Below are positions 1-64,000 of a DNA stretch of 64,000 nt, one piece after another. Position 1 is the first letter of the stretch, and the number at the start of each line of letters is the position of its first letter. The stretch spans positions 1,685,001 to 1,749,000 of the forward strand of contig NZ_CP016027.1 of NCBI RefSeq assembly GCF_001663815.1, given 5' to 3'. Both the position numbers and the translations under genes were made by a program. This DNA is from Halothiobacillus diazotrophicus (lineage in GTDB: Bacteria; Pseudomonadota; Gammaproteobacteria; Halothiobacillales; Halothiobacillaceae). Below the pieces are notes generated by a model, which did not search any database, was not told the origin of the DNA, and saw only the letters and a list, made by a program, of their open reading frames with translations.

Positions 1-23
1 CTATACAGCGCCCATTTTTTCCG

Positions 24-1232
<1,209 letters not shown>

Positions 1233-1301
1233 GATGGTCTCTCATTCATTGAATACTAACTGCAAGCGCGGTATGGTAACCGCTTATAGAAATTTTTATG
1301 A

Positions 1302-2777
1302 ATGGATGCCCAAATGCAGAATCGATATTTGTTCGGTAAACGAAAATCCCGTACCGGGGTTCTTCTGACCGGAACCGCACTGTTACTGGGGCTGACGGGA
1401 CTCGGTGCGGTCATCGCGAAGGTCTCGACGCCGACCGACCCGGCGCTGGATAAACGTATCGATCAGAGCATTGCCGATGCCGTATCTTCGCCGGAAATCC
1501 CCTTACCCCTCGAAAACCCCCGTCCCGCCAATGACCAGGAACCCGCCCAAACGGCCGCACTCGACGCCCCCCAGGACGACCTGTTCAGTACGCCAAGCAT
1601 CGACTTCACCCCACCCACACCACTCCCCAGCCTGCCCAGCGCACCCAAGGTCATCACCAAAACGGTCAAGGTTACCTCCGGCGACAGCCTCTCCACCGTT
1701 TTTGCCCGTGCCGGCCTCGGTTACCAGGACGTCGATCGCCTGATGGCATTGGGCGACTCCGTTGCCCCCCTGAAAACCCTGCATCCCGGCGACGAATTTT
1801 CCTTCCGGCTTTCCCCCGATCAGAATTTCCAGGGCCTGACCTACCAGATCGCACCGAACAAATCCCTGGCGGTCAGTCTTGACGAGCACGACCAACTGTC
1901 CGCCCACGAGATCGTGCTGCCCATGGAAACGCGCCTCACTACCGCCGAGGGCACCATTGACAGCTCACTCTATCAGTCCGCCATCGACACCGGTCTCTCG
2001 GCCAACATCGTGATGCAACTCGCCGATATCTTCGGCTGGAAAATCAACTTCCTGAAAGATGTGCAAAACGGCGACCACTTCCGCATTGTCTACGAGGAGA
2101 ATTTCCTCAACGGAAAGCATGTGGATACCGGCCGCGTGATGGCGGCGCAATTCACCAACAACGGCAAGGTTTACCAGGCCGTACGCTATACCGCGCCGGA
2201 TGGTAAAACGGGATATTACGAGCCCAACGGCGCCAGCCTCGGGCGCGGCTTCCTGCGCTATCCGGTCGAATTCTCACGGATCAGCTCCCGTTTCAACATG
2301 CACCGGATGCACCCGCTCTACCACAAGATTCGGGCGCACAAGGGCGTCGATTTCGCCGCACCGACCGGCACACCGATTCATGCCGCCGGCGGCGGTCGCA
2401 TCGAGTTCATCGGCTGGCAACACGGCTACGGAAAGGTCATCAAGATCAAGCATGACGGCGGTTACGAAACCGTCTACGGCCACATGTCCCGCTTCAACCC
2501 GAAGATCAAGAACGGCACCAAGGTCGATATGGGCGAAACGATTGGCTATGTCGGTATGACCGGCGCTGCGACGGGCCCGCACCTTCATTACGAGTTCCAC
2601 GTCAATGGTGTCTACACCGACCCGCTGGCTGCCAAACTCCCTGAGGCGAACCCGATTCCTTCCCGCTACCGCAAGGACTTCCTGGCCCAGACGCAATCGC
2701 TGGTCGACCAGATCGCACAAGCCCCCAAGAACACACCGATTCGTGCCGCCCAGGTGACAGGCCTGACGTCGGAATAA
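1302..2777 (+). CDS. mepM: M23 murein DD-endopeptidase, OapA/LysM-like N-terminus
   Basis: Predicted inner-membrane-anchored zinc endopeptidase that cuts peptidoglycan cross-links in the periplasm. A signal anchor lies at about residues 18-38 and a proline-rich linker at 65-115. An OapA/LysM-like domain (around 118-165) precedes the M23 domain (about 340-440). The zinc ligands are visible as H346 and D350 in HKGVD and H429 in the HLH motif, so the enzyme should be active. The start is not backed by a strong ribosome site; the Met at codon 5 is an alternative. anmK, a cell-wall recycling gene, follows after 35 bases, so the two may be co-transcribed. Confidence 0.93.
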   Translation: MDAQMQNRYLFGKRKSRTGVLLTGTALLLGLTGLGAVIAKVSTPTDPALDKRIDQSIADAVSSPEIPLPLENPRPANDQEPAQTAALDAPQDDLFSTPSIDFTPPTPLPSLPSAPKVITKTVKVTSGDSLSTVFARAGLGYQDVDRLMALGDSVAPLKTLHPGDEFSFRLSPDQNFQGLTYQIAPNKSLAVSLDEHDQLSAHEIVLPMETRLTTAEGTIDSSLYQSAIDTGLSANIVMQLADIFGWKINFLKDVQNGDHFRIVYEENFLNGKHVDTGRVMAAQFTNNGKVYQAVRYTAPDGKTGYYEPNGASLGRGFLRYPVEFSRISSRFNMHRMHPLYHKIRAHKGVDFAAPTGTPIHAAGGGRIEFIGWQHGYGKVIKIKHDGGYETVYGHMSRFNPKIKNGTKVDMGETIGYVGMTGAATGPHLHYEFHVNGVYTDPLAAKLPEANPIPSRYRKDFLAQTQSLVDQIAQAPKNTPIRAAQVTGLTSE

Positions 2778-2812
2778 TCCATCGGGCACACGTGTGACCA
2801 CAGGGGGCTGAC

Positions 2813-3994
2813 ATGAGCGGGGAAAATCGGCGCCAGAGTGTAAAAGCACGACCCTTCATCGGCGTGATGAGCGGCACCAGCATGGATGCGATCGATGCCT
2901 GCATCGTCGACTTCTCGGCGGCCCGCCCGCGCGTGACGTCACACGCATCCCGCGCGCTGACTGACCTTCATGACGACCTTCGCGCACTGAATCCCGGCCG
3001 CCAGACATCAACCCAATCGGGTCAGGACACCATCGATCTTCTGGGACAACTGGACATTCGTATCGCCCACCGCATTTGCGAATGCATCGAGGAATTGCTC
3101 GATCAAGCCGGGCTTGGCGCAGAAGATATTGCGGCCATCGGCTGCCACGGCCAGACCATTCGGCACCGCCCCACGCTGTCGACCCCCTTCACTCTGCAGA
3201 TCGGCGACCCCAATACCATCGCCGAACGAACAGGCATTCCCGTTATTGCCGACTTTCGGAGACGCGACATGGCTGCCGGCGGACAGGGCGCCCCCCTGGT
3301 ACCCCCCGCGCATCGCGTCCTCTTCGGGTCGGACGCACCGGACGAAACGCTCATCGCCGTCAATCTCGGCGGCATCTGCAACATTACCGTGTCCCGTCCG
3401 AATGACGAGCTGGTCGGCTTCGATACCGGCCCGGCCAATACACTCATGGATGCGTGGATTCGTCGGCACCGCGATCTAGCCTACGATGAGGATGGCCGCT
3501 GGGCCGCATCCGGCACTCTACGCACGACGCTACTGGCCCGCCTGATGAACGAACCTTATTTCCACCAGCCCGCACCCAAATCGACCGGGCCCGAGTTCTT
3601 CAATCTCGACTGGCTCCTCGCCAGCGCGGGAGACGGTCTGGAACAACTACCCCCCGAAGACGTACAGGCAACGCTCCTGGCCCTCACGGCACAAACGCTC
3701 ACGGCCGCCATCCGTCCCTGGGTCATGGCCGCGTCCACGCGCCCACGCGTCATCCTCGCCGGTGGCGGCGCCCGAAATCCGGTTCTGGTGGCGGCGATTC
3801 GGCAAATGATCCGGCATATGGCGCCGGAGGCCGTCGTCGAACTGAGCGATGAGTCGGGAATTGATGTGCAGTGCGTGGAATGCGCCGCCTTTGCCTGGCT
3901 GGCGCGGCAATTCCTTCTGGGGCAACCGGGGAATGCCCCTTCGGTTACCGGGGCGCGCGGCCCACGGATTCTTGGCGGCTATTACCCGGCTTGA
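2813..3994 (+). CDS. anmK: Anhydro-N-acetylmuramic acid kinase
   Basis: Phosphorylates and opens 1,6-anhydro-MurNAc to MurNAc-6-phosphate during peptidoglycan recycling. The 393-residue protein has the family's N-terminal phosphate-binding motif GVMSGTSMDAID at about residues 17-28. It also has the GHGQT-like and GFDTGPANTLMD motifs of the actin-like ATPase fold and a C-terminal GGGARNP motif. An AGGGGG ribosome site precedes the ATG. It pairs functionally with the endopeptidase upstream and with the AmpG-like permease at 22,504. The gene converges on gltA. Confidence 0.96.
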   Translation: MSGENRRQSVKARPFIGVMSGTSMDAIDACIVDFSAARPRVTSHASRALTDLHDDLRALNPGRQTSTQSGQDTIDLLGQLDIRIAHRICECIEELLDQAGLGAEDIAAIGCHGQTIRHRPTLSTPFTLQIGDPNTIAERTGIPVIADFRRRDMAAGGQGAPLVPPAHRVLFGSDAPDETLIAVNLGGICNITVSRPNDELVGFDTGPANTLMDAWIRRHRDLAYDEDGRWAASGTLRTTLLARLMNEPYFHQPAPKSTGPEFFNLDWLLASAGDGLEQLPPEDVQATLLALTAQTLTAAIRPWVMAASTRPRVILAGGGARNPVLVAAIRQMIRHMAPEAVVELSDESGIDVQCVECAAFAWLARQFLLGQPGNAPSVTGARGPRILGGYYPA

Positions 3995-4043
3995 CGAAAA
4001 TCGATAACGGGCAATCTCCGCCGCTACGGGCGCGGACGGGCAA

Positions 4044-5204
4044 TCAGCCGTTCAGACGGGAGGGATAGGGGCGCGGGTCGTATCCGGTGTAGACCTGTGT
4101 CGGCCGGAAGATGCGATTCTGGCTGATCTGCTCCTTCCAGTGCGCCAGCCAGCCCGCCGTGCGGGAAATCGCGAAAATCGGCGTGAACTGATCGCGCGGG
4201 ATACCCAACGCCTCGTAGAGCAGCCCCGAATAGAAATCGACGTTCGGGTAAACGCCCTTAGATGCAAGGCGCTCCTCGGCGCTGCGCTCAAGCTCGCGGG
4301 CAATTTCATATTGGGGAGAAATCTCGCCGCCCCGATGCTCCCGCAGCTGCTCCAGCAGGCCCTGCAGAATATCTGCCCGCGGATCCTTCGTCTTGTATTC
4401 CCGGTGACCGAAGCCCCAGACGACCTGTTTGTTCGCCAAGCGCTGATCAAGCCAGTCGGCAACCGCCGCCACGGAGGGAATTTCGTCCAGCATGTTCAGC
4501 ACGCGCTGATTGGCACCCCCATGCAGGGGACCCGCCAGCGTACCGATGGCCGCCGCGACCACGAGATTCGGCGGGGCCAGGGTCGAGCCGCTGACCAGCG
4601 CCGAAAAGGTGGAGGCATTGATGGTGTGCTCGGCGTGCAGAATCAGACAGGCGTCCATGATGCGCGACTCGACGGCATCCGGCTCCCGCTCGTTCATCAT
4701 GTAAAGGAAGTTTTCCGCGTAGGTCAGATCCGCCCGGGGCTGGACCGGATCATCACCGCGACGAATGTGCTCCCACATCGCCACGAGCGTCGCCATACTG
4801 GCGAGCGTCTTGATGATCATCTGTTCGACGAACTCGCTATCGGCATTGACGCCGTTTGCCGTCATGCGCTCCTGACCGGGATAGAACATGCCCAGACTGG
4901 CCACGCAGGTCTGCAGCGCCTCCATTGGATGCCCGTCGATAGGCAGGAACTTCATGATGTCCCGGACGTTGTACTTGACCCGACGGTTCCGGCCGTTGCG
5001 CAACTCGGCATCGAAGGCGGCCAACTGCTCCCGGTCCGGCAACTCGCCATTGATCAGCAGCCAGGACGTTTCCTCGAACGTACTGTGACGGGCCAGATCG
5101 ACGATTGGGTAACCGCGATACGTGAGCAGGCCCTTCTGACCATCCAGAAACGAAATGGACGACTGGGTGGCGGGTACACCCTGTAAACCGGGAATGTATT
5201 CCAT
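4044..5204 (-). CDS. gltA: Citrate synthase
   Basis: Condenses oxaloacetate and acetyl-CoA to citrate. At 386 residues it is the short citrate-synthase form. The catalytic residues are visible as H228 in PLHGG, H267 in GFGHREY and D323 in NVDFYSG. The stretch GHREYKTKDPR resembles cyanobacterial citrate synthases more than the long NADH-regulated enterobacterial enzyme. A methylcitrate-synthase activity cannot be excluded, but no prp genes are nearby. The gene follows erpA by 15 bases. Its AGGAG ribosome site overlaps the erpA stop, which suggests coupling. Confidence 0.93.
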   Translation of the reverse strand: MEYIPGLQGVPATQSSISFLDGQKGLLTYRGYPIVDLARHSTFEETSWLLINGELPDREQLAAFDAELRNGRNRRVKYNVRDIMKFLPIDGHPMEALQTCVASLGMFYPGQERMTANGVNADSEFVEQMIIKTLASMATLVAMWEHIRRGDDPVQPRADLTYAENFLYMMNEREPDAVESRIMDACLILHAEHTINASTFSALVSGSTLAPPNLVVAAAIGTLAGPLHGGANQRVLNMLDEIPSVAAVADWLDQRLANKQVVWGFGHREYKTKDPRADILQGLLEQLREHRGGEISPQYEIARELERSAEERLASKGVYPNVDFYSGLLYEALGIPRDQFTPIFAISRTAGWLAHWKEQISQNRIFRPTQVYTGYDPRPYPSRLNG

Positions 5205-5219
5205 GCGCGCCGATAGCTC

Positions 5220-5582
5220 CTAAACCGAAAAAGATGAACCGCAGCCACAGGTCGTGGCAGCCATGGGATTACGGATCACGAACTGTGCACCGCTGATGTC
5301 TTCCTTGTAGTCGATTTCCGCACCCTCAAGGTACTGGATACTCATCGGGTCGACGAGCAGGGTCACCCCTTCCCGAACCACCTGGGCATCGTCTTCCTGA
5401 GCCGACTCCTCGAACATGAAGCCGTACTGAAATCCGGAACAGCCGCCCCCGGTGATAAACACCCGCAGCTTGAGGTCGGGATTCCCTTCCTCCTCGATCA
5501 GACTCAAAACCTTACGAGCCGCATTCTCGGTAAAAATCAGCGGCGCCTCCTCGACGGGGCTGGCAACATTTTCACTGCTCAT
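5220..5582 (-). CDS. erpA: Iron-sulfur cluster insertion protein ErpA (A-type carrier)
   Basis: A-type carrier that delivers iron-sulfur clusters to apoproteins. The 120-residue protein carries the three family cysteines: C48 in GGGCSGFQY, and C112 and C114 in the C-terminal CGC motif. An acidic N-terminal extension of about 15 residues precedes the fold. It lies between argC (upstream, 117-base gap) and gltA on the same strand. The pairing of argC with erpA is common in beta- and gammaproteobacteria. IscA would be the alternative name, but there are no isc genes here and the argC neighbourhood favours ErpA. Confidence 0.93.
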
Positions 5583-5699
5583 GGTTTCTTTCTCCGAGCC
5601 CCTCGCAGGGCAATAACGTTAAACATGCCGGGCACGGCCTTCATATTCGGCGGGTGCTTTTGGCAATCCGCGCAAGGCCACGGACTCATATGTCCTCAA

Positions 5700-6734
5700 T
5701 TATGGCGCCAGACCGATGAGATCCAAGCCCTGGTCTTCCGGGAAGCCGAGCATCAGGTTCATGTTCTGGACAGCCTGTCCAGCCGCGCCCTTGACCAGAT
5801 TATCGATCACCGAGCTGACCACCAGCATCGAACCGCCGAGCGGCCGGTAGATTGCCACGCGGCACAGGTTGTTGCCGCGCACGCTACGCGTTTCGGGGTA
5901 GCTGCCGGGCGGCATGACATCCACGAACGGCTCATCGGCATAGTAATCCTCGAACAACGCCTGAACGTCCACCGGCGGCTCGTCGCGCAAGGGAATATAG
6001 ATGCTCGACTCGATGCCGCGCACCATCGGAACGAGATGCGGCAGGAACGTCAGGCCCACCGGACGCTCCGACACGGCGACCAGGGTCTGCAGAATTTCCG
6101 GCTGGTGGCGATGCCCCTCGGCTGCATAAACCCGAAAACTCTCGCCGGCCTCGGCCATGAGCATCGGCACCTCGGCCTTGCGCCCCGCACCGCTGGTCCC
6201 GGACTTGCTGTCGACGACGAGTTGGCCATGGTCGATCCATTCCTGACCCATCAGCGGCAACAATCCCAAGGTCGCGGCCGTGACGTGGCAACCGGGGTTG
6301 GCGACGAGCTGCGCCGAACGGATTTCGTCTCGATACAACTCGGGCAGACCGTAGGCGGCCCGACCGACCCATTCCGGGGAGGCATGGGTCATGCCATACC
6401 ATTTCGACCAGACGTCCAGATCGCGGATCCGGTAATCGGCCGCCAGATCGACGACCTTCACGCCCTGGGCCAGAAGTGCCGGGGCCTGCTGCATGGCCAC
6501 CCCGTTCGGCGTGGCGAAGAACACGAGATCGCAGGCGGTCAGGTCGGCATCGTCCGGCGTGGAAAAACGCAGAGACAGGGCACCACGCAGGTTGGGGTAC
6601 AGAATATCCACCGGCATGCCCGCCTCGCCACGGGAGGTGATCGCCACGACCTCGACGCCACCATGGCGTGCCAGAAGCCGCATCAATTCCACGCCGGTAT
6701 ACCCCGTACCACCGACAATGCCAATTTTCTTCAT
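5700..6734 (-). CDS. argC: N-acetyl-gamma-glutamyl-phosphate reductase
   Basis: NADPH-dependent reduction of N-acetylglutamyl phosphate in arginine biosynthesis. It has an N-terminal Rossmann motif [13 protein letters not shown] and the catalytic cysteine in NPGCH at about residue 149. I chose the ATG at 6734 because a GGGG ribosome site lies about 7 bases before it. A GTG two codons upstream (6740) is the other option. First gene of a probable argC-erpA-gltA transcript, divergent from the ClC gene over about 150 bases. Confidence 0.96.
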
Positions 6735-6890
6735 GTTCACCCCATATCCGGATGGCGAAAAACGCCGCTCTGTCGCATCATAACAAAGGCGTGGTTTTCG
6801 TTAACAATAAACCTGTGGGCCGTTCTTTGACCGCCGGGACCAGCGCGTCAGGCAGAGCGGGCACAGCGACACCCACACTCAGGATACTCC

Positions 6891-8714
6891 GTGCGTCCCA
6901 AAGTTCACCAGATACTCGACCACATGCGCCTTCGGCTCGCGAAGCCGGATGCGCTGATCCACATGGCCATCCTGGGCCTGTTTGCGGGCCTGCTTGCGTC
7001 CGCCCTGGTGACGGCCTTCCGTCTCGTGCTCGAAGCACTGGAAATCTACTTTCTCGGCCTGCCCGCTCCGGGTGAATATGCGGCATTACCGCTGGAATGG
7101 CGGTTTCTGCTGCCGGCACTTGGCGGGATCACTCTGGGGTTGATCGTACACCGACTGCCCGTCGGCATCCGCAATGTCGGCGTCGGCCACGTGATCATCC
7201 GCTTCCATCGCTTCGAGGCAGACCTGCCCTGGCGGAATGCCGTCCTGATGTTCTTCAGCGGGATTTATGCCCTGCTGATCGGCTTGTCCAACGGTCGCGA
7301 GGGGCCGGGCATCCATCTCGGGGCATTCGGCGGCAGTCTCATCGGCCGCAAGCTCGACCTACCGCACAACAGTGTACGCACCCTGGTCGGCTGCGGTGCC
7401 GCCGCGGCGATCGCCGCCTCCTTCAACACCCCCCTGGCGGCCGTAATCTTCGCCCTCGAACTGATTGTCCGCCAATACACCCTCGCCACCTTCATTCCGA
7501 TCATGCTGGCCTCGTCGGCGGGCGCCCTGTTCTCGACCCTGTTCTTCGGCAACAACCCAGCCTTCAACATTCAGCTGATGCACAACCTCGCCCTGTGGGA
7601 AGTCCCCATCCTGATCCTCCTGGGCCTACTCCTGGGCAGCTTCGCGGCGAGTTTCATCCAGATCATTGAAACATCCATCCAACGCACCTGGCGTTGGCCC
7701 GTCTGGCTCCGGTTCGGCATCATCGGCGTGCTGACCGGCATCATCGGACTCGCGCTACCGCAAGTCATGGGCGTCAGTTACGCCCCACTCGGCCTGGCGG
7801 CCGGCGCCAAATTCGCCCTCTGGTTCCTGGTGCTGCTGGTATTCGCCAAACTGATCCTGAGCGCGCTCACTTTCGGATTCGGCCTGCCGCTGGGACCCAT
7901 TGGCCCTTCCCTCGTCATCGGCGGATTCACCGGTAGTGCCGTGGGCACCCTGCTGCTGAATTTCACGCAGATCCCGCTGTCGGACGTCGCGTTCTACACG
8001 GTACTCGGGATGGGCGCGATGATGGCGGCGACGCTGCAGGCACCACTGGCGGCCCTCGCCGCAGTCCTCGAGCTGACCGGAGATACGGGCGCCATCATGC
8101 CCGCGATGCTGACCATCATCGTGGCCAGCCTCACGAGCCGAGCCCTATTTCACAAGGATGGCATTTTCGACACGGTACTGCGCGCCAACGCGCACCAGAT
8201 GCATGGCCTATCCCTCTGGCACGGTGCCAACGACGTCGGCATCAGCAGCGTGATCGAACGCAGCTTCGCCGAAGTCGCCCAGAACAGCACCTGGCGTGAA
8301 CTGACGGCGGCGATCGCCGACAAACCCGCCTGGCTGATCGTGCGGGACGACGCACGTCAACCGATCGGCGTGTTGCCCCTCGCTACCGTGCAGAAGCTGC
8401 TGTCGCAACGTGCGCAGGCATCGACGGCCACCGACACCGGTAGCGAGGCCGAAACACCGGAAACGCAGACCACGGACACCCCCGGCAACGACACCCCTTC
8501 GGATGCCGCCCCAATCGATCTGGCCGAGACCTTCACCCTGATGCCGGTCGAGGCGGTGGATCTGGGCCTGACCCTGAACGAAGCCCGTGAACTCATGCGC
8601 CGTCAGCAGGTCGATGTACTGGTTGGACAGCGCATCACTGTTCCGCCCTTCAAACGCACCTACGGCGTACTGACACGGGCGGCACTGGAGGAGTACACCC
8701 GGAATGCGGCCTGA
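6891..8714 (+). CDS. ClC-family chloride channel/transporter with C-terminal CBS region
   Basis: Inner-membrane anion transporter of the ClC family, 607 residues. About ten hydrophobic helices span residues 25-430, followed by a soluble region of about 170 residues. The gating motif is present as GREGP (residues 135-139, with glutamate E137), and the later anion-path motif appears as GFGLPLGPIGPS. Glutamate in the gate suggests an H+/Cl- antiporter type. The usual GSGIP motif is replaced by NVGVGHVI, so the central serine is absent. The C-terminal part looks like a CBS pair split by a Thr/Pro-rich insert (about 510-535). The start is GTG with AGGAT upstream; ATG at 6924 is an alternative. Confidence 0.93.
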   Translation: MRPKVHQILDHMRLRLAKPDALIHMAILGLFAGLLASALVTAFRLVLEALEIYFLGLPAPGEYAALPLEWRFLLPALGGITLGLIVHRLPVGIRNVGVGHVIIRFHRFEADLPWRNAVLMFFSGIYALLIGLSNGREGPGIHLGAFGGSLIGRKLDLPHNSVRTLVGCGAAAAIAASFNTPLAAVIFALELIVRQYTLATFIPIMLASSAGALFSTLFFGNNPAFNIQLMHNLALWEVPILILLGLLLGSFAASFIQIIETSIQRTWRWPVWLRFGIIGVLTGIIGLALPQVMGVSYAPLGLAAGAKFALWFLVLLVFAKLILSALTFGFGLPLGPIGPSLVIGGFTGSAVGTLLLNFTQIPLSDVAFYTVLGMGAMMAATLQAPLAALAAVLELTGDTGAIMPAMLTIIVASLTSRALFHKDGIFDTVLRANAHQMHGLSLWHGANDVGISSVIERSFAEVAQNSTWRELTAAIADKPAWLIVRDDARQPIGVLPLATVQKLLSQRAQASTATDTGSEAETPETQTTDTPGNDTPSDAAPIDLAETFTLMPVEAVDLGLTLNEARELMRRQQVDVLVGQRITVPPFKRTYGVLTRAALEEYTRNAA

Positions 8715-8753
8715 TCCGTCCCAGACTCAAGAACACAGAACACAGGAAGCAAC

Positions 8754-9278
8754 ATGAACGATCATCCGCCTCAGTCCCCCGCCCGTCGCGCCGCCCTCCG
8801 CCTGCTGGGCGCAGTGGGCGCCGCCGGGCTTCTGGCTGGCTGCTCGACGGACACGCCGGTGAAGCTGAGCGGCATCACCGTCCAGACGCTTGAGGGGCAA
8901 ACCGTCGATCTGGCCAAAATCCTTGGAAAGCCCACGGCCATCACCTTCTGGGCCACGACCTGCCCCGGTTGCGTCGAGGAAATTCCCCACATGGCGGCAC
9001 TCCAGAAGAAATTCGGGCCCAAGGGCGTGCAGGTCATCGGTCTCGCCATGTCCTATGACGATCTGGGCCAGCTGCGGGCCATGGTGAAGGAAAAGGACAT
9101 CCCCTACACGATCTGGCAGGACAAGACCGGTGCCGCGGCGGCGGCATTCGGCCCCGTACGACTCACGCCGACCTTCTTCGTGCTGGATCGGAAGGGGGTC
9201 ATCCGCTATCAGAAGATCGGACCATTCGATACCCAACGCGTCGACCAGTTGCTGACCCAACTGACGGCGAACGCCTGA
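8754..9278 (+). CDS. TlpA/ResA-like thioredoxin-fold lipoprotein
   Basis: Predicted periplasmic, membrane-anchored thiol-disulfide protein of 174 residues. A lipobox LLAGC puts the lipidated cysteine at residue 30. The thioredoxin-like domain carries the active-site pair C70-P-G-C73 in WATTCPGC. The N-terminal region has a twin arginine (RRAALRLL) ahead of the hydrophobic stretch, so Tat export is possible though the motif is not canonical. It could reduce or mature cytochrome c or other thiol proteins. It sits alone between the ClC gene and map, so the partner is unknown. Confidence 0.88.
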   Translation: MNDHPPQSPARRAALRLLGAVGAAGLLAGCSTDTPVKLSGITVQTLEGQTVDLAKILGKPTAITFWATTCPGCVEEIPHMAALQKKFGPKGVQVIGLAMSYDDLGQLRAMVKEKDIPYTIWQDKTGAAAAAFGPVRLTPTFFVLDRKGVIRYQKIGPFDTQRVDQLLTQLTANA

Positions 9279-9361
9279 ACCGTCCCGCCGAACGGAACGC
9301 AATGATCGCGGCCGGATTTGTTACACTCGTGCGTATTTGTTGCATTTAGCCTAGGGCCGAC

Positions 9362-10126
9362 ATGAGCGTCACGATCAAAACCCCGGAAGAAATCGAGAAG
9401 ATCCGCACCGCCAGCCTGCTGGCCACCGAGGTGCTCAACCTCCTGCGGCCGCTGGTCGTTGCCGGCGTCACTACCGACTACCTGAACGACGTGGCCCACC
9501 GGCACATCACGGAAGTCCAGGGCGGCACGCCCGCCACGCTGGGCTATCACGGTTTCCCGAAGTCCCTTTGCACCTCGCTGAACCATCAGGTCTGTCATGG
9601 CATCCCGGGCGAGCGCAAGCTCGTCAACGGAGACATCCTCAACATCGACGTCACCGTCATCAAGGACGGTTGGTACGGCGATACCTCGGCCATGTACACA
9701 GTCGGAGCGCCCTCGATTCGGGCGCAACGGCTGATCGACGTAACCTATGACGCCATGATGCGCGGCATCGAGGCCGTCCGGCCCGGCGCCACGCTCGGCG
9801 ACATCGGCCATGCCATCCAAAAGACCGCCGAGGCCAGCGGCTTTTCCGTCGTGCGGGAGTATTGCGGACACGGACTCGGCCGGAATTTCCACGAGGAACC
9901 ACAGATCCTGCATTATGGTCGACCCGGCGAGGGGTTGGCACTGGAGCCGGGCATGGTGTTCACCATCGAGCCCATGATCAATGCGGGCAAAAAGGAAATC
10001 AAACTGCTGAACGACGGCTGGACCGTGGTCACCAAGGATCACTCGCTCTCCGCCCAGTGGGAACACACGGTCGCCGTCACCGAAACCGGGGTCGACATCC
10101 TGAGTGGTTCCGCCCGACCCGAGTAG
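9362..10126 (+). CDS. map: Methionine aminopeptidase type I
   Basis: Removes the initiator methionine from nascent proteins. At 254 residues it is a normal type Ia enzyme. The pita-bread metalloprotease motifs are present: the substrate-contact histidine in LNHQVCHGIP, metal aspartates in NIDVTVIKDGWYGDTS, a histidine in GHGLGRNFHEEP, and glutamates in FTIEPM and the C-terminal WEHTVAVTE. The gene lies 41 bases before glnD, the usual gammaproteobacterial order. Confidence 0.97.
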   Translation: MSVTIKTPEEIEKIRTASLLATEVLNLLRPLVVAGVTTDYLNDVAHRHITEVQGGTPATLGYHGFPKSLCTSLNHQVCHGIPGERKLVNGDILNIDVTVIKDGWYGDTSAMYTVGAPSIRAQRLIDVTYDAMMRGIEAVRPGATLGDIGHAIQKTAEASGFSVVREYCGHGLGRNFHEEPQILHYGRPGEGLALEPGMVFTIEPMINAGKKEIKLLNDGWTVVTKDHSLSAQWEHTVAVTETGVDILSGSARPE

Positions 10127-10167
10127 CCGCCGACCCGCGCCCGCACCCCAGAGAGGTACGCTCAGGC

Positions 10168-12774
10168 ATGACGACGACGCAAGCCCCCCATAAAGCCGCC
10201 ACCGCCGTTCAGCAGCAGATCACGTCGCTCCACGGCCGGTGGCCGGAGGCCATCGTCGACGCCGCAGCCGCCGAGCGATTCCTCAAGGAGCTGAGCGACC
10301 AGATCGACCAGTTTCTGCGCATCCTCTGGCCCACGGATTTCGTCAACCAGCCGCTGGCTCTCGTTGCCGTCGGCGGCTACGGGCGGCAGGAACAATTCCC
10401 CCACTCCGACATCGACATTCTCATCCTGATCGACGACCACCGCTGGGATGAGGCCATCCAGACCTTTCTCTATGCATTGTGGGACGAGGGTCTGCCCATC
10501 GGGCACGCCGTGCGTACGCTCGACGAGTGCGTCGAGGCGGGTCGGGAGGACGTCACCGTCTACACCAACCTGCTCGATGCGCGGCTGATCATCGGTGACG
10601 CCCCCCTGTTTCAGGCCCTCATCGAGGTCGTTCGATCGGATCGAATTACCCAGGATTGGCCGTTCTTCCTCGCCAAACTGGCGGAGCAGAACCAGCGCTA
10701 CGAAGCCCAGGACGCCATGGGTGCACGCATCGAGCCCAACATCAAGGAAAGTCCGGGCGGCCTGCGCGATCTGCAAACCATCCGCTGGATCAGCAACCGT
10801 GTGGCGGGAGCCGGCACGCTGGCCGGCATGCATCGCGCGGAACTGCTGCGCGATCAGGAATGGCACTCACTCGAAGCCGCTCAAGGGCTGCTCTACCGGG
10901 TCCGCATCGGACTCCATGCCCTGGCCGGCCGTGGCGAGGAACGGCTGCTGCTGATGCACCAGAAAGCCCTGGCAGCCCATTTCCAGTTCACCGAGGACAG
11001 TGACGGCAATCTGGCCGTCGAGCGTTTCATGCAGTCCTACTTCCGGGCGACGATCGAAATAGAACGGCTCAACCGACTGATCCTGCAGAATTTTCGCGAG
11101 CAACTCGACCCGCATCCGGCCACCGAAATCACGCCCCTCAATCCCCGATTTCAGATCCGGGGCAACCTGCTGGAAACGACGGACGCCCAGGTGTTCATGC
11201 GCGCCCCGACCGCCACGCTGGAGTTGTTCCTGCTGCTGGCCCAGCACCCGGAACTAATCGACATGAGCGCATCGACGGCCCGCCAACTGCGCGCCAACCT
11301 GTCGGTCATCGATGCCGGTTTCCGCAAGAACCCCCACGCCAATCAGCTGTTTCTGGAGATTCTTCGGGGGGAGCGGGGCGTCTATCGCGCCCTCAAGGCC
11401 ATGAACCTCTCCGGGGTGCTTGCCGCCTACATCCCCGCCTTCGGCCAGATCGTCGGACTCATGCAGTTCGACCTGTTCCACGCCTATACGGTCGACACCC
11501 ATACCCTGCTCGTCACGCGCAACCTGCGTCGCTTCTCGCGCCCGGAGTTCGCCAACGAACTGCCCATGGCATCGGCGATCTTCTCGCGGATCGAGAAACC
11601 GGAAGTCCTGTACCTGGCCGGGCTATTCCACGACATTGCCAAGGGACGTGGCGGCGACCATGCCATCCTCGGCGCCGTCGACGCGCGGATCTTTGCCCAA
11701 CAACACGGCCTGCCGGAGGAGGCGGTCGACCGCCTCGCCTGGCTGGTGGAAAACCATCTCCTGATGTCCTTCACCGCCCAGCGCCGTGATATCGAGGATC
11801 CGGCCATCATTCGCGAATTCGGTCAGAAGGTCGGCTCCCGCGAACGGCTCGACGAACTGTTTCTGCTGACGGTCGCCGATATCCGCGGCACCAACCCGAA
11901 CCTTTGGAACGCCTGGCGCGACGCCCTGCTCAAGCGTCTGCACCAATTGACCAGCGCCTGGTTCGAGGAAGGCGAGCAAAGCGCGCACGAAACCATTCGG
12001 ACAAACCGGACCGATGCCCAGGATCAAGGTGAAGCTGCCGGCCTGTCGCGCGCGGGACTCCAAGCCTGGCTAGCCGCGCTGCCGGATGATTACTTCCTGC
12101 GTACCGATACCCTGCCGATCCTGCAGCATGCCCGACTGGCGCTGGAGCAAACCCCGTTACCAACGCTCGAAATCAGCAGCGATCCCGAACAGCATGCGAC
12201 GCAGATTCTGATCCTGACGAACGACCACCCGGCCCTGTTCGCGCATATCGTGGCCGAAATCGACCGACAGGGACTCAACGTGCAATCAGCCAACATGACC
12301 CTGATCCCCGCAACCCAACCGGATCAACCGGACCGCGCCCTGTTCGAGTTTTTCGCGTTGAATGGGCAAGGAGCTCCGGCGCTGGATGCCTGGAGCATCG
12401 AGCATCTGACCGAACGGCTGACCGAACGACTGGCCCACCCGGAAGGCGCCCCCCCGGTCATCAGGCGGCGCATGAAGCCGCAACTGGCCAGCATTGACGT
12501 CGCCACTCAGATCGAGTTTCTGCCAGATCGTGCTCGCCAGCGCACACTCGTGCAGATCAGCACCAAGGATCGCCCCGGCCTGCTGGCCGACCTGACCGAG
12601 GCCTTTGCCCGCGAAGGGGTGTTTCTGCGCCATGCCCGCATCAGCACCCTGGGCGAGCGGGTCGAGGATGCGTTCTATGTAGTTGATGCACGGGATCGAC
12701 CGATCGAGGTTCAGGAAACCCGTACGCGACTGGAGGCCACGCTGCGCGACGCCATCAACAGCAGCGATCGATGA
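10168..12774 (+). CDS. glnD: Bifunctional uridylyltransferase/uridylyl-removing enzyme GlnD
   Basis: Senses glutamine and uridylylates or deuridylylates PII proteins, setting nitrogen status. From the ATG at 10168, behind an AGAGAGG ribosome site, the protein is 868 residues. The open frame extends further upstream inside map, but that part is not protein-like. A nucleotidyltransferase motif GGYGRQEQFPHSDID lies near residues 69-83. An HD phosphohydrolase motif HDIAKGRGGDH lies near 487. Two ACT domains fill the last 180 residues. It is relevant to gltB at 34,699. The downstream pseudouridine synthase overlaps it by four bases. Confidence 0.97.
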   Translation: MTTTQAPHKAATAVQQQITSLHGRWPEAIVDAAAAERFLKELSDQIDQFLRILWPTDFVNQPLALVAVGGYGRQEQFPHSDIDILILIDDHRWDEAIQTFLYALWDEGLPIGHAVRTLDECVEAGREDVTVYTNLLDARLIIGDAPLFQALIEVVRSDRITQDWPFFLAKLAEQNQRYEAQDAMGARIEPNIKESPGGLRDLQTIRWISNRVAGAGTLAGMHRAELLRDQEWHSLEAAQGLLYRVRIGLHALAGRGEERLLLMHQKALAAHFQFTEDSDGNLAVERFMQSYFRATIEIERLNRLILQNFREQLDPHPATEITPLNPRFQIRGNLLETTDAQVFMRAPTATLELFLLLAQHPELIDMSASTARQLRANLSVIDAGFRKNPHANQLFLEILRGERGVYRALKAMNLSGVLAAYIPAFGQIVGLMQFDLFHAYTVDTHTLLVTRNLRRFSRPEFANELPMASAIFSRIEKPEVLYLAGLFHDIAKGRGGDHAILGAVDARIFAQQHGLPEEAVDRLAWLVENHLLMSFTAQRRDIEDPAIIREFGQKVGSRERLDELFLLTVADIRGTNPNLWNAWRDALLKRLHQLTSAWFEEGEQSAHETIRTNRTDAQDQGEAAGLSRAGLQAWLAALPDDYFLRTDTLPILQHARLALEQTPLPTLEISSDPEQHATQILILTNDHPALFAHIVAEIDRQGLNVQSANMTLIPATQPDQPDRALFEFFALNGQGAPALDAWSIEHLTERLTERLAHPEGAPPVIRRRMKPQLASIDVATQIEFLPDRARQRTLVQISTKDRPGLLADLTEAFAREGVFLRHARISTLGERVEDAFYVVDARDRPIEVQETRTRLEATLRDAINSSDR

Positions 12775-13424
12775 ACACTCAGACCGCCGGCGTGACGGAC
12801 ACTCGCGAACCGTGGCTTCTGTGCGCAGAGGCTCGGGATTATCTCGTCGTGGGCAAGCCTTGCCGAATGCTGTCCGTGCCGGGCAAGGACGCCCACAAGC
12901 AGGATTGCCTGATCGTCCGCGTCCAACAGGAATTCCCGGAAGCGCGAATCGTGCACCGGCTGGACTGGGACACCTCGGGCCTGCTCGTCCTGGCGCGGAA
13001 CGCCCGTGCGCATAGCCTGCTTTCACAGGCGTTTCAGGACAGAAAGACGAAAAAACGCTATATCGCGCGGATCGACGCGCCGCTGGATCCGATCGAAGGG
13101 GACATCGATCTGCCCATCGGGCCGGATCTCGAGCGACGGCCCCGTTACCGCATCGACCCGGAACACGGCCGCCCCTCCCAGACGCGGTACCAAGTTCTGG
13201 ACAATCATCCCGATTTCACGCGGGTGGCTCTCGAACCGATCACCGGCCGCTCCCATCAACTGCGGGTTCATCTGCTGGCACAGGGCCGACCGATCCAGGG
13301 GGACTCGCTCTATCATCCCGAACCGGCCCGTCACGAACGACTGATGCTGCACGCCGAACGGCTGGGATTCCCCGATCCGGAAACCGGAGCCTGGCGGGAA
13401 TTCGAACTCCCGGCACCATTCTGA
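12771..13424 (+). CDS. RluA-family pseudouridine synthase
   Basis: Converts uridine to pseudouridine in rRNA or tRNA. The 217-residue protein has the family's catalytic motif HRLDWDTSGL with aspartate D65. It also has the downstream KRYIA and GRSHQLRVH signatures. It has no S4 domain, so it resembles the short RluA type rather than RluC/D. The exact RNA target cannot be read from sequence. The start overlaps the glnD stop as ATGA, implying translational coupling. Confidence 0.9.
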   Translation: MNTQTAGVTDTREPWLLCAEARDYLVVGKPCRMLSVPGKDAHKQDCLIVRVQQEFPEARIVHRLDWDTSGLLVLARNARAHSLLSQAFQDRKTKKRYIARIDAPLDPIEGDIDLPIGPDLERRPRYRIDPEHGRPSQTRYQVLDNHPDFTRVALEPITGRSHQLRVHLLAQGRPIQGDSLYHPEPARHERLMLHAERLGFPDPETGAWREFELPAPF

Positions 13425-13439
13425 AATCGCCCATCACCC

Positions 13440-13832
13440 TCAAGCTGCCAGCCCGACGAGCTCCAGGGCATTGCCGTCGGGATCGCGGAAAAATACGGCA
13501 TCGCGTCCGGATTTCGACCGCGTATACGGCCAACTCAGAGCGTCGAGCCGCGCAATGAACGGAGCGGTATCCGCCACGCGCAACGCGACGTGACGATCCC
13601 GACCGCCATGTTCCGGACGACCGGTGGCGGGATCGGGGTTGGGCAGTTCGAGCAAGTGCAAGGTGATCGTGCCGGAAAGTCGCAGCCAGGCCCCCGGAAA
13701 GCCGAGATCCGGACGATCCGCGTCCGCCAATCCCAGCACCTGCCGATAGAACGCCGCCGAAGCCTGCGCGTCTGACACCACGACGCTGACGTGATCCACG
13801 CCCAGAATGGCCCCATTCCTCACCTCATCCAT
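13440..13832 (-). CDS. VOC-superfamily (glyoxalase/bleomycin-resistance-like) protein
   Basis: A 130-residue single-domain protein of the vicinal oxygen chelate fold. An N-terminal GVDHVSVVVSD strand carries a probable metal histidine, and the C-terminal VFFRDPDGNALELV motif supplies a glutamate. I start it at the ATG at 13832, which has a GGGG stretch upstream. A longer frame (to 13907) adds 25 arginine-rich residues that do not look like this family. The substrate is unknown; lactoylglutathione lyase or a dioxygenase are possible. It converges on the pseudouridine synthase gene with only 15 bases between. Confidence 0.82.
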   Translation of the reverse strand: MDEVRNGAILGVDHVSVVVSDAQASAAFYRQVLGLADADRPDLGFPGAWLRLSGTITLHLLELPNPDPATGRPEHGGRDRHVALRVADTAPFIARLDALSWPYTRSKSGRDAVFFRDPDGNALELVGLAA

Positions 13833-13954
13833 CGCCCCATCACCCCTCAATTTCCTAAACCATCGCCGCGCGCAGGGTACGCCATGTCGTCCTGAACGGG
13901 CGCCCATTCACGTATACTAGCGGGCGTTGTTCATCGAGCCGACAAGACCTTTCC

Positions 13955-15160
13955 ATGAATCCCGATCTCGCCCGCCTGTACCCCTATCCCTTCGAAAAAC
14001 TGGCCGAACTCAAGGCCGGCATCACGCCCGCGACAATGGCAAAGCACATTGCCCTGTCCATTGGCGAACCCCAGCACGAGCCGCCTGCCGTGGCCATGAG
14101 CACCATGGCCCAATCCCTGGATGGACTGGCACGCTACCCGCTCACCCGGGGCGAACGCAGCCTCCGCGTCGCCATCGCCGACTGGCTGACCCGTCGTTTC
14201 CGACTGGACGCCGGTCAGATGGACCCCGACCGGCAGGTATTGCCGGTAGCCGGCACCCGGGAGGCGCTATTCTCCTTTGCACAGGCCGTGATTGCCAGAC
14301 CGGACGATCCGTCGGCGCCACGACCGCTGGTGCTGATGCCCAATCCGTTCTACCAGATCTACGAGGGCGCCGCGTTCCTGGCAGGCGCCGAGCCCTATTA
14401 CTACCCGACGGATGCGGCAAACGGCTTCCTGCCCGACTTCGCCGCCATCCCGGAAGAAATCTGGGCGCGCGCGCAGCTGATCTACGTTTGCTCGCCCGGC
14501 AACCCCAGCGGGGCGGTCATCGATCGATCGCGCTATCAAACTCTGCTGGCGCTGGCCGATCGACACGACGTGCTGATCGCCGCCGACGAATGCTATTCGG
14601 AAATCTTCGACGATCGAGGCGAAGCCCCGGCGGGCCTGCTCGAAATCGCCCACGAACTGGGTCGGAACGATTTCCGTCGGATCGTCGTGTTCCACAGCCT
14701 GTCCAAGCGCTCGAATCTGCCCGGCCTGCGCTCCGGATTCGTGGCCGGCGACGCGACGATTCTGGCGCAGTATCTGCGCTACCGCACCTATCAGGGCTGC
14801 GCCCTCTCCCTGCCTGTGCAGATGACCAGCATTGCCGCCTGGAACGATGAAGCGCATGTTCAGGAAAACCGTCGCCACTACCGGCAAAAATTCGATGCCG
14901 TGCTGGACATTCTCGCGCCCGTGCTGCCGGTACAACGACCCGATGCCGGCTTCTACCTCTGGACAAATGTGGGCGGGGACGAGCGCGAATTCTGCCGGGG
15001 ACTGTTTGCCGAACAGAACGTGACGGCGCTGCCGGGTCGCTACCTGTCCCGCATCGTCGATGGCGTCGATCCCGGCGCCGGTTTCGTACGCATGGCCCTG
15101 GTGGCCGAACTGGCCGACTGCATTGATGCGGCCGAGCGCATCCGGGCGTTTCTGCGTTGA
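13955..15160 (+). CDS. dapC: Succinyldiaminopimelate aminotransferase (class I/II aminotransferase)
   Basis: PLP-dependent enzyme, 401 residues, predicted to make N-succinyl-LL-2,6-diaminopimelate for lysine and peptidoglycan synthesis. The PLP lysine is K251 in HSLSKRSNLPG. The cofactor-contact motifs SPGNPSG and ADECYSEIF are in place. The N-terminus MNPDLARLYPYPFEKL is typical of proteobacterial DapC. dapD, which makes the substrate's precursor, lies about 1.4 kb downstream on the same strand, supporting the call. A TATACT box at 13913-13918 is a possible -10 element. Confidence 0.92.
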   Translation: MNPDLARLYPYPFEKLAELKAGITPATMAKHIALSIGEPQHEPPAVAMSTMAQSLDGLARYPLTRGERSLRVAIADWLTRRFRLDAGQMDPDRQVLPVAGTREALFSFAQAVIARPDDPSAPRPLVLMPNPFYQIYEGAAFLAGAEPYYYPTDAANGFLPDFAAIPEEIWARAQLIYVCSPGNPSGAVIDRSRYQTLLALADRHDVLIAADECYSEIFDDRGEAPAGLLEIAHELGRNDFRRIVVFHSLSKRSNLPGLRSGFVAGDATILAQYLRYRTYQGCALSLPVQMTSIAAWNDEAHVQENRRHYRQKFDAVLDILAPVLPVQRPDAGFYLWTNVGGDEREFCRGLFAEQNVTALPGRYLSRIVDGVDPGAGFVRMALVAELADCIDAAERIRAFLR

Positions 15161-15222
15161 GCACTCAAGCTGCGCGACGACAGCCAGCAACCCTGTTTAC
15201 TTTTGATGATCGGTTCCCATCC

Positions 15223-16437
15223 ATGAATACCCGCTCCTTGTTCAAACCCCTTGCGATCAGTCTGACGTTGCTCGGGGCGTCATGTCCGACTTTCGCCCAT
15301 AACGCCCCGACGAACGACGTCCCGCCCAAAATATCGCCCGCCCCAACCGTCGACACGGAACCCACACCACCGACGGCGGCCAGCTACCCGCCCCCCCTGG
15401 ACGAAAGCCAGATGTTTTCGGTCTACGGGCACTGGGACAGCGAACTCGTCAGCAACCTGAAAGGCGGCATCCGCACGGGCAGCGCGTTCAACAGCGTGGC
15501 GGTCGGAGGCATCACCCTGCGCGGGGATGATCTCGGATTGCCGGACACCCTGCTCAACCTGTCCGTCATGGGCATCCGCGCAGGGCATGCCAACGGCAAT
15601 CTGATCGGCGACACCCTGGGCAGCAGCAATATCGAGGGCACGCGAAGCCGGGTTCTGCTCGATACGGCATTCTGGCAGCAGAACTGGCTGACCCGGCCGG
15701 GGTTGCGGATCAACACGCGTCTCGGGATGTTCGACATCAATTCGGAATTCACGGGGACGGACAATGCCGCACAACTCCTGAACGGGTCTTTCGGCCCCGA
15801 TCCGGCGATGACCGGCAACTTCACAGCCTCCACCTTCCCACTGAACGGCACCGGTCTCGTCGCTACCGTCGACAACGGCACGGGTGCAGCCAAACCCACC
15901 GGTTTCGCGCCATTGACCCTCAAGATCGGTCTGCTGCAGGGGGAAACCAATCAGCAGACCCAACCGTTCAACCAGGGCGTGCTCAACATCGTCGAAGGCC
16001 AATGGCGGCCTCAGGACGGCAGTACCCTGAAAATCGGCGTGTGGCGCAAGCGCGGATATGGCCGGCCGAATCTGCAAGGAGCCTATCTGAGCGGCGAACA
16101 GAATCTCTTCAGCGGGGATGGCACCGCCCTGGACGGTTTCGTGCGGGCCAGTACCGTGCATAGCGATACACCCGATGCCTTGACCCTGGACCGCTACCTC
16201 GGTGCCGGCGTCAACTGGCAGGGCCCGCTGGCGGGTCGTCCCGACGATTTCCTGACCCTCGGCGTCGGGCAGGCGCGCTTTCAACCAAGCGGTCGACACG
16301 AGCGCCTGATCGAGATCGCGTATATCTTCCGGGTGAACGATCGAGTCTTCCTGCAGCCCGACCTGCAATACATCGACCGCCCGTCCGGCACGCTGCCCGC
16401 CGCCTGGGTCGCCACGCTCCGCCTGCACCTCGAATGA
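15223..16437 (+). CDS. Outer-membrane carbohydrate-selective porin, OprB-like
   Basis: Predicted outer-membrane beta-barrel of 404 residues. I start at the ATG at 15223, which gives a signal peptide ending near residue 25 (TFAHN). The frame runs upstream to the dapC stop but that part is not protein-like. A Pro/Thr-rich linker (about 26-55) precedes a glycine- and aromatic-rich barrel with alternating strands and a C-terminal strand ending RLHLE. The pattern of short repeats such as LLNLSVMGIRAGHANGNLIGD fits OprB-type porins. The substrate is unknown. It separates dapC from dapD, an unusual interruption. Confidence 0.75.
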   Translation: MNTRSLFKPLAISLTLLGASCPTFAHNAPTNDVPPKISPAPTVDTEPTPPTAASYPPPLDESQMFSVYGHWDSELVSNLKGGIRTGSAFNSVAVGGITLRGDDLGLPDTLLNLSVMGIRAGHANGNLIGDTLGSSNIEGTRSRVLLDTAFWQQNWLTRPGLRINTRLGMFDINSEFTGTDNAAQLLNGSFGPDPAMTGNFTASTFPLNGTGLVATVDNGTGAAKPTGFAPLTLKIGLLQGETNQQTQPFNQGVLNIVEGQWRPQDGSTLKIGVWRKRGYGRPNLQGAYLSGEQNLFSGDGTALDGFVRASTVHSDTPDALTLDRYLGAGVNWQGPLAGRPDDFLTLGVGQARFQPSGRHERLIEIAYIFRVNDRVFLQPDLQYIDRPSGTLPAAWVATLRLHLE

Positions 16438-16547
16438 CCGTCCGGGCATGAACGCCGGGAACGCCGGCTTTCTGTCCGCCGCCGCGTTCCCTTGTTAGAA
16501 TGCCCGACCAATAATCTTTACGACTCGCCGAACAGGAACGACACACC

Positions 16548-17390
<843 letters not shown>

Positions 17391-17401
17391 CCTGTCGCCG
17401 C

Positions 17402-17425
17402 ACTCGACGCCCCCAAGCGTCGAGT
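17402..17425. other. Perfect 9-bp inverted repeat downstream of dapD
   Basis: ACTCGACGC and GCGTCGAGT flank a six-base loop. No T-tract follows on either side. It sits just before the true terminator and may stabilise the dapD mRNA end. Confidence 0.6.
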
Positions 17426-17435
17426 AGGACCACAA

Positions 17436-17465
17436 AGAAAAAGCCCGCCGAAGCGGGCTTTTTTT
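17436..17465. terminator. Bidirectional Rho-independent terminator between dapD and aspS
   Basis: An 8-bp stem AAGCCCGC/GCGGGCTT with a CGAA tetraloop, followed by TTTTT on the plus strand. An A-rich run upstream serves as the T-tract on the minus strand. It can stop both convergent genes. Confidence 0.92.
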
Positions 17466-17499
17466 CTGCCGAACGACCGTTTCGGATCGTTCGTGCCGG

Positions 17500-19311
17500 T
17501 CACTCCTTCTCGACGACCGGCTTGCGCACGCGGATCGACAGTTCGCGCAGTTGCGCCTCGTCGACTTCGCCCGGCGCATCGGTGAGCGGACAGGCCGCGG
17601 ACTGCGTCTTGGGGAAGGCAATCACTTCGCGGATCGAGGTGGCGCCGCTCATCAGCATGACGACCCGATCCAGACCGAAGGCGACGCCCGCCATCGGCGG
17701 CGCACCGTACTTGAGGGCATCGAGCAGGAAGCCGAACTTCTCTTCGGCCTCTTCCGCCGAGATGCCCAGCAGACCGAAAATCCGTTTCTGCAGATCCTGG
17801 TCGTGGATACGCACCGAGCCGCCACCCAGCTCGTACCCGTTGAGCACGAAGTCGTAGGCGCGGGAACGCACGGCTTCGGGGTTGGAACCCAGCTGCTCGA
17901 TGTCTTCCGGGTTCGGCGCGGTGAAGGGATGATGCAGCGCATAGTAGCGGCCGTCCTTCTCGTCGTACTCGAACATCGGGAACTCGGTCACCCAGAGGGC
18001 CCGGAAGCCCGCTTCCACGATGCCGAGATCATGGCCGAGCTTGACGCGCAGGGCACCGAGGGACTCGTTCACGATCTTGGCCTTGTCGGCGCCGAAGAAG
18101 ACGAGATCGCCCGTTACCGCGCCGGTCCGCGCCATGATGCCGGCGATGGCCTCGTCGGTCAGGAACTTGAGGATCGGCGACTGCAGGCCCTCGCGGCCGG
18201 CGGCGGCATCGTTGATCTTGATATAGGCCAGACCCTTGGCGCCGAAGATCGAAACGTACTTGGTGTACTCGTCGATGGCGCTGCGCGGCAATTCGTTGCC
18301 TTTCGGCACGCGCAGGGCCGCCACGCGTCCGCGCGGATCGGTGGCGGGACCGGAGAAGACCTTGAAATCGACGTCGACCAGCAGGTCGGCGACATCCACG
18401 AGTTCCAGCGGAATCCGCAGATCCGGCTTGTCGGAACCGAAGCGACGCATGGCTTCCGCCCAGGTCAGCCGCGGCAACGGATCGGGCAAGGCGATCTCCA
18501 CCGTGCGGGCAAACAGATGGCGCATCATGTCCTCGATCAGGGCCATCACTTCCTGTTCGTCCATGAAGCTCGTTTCGATGTCGAGCTGAGTGAATTCCGG
18601 CTGGCGATCGGCCCGCAGATCCTCGTCACGGAAACATTTGACGATCTGGTAGTAACGCTCGAGGCCGGCCACCATTAACAGCTGCTTGAAGAGCTGGGGC
18701 GACTGCGGCAGGGCGAAGAACTCGCCGGGATGGGTCCGCGACGGGACGAGGTAATCCCGCGCGCCTTCGGGCGTGGCACGCGTGAGTACCGGCGTTTCCA
18801 CGTCGATGAACCCGGCATTGTCGAGGTACTCGCGCATGGCGCGGGTCACCTGGTGACGCAGACGCAACTTGGCCAACATTTCAGGGCGGCGCAGATCAAG
18901 ATAGCGATGACGCAGGCGATGCTCCTCGGCAACGCGCTCGTCGTCGAGCTGGAACGGCAGCGGCTCGGAACGGTTCAGGATGCTGAGCCCGAGGCCCAGG
19001 ACCTCGATCTGGCCACTGACGATATTCGGGTTCTCCGTCCCGGCCGGGCGCCGGCGGACCTTGCCGACCACGCGGATGACGAATTCGCTGCGCAGACTTT
19101 CGGCCATGCCGAACACGGTCAGGTCATCTGGATCGAACACGACCTGGACCATGCCGTCCCGGTCGCGCAGATCCACGAAAATGACGCCGCCATGATCGCG
19201 GCGGCGATTGACCCAGCCCACCAGCGTGATTTCTTGATCCAGCGCAGCCAGATCGACCTGACCACAGGTATGGCTTCGGGCGTTCAGAGAAAGGTTTTGC
19301 GGCGTGTTCAT
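17500..19311 (-). CDS. aspS: Aspartyl-tRNA synthetase, probably non-discriminating (Asp/Asn)
   Basis: Class IIb synthetase of 603 residues with an N-terminal OB-fold anticodon domain, a catalytic core and a GAD insertion domain. Motif 2 is visible as [20 protein letters not shown] and motif 3 as [10 protein letters not shown] near the end. The anticodon-domain sequence RRRDHGG has histidine (H40) where discriminating enzymes such as the E. coli one have leucine. In Pseudomonas aeruginosa this histidine goes with relaxed tRNA-Asn recognition. The ATG at 19311 is preferred to a TTG two codons upstream. It is next to DUF502, a common pairing. Confidence 0.96.
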
Positions 19312-19350
19312 CGACAAAGTCCGTGCATTGATTCGGTAAAGGGCGGCATA

Positions 19351-20034
19351 TTAGCCGGATATGGGGGGTTTTTCGAGCGCATCGGGCGGCAACGGTTCAG
19401 GTGCTGGCCGGGAATTGCCGCGCGGCACCACCACCCCAAGGGAGATCACCATGCGGAATCCCTCCTCAACGGTCATGTCCAGCTCGATCACCTCCTGTTC
19501 GGGTACCATGATGACAAACCCGGAGGTCGGATTGGGTGCCGTCGGCACGAACACCGTAATCAGATGCTGGGCCGTTTTTTCCTGCACCTCGCCGACGGGC
19601 TCACCGGCAAGAAAGGCGAGGGACCAGCAATCCCGGCGCGGATACTCGACCAGGACGACCTTGCGGAACGAGCGGGAATCCTGAGAAACGAAGGTCTCGA
19701 TCACCTGCTTGACGGCTGAGTAGACGCTGCGGACCAAGGGGATGCGGTTCAGTATCGACTCGCCGATCGCCACCAGCTTGCGCCCCAGAAAATTCGCGAC
19801 CAGTGCCCCGGTCAGCAACACCACCAACACGGCGAGCACCGCACCCATGCCGGGCACATTGAAGCCGAACAGGTGCTCGGGCCGATAGTCCGGCGGCAAG
19901 AGCAGAATGGTCTGATCCATGAAGCCGATCACGGCATTGATCACCCAGAAGGTGATGGCGAGAGGGGCCCAGACCAGAATTCCGGCCATCAGCCATTTGC
20001 GCAGGGTGGATACCTTGCTCGTCGATTCGCTCAT
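19351..20034 (-). CDS. DUF502 family membrane protein
   Basis: A 227-residue inner-membrane protein with two hydrophobic helices (about residues 13-38 and 62-90) and a soluble C-terminal domain. Family motifs PLVRSVYSAVKQV and the GFVIMVP-type strand are present. The molecular function of DUF502 is not known. It sits upstream of aspS on the same strand, a frequent arrangement in beta- and gammaproteobacteria. I chose the ATG at 20034; the frame continues upstream, but that part is not conserved-looking. Confidence 0.88.
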   Translation of the reverse strand: MSESTSKVSTLRKWLMAGILVWAPLAITFWVINAVIGFMDQTILLLPPDYRPEHLFGFNVPGMGAVLAVLVVLLTGALVANFLGRKLVAIGESILNRIPLVRSVYSAVKQVIETFVSQDSRSFRKVVLVEYPRRDCWSLAFLAGEPVGEVQEKTAQHLITVFVPTAPNPTSGFVIMVPEQEVIELDMTVEEGFRMVISLGVVVPRGNSRPAPEPLPPDALEKPPISG

Positions 20035-20210
20035 AATTTCGTGGCTCTGTTGAGGGTCGCTCGATCGCATCCGGTCAAGGCGGGGTGGTCAACCCGGACG
20101 CCAGGGGCCGCGCGATCCGCATGGACGCATAGTGTGCCACATCTCCCAATAAACCATCGGGACTATCGGGCACCGATCTGCCCCGCCGCTCGTTTCCGCA
20201 GGTCACGTAA

Positions 20211-20235
20211 CAAGGCCCGGCAAACCCGGGCCTTG
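20211..20235 (-). terminator. Strong hairpin downstream of the chemoreceptor gene
   Basis: A 10-bp perfect stem, CAAGGCCCGG/CCGGGCCTTG, with a five-base loop, 39 bases beyond the stop codon at 20274. The T-tract on the minus strand is poor, so termination may be weak or Rho-assisted. Confidence 0.55.
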
Positions 20236-20273
20236 TGGGGTAACCGTACGCCACATCCGTGGCGTCATCCCGA

Positions 20274-22283
20274 TCAGATCTTGAACTGGCGGACCAGCTC
20301 GGCCAGCGTGGACGCCTGACGAGAGACGTCCGAACCGGCTTCGGCGGTCTGGGCAGCCGCTTTGGCCGTTTCGCCCGCAGTCACGTTGATGGACTCGATG
20401 TTCTGCTTCATGCCGCTGGAGACGGCCGTCTGCTCCTCCGCCGCCGCCGCAATCCGGGCATTCATATCGCTCAATTGATCGAACGACTGGGCAATGATGG
20501 TCAACATTTCGTTGGCCTCGGTGATGGCGTCGAGGCTTTCGTGACTAACCCCACGGCCTTCACCCATGGCCTCGACCGCATCATGGGCCCCATGCTGCAA
20601 CTGGCTGATGATGCCCGAAATCTCCCGGGTGGATTCCTGGGTGCGCGTGGCAAGCGAGCGGACCTCTTCCGCCACCACCGCAAATCCGCGCCCCTGCTCG
20701 CCGGCCCGCGCCGCCTCGATGGCGGCATTCAACGCCAGGAGGTTGGTCTGATCCGCAATTCCACGAATCACATCCAGCACCTTGCCGATGGTCTGGCTCT
20801 GCACCGACAGCTGGTGAATCTTTTCTTCAGCGCGCAGGAGCGCTGCGTCCAATTGCTCGGCACTACGGGTACTCGTCGCCACCTTGCCCATCCCTTCGTG
20901 CAGCTTGTCATTGGCCTCGCGCACCGAACCACTCGCCATTTCCGCGCTCTGAGCAACCTCCTGAGCCGCTTCGAGGGTCTGACTCATCCCCGTGACCAGC
21001 GAATCCGTATCCTGCGCCTGCCGGCGGGCACCCTGCTGCCCCCGCTCCGAGGAGGCGGTCAGACGATTGGCCGAATCGGCCAGGGATCGCGTGGTTTCCA
21101 CGACCTGGGTCACCAGGTTGTGGGCGGTTTCGGCAAAGGTGTTGAATGCCTGGCTCACCTCGGCAATTTCATCCCGTCCCGTCACGGGGAGTCGTTTGGT
21201 GAGATCGCCTTCCCCCTCCGCGATGTCCCGCATCCGCTCGGCCACACGACGCAGCGGCGAGGAAACGCCGAGGATCGACAGCATGGCCAGAATCCCGACA
21301 ACCACGATACCCAGGAGCACCAGTCCCACCTGTCCGAGCATGGTCTGCGAAATGGTGGCATTGAGGGTCTGCGATTGCGCGTGGATCTGACTCCGTTCGG
21401 CCAGCACGATCTCCTCGACGGTTTTTTCCACCTGGTTGAACATCGGATCGAGCTTGGTACGGACGAGATAGGCATCCATCCGCCATTTATCCGACTTGTG
21501 AATCGCGAAGGCCTTTTGCGCCTGATCGATGAAATCGGGCAACAGTTTCAACAACTGGTCGACGGCATCTTGCTGCTCGAAGGTCAACAAGCCGGCATAC
21601 TGTTTGTTGATCTCCTGTATCCGCTTGAGCACCTCGGCGGAATACAGGTCGAAATTATGCTCCAAGGCCGGACTCCGGAAGGCCATGAACCCACGCAGAC
21701 CGGCCATGACATCGCCCCACTCCCCCCGCGCACGGGCGATCTCCAGAACCAGCGGGCGCCGGCTGGCCGTAGGACTGGGCTCGGCATCCGCTTCCGCACT
21801 AAGCAACGTCCCCATCAACCCGGATATCTGGATGGCCTTGGGATTCACATACTGGTTGGCGTATTCCATAGCGGGCAAGTTGAGCTTGTCGTCGGACGAC
21901 ACCTTCATCACCTCATTCGCATCCGCAACGAAGTGCTTGAGCTGCTCGTCCAGTTCGGCATATCCCATGCCGGAGTGCTTCTTGAGCTCGGCTTGTGCCG
22001 AGTCCACCCCAGCGATGGCGTCGTCAAACGCCTTGCGATCCCGCTCGCTCTTGCTTTGCAGATACAACCCCACCGAGGCCATCGCCCGCTCGATCTGGAC
22101 GCGGATGGCGTCTGCGGCAAAAGCCGCTGGCTGGCGCTGGTAAATCACCTCATCCGCCACCTGCTGCACGCGGCCCATATTGAAGTAAGTCAGCACAGCC
22201 ATCGAAAACATCAGCAATAGGATCAAGCCATAACCGAACATGTTCTTTTTGGCGATCGAAAAACCAGCTATCCAACTACTCAT
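20274..22283 (-). CDS. Methyl-accepting chemotaxis protein
   Basis: Transmembrane chemoreceptor of 669 residues. TM1 spans about residues 15-35. A helical periplasmic ligand-binding domain of about 280 residues follows, then TM2 at 318-339, a HAMP domain (about 340-395) and a long coiled-coil signalling domain. The hairpin tip motif for CheA/CheW contact, [19 protein letters not shown], is intact. No CheR/B pentapeptide tail is evident; the protein ends LVRQFKI. The ligand is unknown. No che genes are nearby, so it signals through a system elsewhere. A FliA-type promoter lies about 88 bases upstream. Confidence 0.95.
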
Positions 22284-22370
22284 CCGACTGATTCCTTATT
22301 CTTGTTTTGGCATTTCGTCGTGATCCTGCGCTCACGTTACCCCGGCAGTCCTCACGATCTGTTAGCGGGG

Positions 22371-22397
22371 CTATCGGCCTGCCGCATCAAAACTTTA
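22371..22397 (-). promoter_or_regulatory. Sigma-28 (FliA) promoter of the chemoreceptor
   Basis: On the minus strand the sequence reads TAAA, 15 bases, GCCGATAG. That matches the FliA consensus TAAA-N15-GCCGATAA at 11 of 12 positions with exact spacing. It faces the chemoreceptor gene, leaving a leader of about 80 bases. Confidence 0.85.
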
Positions 22398-22503
22398 ACA
22401 CTCCACGCCCCTGCGCGGCGCGCCGATCAGCATTTTCGTCTTTCACATGCGTCAAACCACACATTCGCTGATCTCCTCGAACGATTTCGAACCTGAAAAA
22501 CCC

Positions 22504-23751
22504 TCAATCCCGGGCATCCAACCGATCAATCATGGGGCGCAGGCGATGCAACAGCCAGAGTCCCGGCAACGCGCTGAGGAACGTAATGATGAAGAAGATC
22601 GGCCAACCCAGCGAGGCTGCGGTCAGACCGGCCAAGGGGCCGATATAGACGCGCCCCAGATTGGCCAGTGCGGACAGCAGCGCAAACTGGGTGGCGGAAT
22701 AGCGGGCATCGCAAGCTGCCATCAGCAGGGCAACGAACGCGGCGGTACCCAGACCGCCAGTGAAATGCTCGAGCGCGATGACGGGCACCATCAACCCCAG
22801 GCTCGGTGCCAGCGCCAGCAGCGCATAGCCCAGATTGGTCACGGCCTGAAGGATGCCGAACAACATCAACGACCGATACAGCCCCAGCTTGACCATCCAC
22901 GCCCCACCGAGGAGTCCGCCGATGATCGTGATCGACAGTCCCAGGCCGTTGTTGATCACGCCGATCTGCGACAGCGAAAAGCCCGCCCCACGGATGAGGA
23001 ACGTGGTCGAAAGCGCACTGGCGAACGCATCGCCGAATTTGTAAAGAACGATGAGTGCGAAGAGCGCCCACACGTCCTTGCGCTGGAAGAACTCACGCAG
23101 GGGCCCCACCACCGCCTCCTCCAGACTCTTCGGCGCCAGACTCGCCGTATCCCGCTCAGGAGCCAGCAGGGTCGCAAGGATTCCGACGCCCATCAGCAGC
23201 GCCATCAGGAAATAGGTCACCGGCCAGCCGAAATACTGGGCGACAACCAGGGCCACACTGTTCGCGACGATCATGCCGATCCGGTAGGCCAGCACGAAAA
23301 TTGCGGCGCCCAGCCCCCGCTCTTCGGCCGTGAGCGTATCGGTTCGCCAAGCATCGATGGCAATGTCCTGGGTCGCGGACAGAGTCGCCAGCAGCAGCGC
23401 CAGCAAGGCAAGCCCCCAGAGCTGCGATTCGGGATCCGTCAAGGCCATCAGCAACAGCACGCCGGCAATCGCGAGCTGCATCAGCAGCATCCAGCTGCGC
23501 CGGCGTCCCAGCCAGCGCGCACTGAACCGGTCGATCAGGGGCGCCCAGAGAAACTTCAGTGTGTAGGGGAGCCCCACGAGCGCAAACAATCCGATGGTTT
23601 CGGTTTTGATCTGACTGACGGCCAGCCAGGCCTGCAAGGTACCCGAACTGAGCAGCAGCGGCAGCCCGGAGGAAAAGCCGAGAAAAAGGACCGCCAGTTC
23701 GCGGCGCGAAGTGAGGATATCGCGCAGGGAGGATAACCAAGATGTCTTCAT
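22504..23751 (-). CDS. AmpG-like muropeptide permease (MFS)
   Basis: Inner-membrane major facilitator of 415 residues with about 12 hydrophobic helices. The N-terminal sequence around GFSSGLPLLLSSGTLQAWL and the following LPYTLKFLWAPLIDRF motif are characteristic of AmpG. AmpG imports anhydro-muropeptides released by wall turnover, the substrates upstream of AnmK. I chose the internal ATG at 23751 over one six codons upstream, since MKTSWLSSLRD fits the family N-terminus. It is divergent from the YcgL gene over 118 bases. Confidence 0.9.
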   Translation of the reverse strand: MKTSWLSSLRDILTSRRELAVLFLGFSSGLPLLLSSGTLQAWLAVSQIKTETIGLFALVGLPYTLKFLWAPLIDRFSARWLGRRRSWMLLMQLAIAGVLLLMALTDPESQLWGLALLALLLATLSATQDIAIDAWRTDTLTAEERGLGAAIFVLAYRIGMIVANSVALVVAQYFGWPVTYFLMALLMGVGILATLLAPERDTASLAPKSLEEAVVGPLREFFQRKDVWALFALIVLYKFGDAFASALSTTFLIRGAGFSLSQIGVINNGLGLSITIIGGLLGGAWMVKLGLYRSLMLFGILQAVTNLGYALLALAPSLGLMVPVIALEHFTGGLGTAAFVALLMAACDARYSATQFALLSALANLGRVYIGPLAGLTAASLGWPIFFIITFLSALPGLWLLHRLRPMIDRLDARD

Positions 23752-23869
23752 GAACACGCATCCTCGCATAAATCGAGGCGGTGCCGATGGTCAATACGCA
23801 ATCCGGGGGATATTTCCGCTAAAATGCGGCACTTCAGCGATCACGAGTCATCTTAGAAACCCGAACGCC

Positions 23870-24169
23870 ATGCAGTGCACCGTTTACAAAAGCAGCAAGA
23901 AAGCCGATTTGTATCTGTTCGTCCCCACGGATATTCAGCCGGACACGCTGGATCCCGCCATCCTTGCGCCCTTTGGCGCCCTGCAGGCCGTCATGACCCT
24001 CGATCTCTCCGCCGATCGCCGCCTCGCCCGCAGCGATACGGCAACCATCCGCAAACATATCCAGGCATTCGGATTTCACGTTCAGATGCCCCCCGGCAAC
24101 GAGAACTGGGCCCACTGGGACAACCTGAAGGCCGGTATCCGCGGACAGGACCCGAACCCGGACGCCTAA
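23870..24169 (+). CDS. YcgL domain protein
   Basis: A 99-residue cytoplasmic protein of the YcgL family, recognised by the N-terminal MQCTVYKSSKKADLYLFV strand and the FGFHVQMP region. The family is small and gammaproteobacterial and its function is not established. The ATG at 23870 gives the conserved N-terminus; the frame remains open upstream without family similarity. It is followed after 24 bases by a lipoprotein gene. Confidence 0.88.
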   Translation: MQCTVYKSSKKADLYLFVPTDIQPDTLDPAILAPFGALQAVMTLDLSADRRLARSDTATIRKHIQAFGFHVQMPPGNENWAHWDNLKAGIRGQDPNPDA

Positions 24170-24193
24170 CCGACACCCCCAGGAACAGGAAAC

Positions 24194-24610
24194 ATGCCTC
24201 TTCTGCGCCACCTGCCCCGTCTCTTCCTCGCACTCGCCATCATGACGCTGGCAGCCTGCGGCTTTCACAATGGCCCCGACAAGGATGCCGTCCGACAGAT
24301 TCTGCAGGATCAGATCGATCCATCCGGACAGGTCGTGGTTGTCCAGAGCATCGACGCATTGAACGCGGCAGAACAGACACCCAACTGGATCGTCGACGTC
24401 AAGGCCACCCTGCTGTTCAAGAAGAACGTGCAGCAACTCGCCCAGTCCCTGGAGCACGCCGCCTCAGGTTCGGACATGCTCGGTACCGTGGGCCAGATCG
24501 GTCTGGCCTTGCGGTTCGGCAATTTCAAGGCAGGCGAGACGCAACCCTATCAGACCCGCCTGGTACTGCTCCATGGCTCGGCTGGCTGGATGCCCGCGCC
24601 CGCCCGATAA
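24194..24610 (+). CDS. Small predicted lipoprotein, function unknown
   Basis: A 138-residue protein with a signal sequence and lipobox LAAC, putting the lipidated cysteine at residue 22. The mature part is short, mixed alpha/beta, with no motif I recognise. A CAGGAACAGGAAAC stretch upstream supplies a good ribosome site. It may be co-transcribed with the YcgL gene just upstream. Residue 23 after the lipid cysteine is glycine, so the +2 position carries no inner-membrane retention aspartate. Confidence 0.75.
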   Translation: MPLLRHLPRLFLALAIMTLAACGFHNGPDKDAVRQILQDQIDPSGQVVVVQSIDALNAAEQTPNWIVDVKATLLFKKNVQQLAQSLEHAASGSDMLGTVGQIGLALRFGNFKAGETQPYQTRLVLLHGSAGWMPAPAR

Positions 24611-24728
24611 ACGGTGACCACAGGCCGTGCACCGGGTGGCGGGCTTCCTGATATAGTTCCGTCTTGCGCGCCTTGTTGCACGGTGTCCCGGCGCGCCGAT
24701 TTGATTTCTTCCGTTAAGGTTGCTGAAT

Positions 24729-25886
24729 ATGTCCGAAGACCGCCCATTGGCCAATACCGCCACACTGAACGTCGACCTGGGTGACCGAAGTTACCCGATC
24801 TACATCGGCGCGGACCTGCTTCAGCAACCTGATCTGCTGGCCCGCCACATTCCGGGCGAACAGGCCGTCGTCATCTCCAATACCACGGTCGCCCCGCTCT
24901 ATGCCGAAACGCTGCGCAGCGGACTGGCCCAGTTCAAGCACGTCGAACTCGTCGTGCTGCCGGATGGGGAGCAATACAAGTCGCTGGATACGCTGGGCAC
25001 GATCTTCGACGCACTCGTCGACAAGCAGTGCGACCGCCAGACCACGCTGATCGCCCTGGGCGGCGGCGTCATCGGAGACATCACCGGTTTCGCGGCCGCC
25101 AGCTACCAGCGGGGCGTGCCCTTCATCCAGATTCCGACCACCCTGCTCTCCCAGGTCGACAGCTCGGTCGGCGGCAAGACCGGCGTCAATCATCCCCGCG
25201 CCAAGAACATGATCGGCGCGTTCTACCAGCCCCGTTGCGTGATCGCCGATATCCGCACCCTCGACACCCTGCCGGAGCGCGAGCTCTCGGCGGGTCTGGC
25301 CGAAATCATCAAATACGGCCTGTTGTGGGATACCGATTTCCTCGACTGGATCGAGGCCAATCTGTCCAAACTGCGCGCGCGGGACGAAACGGCGCTGCGC
25401 CACGCCATCACCCGTTCCTGCGCCATCAAGGCGGACATCGTCAATCAGGACGAACGGGAAGGCGGTCTTCGCGCCCTGCTGAACCTCGGTCACACCTTCG
25501 GTCACGCCATCGAAGCCGGCATGGGCTATGGCAAGTGGCTGCACGGCGAAGCCGTCGGCGCCGGCATGTGCATGGCGGCCAATCTTTCCCATCGACTGGA
25601 GTGGATTTCCGCCAGCGATCTTCATCGCGTGGAGACCATCGTTGCCGCTGCCGGCCTGCCGATTCGCAGCCCGGTCGAACTGCCGATCGAAACGCTCCGT
25701 AACCTGATGAACAGCGACAAGAAGGTACAGAGCGGCCGCTTGCGGCTGGTTCTGATGCATGGACTGGGTGCCGCACTGATCACCGACAAAGTCCCGGAAA
25801 ACCTCATCATGGAGACCCTGCGCGCGACCCACGCGGGCACGGCCTCCGAATTGCCCGAGCCTCTCCAATTCACCGATAGCGAATAG
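24729..25886 (+). CDS. aroB: 3-dehydroquinate synthase
   Basis: Second step of the shikimate pathway: DAHP to 3-dehydroquinate, NAD+ and metal dependent. The 385-residue protein has the NAD-binding [13 protein letters not shown], the [16 protein letters not shown] motif and the metal-binding [10 protein letters not shown] histidines. It is slightly longer than most AroB proteins. The ATG at 24729 fits the family N-terminus. The usual partner aroK is not upstream; instead there is the small lipoprotein and a 118-base gap. The SPOR-domain gene follows after only 4 bases. Confidence 0.97.
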
Positions 25887-25890
25887 GCCC

Positions 25891-27426
25891 ATGAACACCG
25901 CTCAAGAACATGCCGTCGAACAAGCCAACCTCATTGCCCAGCTGGTGAAATATGCCGACCGGCTGATCGTGGTCGAAAGCGCCTCGCCCCCGGAGCGGCA
26001 TGATTTCGTGGAACTGGTTGCCGAACGCCTGCCGGACAGCGTCGAAATCCTGGCCATGGCCGCCGAAGCCGGCAATTTCCCCCGCGAGATCATTCCACTC
26101 GTCACCGAAGCCCTGCAACTGTCGCCCGGCATCGAATCCCCCCGGCAACTGGCCTCCGCCGTTCACGAGGCGCTGACCGCGCAGGGCCGCATGCTGGTGA
26201 TCATCGAAAACGTCAATGCCTGGCTCGACACCGAATCCTGGCCGGAGCTGTTGATCCTGCTTCGCGCGGCCCACGAGCTGGCGCCGAATCATCTGCTGTT
26301 CCTGCTGACAGGCGAAATCGATCTGACCGAACACCTGCGTGCCGAACCGGAACTCGCCGATATGCAGAGTGACATGCATCAATGCCTGTTGCTCGACGCG
26401 GCGTTCGCCGACGCGGCGCCGGAAGCAACGCCCGAACCGGCGCGCCCGGCGACGAAAGCGACTCCGCACAAGGAAAGCCCCAAGGAAGAAGCGTTGATCG
26501 CCCACCTCAAGGGCGAAGGCGAGGTGCCGCACTTCACGAACAAGCCGGCCCGGCGCGGCTTCAATCCGACACTGCTCATCATTGCCGCCTTCAGCGTTGC
26601 CGTGGTGAGCTTCGGCGGCTTCGCTCTGTTGACCCGGACTGCCAGCACCGATCACGCCGACAAGAGCATCCCGCTGCAACCCGCCCCATCGGCAGAAACC
26701 GCCACACCAGCGGCCCATTCCGGCCAGGAACCGTCCGCGCAGATAGCAGCAGCGACGCCGTTGGCACAGCCTGGGAACCCGTTACCCAATGACGGCGAAG
26801 CCGGGAAAACCGCGGGCGCGGATGCGGCCCCAACGTCCCCGGGCGGCAATGCGCCGCATCTCGTGCCCGTGCCGGCTCCACAGCCGCCGGCCACGAGCGC
26901 TGGGGAGACAGTCACACCGCATTTGCCCGCCATCGACACCACCCAGAAGGCGGAGACACCAGCTGAAGCATCGGGACAGCCGAAACCCGCCCCCGAAAAA
27001 CCCACACCCGAAAAATCCGCGGCGGACAAACATGCCGTCGAAAAGGCGACCGTCGCGAAACCCACCCGCGAGACGCACAAGCACACCCCGACACGGCCAT
27101 CGACAAAGCCGGAAAAGGTCGCTGCTGCAGACAATGCCTGGTACCACGCCCAACCGAAGAGCCGAGCCGCCCTGCAGCTTGGCGCCTTTACGGACACCCA
27201 GGCCGCCCTCGGCTTCATCCGGAAGCATGAAGCCAGCACCCACCTCACGGGCTGGCACATCTTCACCCAGAAGCCCAAGAACCAAGTTCTGTACACCGTG
27301 ACCGTCGGCGATTTCGCTACCTTGAACGAAGCGCGCGCGGCTATAGCCAAGCTGCCCGAACCGCTCCGACGGGTCAAACCCTACCCACGGACCTTCAACG
27401 CGATCGATCAGGTGCTGACCAAATAA
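25891..27426 (+). CDS. DamX-like SPOR-domain cell-division protein
   Basis: A 511-residue bitopic membrane protein. Residues 1-170 resemble a degenerate AAA/ATPase-like domain seen in DamX-type proteins next to aroB. A single TM helix lies at about 225-246. A long Pro/Ala/Lys/Glu low-complexity periplasmic linker follows (about 250-410). A C-terminal SPOR domain (about 425-505) should bind denuded glycan strands at the septum. The DEPEK-like repeats in the linker (PEKPTPEKSAADK) are simple-sequence in nature. It is almost certainly translated with aroB. Confidence 0.88.
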   Translation: MNTAQEHAVEQANLIAQLVKYADRLIVVESASPPERHDFVELVAERLPDSVEILAMAAEAGNFPREIIPLVTEALQLSPGIESPRQLASAVHEALTAQGRMLVIIENVNAWLDTESWPELLILLRAAHELAPNHLLFLLTGEIDLTEHLRAEPELADMQSDMHQCLLLDAAFADAAPEATPEPARPATKATPHKESPKEEALIAHLKGEGEVPHFTNKPARRGFNPTLLIIAAFSVAVVSFGGFALLTRTASTDHADKSIPLQPAPSAETATPAAHSGQEPSAQIAAATPLAQPGNPLPNDGEAGKTAGADAAPTSPGGNAPHLVPVPAPQPPATSAGETVTPHLPAIDTTQKAETPAEASGQPKPAPEKPTPEKSAADKHAVEKATVAKPTRETHKHTPTRPSTKPEKVAAADNAWYHAQPKSRAALQLGAFTDTQAALGFIRKHEASTHLTGWHIFTQKPKNQVLYTVTVGDFATLNEARAAIAKLPEPLRRVKPYPRTFNAIDQVLTK

Positions 27427-27495
27427 CCACCGCAACTACCTTCGGAGCGGCGCGTCGAGCGGCCAGATACGGTGCAACTGGGGCAATACCCAACA

Positions 27496-27530
27496 AAAAG
27501 GGCGACACCAAAGGTGCCGCCCTTTTATTG
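27496..27530. terminator. Bidirectional terminator after the SPOR gene and the anti-sigma gene
   Basis: Stem AAAAGGGCG / CGCCCTTTT with an inner CACC/GGTG pairing and an AAA loop. T-rich on both strands, so it can end the two convergent transcripts. Confidence 0.9.
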
Positions 27531-27553
27531 TCCGCGCATCCACCGCGCCCTAA

Positions 27554-28321
27554 TCAGATCGACAGATAGGTCCAGCCTTGACGAATGCGATGCGCCACCT
27601 GCTCCACGGCCGAATCCGTCACGGTTACCCGGGGGAGTAGATTCGGCTTCTTGCCGCTTTCCCGCAGCTTTTCGAGACTGGTGCCGCACACCATGAAGTG
27701 TACATTCGGATATTTCGTCATCAGCGCTTCGATCTGCTGCGCGTAGGGTGTCGTCCCGGAACGGAGGAAATTCAGCCCGTCCGAGTTGGTAAGCACTTCC
27801 AACTGAAAGCCGGGATCATGCGCCGAATTTTTCAGCACCTGTTCGGCCACCTTGAGGGTTTCGCGAAATTTCTCCGGCGAATCCGACCCCAGACGAAGCA
27901 GCACGTTGCGATGCTGAGCGGTCGCCATTAGTGAAGAAGCCGTAACGGCACTGGCGGCCTGCTGCTGCATCGAAACGATTCCAGGATGACCGCCGCCATC
28001 CGTTTGCGCCATGGACCCCGCGAACCAGCCGGCCAAGGCGCCAACGGAGAGCAGGGCGACTGCCGCCACTGCCGTGGGAAACAAGGCGAGCGCCCGAACG
28101 CGAGCGAGGCGTTTCGGCGGCTGTGGAACGGATTGATAGGCTTCGCGCACCCAGTCCTGAACCTGATCGATATCACAGATCATCTGGGTCAGCTTGGGAT
28201 TGTGCTTTACGGCCGAGCGAACCCGCTGCCGATCCTCGATCGTCAACTCGTCGTCGACGAACGCATGAATTTCCTCATCAGAGATTCGGTCCGTATTCAG
28301 ACAGTGGCGTGAGTAGCTCAT
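27554..28321 (-). CDS. Membrane anti-sigma factor with periplasmic DsrE domain
   Basis: A 255-residue protein of unusual composition. Residues 1-70 look like a cytoplasmic anti-sigma domain (ISDEEIHAFVDDELTIEDR), but the zinc motif HxxxCxxC is missing. One TM helix spans about 78-100. Residues 138-255 form a DsrE-like domain that aligns end to end with the secreted DsrE proteins at 29,100 and 31,319, including the single conserved cysteine (C212 in VCGTSLEKL). The start overlaps the sigma stop as ATGA, with a GGAG ribosome site. It presumably holds the ECF sigma inactive until the periplasmic domain receives a signal. The fold assignment is by eye. Confidence 0.85.
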   Translation of the reverse strand: MSYSRHCLNTDRISDEEIHAFVDDELTIEDRQRVRSAVKHNPKLTQMICDIDQVQDWVREAYQSVPQPPKRLARVRALALFPTAVAAVALLSVGALAGWFAGSMAQTDGGGHPGIVSMQQQAASAVTASSLMATAQHRNVLLRLGSDSPEKFRETLKVAEQVLKNSAHDPGFQLEVLTNSDGLNFLRSGTTPYAQQIEALMTKYPNVHFMVCGTSLEKLRESGKKPNLLPRVTVTDSAVEQVAHRIRQGWTYLSI

Positions 28322-28929
28322 ATCACTCTCCTCAAATGACGCCCGGGCGAGGCGGTTTCCCGCACCTCCGGTTGTGGGCGTTCGATCAGCAACTCGCGAA
28401 GCGCCTGTCGACCACGGGACAAGCGGCTCATCACCGTCCCCACGGGAAGATCCAGAATGGTCGCCGTTTCCTTGTAGGAAAACTCCTCGAGATCCACCAG
28501 CGTCACCACGATACGCTGCATTTCCGGCAGGCTCATGATGGCACGTCGCACGCACTCGATCATTTCATCCCGGCAATGAAGACAGTCAGGGGACTGATTA
28601 TCCTCCATGCACAGGGAATCCATGACGTCGTCGATATTTTCTTCCTTCGGGCGGCTGCGCACGTGATCCAGCCAGAGATTCGCCAGAATCCGGATGGCCC
28701 AGCGATCCAGCAGTTCGTCATCGCGCAATTGAGCCTGCTTCTGCAGCGCCCGGATCATCGCCTCCTGAACGAGATCGTCGGCAAGGAAGGCATCCTTGCT
28801 CCAGGAAAAGGCCAACCGGTACATCCGGGGCCGTAATTCGTCCAGGCGCCCGGCGAATGAAAGCCGCCGAAACAGAAACGTTGATATGCCCACTGACTCC
28901 CACCCCGTGTCATCTGTATTTAGGTTCAT
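28318..28929 (-). CDS. ECF-type RNA polymerase sigma factor with cysteine-rich linker
   Basis: A 203-residue group 4 sigma factor. Region 2 covers about residues 28-95 (DDLVQEAMIRALQ; RWAIRILANLWLDHVR). Region 4 covers about 125-180, with the helix-turn-helix YKETATILDLPVGTVMSRLSRGR. The linker between them holds C107, C116, C119 and C126, including a CLHC pair, unusual for the class. The start is uncertain: ATG 28929 lies only a few bases after the predicted transcription start. GTG 28893 (191 residues), behind GGTGGGAG, would give a normal leader. It overlaps the anti-sigma gene by four bases. Confidence 0.93.
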   Translation of the reverse strand: MNLNTDDTGWESVGISTFLFRRLSFAGRLDELRPRMYRLAFSWSKDAFLADDLVQEAMIRALQKQAQLRDDELLDRWAIRILANLWLDHVRSRPKEENIDDVMDSLCMEDNQSPDCLHCRDEMIECVRRAIMSLPEMQRIVVTLVDLEEFSYKETATILDLPVGTVMSRLSRGRQALRELLIERPQPEVRETASPGRHLRRVI

Positions 28930-28938
28930 ACCTATTGT

Positions 28939-28964
28939 GACGTAACGACTTACGTTTTCATTCC
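28939..28964 (-). promoter_or_regulatory. ECF promoter of the sigma/anti-sigma operon
   Basis: On the minus strand: GGAAT (28964-28960), 17 bases, CGTC (28942-28939). This is the classic ECF layout and is identical in pattern to two sites before the DsrE-porin modules. It predicts autoregulation, with transcription starting near 28931. Confidence 0.8.
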
Positions 28965-29009
28965 CCCGGGGCGTCATAAAAATTTAATACACCCATCAAT
29001 ATTAACGTT

Positions 29010-29035
29010 GGAATAAAGGCTTCCGGGATCTCGTC
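29010..29035 (+). promoter_or_regulatory. ECF promoter of DsrE-porin module A
   Basis: GGAAT (29010-29014), 17 bases, CGTC (29032-29035), in a wider TGGAATAAA context. Back to back with the sigma operon's own promoter. Leader of about 57 bases to the ATG at 29100. Confidence 0.82.
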
Positions 29036-29099
29036 GTGTTTTGTGAACCCAGCGTAAATGGGGGATTAATAAAATGTCACTCACCACCAGGAGTTAACA

Positions 29100-29579
29100 A
29101 TGATCCAATTGTCTCGGATAACGCCAATCGCTCTGCTATTGGCCGCATCCCTCGCCACGACAGGATTGGCCCAGGCCAATGAAAAAGCGGAACCGGTCGC
29201 CAAAGTCATGCAGGACAAGCCATTCGCGCAGACGCGCGTGGCCCTGCAGATCAGTGACGGCAGCCCCGACAAGCAGACGCTGATCCTCAACGTCGCCAAC
29301 AACCTGCTGAAATTCTACGGACCGGACAAGGTGGACATCGAGGTCGTCGCGTTCGGCCCCGGACTGCGCCTCCTGTTCAAAGGCAACGCCAACAGTCAGC
29401 GCATCGCCGATCTGGCCGCGCAAGGCGTGCGCTTCAGCGCCTGTGAGAACACCATCAAGGCCATGACCAAGAAACTGGATCATGTCCCCGAACTGAACCC
29501 CAACGCGCGCATCGTCCCCGCAGGCATCGTACGCATGGTCGAGCTGAACAAGGCCGGCTATTTCGTGGCCCGCCCGTAA
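29100..29579 (+). CDS. Secreted DsrE-family protein, copy A
   Basis: A 159-residue protein with a cleavable signal peptide (about residues 1-26, ending AQA). The mature part is a single DsrE-like domain: VALQISDGS, then EVVAFGPGLRLL, then RFSACENTI with C115, then IVPAGIVRMVELNKAGYFVARP. C115 is the only cysteine in the mature protein and sits where DsrE-type sulfur carriers hold their cysteine. The protein is therefore predicted to be periplasmic and could carry a persulfide, but that is inference. AGGAG lies 6 bases before the ATG. First gene of module A. Confidence 0.88.
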   Translation: MIQLSRITPIALLLAASLATTGLAQANEKAEPVAKVMQDKPFAQTRVALQISDGSPDKQTLILNVANNLLKFYGPDKVDIEVVAFGPGLRLLFKGNANSQRIADLAAQGVRFSACENTIKAMTKKLDHVPELNPNARIVPAGIVRMVELNKAGYFVARP

Positions 29580-29624
29580 GGCATCACCGACTGACACGAT
29601 AATAAACAGAAGGAACCATCATCC

Positions 29625-30935
29625 ATGCAATTGCACAACACCTCGAAGAAATTCCAACGCTATCTGGCGCTCACCGCGCTCTGTGCCGGCATGGCCGCTG
29701 CCATGCCCAGCGCCCACGCCGCCAACTGGCTGATGCTGCAAGGCACCGAACCCGCAGACAATGCACCGCGCGCCAAGGTCTGGGGTTTTATCCAACCGAT
29801 GTACTCCAAGGACTTCAGTGACGCCTTCGCCGGCAAGTACGTTCCACCGAAACTGATCGGCCCGAGCCTGGACTCCCAGTCTTCGTTCAACATCCTGCGT
29901 GCCCGGATTGGGGTCCGCGGCACCGGCTTCCCGCTGGACAGCCACATCAACTACTTCCTGCTGACCGAGTTCGGCAACAACGCCATCACCAACGGCGGCA
30001 AATACGGCAGCTACAAGCCTTACCTCACCGACGCCAGCATCACCCTGAACTACATCAAGGGTGCCCGCGTCCGCCTCGGTCTGTTCAAATACCCGGGCGC
30101 CGAGGAAGGCCTGCAGGGCATTGCGGCCTTTCCCTACATCGGCTATACCAGCGTCACCAACCAGATGCTGCTGGAGCGTTTCCCGACCAACGGCGAAACC
30201 AACATCGCCCCCCAGACCGTTCCGAATGCGGATATGAATGCCTTCTCCGCACCCGTGGGCGCATTCCGCGATGTCGGCGCTCAGGTATTCGACGCCTTTG
30301 ACGTCGGCAACTGGGAGCACACCTACGCCGTCATGCTCGGCAACGGTCACGGCGTGCAGATGAGCGACAACAACAGCAGTAAGGATCTGTATCTGTACTG
30401 GTCCTCCGCCTATCTGTTCGACAAGAGCGCCAAAGGCCCCTTCCGCCCCAGTTTGAAAATGTTCACCTGGTATCAGAAAGGCAAGCGCACGGATGCCTAC
30501 GACAATACCAAGGAACAGGATCGCAAGCGTTACGGCGTGGGTGTCTCCTACCTGAAGAAACCGTTCCGCGTGTCCGCCGAATACATGTGGGGTCAGGGCA
30601 TGATCTTCCAGGGACAACAAAACCCGCAGCGCATGTTCAACAACAACAAGGCGGCCGGTGGCTATATCGAGGGCGGTTACTTCATCCCCAACACCAAGTT
30701 CGAACTAGATCTGCGCTACGACACCTACAAGCGCAACAAGGGCATCATGAAAGGCCCGACACCCGAAGCGAAGTTCAATACCTGGACCGCGGGCGTGAAC
30801 TACCACTTCAACAAGAAAACCCGGTTCACCCTCGATTATTCCATTCGCAAGTACAGTTCCGTCTTCACCCCCGTCAACAACCAGTTGAAGGACGTAAAAG
30901 GCCTGCTGGCACTGCAGGTCACGGCAGTTTTCTGA
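29625..30935 (+). CDS. Outer-membrane porin, copy A
   Basis: A 436-residue predicted beta-barrel with a signal peptide ending SAHA (about residue 32) and a C-terminal phenylalanine (LQVTAVF), the outer-membrane assembly signal. The sequence is rich in aromatic, alternating strands and asymmetric loops, most like phosphate-selective (Porin_O_P) barrels. A selectivity cannot be read. It follows the DsrE gene by 45 bases with an AGAAGGA ribosome site, so the two form one operon under an ECF promoter. Confidence 0.82.
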   Translation: MQLHNTSKKFQRYLALTALCAGMAAAMPSAHAANWLMLQGTEPADNAPRAKVWGFIQPMYSKDFSDAFAGKYVPPKLIGPSLDSQSSFNILRARIGVRGTGFPLDSHINYFLLTEFGNNAITNGGKYGSYKPYLTDASITLNYIKGARVRLGLFKYPGAEEGLQGIAAFPYIGYTSVTNQMLLERFPTNGETNIAPQTVPNADMNAFSAPVGAFRDVGAQVFDAFDVGNWEHTYAVMLGNGHGVQMSDNNSSKDLYLYWSSAYLFDKSAKGPFRPSLKMFTWYQKGKRTDAYDNTKEQDRKRYGVGVSYLKKPFRVSAEYMWGQGMIFQGQQNPQRMFNNNKAAGGYIEGGYFIPNTKFELDLRYDTYKRNKGIMKGPTPEAKFNTWTAGVNYHFNKKTRFTLDYSIRKYSSVFTPVNNQLKDVKGLLALQVTAVF

Positions 30936-31045
30936 TCCGGAACCCGCCGATTACAGGGACCTAAATCACGGACCGATTTTCACGGATGACCCCGACGCCC
31001 TAGCCGACCGAGGATTCCGGTAAAGGCGTCACCTATTCACCCACT

Positions 31046-31077
31046 GGCGCACCTGAGTTTTCAGGGGCGCCTTTTTT
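31046..31077 (+). terminator. Terminator of DsrE-porin module A
   Basis: Stem GGCGC-CCTGA / TCAGG-GCGCC with a GTTT loop, followed by six T residues. Confidence 0.92.
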
Positions 31078-31228
31078 ATTGCCCCGGGCCAATTCACGCG
31101 ACCCGATACCCTCGCCCGGACACCCTCACAAGTCGTCGCACTTTAATGCCGAGAACGCACGAAATCGGCACTTATTTACATGCCATTAACGAATCATAAA
31201 AACCGGTTATGGGATAAAAATAAACACT

Positions 31229-31254
31229 GGAATAAACGATTTCACGGCTTCGTC
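31229..31254 (+). promoter_or_regulatory. ECF promoter of DsrE-porin module B
   Basis: GGAAT (31229-31233), 17 bases, CGTC (31251-31254), again in the context TGGAATAAA. It has the same spacing as the other two sites. Confidence 0.82.
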
Positions 31255-31256
31255 AT

Positions 31257-31304
31257 GGTGCGTGAACCCGCAGTAAACGGGGGATTACAACGACGTCACG
31301 CACC
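31257..31304 (+). promoter_or_regulatory. Possible leader hairpin of module B
   Basis: GGTGCGTGA (31257-31265) pairs perfectly with TCACGCACC (31296-31304) around a 30-base loop, just ahead of the AGGAG ribosome site. In copy A only the GTGA/TCAC core remains pairable. Confidence 0.4.
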
Positions 31305-31318
31305 ACCAGGAGTTAACA

Positions 31319-31798
31319 ATGATCCATCTCTCGCGGATTACACCAATTGCACTGCTTTTGGCCGCATCACTTGCCGCCACCGGCCAGGTTCACGCCAATG
31401 AAAACGCGGAACCGGTCGCCCAGGTTCTTCAGGAAAAACCGTTTGCCCAAACCCGCGTCGCGCTGCAGATCAGCGACGGGAGCGAGGAAAAACAGACCCT
31501 CGTCCTGAACGTTGCCAACAACCTGCTCAAGTTCTATGGCCCCGACAAGGTCGACCTGGAAATCGTCGCCTTCGGCCCTGGGCTGCGGCTCTTTTTCAAG
31601 GACAACGTCAATAGTCAGCGCATCGCCGACTTGGCCGAACAAGGGGTTCGATTCAGCGCCTGCGACAACACGATCGCCGCCATGGCCAAACAGTTGGGCC
31701 ACGCCCCGGAACTGAACCCGGTCGCGCGCATCGTTCCGGCCGGCATCGTACGCATGGTCGAGCTGAACAAGGCCGGTTTTTTCGTTGCCCGCCCCTAA
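31319..31798 (+). CDS. Secreted DsrE-family protein, copy B
   Basis: A 159-residue paralogue of the protein at 29,100, about 84% identical by eye. The signal peptide ends near HANE. The mature domain keeps the sole cysteine C115 in RFSACDNTI and the C-terminal AGIVRMVELNKAGFFVARP. Most differences are conservative or lie in the signal peptide and on the helix after the cysteine. It is under its own ECF promoter with AGGAG before the ATG, and porin copy B follows after 60 bases. Confidence 0.88.
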   Translation: MIHLSRITPIALLLAASLAATGQVHANENAEPVAQVLQEKPFAQTRVALQISDGSEEKQTLVLNVANNLLKFYGPDKVDLEIVAFGPGLRLFFKDNVNSQRIADLAEQGVRFSACDNTIAAMAKQLGHAPELNPVARIVPAGIVRMVELNKAGFFVARP

Positions 31799-31858
31799 CC
31801 CCCAAGTCGCCACGTTCGCACACGTCGCCTTGATTCAAGCACCCTAAAGGAACCACTC

Positions 31859-33190
31859 ATGCACACGCATTTCCAAAACAAGAAGTTTCAAAAATTCCTG
31901 GCACTGTCCGCGCTCTGCGCCGGCATGGCCGCTGCCATGCCCAGCGCCCACGCCGCCAACTGGATCATGTTGCAGGGCACCGAACCGGCCGGAACGGCAC
32001 CCCGCGCTGATGTCTGGGGCTTTATCCAACCCACCTACTCCAAGGATTTCAGCAGCCCCTATGCCGGCAAGTACAACCCGTCGAAACTGATCGGCCCGAG
32101 TCTCGACTCGCAATCTTCCTTTGGCATTCAGCGCGCCCGAATCGGGGTACGCGGCACCGGCTTCCCCCTGGACAGCAAGATCAACTACTTCCTGCTGACC
32201 GAATTCGGCGACAACGTCCTGACCGACGGGGGCGCCTATGGCAGCTACAAGCCCGTGCTGACCGATGCCAGCGTCACGCTGAACTACATCAAGGGCGCCC
32301 GGATCCGCCTCGGTCTGTTCAAGTACCCGGGGGCCGAAGAAGGCCTGCAGGGCATCAACCTGTTCCCGTACATCAATTACACGGACGTCACCAACCAGAT
32401 GCTGCTGGAGCGTTTCCCCACGAAAGGCGAGGTCAATATCGCGCCCCAGCCGACACCCAACGCCAACATGAATGCCTTCTCACAACCGGGGGGCGCCTTC
32501 CGGGACGTCGGCGTACAGGTCTTCGACGCATTCGACATGGGCAACTGGGAACACACCTATGCCATCATGCTCGGCAACGGTCACGGCGTGCAGATGAGCG
32601 ACAACAACAGCAGCAAGGATCTGTATCTGTACTGGTCGTCTGCCTACCTGTTCGACAAGAACGCAAAGGGCGCCTTCCAGCCCAGCGTGAAAATGTTCAC
32701 CTGGTACCAGAACGGCAAGCGCACCGACGTGTGGAACACCAGCCAGGAACAGGACCGCAAGCGCTATGGCGCCGGCGTCACCTATATGAAGATGCCGTTC
32801 CGCGCGACTGCCGAATACATGTGGGGCCGCGGGATGATCTTTCAGGGCGCGCAAAACCCGGGTAACGGCACCACCACCGCCGCAACGATCTTCAACGACA
32901 ACAAAGCGGCCGGTGGCTACATCGAGGGCGGCTGGTACATTCCGAACAGCAAATGGGAACTGGACCTGCGTTACGACACCTACAAACGGAACATCGGTGT
33001 CATGAGCGGCCCGATGCCGGAAGCGAAGTTCAGCACCTGGACGACCGGCGTAAATTATCACTTCAACAAAAAGACCCGCTTCACGTTGAACTACGCCTTC
33101 CGCAAGGACAGCGCAGTCACCACGGCGGTCAACAACCAGCTCAAGGACGTAAAGGGCCTGCTCTCGCTGCAGGTGACCGCCGCGTTCTAA
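31859..33190 (+). CDS. Outer-membrane porin, copy B
   Basis: A 443-residue paralogue of the porin at 29,625. It has the same signal peptide end (SAHA), the same first mature residues (ANWIMLQGTEP against ANWLMLQGTEP) and the same final strand ending in phenylalanine. It has a longer loop near GAQNPGNGTTTAATIF (about residues 336-351), so the channel entrance may differ from copy A. AAAGGAACC serves as ribosome site. A strong terminator follows. Confidence 0.82.
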   Translation: MHTHFQNKKFQKFLALSALCAGMAAAMPSAHAANWIMLQGTEPAGTAPRADVWGFIQPTYSKDFSSPYAGKYNPSKLIGPSLDSQSSFGIQRARIGVRGTGFPLDSKINYFLLTEFGDNVLTDGGAYGSYKPVLTDASVTLNYIKGARIRLGLFKYPGAEEGLQGINLFPYINYTDVTNQMLLERFPTKGEVNIAPQPTPNANMNAFSQPGGAFRDVGVQVFDAFDMGNWEHTYAIMLGNGHGVQMSDNNSSKDLYLYWSSAYLFDKNAKGAFQPSVKMFTWYQNGKRTDVWNTSQEQDRKRYGAGVTYMKMPFRATAEYMWGRGMIFQGAQNPGNGTTTAATIFNDNKAAGGYIEGGWYIPNSKWELDLRYDTYKRNIGVMSGPMPEAKFSTWTTGVNYHFNKKTRFTLNYAFRKDSAVTTAVNNQLKDVKGLLSLQVTAAF

Positions 33191-33273
33191 GACGCAGGGA
33201 AGCGCAGGGCGCGCGTAACAAAACGGCATGACGCCATAGGCAAATTTGATCCTGCCGAAGGCGCAAACCGAGC

Positions 33274-33312
33274 AAAGGCGCGGCTATATATTAGCTGCGC
33301 CTTTTTATTTTT
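33274..33312 (+). terminator. Terminator after porin copy B
   Basis: Stem AAAGGCGC / GCGCCTTT with an inner GCTA/TAGC pairing, followed by a T-rich run (TTTTTATTTTT). It lies between porin B and the substrate-binding protein gene. Confidence 0.9.
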
Positions 33313-33313
33313 A

Positions 33314-33332
33314 GCCAGGCAATCATCCTGGC
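33314..33332 (+). promoter_or_regulatory. Short hairpin ahead of the substrate-binding protein ribosome site
   Basis: GCCAGG and CCTGGC flank a seven-base loop and end two bases before the GGGAG ribosome site. It might modulate translation. Confidence 0.35.
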
Positions 33333-33344
33333 AGGGAGTCCCCC

Positions 33345-34358
33345 ATGATCCATCGCCATGCATCGCGCAATGCACTCAGACTCGGCATGATTGCCGGCCT
33401 GATGCTCGGCACCGTGCTTTCCGTCCAGGCCGCTTCTGCCAGCACGCCGGAACCCGCCGGCAAGTACATGAACAGCTATCCCAAGAGCCTGCTGGCGGTC
33501 CAGCCCCCATGGAGCGCCCCGTTGTACCCGGGCACCGAGGTCACCGTACCCGGCATGGAAAACGTCCCGGATATCCACGGCGACATCAACGACCCGCAAC
33601 TGGTGGTGTTCTTCGCGGGCAACCAGTACATGCTGGTCAACCGCCTGATGGCGGCTTTCAGCAAGGCCTATCCGCAATATCCCCGCGTGGTGGCCTTCAC
33701 CCTGCCGCCGGGCCGTCTCATCACCGCGATCAAGCGCGGTAACGGCATCCTGCTGGGCAACATGCACATCACCCTCAAGCCGGATGTACTGACTGCCGGA
33801 CACGGGAGCATCATGCGACTTCAGAACGACGATCACTGGTTCACCGGCACCGAAGTCTATGCCCGGAACCGGCTGGCCATCATGACGCAGAAAGACAATC
33901 CGGAACACATCACCGGACTCAAGAGCCTGGCCAATCCGTCAATCAAGCTCTGCATGCCGAACCCCGCATGGGAGGGTATCGCCAAGAGTTCGATCATCCC
34001 GGCGCTGAAGAAAACCGGCGGCGAGCCCCTGGTCGATGAGGTCTACACGAAGAAGGTGGCGGACGGCACCACCTTCCTGACCCACGTCCACCATCGCGAA
34101 ACGCCCATCCGGATCATGTCGCACCAGTGCGATGCCGGTGTCGTCTGGTATACCGAAGCCTACTTCCACGACAAGATCGCGCACCATGCCACCGACATCG
34201 TGCCGATCCCGGAGGCGGACAACCAGGAGGTCAGTTACACCGCCGGACAAATGAAGGATGCCCCGCACCCCGAAGCCGCCAAGGCGTTCATGAGCTTCCT
34301 GCTCAGTCCACAGGCCCAGACGCTTTACCACCAGTTCGGATTCATGCCGCCCAAGTAG
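33345..34358 (+). CDS. Periplasmic substrate-binding protein (ModA/type 2 fold), orphan
   Basis: A 337-residue protein with a signal peptide (cleavage near ASAS, about residue 30-33) and the layout of a type 2 periplasmic binding protein. It has LVVFFAGNQYMLVNRLMAAF early and a C-terminal helix pair EAAKAFMSFLLSPQAQTLYHQFGFMP typical of ModA/AcfC-like proteins. The ligand is probably a small oxyanion, but this is inferred. No ABC permease or ATPase gene is adjacent. It lies 41 bases past the porin B terminator with a good GGGAG ribosome site but no visible promoter, so it may be expressed by read-through of module B. Confidence 0.82.
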   Translation: MIHRHASRNALRLGMIAGLMLGTVLSVQAASASTPEPAGKYMNSYPKSLLAVQPPWSAPLYPGTEVTVPGMENVPDIHGDINDPQLVVFFAGNQYMLVNRLMAAFSKAYPQYPRVVAFTLPPGRLITAIKRGNGILLGNMHITLKPDVLTAGHGSIMRLQNDDHWFTGTEVYARNRLAIMTQKDNPEHITGLKSLANPSIKLCMPNPAWEGIAKSSIIPALKKTGGEPLVDEVYTKKVADGTTFLTHVHHRETPIRIMSHQCDAGVVWYTEAYFHDKIAHHATDIVPIPEADNQEVSYTAGQMKDAPHPEAAKAFMSFLLSPQAQTLYHQFGFMPPK

Positions 34359-34537
34359 CCGCAACCCCGCACCGGCCGATCTGTCGGCGCCATCGAAACC
34401 CGCTCCGGACGCACCATCTGCGTGCACGCGGAGCGGCGTCCGAAGGCGCCAGCCTGCGATATCCGCCGAATATTTGCCAGCCCGCCCCCCTGCCGTTAAA
34501 ATCCCATCCCATTTTGTCCGTTGATGACGGGCTTCGA

Positions 34538-34546
34538 TGCTATATT
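34538..34546 (+). promoter_or_regulatory. Possible extended -10 promoter of gltB
   Basis: TGCTATATT fits an extended -10 (TGn-TATAAT-like). A -35 TTGATG lies upstream, but at 14 bases it is too close for a standard promoter. Confidence 0.4.
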
Positions 34547-34585
34547 CGCGAGACAGTTGCGATTTTCCCGGTACGTGCGCGACGG

Positions 34586-34600
34586 GGATCATGATGATCC
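34586..34600 (+). promoter_or_regulatory. Palindrome 1 in the gltB leader
   Basis: GGATCATGATGATCC is a perfect 7+1+7 palindrome. As RNA it folds to a 5-bp stem with loop AUGAU. Confidence 0.55.
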
Positions 34601-34628
34601 GGTTCTGCCACGAATCACGTCCTGACTG

Positions 34629-34647
34629 GCGCTGAATGATTCAGCGC
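34629..34647 (+). promoter_or_regulatory. Palindrome 2 in the gltB leader
   Basis: GCGCTGAATGATTCAGCGC is a perfect 9+1+9 palindrome, 52 bases before the gltB start. As RNA it folds to a 7-bp stem with the same AUGAU loop as palindrome 1. Confidence 0.6.
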
Positions 34648-34698
34648 GCATCCGATTGCAAGTGTTCCAAGAGAAAACGAGAAGAGGTTACGCCCCCG

Positions 34699-37600
34699 AT
34701 GAATCGCGCTCCTACCGCCGGCCTGTACCACCCCAGTTTCGAAAAGGACAACTGTGGTTTCGGCCTGATCGCCCACATGAATGATCAACCCAGTCACAAA
34801 CTGGTGTCGACGGCGATCGAGGCCCTGGCACGCATGACCCATCGCGGCGGCATCTCGGCCGATGGCAAATCCGGTGATGGTTGCGGCATTCTGCTCAAGA
34901 AGCCGGACGCCTTCTTCCGGGCCGAAGCGGCCCGTCTCGGGTTCACGCTGAACGACCAATATGCCGTGGGTGTGGCCTTCGTCGCGCTGGACGCCGCAGC
35001 GGCCGACCACGTGAAAAGCACCCTGACCGACGCCCTCGTCAGCCAGGGCCTCATGGTTGCCGGCTGGCGGGCCGTGCCCACCAATCCGGACGTCCTCGGC
35101 GAGATTTCGGCCGCCCAACGCCCGGACATTCTCCATGTGTTCGTCAACGCCCCGGCGGGTCTCACGGATCGCGAGTTCGACACCAAGCTGTACATTGCCC
35201 GGCGCATCGCCGAGAAGCAGCTGGTCGACGACCCGGTGTTCTACATGCCGTCGATGTCCGCCCAGGTCATTTCCTACAAGGGCCTGATGATGCCCGACGA
35301 TCTGGCCGGCTTCTATCTCGACCTGCAGGATGAAACCCTGGCCTCGTCCCAGTGCGTGTTCCACCAGCGTTTCTCCACCAATACCTTTCCGGAATGGCGC
35401 CTGGCGCAGCCCTTCCGCTATCTCGCCCACAACGGCGAGATCAACACGATTCGCGGCAACCGCAACTGGGCCCTGGCCCGTTCAGCCAAGTTCGCCAGCC
35501 CGTTGATTCCGGACATGAGCCTCGTCACGCCGCTCGTGAACACCACCGGCTCCGACTCATCCTCCATGGACAACATGCTCGAGGCGCTGCTGGCCGGGGG
35601 CGTGGACATGCTGCGCGCCATGCGGATCATCGTGCCGCCGGCCTGGCAGAACATCGAGCATATGGATGCCGATCTGCGTGCCTTCTACGAATACAACTCG
35701 ATGCACCTCGAACCCTGGGATGGCCCGGCCGGTATCGTCATGACCGACGGCCGTACCGTCGCCTGCGCCATGGACCGCAACGGCCTGCGCCCGGCGCGCT
35801 GGGTGATCACCAAGGACGGGCACATCACCCTGGCCTCCGAAATCGGCGTCTGGGATTACGACCCGGCCGACGTGGTACAAAAGGGCCGCGTCCGCCCCGG
35901 CCAGATCGTCGCGGTGGACACGGCCAAGGGCGAGCTGCTCAAGCCGAACATGGTCGATGACCTGATGAAGCAGCGCCAGCCTTACCGCGCCTGGCTGAAG
36001 GCCCACTCCCTGCGCCTCGTCAGCGCGCTGGACGAGGGCAAACTCACCAGCCAGCCCTTCGATGGCGAGACGCTGCGTCAGTACGAAAAGGAATTCCTGC
36101 TCACCTTCGAGGAGCGGGATCAGGTATTGCGCGTCCTGGCGGAAGACGGCCAGGAAGCCATCGGCTCGATGGGCGACGACGCGCCGATGGCGGTACTGTC
36201 CCAGACCCAGCGCTCGCTCTACGACTATTTCCGCCAGCAGTTCGCGCAGGTGACCAACCCGCCGATCGACCCGTTGCGCGAAGCCATCGTCATGTCGCTG
36301 GAAACCCTGATTGGCCGCGAACGCAACATCTTCGCGGAAACGCCCGAGCACGCGCACCGTCTCCAGCTGGAAACGCCGATTCTGAGCGAAGCGAAGTTCA
36401 ATGCGCTGCTGGCCCAGAAGGATCCGGATTTCGCTCATGGTCGAATCTCGCTGAGCTATCCCCTGCACGAGGGGCTGCACACGGCCATCGAACGCGTTTG
36501 CGACGAAGCCGTGGCTCTGGTGCGCAGCGGGAAGGTCGTGCTGGTGCTCTCCGATCGCGGTATCGCGCAGGACACCCTGCCGATCCACGCACTCCTGGCC
36601 ACCGGCGCCATCCACCATCGCCTGATTCGCGAAGGCCTGCGCACCGACGCCAACCTCGTCGTCGAAACCGCCACGGCCCGCGATCCGCACCACAGCGCCG
36701 TGCTGATCGGCTACGGCGCCACGGCCGTCTACCCCTATCTCGCCTTCGAAACCATCCACGCCATGCGCGAGGCGAACCAGATCAGTGCCGGCACCAGCGA
36801 AAAGCTCGCCAGCAACTACGTCAAGGGCATCGGCAAGGGTCTCAAGAAGATCCTCTCCAAGATGGGGATCTCGACCATCGCCAGCTATCGCGGCGCACAA
36901 CTCTTCGAGATCATCGGCCTGTCCGACGAGGTCGTGAACCTATGCTTCAAGGACACGACCAGCCGCCTGCAGGGCGCGCGCTTCGTGGATCTGGAAGCCG
37001 ACCAGAAGGTCCTGCACAAGGAAGCCTTCACCCGCTTCAAGCTGCCGCGCCAGGGCGGCCTGCTCAAGTACATCGACGGCGGCGAATATCACGCCTACAA
37101 CCCGGACGTGGTCAATACGCTGCAACAGGCCGTGGCCACCGGCGATTTCGACCTGTGGAAACAGTACTCGGCGCACGTCAACCATCGTCCGATCGCCTCA
37201 CTGCGCGATATGTTCGAGCTGAGCCACGACGCCGCGCCGATCCCGCTGGATCAGGTCGAATCCCTCGAATCCATCATCCGCCGGTTCGACTCGGCCGGCA
37301 TGAGCCTGGGCGCCCTGTCGCCCGAGGCGCATGAAACCCTGGCCGAGGCCATGAATCGTCTGGGCGCCCGCTCCAACTCCGGTGAGGGTGGCGAAGACCC
37401 GGCGCGCTACGGCACGGCCAAGATGAGCAAGATCAAGCAGATCGCCTCGGGCCGGTTCGGCGTGACCCCGCACTACCTCGTCAATGCCGAGGTGCTGCAG
37501 ATCAAGGTCGCCCAGGGTGCGAAGCCAGGCGAAGGCGGTCAGCTGCCGGGCCACAAGGTCGACGAAACCATCGGCCGCTTGCGTTATGCCCGTCCCGGTG

Positions 37601-39159
37601 TCGCCCTGATTTCCCCGCCGCCGCACCACGACATCTACTCGATTGAGGATTTGGCCCAGCTGATCTTCGACCTGAAGCAGGTCAACCCCTCGGCGCTGGT
37701 TTCGGTGAAACTCGTATCCGAACCCGGTGTTGGCACCATCGCCGCGGGGGTCGCCAAGGCCTACGCCGACCTGATCACCATTTCCGGCTACGACGGCGGC
37801 ACCGGCGCCAGCCCGCTGACCTCCGTCAAGTACGCAGGTTCGCCCTGGGAACTCGGCCTGGCCGAAGCCCACCAGACTCTGCGTGCCAACGATCTGCGCG
37901 ACAAGGTGCGCCTGCAGACGGACGGCGGCCTCAAAACCGGTCTCGACGTCGTCAAGGCGGCCATCCTGGGTGCGGAAAGCTTCGGTTTCGGCACCGGCCC
38001 CATGATCGCGTTGGGCTGCAAGTACCTGCGTATCTGCCACCTGAACAACTGCGCCACCGGCGTCGCCACTCAGAACAAGGTGCTGCGTCTGGAGCACTTT
38101 AAGGGCAATGTCGAGAAGGTCATGAACTACTTCCGCTTCATCGCGATGGAAGTTCGTGAATTGCTGGCACAACTCGGTGTCCGCTCCATCGACGACCTGA
38201 TCAGCCGCACCGATCTGCTCAAGCGCCGTGCTGCCCAGAGCGAGAAGCAGGCCAACCTGGATCTCGACGCACTGGTCTCCGACGGGGGCTTGATTTCCGA
38301 CGCAGCGACCTGCTGCGTGGCGCCGCATAACACACCCCACGATCAGGGTGAACTCGCCGAACGGATCGTCGCGGACATCCTGCCCGCCATCGAAGCCAAG
38401 CAAGGCGGCGAGTTCAGCTACGTGCTGCGCAACACCAACCGCTCCATGGGCGCGCGCATCTCCGGCGAAATCGCCAAACGCTACGGCAACCTCGGCATGG
38501 TCGATGCCCCGATCCACCTCAAATTCACCGGTATCGCCGGCCAGAGCTTCGGTGTCTGGAACGCGGGTGGTCTGCACATGACCCTGGAAGGCGATGCCAA
38601 CGATTACGTCGGCAAGGGCATGGCCGGCGGCGAACTGGTGATCTACCCGCCCAAGGGCAGCGCCTTCGATACCCATGACACCCCGATCATCGGCAACACC
38701 TGCCTGTATGGCGCAACCGGCGGCAAGCTGTTCGCCGCCGGACAGGCCGGGGAGCGGTTCGCCGTCCGCAACTCCGGCGCCTGCGCCGTCATCGAGGGCT
38801 GTGGCGATCATGGCTGCGAATACATGACGGGCGGCATCGTGACGATCCTGGGTGCCACCGGCATCAACTTCGGGGCCGGGATGACGGGCGGCTTCGCGTA
38901 TGTGCTGGACGAGACCAACGACTTCGTCGACCGCTACAACCACGAGCTGATCGACATCCACCGGATGCAGGCCTCGGAACTCGAACCGCATCGCCAGCAC
39001 CTCCGCGGCATCCTGAAGGCGCACGTGGAGAAGACCGGCAGCGCCCGCGCTGCGGCGATCCTGGAGCAGTTCGACCTGTTCCTGCCGAAGTTCTGGCTGA
39101 TCAAGCCGAAGGCCTCCGGACTGGAAGACCTGCTGGCGACGCTGGCCAACGCCGCCTGA
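34699..39159 (+). CDS. gltB: Glutamate synthase large subunit
   Basis: Makes glutamate from 2-oxoglutarate and glutamine-derived ammonia. The 1486-residue protein has a short propeptide ending before the nucleophile C19 in DNCGFGL, a class II amidotransferase domain (to about 420), a central domain, and the FMN/synthase domain with [10 protein letters not shown]. An iron-sulfur cysteine cluster [19 protein letters not shown] and a C-terminal GXGXG beta-helix complete it. The length fits the NADPH-type alpha subunit. No gltD follows; the next gene is an amylosucrase. The ATG at 34699 with GAAGAGG upstream gives the proper propeptide. Confidence 0.96.
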
Positions 39160-39216
39160 CCGAGCCATCACGGGGTGCCATGCCCCGGATGAACGATCCG
39201 GCCACCGGCCTCGAGG

Positions 39217-39252
39217 CGGGGCCCCGGGTTTACCCCGGGGCCCCGTTTTTTT
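39217..39252 (+). terminator. Very strong terminator after gltB
   Basis: A 12-bp all-G/C stem, CGGGGCCCCGGG / CCCGGGGCCCCG, with a five-base loop, followed by seven T residues. It marks gltB as a single-gene transcript. Confidence 0.95.
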
Positions 39253-39382
39253 CGCCCGGAACAAAGTGCATGGACAGGAGCCCAAGGAAGGACAAGAATA
39301 ATAAGACGTTCCGCCCACGGGTCGCTCCTGCACGCCGTCGCTGGGCATCAGGCACCGCAGCACGTTTAACCAGAGAGGACGT

Positions 39383-41335
39383 ATGTACGAACAAGCCTCC
39401 CATGCCTTGCTGAACGAAATCCTGCTTGAACTGAAACCCGAGATCGGCAACGCGCACCTCCGTCACTTCTACACGCGGCTGGGCGCGAATTTCTATGCGA
39501 TCTACTCCCTGTTTCACCGGCTCTACGGCGAGCGTCCGGATTTCAAGAAACAGATGAAACGGCTGGTCGAGACCCTCGTCCTGCGGTATATCGAACGCTC
39601 GCCCACCCTGCGCAAATCCGATCTGGCCCGTGAACGCGACTACAACTGGTTCCTGAATCAGGAATGGGTCGGCATGGCGCTGTACTGCGATCGCTTTGCA
39701 GGCGATCTGAAAGGCCTGCGCACCCATCTCCCCTATCTGCAGGAGCTGGGCATCAACCTGCTGCACGTGATGCCCATGCTCGACTGCCCGCCGGACCGGA
39801 GCGACGGCGGCTATGCGGTTCGCGATTTCCGACGCATCGACCCCCACTTCGGCACCCTGCGCGACGTGACTTCCCTGGCCTCGGCCCTGCGGCGCCGCGA
39901 CATGCTGCTGGTGCTCGACGTCGTCGTCAACCACACCTCGGACGAACACGAATGGGCGCAACTGGCACGCGCCGGCGACAAGAAGTACCAGGACTACTAC
40001 TTCGTGTTCGACGACCGGGAAATCCCCGACATCTACGAACAGACCATGCCGGAGATCTTCCCGGAAACCGCGCCCGGCAACTTCACCTGGGACGAGGAAA
40101 TGGGCAAATGGGTGATGACGGTGTTCAACACCTACCAGTGGGACCTGAACTACCACAACCCGGCCGTGTTGATCGAGATGATCGACATCATCCTGTACTG
40201 GGCGAACAAGGGCGCCGACATCCTGCGTCTGGACGCCGTCGCCTTCCTCTGGAAAAAGATCGGCAGCGTCTGCCAGAACGAGCGGGAGGCGCATCTGCTG
40301 CTGCAACTGATGAAGGACTGCTGCCAGGTCACGGCGCCCGGCGTGCTCTTTATCGCCGAGGCCATCGTCGCGCCGGGCGAGATCGCCAAGTATTTCGGCG
40401 AGGATGCGATCAACGCCAAGGAATGCGAGATCGCCTACAACGCCACCCTGATGGCCCTGCTCTGGGATGCGGTGGCAACAAAAAACGCCGTCCTGCTCAA
40501 TCAGGGCATCAAGAGTCTGCCGCACAAGCTCGAGCGTGCGACCTGGCTCAACTACGTCCGCTGCCACGACGACATCGGTCTCGGTTTCGGCGACAGCGAC
40601 ATCATCGCCTCCGGCTACGATCCGGCCCCGCACCGACGCTTCCTGATCGATTACTTCACGGGGCGATTTCCCTATTCACCCGCGCGCGGACTGCCCTTCG
40701 GCGAAAACCCGAAGACCGGCGACTCGCGCATCTCCGGCTCGCTGGCCTCCCTCGTTGGCCTCGAAAGCGCGCTCGAAAGCCGCAACGAGGCGGCGATCAC
40801 CAATGCCATCAAGACCATCGTGCTGCTGCACAGCGTGATCCTGTCCTTCGGCGGCATCCCGCTGCTGTACTACGGCGACGCCATCGGTACGCTGAACAGC
40901 CTCGCCTATCTGGCCGATCCGGCCAAGGCCGACGACAACCGATGGATGAACCGATCCCATTTCGACTGGAACAAGGCCAGTCGCCGTCATGAACAGGGTA
41001 CGGTGGAGCAGCGCATCTTCAGTGCCCTGCAACGGATGATCGCGCTGCGCAAGGAGGTCAAGGCCTTTGCGGACTTCGACAACCGCCAGCTACTCTCGGT
41101 GGACAACCCGAACCTGCTGATCTTCACGCGCAGTGACCCCTACAACTTCAACGACCACGTGCTCGTCATCTGCAATCTCAACGATGCCCCACAGCGCCTC
41201 TCCATCGACAACTTGCGGGCGCACGGCTATTTCCTCCAGGAAAACATGAAAGACCTGTGCACGGGATCGCTGCTCGAAGTGGCCGGAGACACCCTGGAAC
41301 TCCCCCCGCTTTCCCACTTCTGGCTCATCGAGTAG
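39383..41335 (+). CDS. Amylosucrase or sucrose hydrolase (GH13)
   Basis: A 650-residue glycoside hydrolase family 13 enzyme with the amylosucrase architecture: an all-helical N-terminal domain (about 1-90), a TIM barrel, and a C-terminal beta domain. The nucleophile is D284 in ILRLDAV and the acid/base is E326 in LFIAEAI, close to D286 and E328 of the Neisseria polysaccharea enzyme. The transition-state aspartate is in RCHDDIG (about 396). It either builds alpha-1,4-glucan from sucrose or hydrolyses it; sequence alone does not separate these. No signal peptide, so cytoplasmic. AGAGAGG is the ribosome site. Confidence 0.88.
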   Translation: MYEQASHALLNEILLELKPEIGNAHLRHFYTRLGANFYAIYSLFHRLYGERPDFKKQMKRLVETLVLRYIERSPTLRKSDLARERDYNWFLNQEWVGMALYCDRFAGDLKGLRTHLPYLQELGINLLHVMPMLDCPPDRSDGGYAVRDFRRIDPHFGTLRDVTSLASALRRRDMLLVLDVVVNHTSDEHEWAQLARAGDKKYQDYYFVFDDREIPDIYEQTMPEIFPETAPGNFTWDEEMGKWVMTVFNTYQWDLNYHNPAVLIEMIDIILYWANKGADILRLDAVAFLWKKIGSVCQNEREAHLLLQLMKDCCQVTAPGVLFIAEAIVAPGEIAKYFGEDAINAKECEIAYNATLMALLWDAVATKNAVLLNQGIKSLPHKLERATWLNYVRCHDDIGLGFGDSDIIASGYDPAPHRRFLIDYFTGRFPYSPARGLPFGENPKTGDSRISGSLASLVGLESALESRNEAAITNAIKTIVLLHSVILSFGGIPLLYYGDAIGTLNSLAYLADPAKADDNRWMNRSHFDWNKASRRHEQGTVEQRIFSALQRMIALRKEVKAFADFDNRQLLSVDNPNLLIFTRSDPYNFNDHVLVICNLNDAPQRLSIDNLRAHGYFLQENMKDLCTGSLLEVAGDTLELPPLSHFWLIE

Positions 41336-41531
41336 TCCTTCCCCGGATCATCCACACGCCGCCGCCCGGGATAGGGGCCCTGACTGGGCCCCACGAACGG
41401 CTCGAAGCCGATAGTCGTCGTGATAATTGACCCCACTACCGACACTGGGCAACAATAAAAAACGGAGCCGTATCGCCTCGACCGTACCGCCCGGTCGTGT
41501 GCGCCCAGCCATAAAACCATTACAAGCAGTC

Positions 41532-42404
41532 ATGAAAGATCGTGCTAACCAACTATTCCCGCTTCGGGATGGACGGCGCTTGGGCTATGCCGAATATGGG
41601 GATACGACAGGCAGACCGCTGTTCTACTTCCATGGCATACCGGGCTCGCGCAAGGAGCTTCTGTTCGACGAAGCCAGTCTGACGGCGCAAGGCGTCCGCC
41701 TGATTGTGCCCGATCGACCGGGCTATGGTCTTTCGGACCCGCTTGCGCACCGTCGAATCCTGGACTGGCCGGACGACGTCGCCCAATTGGCGGACAGCCT
41801 GAATCTGGCGCAGTTTCACGTATTCGGTTTTTCCGGTGGCGGCAGTTTTGCCCTGGCCTGCGCCCACCAACTGCCGGAACGCGTCACTGCGGTAGGGCTG
41901 CTCGGTTGCGTGGCGCCCCTGGATACCCCCGGCATGCACGATGCCGTTCCCCCCGCACTTCGCGACATGTACGCGCTGGCCGCCAAGGCGCCGGATGCCC
42001 TGGCGCAACACTTTGCGCCCCTTGCGGCTGCACCCGAAGGGGTACTGCAGGTACTGGCCTCGGGCGCACCGGAACCGGATCGTGCCGCCTTTGCCGACCC
42101 GGTGCTCCGTGATCGACTCCTGACCGATTTCACCGAAGCCCTGTGCCAGGACGCCCAAGCCACGGCCTGGGACCTGCATCTGATCGCCTCGCCCTGGGGT
42201 TTCGACCTCCGCCGGGTCCAGCAGCCCGTCCACCTCTGGCACGGTACCCTGGATCAAAATGCGGGACCCGCCATGGGGCATTATCTGGCCGAAATCCTGC
42301 CCTGCTGTCATGCCCGGTTCCTGGAAAGCGAGGGACATTACTCGCCGTTCAAGCACATGGGCACGATCCTGGAGCCGCTCATGGATCAACGGAAGGGTGA
42401 CTGA
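41532..42404 (+). CDS. Alpha/beta hydrolase
   Basis: A 290-residue alpha/beta hydrolase. The oxyanion motif is FHGIPGS, the nucleophile S101 lies in GFSGGGS, and the acid and histidine are probably in WHGTLDQN and ESEGHYS. The ATG at 41532 matches where homology to the fold begins; the frame is open upstream without similarity. The substrate is unknown. The LuxR gene begins two bases after the stop, so the pair is one transcription unit and the hydrolase may be regulated with, or supply a signal to, that regulator. Confidence 0.85.
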   Translation: MKDRANQLFPLRDGRRLGYAEYGDTTGRPLFYFHGIPGSRKELLFDEASLTAQGVRLIVPDRPGYGLSDPLAHRRILDWPDDVAQLADSLNLAQFHVFGFSGGGSFALACAHQLPERVTAVGLLGCVAPLDTPGMHDAVPPALRDMYALAAKAPDALAQHFAPLAAAPEGVLQVLASGAPEPDRAAFADPVLRDRLLTDFTEALCQDAQATAWDLHLIASPWGFDLRRVQQPVHLWHGTLDQNAGPAMGHYLAEILPCCHARFLESEGHYSPFKHMGTILEPLMDQRKGD

Positions 42405-42405
42405 T

Positions 42406-43560
42406 GTGGGCAAGGATACGGTCGATCTGGACACCTACGACACGCTCGTGTGCGCCATCTACGACGCCGCCAACGATCCCGCGCTGTGGCGCGCATTTCT
42501 CGAACGCCTCACGGAGGCCTTTCGGGGTCATGGCGCCTCACTCCGGCTTCTGGACGCCCATTCCCACTATCCCAGTTTCAGCGCGTCACACGGCTACGAT
42601 GATACGTTCACCCAGCAGTATCTCGACTACTACTACCAGACGGATATCTCCATTCCCATTCTGGAAGACGCCGACCAAGGGACGGTCATCGCCCGATCCG
42701 AATTCATCCAAGACAGGGACTACCAAAACTCCGAGTACTTCCAGGATTTCGGCCGACGGTGGGGCATCAATGACCTGCTCGGCGGCTACTTCATGAAAAC
42801 CCCGAGCTGCAACGCCCGCATCGGCGTGCACCGCCCCTTGGGAGAGCCCACGTTCGGCCCGGAAGACAAGCAACTGATGTCGCGCTTGATGCCCCATTTG
42901 CATCGAGCCTTTCAAATCAGCCGCCACATCCAGCAGATCAAGGCCCAGCAAATGGCCAGTCAACACGCGTTTGACCATATCCCCTTCGGCGTGGTGCTTG
43001 TGGATAGCGATGGAAAGCCCGTGGTCGTGAATCGCCAGGCCGAAGACATGAGTCGTAAGGATGGCGGCATTCTCATTCGCGCCGAGGGGATTTCGACCGG
43101 CGCCCCCCAAACGACACAGGTGCTTCGCCACCTCATCCAGCAGGCAACGGGGCACGAAAATGGCAAGAGCTACAGCGGCGGCGCCCTTTCCGTCGAACGC
43201 GCGCGATCCACGTTACCGCTTTCGATCATGGTCGCCCCCCTGAATGCCGGGCAATCCGTGTTCGGACGGGACAACGAGCAGGCGACCGCCGTCGTCTTCA
43301 TCAGTGACCCTCTGCAGGAGCAACATGTTTCACCGGAAATCCTGAGCATCCTCTACGGACTCACCAAGGCAGAAGCCCGCCTCGCCCGGGAACTGGCCCT
43401 GGGCAGGACCCTGGACGAAATTTCGGACCGGTACCAGCTGAGCAAGCACACCCTCCGCGCCCAACTCAAGGCCACCTTCGGCAAAACGGGCATCAGCCGT
43501 CAATCCGAACTCGTCCGGTTGGTGCTCGGCGGGCCCGCCACGCTGAGCCTCAACCGCTAA
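42406..43560 (+). CDS. LuxR-type transcriptional regulator with N-terminal sensor region
   Basis: A 384-residue regulator. The C-terminal 60 residues form a LuxR/GerE helix-turn-helix (LTKAEARLARELALGRTLDEI, then SKHTLRAQLKATFGKTGISRQSELV). The N-terminal part has no LuxI-type autoinducer domain that I recognise. A PAS-like stretch lies near 190-230 (HAFDHIPFGVVLVDSDGKPVVVNRQAE). The start is GTG at 42406, behind AAGGGTGA. It is coupled to the hydrolase gene. A minus-strand gene converges on it. Confidence 0.85.
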   Translation: MGKDTVDLDTYDTLVCAIYDAANDPALWRAFLERLTEAFRGHGASLRLLDAHSHYPSFSASHGYDDTFTQQYLDYYYQTDISIPILEDADQGTVIARSEFIQDRDYQNSEYFQDFGRRWGINDLLGGYFMKTPSCNARIGVHRPLGEPTFGPEDKQLMSRLMPHLHRAFQISRHIQQIKAQQMASQHAFDHIPFGVVLVDSDGKPVVVNRQAEDMSRKDGGILIRAEGISTGAPQTTQVLRHLIQQATGHENGKSYSGGALSVERARSTLPLSIMVAPLNAGQSVFGRDNEQATAVVFISDPLQEQHVSPEILSILYGLTKAEARLARELALGRTLDEISDRYQLSKHTLRAQLKATFGKTGISRQSELVRLVLGGPATLSLNR

Positions 43561-43610
43561 CCCGCCCGAACTTTCGCTTGCTCAAGACAGCGCACGCAAT
43601 GAAACACGCG

Positions 43611-43649
43611 CAATAAAAAGGGATGGACGACCTCCCGATCGTCCATCCC
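43611..43649 (-). terminator. Terminator of the large lipoprotein gene
   Basis: A perfect 11-bp stem GGGATGGACGA / TCGTCCATCCC with an eight-base loop. The T-tract is on the minus strand (plus strand AAAAA at 43615-43619). Confidence 0.88.
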
Positions 43650-43674
43650 GCTGGCGCCTGACGACGCGTGCCCC

Positions 43675-46191
43675 TTAGAAAGCCCGCGTGAACGTCAGAA
43701 GCACCGTACCGCCACTGCTCACCGCCAGCGTATTGTTGCTGTTCGACAGGCCGAGGGTGAATTGGGACGTCGTACCGATCGACCCGATACCCGATGAATT
43801 GTTCGCATCGCCGTTATCGTCGTAGCTCAGGTTGACGGCCAAGCTGCCGGTCGCGGTATCGAGCGTGTACGTGCCGACCTCCAGGCCGTTATCCGGCGCG
43901 GTATATCTCGGATCGTTCTCCGCGTACAGAAGCGTTCCGTCCGGGAAGATGGCCAGATACTCGAACGAACCGGCGCCTTGCGCACCGTCCAGCCGCCAGA
44001 TCCCCTGATAGGCATTTGCTGTACTGAAGTCCACGGCGGAGAGAGTGAACGATGAACCGTTCGACAGGGTCACGGTCATGACGCCGTTGTTCACCTGAAG
44101 CGTGTCATGGGACGGCGTGCCGATGCTGCCGGCCCCCGACGATGCCCCCGAGGTCGTGGTGTTGTCGTCGTAGGTGACATTCAGGGTCACGCCACCGGTG
44201 GTCGCATCGTAGGTGTAGGTGCCGACTTCCAGGCCGTTCTGCGGTTCCGTCACGCTGGTGTCGTTCTCGGCATACGCGAACGTGCCATCCGTGAACAGGA
44301 TCAGATACTGGAAGTTGGCACCATTCACGCTGCGCCAGGCACCCAGGACACTACTGTTGCCGCTCGGCGTCGGGGTCGGCGTGCCGCCCGAGCCGCCGGG
44401 GATCACATCCTGCACACCGGCGACTGTCCGTCCGAACATATCCGTCGCGAAGACGAGCACGGACTGCTTCGTGGCGGCGCTGTTGGCCGTCGGGACATTC
44501 AACGTGACGGATCGCGCATCGCTGGCGACGCTGACATCCACCGCCCGATCGTAGGAACCGTCAGCCAGATTGCGATCGAAGGTCACGTCATCGTTGGTCG
44601 CGCCGTCCGGCAAGGTCCAGGACACGTCCAGCGTGCCGTAGACGAAATTGCCGAGGTCCGTCTGGGTCGGGGCCGTCACCACGGGGAAATAGGCCGTTTC
44701 GGTGGACAGCAACGGGCGCTTGATCAGCGTGCCGGTTGCGTTGTCCACCATCAGGTCGTCCGCCGTACCGGCGAGCGTCGCTGCGTCGCTGACGGTGACT
44801 CGCGGGTTGCTCGTGGCATAGATGTTCGTGTCGCCATTGACATCGTGATAGCGCGTGAAGGTATACGCGGAACCATCGGCGATGGTTTTCGCCACGGCAT
44901 CCGTGACCGGATAGCCGTAGATCATGTAGTCATTCGACGCCTTGTTGGCGAAGCTGTTGAAATCGTACTGTACCAACACCACGCCCTTCGCCGGCAAGCC
45001 GGGCCCGGTCACGATGAAGTAATCGCCGGCCTGAAACTTGTTGCCATTGTCATGGACGTTGAGATTCAGCTCCGAATAGACGGTGCCGGTGGATTGATAC
45101 AGCTGGCTTTCGCCATTGACGTGCGTATCCCAGTTCGCCCCGTTGCCGAGAAGCATCCAGCCCGTGCCGTCATTGGACAGGTTCATGGTGTTGGCGCCGA
45201 AGCGAATCGTGGCGGTCTGCGGAGATGCCGCCGTATCCAGACTGACCAGCGTGAACGCCTCGAGCGCCTGACGCGACTTATCGGCATCCGCCTTGATGGT
45301 CGGGTCCGCACTGGTGAAATAGGTGATGATGGCCGCCTTGTCGGTACCGTTCATGAGAAAGCCGGCATCGAAGTACGCCCCCACCTGGGCACTGGTCGGA
45401 ATGCCGTTGGCGAACAGGGCATTGAAGTCCCGGATCCGCGTTGCGATCGCGCCCAAGGCATCGATGGACGTAGCCGTATCGGACGGAACATCCAGGACGG
45501 TATTATCGGCCGGATTGCTGAAGTCGTCGGTGATGGGGGTCACGGTGCCGCCCAACCGGTAGCTGATGGTGGCCGTATTCGCGCTCGCATCCACCTTGAC
45601 CTCGATCAGGTCGAGCAGGGAGTCCATGCCCGAGTGATCGGCCGTGAATGGCGCATGCAGCACATCCACGTCGCTCGGCAGGCCGGATGCCGTCAACAGC
45701 GGACCCAGGCGACCGATCAGCTGGGTCACGGCAGATTTGATCGCATCGGCGACGAGCCGGGAAAAATCGGGCGAGGCAAAAAACGCCGCGCTATCGTCCC
45801 CCACGACATTACTGACGACGAGATCCGTCAGCGGCGTGATATTGACCGTACCGCCCAGGTCGCCCTGAGTCGCCACCGAAGAGAGGACATAGGCGTGACC
45901 GCCCGCCACACCGCGCGCCTGCAGGATCATCGGTGCGGTCAGCCCCGTCGTGTCGACCGAAAAATGCCCGTTGGCATCGATCGGCGCCGTGACGGACTTG
46001 CCATTGGCCCCCTTGACCTCGACAACCCCGCTAAGCGCGGCGCCCGCGGCGGCTGTGCCACTGACCGTGGTGGATTGACTGACGTTCGGCGTCGGGTTGG
46101 TTGCCGTCGTACTTCCGCCGCCTGAGCCGCCACATGCGGCGAGCAGCGTCGCCAGGAATGCAACGCATAGGAATTGGGTGCTCCGTTTCAT
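43675..46191 (-). CDS. Large predicted lipoprotein with duplicated C-terminal domain
   Basis: An 838-residue exported protein with lipobox LAAC (lipid cysteine near residue 20) followed by a Gly/Ser/Thr tether. An Ig- or carboxypeptidase-regulatory-like stretch lies near 40-110. Residues 615-720 and 728-838 are two copies of a domain sharing the pattern WR...FTDGTFAYAENDT.....NGLEVGTYTYD..TG.....YDDN. A TPTPTPS hinge precedes the first copy. Function unknown; a surface-exposed adhesin or matrix role is possible but unproven. AAGAGG lies 7 bases before the ATG. Confidence 0.8.
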   Translation of the reverse strand: MKRSTQFLCVAFLATLLAACGGSGGGSTTATNPTPNVSQSTTVSGTAAAGAALSGVVEVKGANGKSVTAPIDANGHFSVDTTGLTAPMILQARGVAGGHAYVLSSVATQGDLGGTVNITPLTDLVVSNVVGDDSAAFFASPDFSRLVADAIKSAVTQLIGRLGPLLTASGLPSDVDVLHAPFTADHSGMDSLLDLIEVKVDASANTATISYRLGGTVTPITDDFSNPADNTVLDVPSDTATSIDALGAIATRIRDFNALFANGIPTSAQVGAYFDAGFLMNGTDKAAIITYFTSADPTIKADADKSRQALEAFTLVSLDTAASPQTATIRFGANTMNLSNDGTGWMLLGNGANWDTHVNGESQLYQSTGTVYSELNLNVHDNGNKFQAGDYFIVTGPGLPAKGVVLVQYDFNSFANKASNDYMIYGYPVTDAVAKTIADGSAYTFTRYHDVNGDTNIYATSNPRVTVSDAATLAGTADDLMVDNATGTLIKRPLLSTETAYFPVVTAPTQTDLGNFVYGTLDVSWTLPDGATNDDVTFDRNLADGSYDRAVDVSVASDARSVTLNVPTANSAATKQSVLVFATDMFGRTVAGVQDVIPGGSGGTPTPTPSGNSSVLGAWRSVNGANFQYLILFTDGTFAYAENDTSVTEPQNGLEVGTYTYDATTGGVTLNVTYDDNTTTSGASSGAGSIGTPSHDTLQVNNGVMTVTLSNGSSFTLSAVDFSTANAYQGIWRLDGAQGAGSFEYLAIFPDGTLLYAENDPRYTAPDNGLEVGTYTLDTATGSLAVNLSYDDNGDANNSSGIGSIGTTSQFTLGLSNSNNTLAVSSGGTVLLTFTRAF

Positions 46192-46732
46192 GATGAACCT
46201 CTTTTCGTTTGTCGTCGTTTTGTTGTCGTTTCCTAGCCGCCGTCCGAGTCCGGGATACGGTTTTTTTATCCACCCAAAACCTACTGTCGCCTGGACAGAA
46301 CCGCATCCCCCAAATGGGGGATGCGGTCATCGAAGAAGACAATCTCCCAGGCCTGAATGGGCAGAGGTTGGAAGACAGCTCATTGGAAATGGGTCAATGG
46401 AGACAAGCGAATGGAGACAGGCCATTGCAGATAGGAGCGAAGAACCCGCGTCGAGTAAGCAGCCAATAAGACATGCATCGCACTCAATTCGCACCGGCAC
46501 TCAGCGCGTCGGGCAGGCGCAGGAACTCGGGAAGATTAGGATGAGATCGCGCTGCGTTAATCAGAACGCGAAGATAGGCCCCCTGTGGAGGCCCCCTTAT
46601 GCCCGATCATCGTCAGGTCACACTGACATGTCTGACAAGCGGGGGAAACGTTGGCAGGCACGAACACACGAAAGGAACCCACAGGTACGTAGCCGGACCT
46701 GCCACGCTTAAGGATCGATGAATGAAGGGGGG
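46192..46732. other. 541-base intergenic region upstream of the lipoprotein gene
   Basis: No gene is supported here. It contains the lipoprotein promoter region, one long hairpin (46301-46326) and a short imperfect repeat with unit AATGGAGACAAGC near 46400-46420. The composition is less GC-rich than the flanks. Confidence 0.6.
46301..46326. other. Perfect 11-bp hairpin in the intergenic region
   Basis: CCGCATCCCCC and GGGGGATGCGG flank an AAAT loop. Neither side has a T-tract, so it is not a clear terminator for the kinase operon. Confidence 0.6.
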
Positions 46733-49700
46733 TCACCGATCCAGAGACATGCGGGCGGACAGAAGATCCTGCGCGGTCTTGAAGTCGAGCTTTCTGAGGC
46801 TGGCGTCGAATCGCGGATAGGCCTCGGCGCCGAGAGTGGCCCGCAAAGCCCCCCCTTCCCGCGACGCGAATTCGAATGCCGCCATGTCCTGATGCGCCAG
46901 CAGATCGAGCAAGTGTTGCACCTGCTCGGTTGTCAGCGGTATCTGCGCTGTGCCGTCCGGTGCGGTCGCCGCCGCCCGCGCGTCATGCCAAGAAGCGAGT
47001 ACGGCCATGCTGTCCTGCTGGAGTTGCTTCAGTCCTTCGGCAAGAACCGTCATCTGCGCGTGGATCGGTTGATCCCCGGCGCGCAAGGCCTGCTCGAGGG
47101 CCGCCGCCTGGCGGTGCAAGTCCGCCGCCCCCACCATGCCCGTGGCACTTTTCAGATTGTGCATCTGGGCCGCCAGGGCACGGCGCTGCTCGGACGCCTC
47201 GGCCCGATCGATCGTGGGCGCCGGCGGCGTCATGAGATTGGCATGCTCCTGCAGCAGGCGGTCCAGCGTCCCAAGAAAGAGTTGCTCGTCGCCCAGCAGC
47301 AGACGCTTGGATTCTGCCCCATCGATCCCCGGAATCCGCGGCCAATTGGTCGTGCCTTCGGCCTCATCGTGGTCGTTCGCCTCATCGGCGGGGAGATCCT
47401 CGATGGCCAGCTTCTGCCCGCGATAATGCTCCACGGCAGAACGCAACCGGTTGATCAGCTGGTTGGGGTCAATCGGCTTGGTCAGAAAATCGTTCATGCC
47501 CGCCCCAAGAGCGCGCCGCCGTTCCTCGACCAATGCCCCGGCGGTCAGCGCCAGAACGGGGATCTGGGTCAGTGCCAGCTGTCCGCGAATCAGACGGGTC
47601 GCCTCCAGGCCGTCCATACCGGGCATCTGGACATCCATCAGCACGACATCGTAGTTATCGGATGCTTCCTTGAGTCGGTCGAGGGCGGCATACCCACTGT
47701 TGGCCGTGTCGACGATGGCGCCATTGCGCACCAGAATCTGCGTGACGACCTCGAGATTGATGGCGCTGTCGTCGACCACCAGCACGCGAACGCCCGGCAA
47801 CCAGCGGGCCTTCAGCGACTCGGTCCGGGTGGCCTCCAACACGCGGCGGGTATTCCCCGTCTGCTCAGTCACGATCTCGTTGACGGCGGCAAACAGGCTG
47901 GAAGCATTGACCGGTTTATGTAGAAAACGATGCGACAGGTGTTGGTCGTCCAAGAGCTCGATCTGATCGATGTCACTGGCGGAGACCATTAGCACGGCGG
48001 GCAGTCGCTCCCGACCGACTTCCTCTGCCAGGGCAGCGATGGCCGAAAGCCCATCCATGCGCGGCATATGCCAGTCGACGATCAGCGCATCCGGCGGACG
48101 CAACCCGCTGTTGACACGTTTCATGTATGCGTCGACCAATTCGGCACCATCGTGCACGACCTGAGCACGCCAGCCCAGGGTAATGGCGAGTTGCTGCATC
48201 TGCCGGGCATCCGCAGGATGGTCCTCGGCAATCAAAACATAGATTGCGGTGTTATGTTCGTCCTGACCGGCCACCTCCTCGGCACGGGGAATCCCCATGG
48301 GAATATCCGCCCAGAACTGGCTTCCCGCATCCTCGCGACTTGAGACTCCAACCACGCCACCCATCAATTCGACCAACTTGCGTACGATGGACAGGCCCAA
48401 CCCCGTACCACCATAACGGCGGGACGTACTGCTATCCGCCTGCGTGAAAGCCTGGAACAAACGGGACTGGACGTCCGGGGACATCCCGATCCCGGTATCC
48501 GACACCGTAAAGCGCAGCCATACGTGGTCAGGTTGAGGCGTCGACGGGGTTCGTACCTCGGCGCGCAGAACGATCTCACCGGTCTCGGTAAACTTCAGGG
48601 CATTGCCGAGCAGATTCAGCATGATCTGATGCAGTCGCGTGGGATCGGTGCTGACCCAGACCGGCAGGTCACGGTCCAGATCCAGCGCGAAACGCAACTG
48701 CTTCGCCTCGGCCTGGGGCGCGAACACGCCGGCCACCGCCTCGAGCCACTCGGGCAAGTCGATCGGCACCTGCTCGAGGGCCATTTCCTCCGCCTCGATC
48801 TTCGAGAGATCCAGCACGTCGTTGACGATGCCCAGCAGCGTGCGGCCGGAGAGCTGAATCTTCTCCACCAGACGCCGTTCCGCCTCGGTCAGTGGTTCGT
48901 CGGCCAGCAGATGCGTGAAACCGATAATCGCATTGAGCGGCGTGCGGATCTCGTGGCTGGTATTGGCAAGAAACGCGCTCTTGGCTTCATTGGCCTGCTC
49001 GGCCAGATGCAGGGCGTCATGGAGCTGTGCCCGGATCGCCAGGCGTTCGCTGATATCGCGAATCGCGGCATAGACCAGCATGCGATCGGGCAACGCCACG
49101 GGACCGAGGGAAATCTCCGCCGGAAACTCCCTGCCATCGCGCCGACGACACTGCACACCCTGATCGCCACCCAGTGTCAGCACTTTAGGTTGCGAGAAGT
49201 ATTGTCGAACGTGATCCGGATGATGGGGGGCATAACGTTCGGGTACCAACTGGTGGATCACCATGCCGGTCAGTTCTTCGCGGGCGTAACCGAAAAGCTG
49301 TTCTGCCTGCGTATTGACGAACTGGATGACGCCCTGCTCGTCCACGATCAATGCCGCTTCCGGCGCTGAATCCAGCAATACCTTGAATAAGGCGCTTTCC
49401 TGGTTACGTTGGATCTCCCGTTGCGCTTGCCGGGTATCCCACAGTCGTCGCTGCGCGGACACCCACAATTGGTACTCGATAACGGCGGCAATTACAGCCA
49501 GTGCCAACAGGGACAAGACCAATCCCAGAATCTGCAGAATCAGGGTCCGATAGACGGGAAACTGCGGCTTCACGGAAAAAATGCGCAACGCATCGGATTT
49601 TTGCAGATCGTCAGGGAAAAATCGGGTTTGACGGACCCACACTCCGCCCTCCGGCCCCGCCCAACGACTCTGGCCGTCGATATCCAGCCCCAGCGTGTTG

Positions 49701-51547
49701 TCACGCTGCTTGAATTCATCCGTCCAACGATAGGGGTGTCCCAAATCGAAACCGAAAGTGAGCGAAGGGTCCGGATTGAGCAGAAAATCGCCTGTCTGGT
49801 TCGTAATGTACAGCTCGGTTCCCTTGGGCGAGGCATTCGCCACATCGGCCAGCAATCGCTTGGCATTGACGTTGATGATAACGACGGCGAACGGTTGCCC
49901 ATCAGTGCGGAAGACAGGGGTGGCAAATCGCCAGACCGGTTGATGCGGTCGTTCGATCGCGCCCTGCTCCCGATTCAAGTTAATGGGCGACACATAGACA
50001 TGTCGGGCGCCCACCTTCAGCGTATTGGCAATGTAGGGGGCCAGCGCCGAATCCTGAAACATCGAATCGTCGAGAATGTCGATGTCCTTGCCAACGCGCT
50101 TGACCTTCACCCATTCCTGAAGATTGCCGCGCGCCTCAATCAGTCGCACCTGATACACGGCGGGATTGGCCAACATGTAAGCCTGGAAAATACCCGCCAA
50201 TCGCGCCTTCCACTCCTCAGAAGCCGCGTGATCCTTGCTGGCGGACGCCATACCCAGCGTGCGCGCCAAACCGGAAACCGGGGGCGTGTTGGCCAAGAAA
50301 CGCACGTCATGTCGATAGCGAGCCGCAGACTGATCAAGCAGATCGTAGGCCGAGGTAGTGGACTGGCCGAGGTCATCGCGCACAGCCTGCAGTTGCTGCT
50401 GTACCAGACGCACGCTCAGCCACAGGAATACGAACAACAGCAACAGCACGACTGGCGGCCAACTTCGTCGGACCAGCGCGCTGCGCAGAAATGCACGGAT
50501 GCTGGCCATACCGGTTGGCGGCGGCGCATCGGCATCCGCGTCAGAATCAGCGCTCAGCTCAATGCCAAATACGACCTGACTGAGCCATATCAACAAACCC
50601 GTCAGCCCCAGGCCCAAAAAAATGATCCATCCAACCGGCATCAATTTAAGATGGTTGGCCGCTGCAGCACGCGTCTCAATACGCAACTCCCAATGCTGCC
50701 CCATGACATCGACCGGTCGAACGACCTGAACGCCCAACAAGCCCGGGGCATTGGCGGGCAATGATCGATAAAATGGCTTATTTTCATCCGGGTCGGTTAG
50801 CGTGATACCCGCCTGCGTCATCACGGAGCCCAAATCGGCCAATACGTCATCCACGACCAGTGGGGCATATACCCAGCCGGCCACGTCCTGCTCGCGCGCT
50901 TCGGGGGTCTTCGGTACCGGACCGGGGTAGACCGGGAGCAGGATCAGAAAACCGCGACGCGGCTTGTTATCGGCTTGAACGAGGGTAATGGGCTCGGTGA
51001 GATGCGACTCGTCATCCCGTGCTGCCGCCAATGCGGCCGTGCGACGACTCGCTTCCGAAGCGATGTCGAGCCCAACGGCCTGCGCATTCTCCTTGACCGG
51101 GTATATGTACTGGATGACGAAACGATCGCCCGAGTGCGGTTTCAGACTGCGAATCTGGAAATTCGGTGCGCCATCTGCCCGCGCCTGCGCAAGAAAGGCC
51201 GCCTCCTGCTGCTCGGGCACGCGACGGATAAAGCCATATCCCAACGCCCCGGGAAACTCGCGCGCCAAATCACGGCTGTTGATGTATCGCTCGAACTCAT
51301 TCCGGGTAATTCGATTCACGCCCGCCGTGATGACAGCCCCGCGCGTAGCCCGCAAGCCATATTCATAAATGTTGAAACGCGCTTTGATCTGATTGGCGGC
51401 CTCGTCGGCCAGCGTATTGGTATAAGTGAGCAACACGTGCTGGTTGTACAAATGAGCCAACCACGCCGTTGCAAACGTAAACACAAGGCCGAGGAACAAC
51501 GGCAGCCATGCGGAGATGCGACGCATTTTCGTCAAACCGTACTTCAT
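46733..51547 (-). CDS. Hybrid sensor histidine kinase, CHASE-Cache-PAS-HK-REC-REC-HPt
   Basis: A 1604-residue phosphorelay kinase. TM helices lie near 13-32, 305-325, 365-385 and 665-690. A CHASE domain (about 78-270) and a second Cache-like sensor (about 390-650) face the periplasm. A PAS domain (about 715-840) follows, then HisKA with H865 in SHEIRTPLN and an HATPase domain with [12 protein letters not shown]1 carries D1158, REC2 carries D1305 in [11 protein letters not shown], and HPt carries H1463 in MHNLKSATG. All phosphorelay residues are intact. The ligand is unknown. It overlaps the upstream REC-EAL gene by four bases (ATGA). Confidence 0.92.
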
Positions 51548-53625
51548 AGCGAATACCGGGTATTGAGTTGATCGGCAGGCACGGGCCGGGAGAAGTGGTA
51601 GCCCTGAAGCAACGAAACGCCCAGGTCTTTCAGATGCCGGGCCTGTTCCTCCGTCTCCACGCCCTCGGCCACAGACAGCACGCCGATACTCTTGGCCAGC
51701 GTCGCCACAGTCCGCACCAGAACGTCATCGGACGGATCCCCGCGCAAGGGATCGACGAAGGCCTTGTCGATTTTCAATACGTCGACGGGCAGCTCTCTGA
51801 GGTAGCTCAGGGAAGAGAAACCGGTTCCGAAATCGTCGATCGAGATCGAAACGCCCAGGGCCCGCAGCTTCTGCATGTCGGACCGCACGCTGTCCAGATG
51901 TTTCATCATCAGGCTTTCCGTCACCTCCAGCTCGACCAGTTTGGGGTCCACGCCGCACGCCTCGATGGCTTTGAGTATGGCGGCGAGGAAATGCGCATCG
52001 AGAAACTGGACGGGCGAGATATTGATGCACATGCGGATGTGCAACCCATCATCGCACCATCGTCCGAGCTGATCGAGGGCAATCCGGATCATCTGTTCAC
52101 CCAGCGGAATGATCAACCGGGTTTCCTCTGCCAGACCGATGAACTGCACGGGAGAAACCAGCTGTCCATCGTCGTCGCGCAGTCGCATCAGCGCCTCGAC
52201 GGCTTCCACGTCCCCGGAAACGGGATTGATCTGGGGCTGATACAGCACGACGACGCCCTGATTGGCGATTGCACTCTTGATCCGCGTGAAGCACAGGCGT
52301 CGGGAGGTGAACCCGGACTCCATCTCCTCCGAAAAGAAGCAGACACCGCCCAGCGCGGATTCGTGCTTGGCGCGATACACCGCCTCATCGGCATGTAGCA
52401 GCAGGGTCTCGGGATCGGCGGCATCGTCCGGAAACACGCTGATCCCCAGGCAGACGGAAAAATTGTTGAGCTCCGTGTGCAGCTGGGCCAGCTGCATCAC
52501 GCTGTCCTTGATGGCCTCGGCCAGCACGGCAAGATCACTGGGCTGAACCGTCTCAGGCACCATGACCATGAACTGGTCTGAGTGATGACGGCTGAGGACT
52601 TCATGCTGATGGAGCTGACCCTGGATTCGCTTGGCCACCTTCTGCAGCAGCGCGTCCCCGAAATCGAAGCCGAGTTCCTCATTAATCAGCTTGAACTGAT
52701 TGATATCGAGGGCGATCAGCCCCAGCTTTTCCTCGTTTTTCTGACTGCGCGCAATCTCTGTCTTCAGGTAATCGAGAAACAGAAAGCGATTGGGCAGATT
52801 GGTCAGTTGATCGTATTGCAGGGTATGGGTCATCTTCAGCATCATGGCGCGCGCTTCGTCCATTTCGTGAAACACGATCACCGAACCGATCACCTCGTCC
52901 GTTTCGGAAATCAGCGGGGCAGCGCTGTCTTCCACAGGAACCCAATGCCCAGTCTGCCGCTGCATTTGGCAGTTGAGCGCCATGCCGACCATGCGTCGTC
53001 CCTCGATGGCCAGACGAATCGGATTGACATGCAGGGGACCATTCTCCCCGATGCGCAAGGGCATGATTTCCTCGATCGACCGACCCTTGGCCTTGTCCAG
53101 ATTGATCCCCGTCAAGGATTCTGCCATCGGATTCATGAAAGTGACCTCCCCGGTCACATTCGTCGTGATGACCGCATCGCCGATCGAAGCCAGCGTCACC
53201 CGTGCATGCCGGTACAAGTCGTTCAGCCGACGTTCTCGCGCACGCAATGTCAGATGGGTGCGAACACGCACTGCGACCACTTCGGGCTGCAGCGGCTTGA
53301 CGATGAAATCGACCGCACCGGCTCGAAGGCAGCGCAATTGTTCCTCGACCGTGTCGTGCCCCGTGATGAACATCACCGGCAGATGCCGGGTCTGCTCATC
53401 CGCCTTCAGCTGCTCCAGAACCTCGAAGCCGTTGAGCTCCGGCATTTCGATATCCAGCAAGACCACGTCGGGCCGTGTTTCCCGGATCCGGTCGAAAGCG
53501 GCACGGCTATCCTGCTCGAACAGCACCTGACCAAGCGACTTGAGCGTCTCGTTCAGCAGAACGATCTGACTGGCGTCGTCGTCCACGATGAAGATGCGGG
53601 GTGTGGCATTGTCCAGTGTGAACAT
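51544..53625 (-). CDS. Response regulator with PAS, degenerate GGDEF and EAL domains
   Basis: A 693-residue protein likely to hydrolyse cyclic-di-GMP. The N-terminal receiver (about 8-125) has phosphoacceptor D58 in [11 protein letters not shown] and the conserved lysine in VKP. A PAS domain covers about 140-270. The GGDEF domain (about 275-430) has HSDQF at 348-352 in place of GGDEF, so cyclase activity is doubtful. The EAL domain (about 445-690) keeps E477-[19 protein letters not shown] and AEGVETEEQ, so it should be an active phosphodiesterase. The stop overlaps the kinase start, so the kinase is the probable input. Confidence 0.92.
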
Positions 53626-54029
53626 GGGCTCTCCGTGCGTATCGTCCTGTCTGGCGGTCTAAGTGGCGTACGATGAACAGGATGCTAACCAAACCGAGCG
53701 TGGAAAACGCGGATAAAAAACCACGCGCTTTCTCTAGAAATCTAGAACAGAGAGCCGAAAAAATCCCGGTAACTGCGCGGAACGGGGTGAAAAGTTTGAG
53801 AACGCCCCCGCATGGGGCAGTCTACGTCGCACGCGGGGATTGTGGAACAGCCGGATCGGTACGGGTTATGACCGGGTTAGGTAAGCGCCGTCTCATCGCC
53901 GCCCCGTGATCAAACAAGGAAGGGAGCCTCCGGCGCATCAAACAAAAAGCCCGGGATCACGCACAGCGCAATTCCGGGCCTTTCAGGATACTGATTTTCA
54001 AGCACAAACCAGTGAAAACATGAAAATAT
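53626..54029. other. Intergenic region upstream of the REC-EAL operon
   Basis: 404 bases without a gene. It holds the operon's promoter region, a paired TCTAGA-AA-TCTAGA element at 53733-53746 that could be an operator, and the tRNA-Phe terminator near its right end. Confidence 0.6.
53944..53979 (-). terminator. Terminator of tRNA-Phe
   Basis: An 8-bp stem (GCCCGGGA / TTCCGGGC, one G-T pair) with the T-tract on the minus strand, about 50 bases past the tRNA 3' end. Confidence 0.7.
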
Positions 54030-54105
54030 TGGTGGCCAGGGAGGGAATCGAACCCCCGACACGCGGATTTTCAATCCGCTGCTCTACCAACTGAGCTACC
54101 TGGCC
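54030..54105 (-). tRNA. tRNA-Phe (anticodon GAA)
   Basis: A 76-base cloverleaf on the minus strand. The acceptor stem is GGCCAGG/CCTGGCC, the anticodon loop TTGAAAA carries GAA, the T loop is TTCGATT, and CCA is encoded. It is divergent from hisB. Confidence 0.97.
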
Positions 54106-54246
54106 GTGCAAGGCCGCGAATTAAACGCGATTTGGCCTCGTCCGTCAAGAGCGTGCCCGCAAATTTTGCAGGAATTGCTGACGGGGCATCACCGTCCGTT
54201 GTATGCTTCCCGTCTCTTTTTTCGACTCGCACAGATGACGCACATG

Positions 54247-54840
54247 ATGTCCGCTCGCACCTCGACAGTGACCCGCCACACCGCGGAAACCCAGATCGAT
54301 CTCTCGTTGAATCTCGACGGCTCCGGGCGCGCCGAGCTCAGCACAGGCGTCCCCTTCTTCGAGCACATGCTCGACCAGATCAGTCGGCATGGCCTGATCG
54401 ACGTTTCCCTGACCGCTCAGGGCGACCTGCACATCGACGATCACCACACCGTCGAGGACTGCGGGATCGTGTTCGGTCAGGCGCTGGCCAAGGCGCTCGG
54501 CGACAAGCGCGGCATCACGCGATATGGCCATGCCTATGTCCCGCTGGACGAGGCGCTGTCCCGCGTGGTGATCGACCTCTCCGGCCGACCGGGCCTCGTG
54601 TTTTCCTGCGATTTCACGCGGGCGACGATCGGCCGCTTCGAGACCCAGCTCGTCGAGGAGTTCTTCCGCGGGCTCGTCAATCATGCCGGCATGACGCTGC
54701 ACATCGACAATCTGCGCGGCGACAATGCCCACCACCAGGCCGAAACGATCTTCAAGGCGTTCGGCCGGGCACTGCGCATGGCGATCAGTCCCGACGAGCG
54801 ACAGGCCAACCAGATCCCCTCCACCAAAGGCGCACTGTAA
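54247..54840 (+). CDS. hisB: Imidazoleglycerol-phosphate dehydratase
   Basis: Seventh enzyme of histidine synthesis, monofunctional, 197 residues from the ATG at 54247. That start aligns with the Pseudomonas-type N-terminus; in-frame ATGs at 54235 and 54244 are possible. Metal-binding histidine clusters DDHHTVED and NAHHQAE are both present, as is the [12 protein letters not shown] motif. There is no phosphatase domain of the E. coli type. First gene of hisB-H-A-F-I-E; hisG, hisD and hisC are not in the window. Confidence 0.96.
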
Positions 54841-54842
54841 CC

Positions 54843-55493
54843 GTGGCGGAGATGATTGCTGTCGTCGATTACGGCATGGGCAACCTGCGCTCGGTGGCCA
54901 AGGCCGTGGAGCACGTCGCGCCCACGGGCACCGAGGTCCGGGTGACCGATGACGCCCAACAGATTCTCGACGCGGACCGCGTCGTCTTTCCGGGCCAGGG
55001 CGCTGCGGCCGACTGCATGGCCGCCCTGAATGGCCGGGGGCTCATCGCCCCGTTGGCCGAAGCTGCCCGAACCCGCCCCTTCCTCGGGATCTGCATGGGC
55101 ATGCAGGTCATGCTCACGCACAGCGAGGAAAACAACGGCGTTCACCTGCTGAACTGGTTCGAGGGCGAGGTGCAACGCTTTCCGGCGATGCATGATGGCA
55201 ATGGCCTCGCGCTCAAGATCCCGCAGATGGGCTGGAACGGCATTCGCCAGGCGCACCCGCACCCCTTGTGGCATGGCATCGCGGATGACGCGCGTTTCTA
55301 CTTCGTGCACAGCTATTACTGTCGACCGAGCGACACCGCGCTGGTCGTCGGGAGCACGGAATACGGCATGACCTACGCCTCGGCATTGGCCCAGGGCTCG
55401 GTCTTCGCCATCCAGGCCCACCCCGAGAAAAGTGCGGCCGACGGACTCACGCTCCTGAAAAACTTTACCCGCTGGAATGGCCAGGCCGACTAG
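54843..55493 (+). CDS. hisH: Imidazole glycerol phosphate synthase, glutaminase subunit
   Basis: Class I glutamine amidotransferase that feeds ammonia to HisF. The catalytic cysteine lies in FLGICMGMQ and the His-Glu pair in QAHPEKS; the DYGMGN start motif is present. The start is either GTG at 54843, two bases after the hisB stop, or ATG at 54852. The ribosome site favours neither clearly. At about 214 residues it is full length. Confidence 0.94.
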   Translation: MAEMIAVVDYGMGNLRSVAKAVEHVAPTGTEVRVTDDAQQILDADRVVFPGQGAAADCMAALNGRGLIAPLAEAARTRPFLGICMGMQVMLTHSEENNGVHLLNWFEGEVQRFPAMHDGNGLALKIPQMGWNGIRQAHPHPLWHGIADDARFYFVHSYYCRPSDTALVVGSTEYGMTYASALAQGSVFAIQAHPEKSAADGLTLLKNFTRWNGQAD

Positions 55494-55535
55494 CCCCAGC
55501 CCGCTGCAAACATCCGCGTATCGAGGACGCGACTT

Positions 55536-56291
55536 ATGTTACTGATTCCCGCAATTGACTTGAAAGAAGGCGCCTGCGTTCGCTTGAAGCAGGGCCGGAT
55601 GGACGACAACACGGTTTTCTCCGACGATCCGCTGGCCATGGCCAAACGCTGGGTAGATGCCGGCGCACGTCGCCTGCACCTCGTGGATCTCGACGGCGCG
55701 TTCGCCGGTAGCCCGCGCAACCGGGCCAGCATTGCAGCCATCTGCGAAGCCTTCCCCGAACTGCCCATCCAGGTCGGCGGCGGCATCCGGGACGAAGAGA
55801 CCATCGAACAATACCTGGAGATGGGCGTTTCCTACGTCATCATCGGCACCAAGGCCGTCTCCGATCCGCACTTCGTCTCGGATATCTGCCTGTCCTTCCC
55901 CGGACACATCATCGTCGGTCTGGACGCCAAGGACGGTAAGGTTGCCGTCGACGGCTGGGCGAAAATCTCCAACCACGACGTGATCGACCTGGCGAGCCGC
56001 TTCGAGCAGGACGGCGTATCTTCCATCATCTTCACGGACATCGCCCGTGACGGCATGATGCAGGGCGCCAACATGGCGGCCACCCGAGAACTGGCGCGTG
56101 CCGTGCGCATCCCGATCATCGCCTCGGGCGGCATGACCGACATGAACGACATCGACCGCCTGATCGATGCGGCGGAAGACGGCGTCGCAGGCGCCATCAT
56201 CGGACGCGCCCTGTATGAGGGCGGCATCGATCTCGGCGTGGCCCAGGCGCGCGTCGACGAACGCTGCGGCATCCCGCCCTTCACGGAATGA
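55536..56291 (+). CDS. hisA: Phosphoribosylformimino-5-aminoimidazole carboxamide ribotide isomerase
   Basis: TIM-barrel isomerase (ProFAR to PRFAR), 251 residues. The catalytic aspartate lies in IPAIDLKEG and the second in [12 protein letters not shown]. The phosphate-binding GGGIR and GGMTD motifs are intact. It sits between hisH and hisF, the usual order. Confidence 0.97.
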
Positions 56292-56301
56292 GCCCGAGCC
56301 C

Positions 56302-57075
56302 ATGACCCTCGCCAAACGGATCATCCCCTGTCTCGACGTTGCCGAGGGCCGCGTCGTCAAGGGCGTGCAATTCGAATCCCTGCGCGACGCGGGCGACCCC
56401 GTCGAGGCGGCACGCCGCTACAACGACGAAGGGGCGGACGAACTGACCTTCCTGGACATCTCCGCCTCCCACGAGGGACGCGACACCATGCGCCACGTGG
56501 TCGAGCAGGTGGCCGAAGAGGTGTTCATTCCGCTGACGGTCGGCGGCGGAATTCGCGCACTGGCCGATGTGCGGCGATTGCTGAACGCCGGCGCCGACAA
56601 GGTCTCGATCAACACCGCGGCCGTGCACAACCCGGCGCTCGTCAAGGAGATCGCCGATTCGATCGGCGCGCAGTGCCTGGTCGTCGCCATCGATGCCCGG
56701 CGCGTTTCCGCCCTGGGCGAACCGCTGCGCTGGGAAATCTTCACCCACGGCGGGCGCAAGCCTACTGGCCTCGACGCCGTCGAATGGGCCGCGCGCATGG
56801 CCGAATTCGGCGCCGGCGAACTGCTGGTCACCAGCATGGACCGGGACGGTACGAAGCAGGGCTTCGACCTTCAGCTGACCCGCGCCATTTCCGATGCCGT
56901 GACCGTGCCGGTCATCGCCTCCGGCGGCGTCGGCAACCTGGACGATCTCACCGCCGGGATTCTCGAAGGGCATGCCGACGCCGTTCTGGCCGCCAGCATC
57001 TTCCACTTCGGCACCTACCGGATCGCCGAGGCGAAAGCCAACATGGCGGCCGCCGGGATCGAGGTCCGGCTTTAA
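56302..57075 (+). CDS. hisF: Imidazole glycerol phosphate synthase, cyclase subunit
   Basis: TIM-barrel cyclase partner of HisH, 257 residues from the ATG at 56302. The catalytic aspartates lie in IIPCLDV (D12) and VVAIDAR, and the phosphate sites in GGGIR and ASGGVG. The stop codon falls inside a 9+1+9 palindrome (57064-57082, GTCCGGCTT/AAGCCGGAC). That could form a small hairpin and partly separate hisF from hisI, though no T-tract follows. Confidence 0.97.
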
Positions 57076-57139
57076 GCCGGACCGGACCACCCCCGGTCGC
57101 CTGCCGTCGCTGCTATACTAGCCCTCCTTTTTCATCCTG

Positions 57140-57547
57140 ATGACCACTGCCATGCCCGACGCCCCCGCCGCCTGGATCGACGAAATCACCTGGACCGCAG
57201 ACGGTTTGGTGCCGGTGATCGCGCAGGATCATGAAACCGGTCGCATCCTGATGTTCGCCTGGATGAATCGGGCCGCCCTCGAACAGACGGTCGCCACGGG
57301 CGAGGCCGTCTACTTCTCACGATCCCGCGGCCGCCTCTGGCACAAAGGCGAGCAGAGCGGCCATGTTCAGCGTGTTCACGACATCCGACTGGACTGCGAC
57401 GGCGACGTCATTTTGCTGTGCATTGAACAGATCGGCCACATTGCCTGTCACACAGGTCGGGAAAGCTGTTTTTACCGCCATCTCCATAATAATGAATGGC
57501 AGATCACCGACCCTGTATTAAAATCCCCGGATGAAATCTATGGCTGA
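57140..57547 (+). CDS. hisI: Phosphoribosyl-AMP cyclohydrolase
   Basis: Third step of histidine synthesis, 135 residues, as a separate protein rather than a HisIE fusion. The Mg/Zn motifs [12 protein letters not shown] and [10 protein letters not shown] are intact. ATG at 57140 or 57152 may start it. A TGCTATACT box at 57111-57119 is a possible extended -10, so hisI-hisE-tat may have its own promoter. The end overlaps hisE. Confidence 0.95.
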
Positions 57548-57893
57548 ACGCGACCAGGCCACCGAAGCCACCCTCATCCTGCAGCAACTGGCCCAAGTGA
57601 TCGAACAGCGCAAGCAGGCGGACCCCAGTGGTTCGTACGTCGCGTCACTGTTCGGCAAGGGCCGGAAAAAGATCGCACAGAAGGTCGGCGAGGAAGGCGT
57701 CGAGGTTGCGCTGGCGGCGGTCGGCGGACAGTCCGGGGAAATCATCGCCGAAATGGCGGATTTGTGGTTCCACTGTCTGGTATTGTTGGCAGACGCAAAT
57801 CTATCGCACCAGGCTGTGCTGAATGAACTGGCACAGCGCTTTGGCCTGTCCGGCCTTGAAGAAAAGGCAAGCCGGACCAATAACCCTTCATAG
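57540..57893 (+). CDS. hisE: Phosphoribosyl-ATP pyrophosphatase
   Basis: Second step of histidine synthesis, about 117 residues. The MazG-like motif [13 protein letters not shown] and the following [15 protein letters not shown] helix are clear. The ATG at 57540 overlaps the hisI stop; an ATG three codons upstream (57531) is also possible. tatA follows after 27 bases, the common gammaproteobacterial his-tat junction. Confidence 0.95.
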
Positions 57894-57920
57894 ATTCACT
57901 TTTTTTGAGGAGCGCACATC

Positions 57921-58199
57921 ATGGGTAGTTTTAGCATCTGGCACTGGCTGGTCATCCTGGCAATCGTACTGCTGCTGTTCGGCACCAAGCGTCTGAAAAA
58001 CCTGGGCACCGACCTGGGCAGCGCCATCAAGGGCTTCAAGAGCGCCGTCAAGGACGAAGAGAAGAAGGATGAAGCCACTGCCGCCGGCAAGGCCACCGAA
58101 ACCATCGCGCACAAGGATGCCGACGCCGGCCGCGTGATCGAGGGCGAAGCGGCCACCCGCCAGGAACATTCGGACACGACCCCGCCCAAGCAGGGCTGA
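57921..58199 (+). CDS. tatA: Sec-independent translocase subunit TatA
   Basis: Pore-forming component of the twin-arginine translocase. The 92-residue protein has a short N-terminal TM helix (about 5-21), the [10 protein letters not shown] hinge and an amphipathic helix, followed by a charged tail. GAGGAG provides a strong ribosome site. First of tatABC. Confidence 0.95.
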
Positions 58200-58241
58200 G
58201 TCTTGGTGGCTTCATCGCGCATGACGACCGGGGACTAGACC

Positions 58242-58850
58242 GTGTTCGGACTCAGCATCTGGGAAATCTTCCTGATCCTCGTGATCGCCCTCCTCGTGGT
58301 CGGGCCCGAGCGCCTGCCCGGACTGGCGCGCACCGTGGGTTCATGGGTTTACAAGGTGAAACGGTTCGTGGCCAACGCCAAGGCCGAAATGGACAGCGAA
58401 TTCAACCTCAAGGACATGCAGAATCTGCTGACCTCGCAGGAATCAGAAATCGCCAAGCTTCGCGCCTTGGTCGAGGAAACCCGTCAGGAAGTCAGTGACT
58501 CGGGGCGGCAGGTGCTTGGCGCCGTGGATGAAGCGGAAGCCAGCTTCCGTGCGGCTGCGGCGTCTGAGCAGTCGCTCGAAGCAGATACGGCGGAGAAGGC
58601 CGCAGCCGAAGAAACCGCCGCCGAAACCACCGGCACCGCCACGGATCGCTCCGCCCAAGGGGATGCTCCGGCACAAGCCGAACAGGCAGCGCCGGACAAG
58701 CCCATGACGTTCGAGGAAGAAATCCGCGCCCTGGAGGAAAGCTCCGGTCAAACGTTCAAGCGACCCTTCGAGCCCATGCCCGAACCGTCTGTAGCGGAGC
58801 CGACGCAAGACGCCCCGTCCCCGAACACCCGGAACACGAAATCAACATGA
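58242..58850 (+). CDS. tatB: Sec-independent translocase subunit TatB
   Basis: Receptor component working with TatC. The 202-residue protein has the N-terminal helix MFGLSIWEIFLILVIALLVVGPERLP and an amphipathic region. A long Ala/Glu-rich tail (about 90-200) follows. The glutamate in the TM segment and the GPERLP motif identify TatB. The start is GTG at 58242; its stop overlaps tatC by four bases (ATGA). Confidence 0.94.
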   Translation: MFGLSIWEIFLILVIALLVVGPERLPGLARTVGSWVYKVKRFVANAKAEMDSEFNLKDMQNLLTSQESEIAKLRALVEETRQEVSDSGRQVLGAVDEAEASFRAAAASEQSLEADTAEKAAAEETAAETTGTATDRSAQGDAPAQAEQAAPDKPMTFEEEIRALEESSGQTFKRPFEPMPEPSVAEPTQDAPSPNTRNTKST

Positions 58851-59971
58851 GCGAACATGAAGTCCCCGCCGGGGGAGCTGACGCCCAGCAACAAGACCAG
58901 GAACAAGGACTGACGGGCTTTCTGACGCACCTGGTCGAACTACGCAATCGGCTGCTCAAGTCCGTATTGGTCGTACTCCTCCTCTTCCTGGCGCTGTTCC
59001 CCTTCCGGAACGAACTCTTTACCCTGCTGGCCAACCCGCTATCGCACCATATGCCGGCAGGCACGACCATGATCGCGGTCCAGGTCGCCTCGCCGTTCTT
59101 CATTCCGCTGAAACTCACGGCATTGACGGCCGTATTCATCGCCATTCCCTTCCTGCTGTATCAGCTCTGGGCCTTCATCGCCCCCGGCCTGTACAAGCAC
59201 GAACGAAAACTCGTCGCGCCGCTGGTCTTTTCCAGCACGATCCTTTTCTATCTCGGCGCGGCATTTGCCTATTTCGTGGTCTTTCCGGTCGTCTTCGGCT
59301 TCCTCAGCACCGCCGGCCCCTCGGACGTGAACTTCGCGCCGGACATCGGCGAATACCTGAGTTTCGTGACTTCCCTGTTCTTTGCCTTCGGCTTCGTATT
59401 CGAGGTCCCCGTCGCCATCGTGCTTCTGGTGATCGTCGGCGCCGTCACGCCTGACAAGCTGGCGGAGTTCCGACGGTATGCGATCCTCATCGCCTTCATC
59501 ATCGGTGCGATCCTGACGCCGCCCGACGTACTGTCCCAATTCATGATGGCCGTGCCGATCTGGTTGCTCTACGAGGTCGGCATCATCGTCGGCCGACTCG
59601 TCCTAAAAACCCGCAAATCGGACGAAGCGGCAGCTGAAGAGGAAATCCAGACCATGTCGGCCATCGACACCGTCGAGGACCAGGCCGTCACCGAACGACA
59701 CGCGCGTTACGAACAGGAGGCCGATCTCGACCTGGACAAGGCATTCGACGAGGCCGAAGCCGATCAGCGTCGCCTGGACGCCGCCTCGAATGACGCCCCA
59801 GAGGCCCCGCACGGTACCGACGGAAACCCCGCCGAGTCCGAAGCGACGGACGTGGATCGCCCCAACGCATCCGCAACAGACGGACAGGGCGAAGAACATG
59901 ATGCGGGAAATACCGGCGATTCGACGCAACCGCCCAGCGAACCGCCCAAGAAACCCGGTAATTCGGCTTAA
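58847..59971 (+). CDS. tatC: Sec-independent translocase subunit TatC with long acidic tail
   Basis: Twin-arginine signal receptor. Residues 20-255 form a normal six-helix TatC, with FLTHLVELRNRLL near the start. Residues from about 258 to 374 are an extra tail of about 117 residues, rich in Glu, Asp, Ala and Pro. The tail starts KSDEAAAEEE and ends PPKKPGNSA and has no recognisable fold. Usual TatC proteins end near 250 residues. The tail should be cytoplasmic. Confidence 0.94.
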   Translation: MSEHEVPAGGADAQQQDQEQGLTGFLTHLVELRNRLLKSVLVVLLLFLALFPFRNELFTLLANPLSHHMPAGTTMIAVQVASPFFIPLKLTALTAVFIAIPFLLYQLWAFIAPGLYKHERKLVAPLVFSSTILFYLGAAFAYFVVFPVVFGFLSTAGPSDVNFAPDIGEYLSFVTSLFFAFGFVFEVPVAIVLLVIVGAVTPDKLAEFRRYAILIAFIIGAILTPPDVLSQFMMAVPIWLLYEVGIIVGRLVLKTRKSDEAAAEEEIQTMSAIDTVEDQAVTERHARYEQEADLDLDKAFDEAEADQRRLDAASNDAPEAPHGTDGNPAESEATDVDRPNASATDGQGEEHDAGNTGDSTQPPSEPPKKPGNSA

Positions 59972-60041
59972 AGAGCCCAACTTGCCCCTGCCGGACGGCC
60001 AACCCGTCCGCAGAATCGATTGAATCCGAGGAAGAGAGTCT

Positions 60042-61583
60042 ATGTCGAGAAATGCGCCCCGCCGTCCTGTACTACTGGTCATCATGGACGGAATCGGCGT
60101 CAACCCGAGCCGCGAGAACAACGCCTTCGCGCTCGCGAACACGCCGAACCTGGACCACCTGTTCGCCCATCACCCCCATACCGTCATCGAGGCATCCGGC
60201 CGCGCCTGCGGCCTGCCGGACGGTCAGATGGGCAACTCCGAGGTGGGCCATCTGACGCTGGGCTGCGGTGACCTGATCCGTCAGGATCTGGTACGCATCG
60301 ACGACGCCATTGCCGACGGCAGCTTTTTCGAGAACACCGCACTGATCGAGGCCGCCCAGAAGGCAGCCCAGGCCAATCGCCCGTTGCATTTGATCGGCCT
60401 CGTCTCCGACGGCGGCGTACACAGCCACATCAACCATCTGCTGGCGCTGGTCGACCTCGCCAGCAAGAACGGCGCCCGCCCCCTGGTGCACATGATCACC
60501 GACGGCCGGGATACCGCCCCGAAATCCGCTCCGTCCTATCTCCCCGAACTCGAGGCGAAGCTGAAGAAGGCAGGCGGCGCCATCGCCACGATCAGCGGCC
60601 GCTACTATGCGATGGACCGGGATCAGCGCTGGGAGCGCACCGAACTGGCCTGGCAGACCATCGTCCGCGGCGCGGGCGAGCGATTCGCCACGGCCAACGA
60701 AGCGCTGGAACACTCCTATGCCTCGGGCAAGACCGACGAATTCGTCCTGCCCGCGACCCTGGGCGCCTTCCAGCCCATCGAATCCGGCGATGCGGTGATC
60801 TTCTTCAATTTCCGCAACGATCGTCCGCGCCAGCTGACCGAAGCCCTGGGCCAGCCCGAGTTCTCGGGCTTTGACCGGGGCGACTACGAGCGTGCTCTGG
60901 TCACCTGCCTGACCGAATACGATCCGCGTTTCCTCTCACCCATCGGCTTCCCGCCGGAGCGCCCGAAGAACGTGCTTGCCGAGGTCATCAGCCAATCCGG
61001 GATCAAGCAGTTCCATTGCGCGGAAACCGAGAAATACGCCCACGTCACCTTCTTCTTCAACGGCGGCAAGGAAGAGCCGTTCGCCGGGGAAGACCGCTAC
61101 ATGGCGGCGTCCCCCAAAGTGGCCACCTATGATCTGCAGCCGGAAATGAGTGCGGCCGAGGTCGCCGATGCGGCCATTGGTGCCGTCGAGAGCGAGGATT
61201 ACGGCTTCGTGCTGGTGAATTTCGCCAATGGCGACATGGTGGGACACACAGCGATTCGCGAGGCGGTGATCAAGGCCGTGGAAACCGTGGATACCCAGGT
61301 GGGACGCCTTGTCGAGGCAGCCCAGAAAAACGGCTTCTCGATCATCGTGACCGCCGACCATGGCAACTGCGACGAGATGGTCGACCCGGTCACCGGCGAG
61401 CCGCATACGCAGCACACCGTGTACCCCGTTCCCTGCCTGCTGATCGACGAAACGCCTTCCAAGCTCCGTACCGGGGGCGGCATCGCCAACATCGCCGCCA
61501 CCGTGCTGGAGTTGATGGGACTGCCGGTCCCCAAGAAGATGAAGCGCTCGCTGCTGCTGAACGGCCCCAGCCCGATCGAATAA
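60042..61583 (+). CDS. gpmI: 2,3-bisphosphoglycerate-independent phosphoglycerate mutase
   Basis: Interconverts 3- and 2-phosphoglycerate. The 513-residue protein has the alkaline-phosphatase-like fold. Metal aspartate D16 lies in MDGIG and the phosphoserine S66 in GQMGNSEVGH. The C-terminal metal motif TADHGNCDEM is intact. It is a manganese-dependent type. It stands alone between tatC and the convergent fetAB pair. Confidence 0.97.
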   Translation: MSRNAPRRPVLLVIMDGIGVNPSRENNAFALANTPNLDHLFAHHPHTVIEASGRACGLPDGQMGNSEVGHLTLGCGDLIRQDLVRIDDAIADGSFFENTALIEAAQKAAQANRPLHLIGLVSDGGVHSHINHLLALVDLASKNGARPLVHMITDGRDTAPKSAPSYLPELEAKLKKAGGAIATISGRYYAMDRDQRWERTELAWQTIVRGAGERFATANEALEHSYASGKTDEFVLPATLGAFQPIESGDAVIFFNFRNDRPRQLTEALGQPEFSGFDRGDYERALVTCLTEYDPRFLSPIGFPPERPKNVLAEVISQSGIKQFHCAETEKYAHVTFFFNGGKEEPFAGEDRYMAASPKVATYDLQPEMSAAEVADAAIGAVESEDYGFVLVNFANGDMVGHTAIREAVIKAVETVDTQVGRLVEAAQKNGFSIIVTADHGNCDEMVDPVTGEPHTQHTVYPVPCLLIDETPSKLRTGGGIANIAATVLELMGLPVPKKMKRSLLLNGPSPIE

Positions 61584-61585
61584 TC

Positions 61586-61611
61586 GATCCCGTGCCGGAT
61601 CGGGATCTTCC
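61586..61611. terminator. Weak hairpin between gpmI and fetB
   Basis: GATCCCG and CGGGATC around an eight-base loop, followed by TTCC. There is little T-tract, so termination here is uncertain. Confidence 0.4.
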
Positions 61612-61623
61612 GGCGCCTCGGCG

Positions 61624-62418
61624 TCAGCCGCCGAGCCGATCCAGCCGCAACCGGTCCCGGCCATCGAACAGCCGCAGGCTGCCGAGATGGACGGCCAGCA
61701 TCGAACCGAAGCCGGTGGCGGCGGTGATCAGCAGCATGATCAGGATCTGATAGCGGACGGCCTCCATCGGCGGCGCTCCGGCCAGAATCTGACCGGTCAT
61801 CATCCCCGGAAGACTGATCAACCCCGCCGCCGCCAGCATGTTCAACGTTGGAATCAGCCCCGCCCGCAAGGCATCCGCCCGCAATTCCCGCGTCGCGGCG
61901 CGGGCCGTCTGCCCCATGAGCAATCGCGCCTCGATCTGCACGCGACTCGACCAGGCCGTCTGTGTCAGATGATTCAGCGCGAGTCCGATCCCCGTCATGG
62001 TGTTTCCCAGGATCATGCCCAGCAAGGGAATGGCATATTGCGGCGTGTACCAGGGCTTCGGCTGAACCACGATCAGCAAGGTGAACAGGGTGATGATGGC
62101 CGCCGTCACCCCCATCGAAACTAGACCGATACCGTAGCCCCGCCAGCCCTTGATCGGCCGCTTCTGGCGGGCAATCACCTCATAACTCGCCAACAGCAGC
62201 ATGACGAGCGCCATCAGCGTGATCCAGCCCAGATTGGCCACGGCAAACAGACTCTTGAGTACCAGCCCGACGAGCAGCAGTTGCAGCACCATCCGGATGC
62301 TCCCCCAAACCAGGGAGCGCAGCAGGCCAAGTCCGAGCAGCAGCTGGACGACGCCCAGTGCCAGCACGAGCAGGCCTGCGAGGATGAGATCGACGACGGA
62401 AAGCACCTGAATATTCAT
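61624..62418 (-). CDS. fetB: FetB-like ABC transporter permease (UPF0014)
   Basis: A 264-residue inner-membrane protein with about seven hydrophobic helices and the family motifs SIRMVLQLLLVGLVLK and PGMMTGQILAGAPP. FetB with FetA is reported to export iron and protect against oxidative stress in E. coli. It overlaps the ATPase gene upstream by four bases. Confidence 0.9.
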   Translation of the reverse strand: MNIQVLSVVDLILAGLLVLALGVVQLLLGLGLLRSLVWGSIRMVLQLLLVGLVLKSLFAVANLGWITLMALVMLLLASYEVIARQKRPIKGWRGYGIGLVSMGVTAAIITLFTLLIVVQPKPWYTPQYAIPLLGMILGNTMTGIGLALNHLTQTAWSSRVQIEARLLMGQTARAATRELRADALRAGLIPTLNMLAAAGLISLPGMMTGQILAGAPPMEAVRYQILIMLLITAATGFGSMLAVHLGSLRLFDGRDRLRLDRLGG

Positions 62419-63008
62419 TCGATGTGCCCACCTTCCGCGGTCATCTGCAGAACCTTGCTGTCCAGCAGATCCCCTTCCGCGGCATCATGCGTCACCCAGA
62501 CGGCTGCAGCACCCTGCCTGCGGACATATTCGGCCACGAGCTGCGTCATGGCTTCGGAGTTTCGTGGATCCAGGTTGGCCGTGGGCTCATCCAGCAACAG
62601 GACCCGGGGATCCAGCATGAGTGCACGCAGGAGGGCCAGTCGCTGCCGCTCACCGGTCGACAGGCGCTCGACCGGCGTATCGAGGAGCGTCGCTTTCAGG
62701 GAGAGTCGCGACAACCAGTCATCCGGCGGCTGCCGGGGGAAGTGGTCGGCGACGTGATCTGCCCACCAACCCGATTCGGCAGGCACATAAACCACGCGCC
62801 GGCGCCATTCGGCCGGTGCCATGGCCGGTTGCGCCACCCCGTCCAGCGCAATGTCGCCTGTATGAACGGAGAGATCGGCCAGGGCCCGAAGCAGTTGGCT
62901 CTTGCCGACGCCGGATGGCCCGCGCACCGTCAGGATATCCCCATCGGCAAGGTGGAAGCTGACAACCGGCAGGTGCGGGCCGGCGACATTCTGAACGGTC
63001 AACGTCAT
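62415..63008 (-). CDS. fetA: FetA-like ABC transporter ATP-binding protein
   Basis: A 197-residue ATPase. Walker A GPSGVGKS is at 30-37, the signature LSTGE at 116-120 and Walker B VLLLDEPTANLD at about 136-147. The ATG at 63008 gives a normal N-terminus (MTLTVQNV); the frame continues 24 codons upstream without similarity. It is coupled to fetB. Confidence 0.91.
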   Translation of the reverse strand: MTLTVQNVAGPHLPVVSFHLADGDILTVRGPSGVGKSQLLRALADLSVHTGDIALDGVAQPAMAPAEWRRRVVYVPAESGWWADHVADHFPRQPPDDWLSRLSLKATLLDTPVERLSTGERQRLALLRALMLDPRVLLLDEPTANLDPRNSEAMTQLVAEYVRRQGAAAVWVTHDAAEGDLLDSKVLQMTAEGGHIE

Positions 63009-63129
63009 CAGCGGACGAACCGATAGGCAGCAGACATGGATAGAGCCATCAACACGCAATCCCGAACAAGCTGAATGCAAAAGGTTTCACAGTATAGTCA
63101 CACCGCAGGCCAACCGCATTCAGCGCCGC

Positions 63130-64000
63130 TCAAGTCCTCGCCGTTACTGGTGATGACAGCCGCACCATCAGATACAGTCCCGACAGAAACATCGACACGC
63201 CCACGAACCAGAACGGCAGAGTGATCCCCTCGCTCAACTGGGCGACCAACCCAAGTCCCAGCCCGCCCAGGGCATAACCCAAGTCGCGCCAGAACCGGTA
63301 AATCCCTAGGATGCCGGCACGCTGGGCAGGATCCGCGTGATCGGCGACCGAAGCCCCCAAGGTGGGGTACAGCATCGCCATGCCCGCGCCGATCACGGTC
63401 AGTTCGGCGACCCAAAGCCAGGGGGTCGTCGTCACACTGACCGCCAATACCCCCGCGCCGCATAGCCACATGCCGACCACGATCATGAGCTTCCGGCTGA
63501 TCCGGTCGGAAAGCGGCCCCGTGACCAGCTGACCGCCCCCCCACACCAACCCATAAACGGCTACCAGCCCACCCGAGGCCACGAGACTCATACCGTTTGC
63601 CAAAAAATACACCGGAAAAAACAGCCACACGATCGCATCTGTGAATTTTTCGACCAATCCAGCCTGATTCAATGCGAACAGGGAACGGTTGCCCCAACTG
63701 GCGTAACCGAAAAGCCGACGCATAGCCATGGGTTCGGGCGCAGTCGACGCATCACCCAGATGCAGCAGCGCCCACGGCCGCGTTTCACGGACCAGAATCT
63801 GCGCGATCACCAGGGCCGACACGATGACTGCGGTGGAAAAGAGAAACAATCCCAACCGAGCGCCATAGGCCTCCACCACCACGGCGGAAAAGATGCCCGC
63901 CAGCGCGACGCCGCCGTAGCCTGCGAATTCATTGAAGCCGTTCACGAGTCCCCGCTGCCGCGCATGCGTCAAATCCAGCTTGCTGTTCAGCGCCATCGAC
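63130..64000 (-). CDS. Major facilitator superfamily transporter, 5' end outside the window
   Basis: The C-terminal 290 or so residues of an MFS permease; the frame is open to the right edge, so the start lies beyond the window. About eight hydrophobic helices are visible, with the loop motif LTHARQRGLVNGFNEFAGYGGVA of the first half and PTLGASVADHADPAQRAGILGIYRFWRD of the second. The substrate is unknown. It shares a strand with fetAB, 121 bases upstream of fetA. Confidence 0.85.
   Translation of the reverse strand, partial: SMALNSKLDLTHARQRGLVNGFNEFAGYGGVALAGIFSAVVVEAYGARLGLFLFSTAVIVSALVIAQILVRETRPWALLHLGDASTAPEPMAMRRLFGYASWGNRSLFALNQAGLVEKFTDAIVWLFFPVYFLANGMSLVASGGLVAVYGLVWGGGQLVTGPLSDRISRKLMIVVGMWLCGAGVLAVSVTTTPWLWVAELTVIGAGMAMLYPTLGASVADHADPAQRAGILGIYRFWRDLGYALGGLGLGLVAQLSEGITLPFWFVGVSMFLSGLYLMVRLSSPVTART

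Follow-up and report, generated by a model that had tools for sequence, protein, structure and literature searches.

A predicted membrane anti-sigma factor with a periplasmic DsrE-fold domain in Halothiobacillus diazotrophicus and its association with sulfur-oxidation genes

The regulators otherwise known to control such genes as sox are mainly SoxR-type repressors and members of two-component systems. The ECF26 sigma factors, which include RpoE1 and RpoE4 of S. meliloti and SigE/RpoE1 of Starkeya novella, recognize a -35 element GGAAT and a -10 element CGTC, and in these systems sulfite induces sulfite-oxidising enzymes (PMC3511301, PMC6527743). The means by which ECF26 anti-sigma factors sense sulfur compounds has been named an open question (PMC6527743). 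In Arcobacter butzleri, the sigma/anti-sigma pairs of ECF sigma 2 and 7 were shown to alter sox gene expression (PMC3445524). Here we describe a membrane regulator that may suggest how sulfur-oxidising bacteria perceive the sulfur compounds on which they live. The fold of the candidate sensor is known, a single cysteine in it is invariant, and its cognate sigma factor and a sharp promoter are defined, so the ECF26 sensing question becomes testable. For the dsrE-porin and sox genes of widespread sulfur oxidisers, the analysis also offers a candidate regulator.

Architecture of the fusion protein

The window, the whole stretch of DNA analysed, comprises 64,000 nucleotides of the Halothiobacillus diazotrophicus genome. 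Its minus strand includes a single open frame, ATG to stop, for which the original prediction had been an anti-sigma N-terminus, one transmembrane helix and a C-terminal DsrE domain joined in one protein; the ORF, the family profile and the structural model agree on this arrangement. The nearest named relatives found by sequence matching are Halothiobacillus records, at 84% identity. The parts of the gene are as follows.

27554..28321, minus: gene for the 255-aa anti-sigma factor, DsrE domain at its C-terminus (single ORF, family alignments, model)
28127..28282, minus: predicted cytoplasmic anti-sigma domain, residues ~14-65 (zf-HC2 E = 0.023; alphaproteobacterial N-terminal matches; model)
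28013..28087, minus: single transmembrane helix, residues ~79-103 (predicted helix 73-104, sequence)
27557..27913, minus: periplasmic DsrE-fold domain, residues 137-255 (profile, model, fold matches)
27686..27688, minus: codon of the invariant C212 (alignments of fusions and standalone DsrE)

Pfam searches with the single fusion sequence gave DsrE at E = 6.5e-4 and the zf-HC2 match listed above, both of which miss the curated cut-offs. Pfam alone was thus marginal, and stronger tests were needed for the domain claim. A family alignment (A3) was built from the fusion and 36 relatives from named genomes. Against the PDB, the C-terminal part of this 37-member profile matched MTH1491 (1l1s) at E = 7.6e-23, with cysteine on cysteine, and ST0148 was matched at 6e-9. 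The AlphaFold2 model contains a confident alpha/beta domain, with pLDDT above 90 across most of residues 138-255. When this model was compared with the PDB by VIA-align, the ten top entries all belonged to the DsrE family, with Z from 16.9 to 11.1 (1l1s, MTH1491, 16.9; 2pd2, 16.4; YchN, 13.2; DsrE, 11.7; TusD, 11.5), and the next row scored 7.2. By profile search and structure prediction alike, residues 138-255 fall inside the DsrE fold.

The anti-sigma part of the model consists of helices 15-22, 28-40 and 42-63. These N-terminal helices and the one membrane helix together predict the layout of a membrane-bound class I anti-sigma factor, with zf-HC2 below threshold. The basic segment KRLARVR before the membrane helix is expected to give an N-in, C-out topology. 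Through a shared N-terminal profile, the N-terminal stretch of the fusion is also matched in alphaproteobacterial anti-sigma factors that adjoin sigma genes. A second cysteine, C49 in the cytoplasmic part (codon 28175-28177, minus), is kept in 72 of 81 distinct fusions.

In the model, C212 lies at the end of a strand, ahead of a helix. This position is cysteine in 81/81 distinct fusions and in 54/54 standalone DsrE relatives, and C115 of the two nearby secreted DsrE proteins falls at the same place in the alignment, as the original prediction had noted. When the fusions and secreted DsrE proteins were aligned with MTH1491, YchN and TusD, C212 was the sole invariant column; it occupies the position of TusD C78 and of the YchN and MTH1491 cysteines. 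Comparison of the family profile with TusD alone, as a single sequence, gave no match, so the cysteine equivalence rests on the multiple alignment and the fold matches. We infer direct sensing through C212, a residue that could instead have a structural or metal role.

Gene neighbourhood and promoter motif

The fusion gene is directly downstream of an ECF sigma gene, with a 4-base overlap. Divergent from this pair are dsrE, porin, dsrE, porin and solute-binding protein genes.

28318..28929 (28318-28977 by longest ORF), minus: cognate ECF sigma factor (Sigma70_r2 E = 2e-12, Sigma70_r4_2 E = 5e-17)
28939..28964, minus: sigma-facing promoter-like site GGAATGA-N15-CGTC, one mismatch
29010..29035, plus: promoter-like site GGAATAA-N15-CGTC, 64 nt before the dsrE1 ATG
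29100..29579, plus: secreted standalone DsrE protein 1, with C115 (Pfam DsrE E = 0.0011)
29625..30935, plus: outer-membrane porin, Porin_O_P family, copy 1 (Pfam E = 2.1e-16)
31229..31254, plus: promoter-like site GGAATAA-N15-CGTC, 64 nt before the dsrE2 ATG
31319..31798, plus: secreted standalone DsrE protein 2, with C115 (Pfam DsrE E = 0.015)
31859..33190, plus: outer-membrane porin, Porin_O_P family, copy 2 (Pfam E = 3.3e-15)
33345..34358, plus: periplasmic solute-binding protein SBP_bac_11 (Pfam E = 5.7e-38)

The dsrE-porin cassette is duplicated in tandem in the window (29100-33190), each dsrE having its own copy of the promoter motif. Relatives of the SBP_bac_11 protein are encoded beside the fusion in another genome (L163) and, in a third (L208), downstream of a motif copy.

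The motif was first seen by reading the gaps between sigma and dsrE genes, as GGAATAA followed 15 bases on by CGTC. In its conserved form, GGAATAA-N14/15-CGTC, it faces the sigma gene on one side and, on the other, the divergent genes for secreted DsrE and porin, and it matches the published ECF26 consensus GGAAT/CGTC. Within one substitution the window holds three copies, all at the expected places (sigma gene, dsrE1 and dsrE2). Since the sigma-facing site sits inside the longest sigma ORF, the sigma factor probably starts at or downstream of the ATG at 28929, not at 28977. Several Halothiobacillus genomes have two copies in opposite directions, one towards sigma and one towards dsrE, and a spacer of 14 is used by one Chromatiales-type lineage. 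For 48 loci outside Halothiobacillus, a count of the exact motif with spacers of 14-17 gave 43 copies beside the sigma gene versus 7 in the other 697 kb, an enrichment of ~119-fold. Genome-wide, 71 fusion genomes contained 239 copies compared to 116 of a reversed control pattern; for 50 SoxB genomes without the fusion the corresponding numbers were 45 and 87.

A sigma gene adjoins the fusion in 55/55 loci. The fold, the invariant cysteine and the adjacent sigma genes support the prediction of an anti-sigma factor whose periplasmic part is a DsrE domain. In a conservative search of these loci, with gene calls in unannotated loci made in this analysis, a standalone DsrE was found near the fusion in 37, a porin in 20, a DUF255/thioredoxin-type protein in 12 and sox genes in 5. 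The sigma/anti-sigma pair heads soxXYZAB in two genomes, G182 and G292, where sigma and then fusion are followed by cytochrome c, soxY, soxZ, soxA and soxB, with dsrE and porin divergent. The pair in G192 has as neighbours a sox cluster with another dsrE, together with genes for a YeeE-type sulfur transporter, a solute-binding protein and a thioredoxin.

Other features recur near the fusion. A DUF255/DsbH thioredoxin-type protein is encoded close to it at L048:8707-10524 and in L084, L056, L057, L064 and L074, and a DUF302 protein in L168. In Chromatiales-type loci (L056, L057, L064, L068, L069, L073, L074 and L076) a second ECF sigma gene follows the sigma-fusion-dsrE unit, which suggests two linked sigma systems; in L074 the second sigma gene is followed by that of a DUF3379 protein, which has a weak anti-sigma match.

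Distribution and predicted regulon

The fusion was present at full length in 66 of 369 genomes, a sample drawn evenly from the class, and in many genera; named carriers include Thiobacillus, Sulfurisoma, Thiohalobacter, Thiogranum and Sedimenticola. A phylum-wide draw of 398 genomes, searched with a stricter limit, gave full-length fusions in the same class only, and its other matches covered just the membrane helix and the DsrE part. Plasmid-borne copies of the fusion were looked for and none was found. A divergent fusion from Burkholderiales (L075:1094-1738) has an outer domain closer to standalone DsrE than those of other fusions, and it is possibly the product of an independent fusion event.

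SoxB was encoded in 65/66 fusion genomes compared to 85/303 of the others (Fisher p = 5e-29, not corrected for relatedness). A same-strand motif copy precedes soxB or its operon in 16 of the 66 fusion genomes (G182, G106, G335, G288, G192, G148, G262, G384, G279, G230, G177, G149, G275, G035, G297 and G292) and in 0/50 SoxB-positive genomes without the fusion (Fisher p = 5e-5, in a test that ignores phylogeny). These placements were made by coordinates for all 16, and the sequence was inspected for nine. Other genes downstream of the motif encode YeeE (G108), a solute-binding protein (G182), secreted DsrE and porin. An exact motif upstream of a secreted DUF302 protein was noted at G000:C1:566545-566570 (L128), and also in two other Halothiobacillus genomes (L144 and L156).

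In the window's own genome, no motif within one substitution was found in the 20-kb SoxB region; exact copies at 304962 and 1449338 and an N18 copy at 594256 have no convincing target. As no motif was found at its sox genes, the regulon in Halothiobacillus seems to consist of just the local cassettes plus the gene for the DUF302 protein. The predicted role of the system in sulfur metabolism is supported by the motif at dsrE, porin, sox, YeeE and solute-binding-protein genes and by the co-occurrence with SoxB. Judged by comparative genomics, control of sulfur-oxidation genes by the sigma/anti-sigma pair is a well supported prediction.

Possible mechanism and comparison with known systems

Taken as a whole, a model in which periplasmic sulfur acts on the DsrE domain at C212 and thereby frees the sigma factor for GGAATAA-N14/15-CGTC promoters appears to us reasonably likely; its ligand, cysteine chemistry and release step are parts that we infer. 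The anti-sigma factor would hold the sigma factor at the membrane. As reduced sulfur is processed in the periplasm, the DsrE domain would take up sulfane sulfur or another reactive sulfur on C212, either alone or in a mixed oligomer with a secreted DsrE protein, and release of the sigma factor would follow, through proteolysis or a change of conformation. From these promoters, the freed sigma factor would then transcribe the operon that encodes it and the cassettes of secreted dsrE and porin; further targets would be the DUF302 protein in Halothiobacillus and the sox thiosulfate-oxidation genes in many other species. We hold more tentatively the narrower reading that a sulfur-carrier domain now serves as a receptor, with C212 loaded directly or by secreted DsrE and the regulon controlled by sulfur flux. 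If true, periplasmic sulfur flux would itself control a sulfur-oxidation regulon in many sulfur oxidisers among the Gamma- and Betaproteobacteria.

A variant of this model, in which the ligand of the DsrE domain is the secreted DsrE protein, loaded or free, and a mixed oligomer reports periplasmic sulfur flux, draws on the homology of the sensor domain and secreted DsrE, which have the same cysteine, and on the secreted dsrE found beside the pair, under the same promoter, in at least 37 of the 55 loci. DsrE-family proteins also form oligomers; the DsrEFH and TusBCD assemblies are hetero-hexamers (cf. the title of 2d1p). Some fusion loci, however, have no standalone DsrE within the flank, and we regard the variant as somewhat unlikely. 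Less probable again is a sulfite-stress response like that of other ECF26 systems, with sulfite or an adduct binding to or reacting with DsrE and with sox, dsrE and porin serving detoxification: the promoter class is that of the sulfite-responsive SmRpoE4 and SnSigE, but the targets are thiosulfate-oxidation, DsrE and porin genes, not sulfite dehydrogenase genes, and the sensor domain is unlike the alphaproteobacterial one.

Porin genes among the targets, and the RseB/MucB-like outer domain of related anti-sigma factors, would also fit an RseA-like envelope-stress system that senses porin or membrane damage, in which DsrE passively replaces that domain. The near-complete restriction to SoxB genomes, the sox targets and the invariance of C212 would be unexpected for such a system, which seems to us very improbable. 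As for chance similarity to DsrE, or an annotation that joined two genes, the single-sequence Pfam scores under the curated cut-offs could be read that way. Chance similarity is ruled out by the profile match (E = 7.6e-23), the Z of 16.9 and dozens of single-ORF orthologues. Two separate genes, by frameshift or erroneous joining, are likewise ruled out because the single ORF is conserved across many genera, and we give this explanation practically no weight.

We found no DsrE-bearing anti-sigma factor in the open literature; an entry in an ECF catalogue may exist. With the ECF26 systems the fusion system has in common an ECF sigma factor, a co-transcribed membrane anti-sigma factor, regulation of sulfur-compound oxidation and the promoter consensus. 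Related anti-sigma factors of Alphaproteobacteria resemble the fusion in their N-terminal region. Those found through the fusion's N-terminus had no Pfam DsrE match, and an alignment of eleven alphaproteobacterial anti-sigma factors contained no invariant cysteine. In a model of one, the N-terminal helices are the same but the outer domain is RseB/MucB-like (Z about 9); the two kinds of protein thus share their cytoplasmic half and differ in the sensor. Over its full length, the fusion departs from the usual ECF26-type anti-sigma factor in its outer domain. Given this different sensor, which lacks an invariant cysteine, sulfur responsiveness does not need a DsrE domain. A plasmid-borne relative of the sigma factor has sulfite oxidase and DUF305/YncE neighbours, as in the ECF26 literature. 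In a sigma tree with long branches and without reference models, the fusion-associated sigma factors fall outside the alphaproteobacterial ECF26-like clade (support 98/99), and we therefore call them ECF26-like, not members of ECF26.

The Arcobacter butzleri pairs are a precedent for sox control by ECF sigma factors, and the sections cited here name no sensor domain or signal (PMC3445524). RseA and MucA, with RseB and MucB, likewise combine a single-span anti-sigma factor with a periplasmic regulatory part, but their sensor fold and regulon are unlike those of the fusion. In comparable alphaproteobacterial anti-sigma factors the outer domain is RseB/MucB-like, with neither a DsrE domain nor an invariant cysteine. 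The fusion has the fold and the cysteine at the active-site position in common with the DsrE/DsrF family (MTH1491, ST0148, YchN, TusD and DsrE); unlike in those proteins, its DsrE domain stands behind a membrane helix and an anti-sigma domain, and is predicted to be periplasmic.
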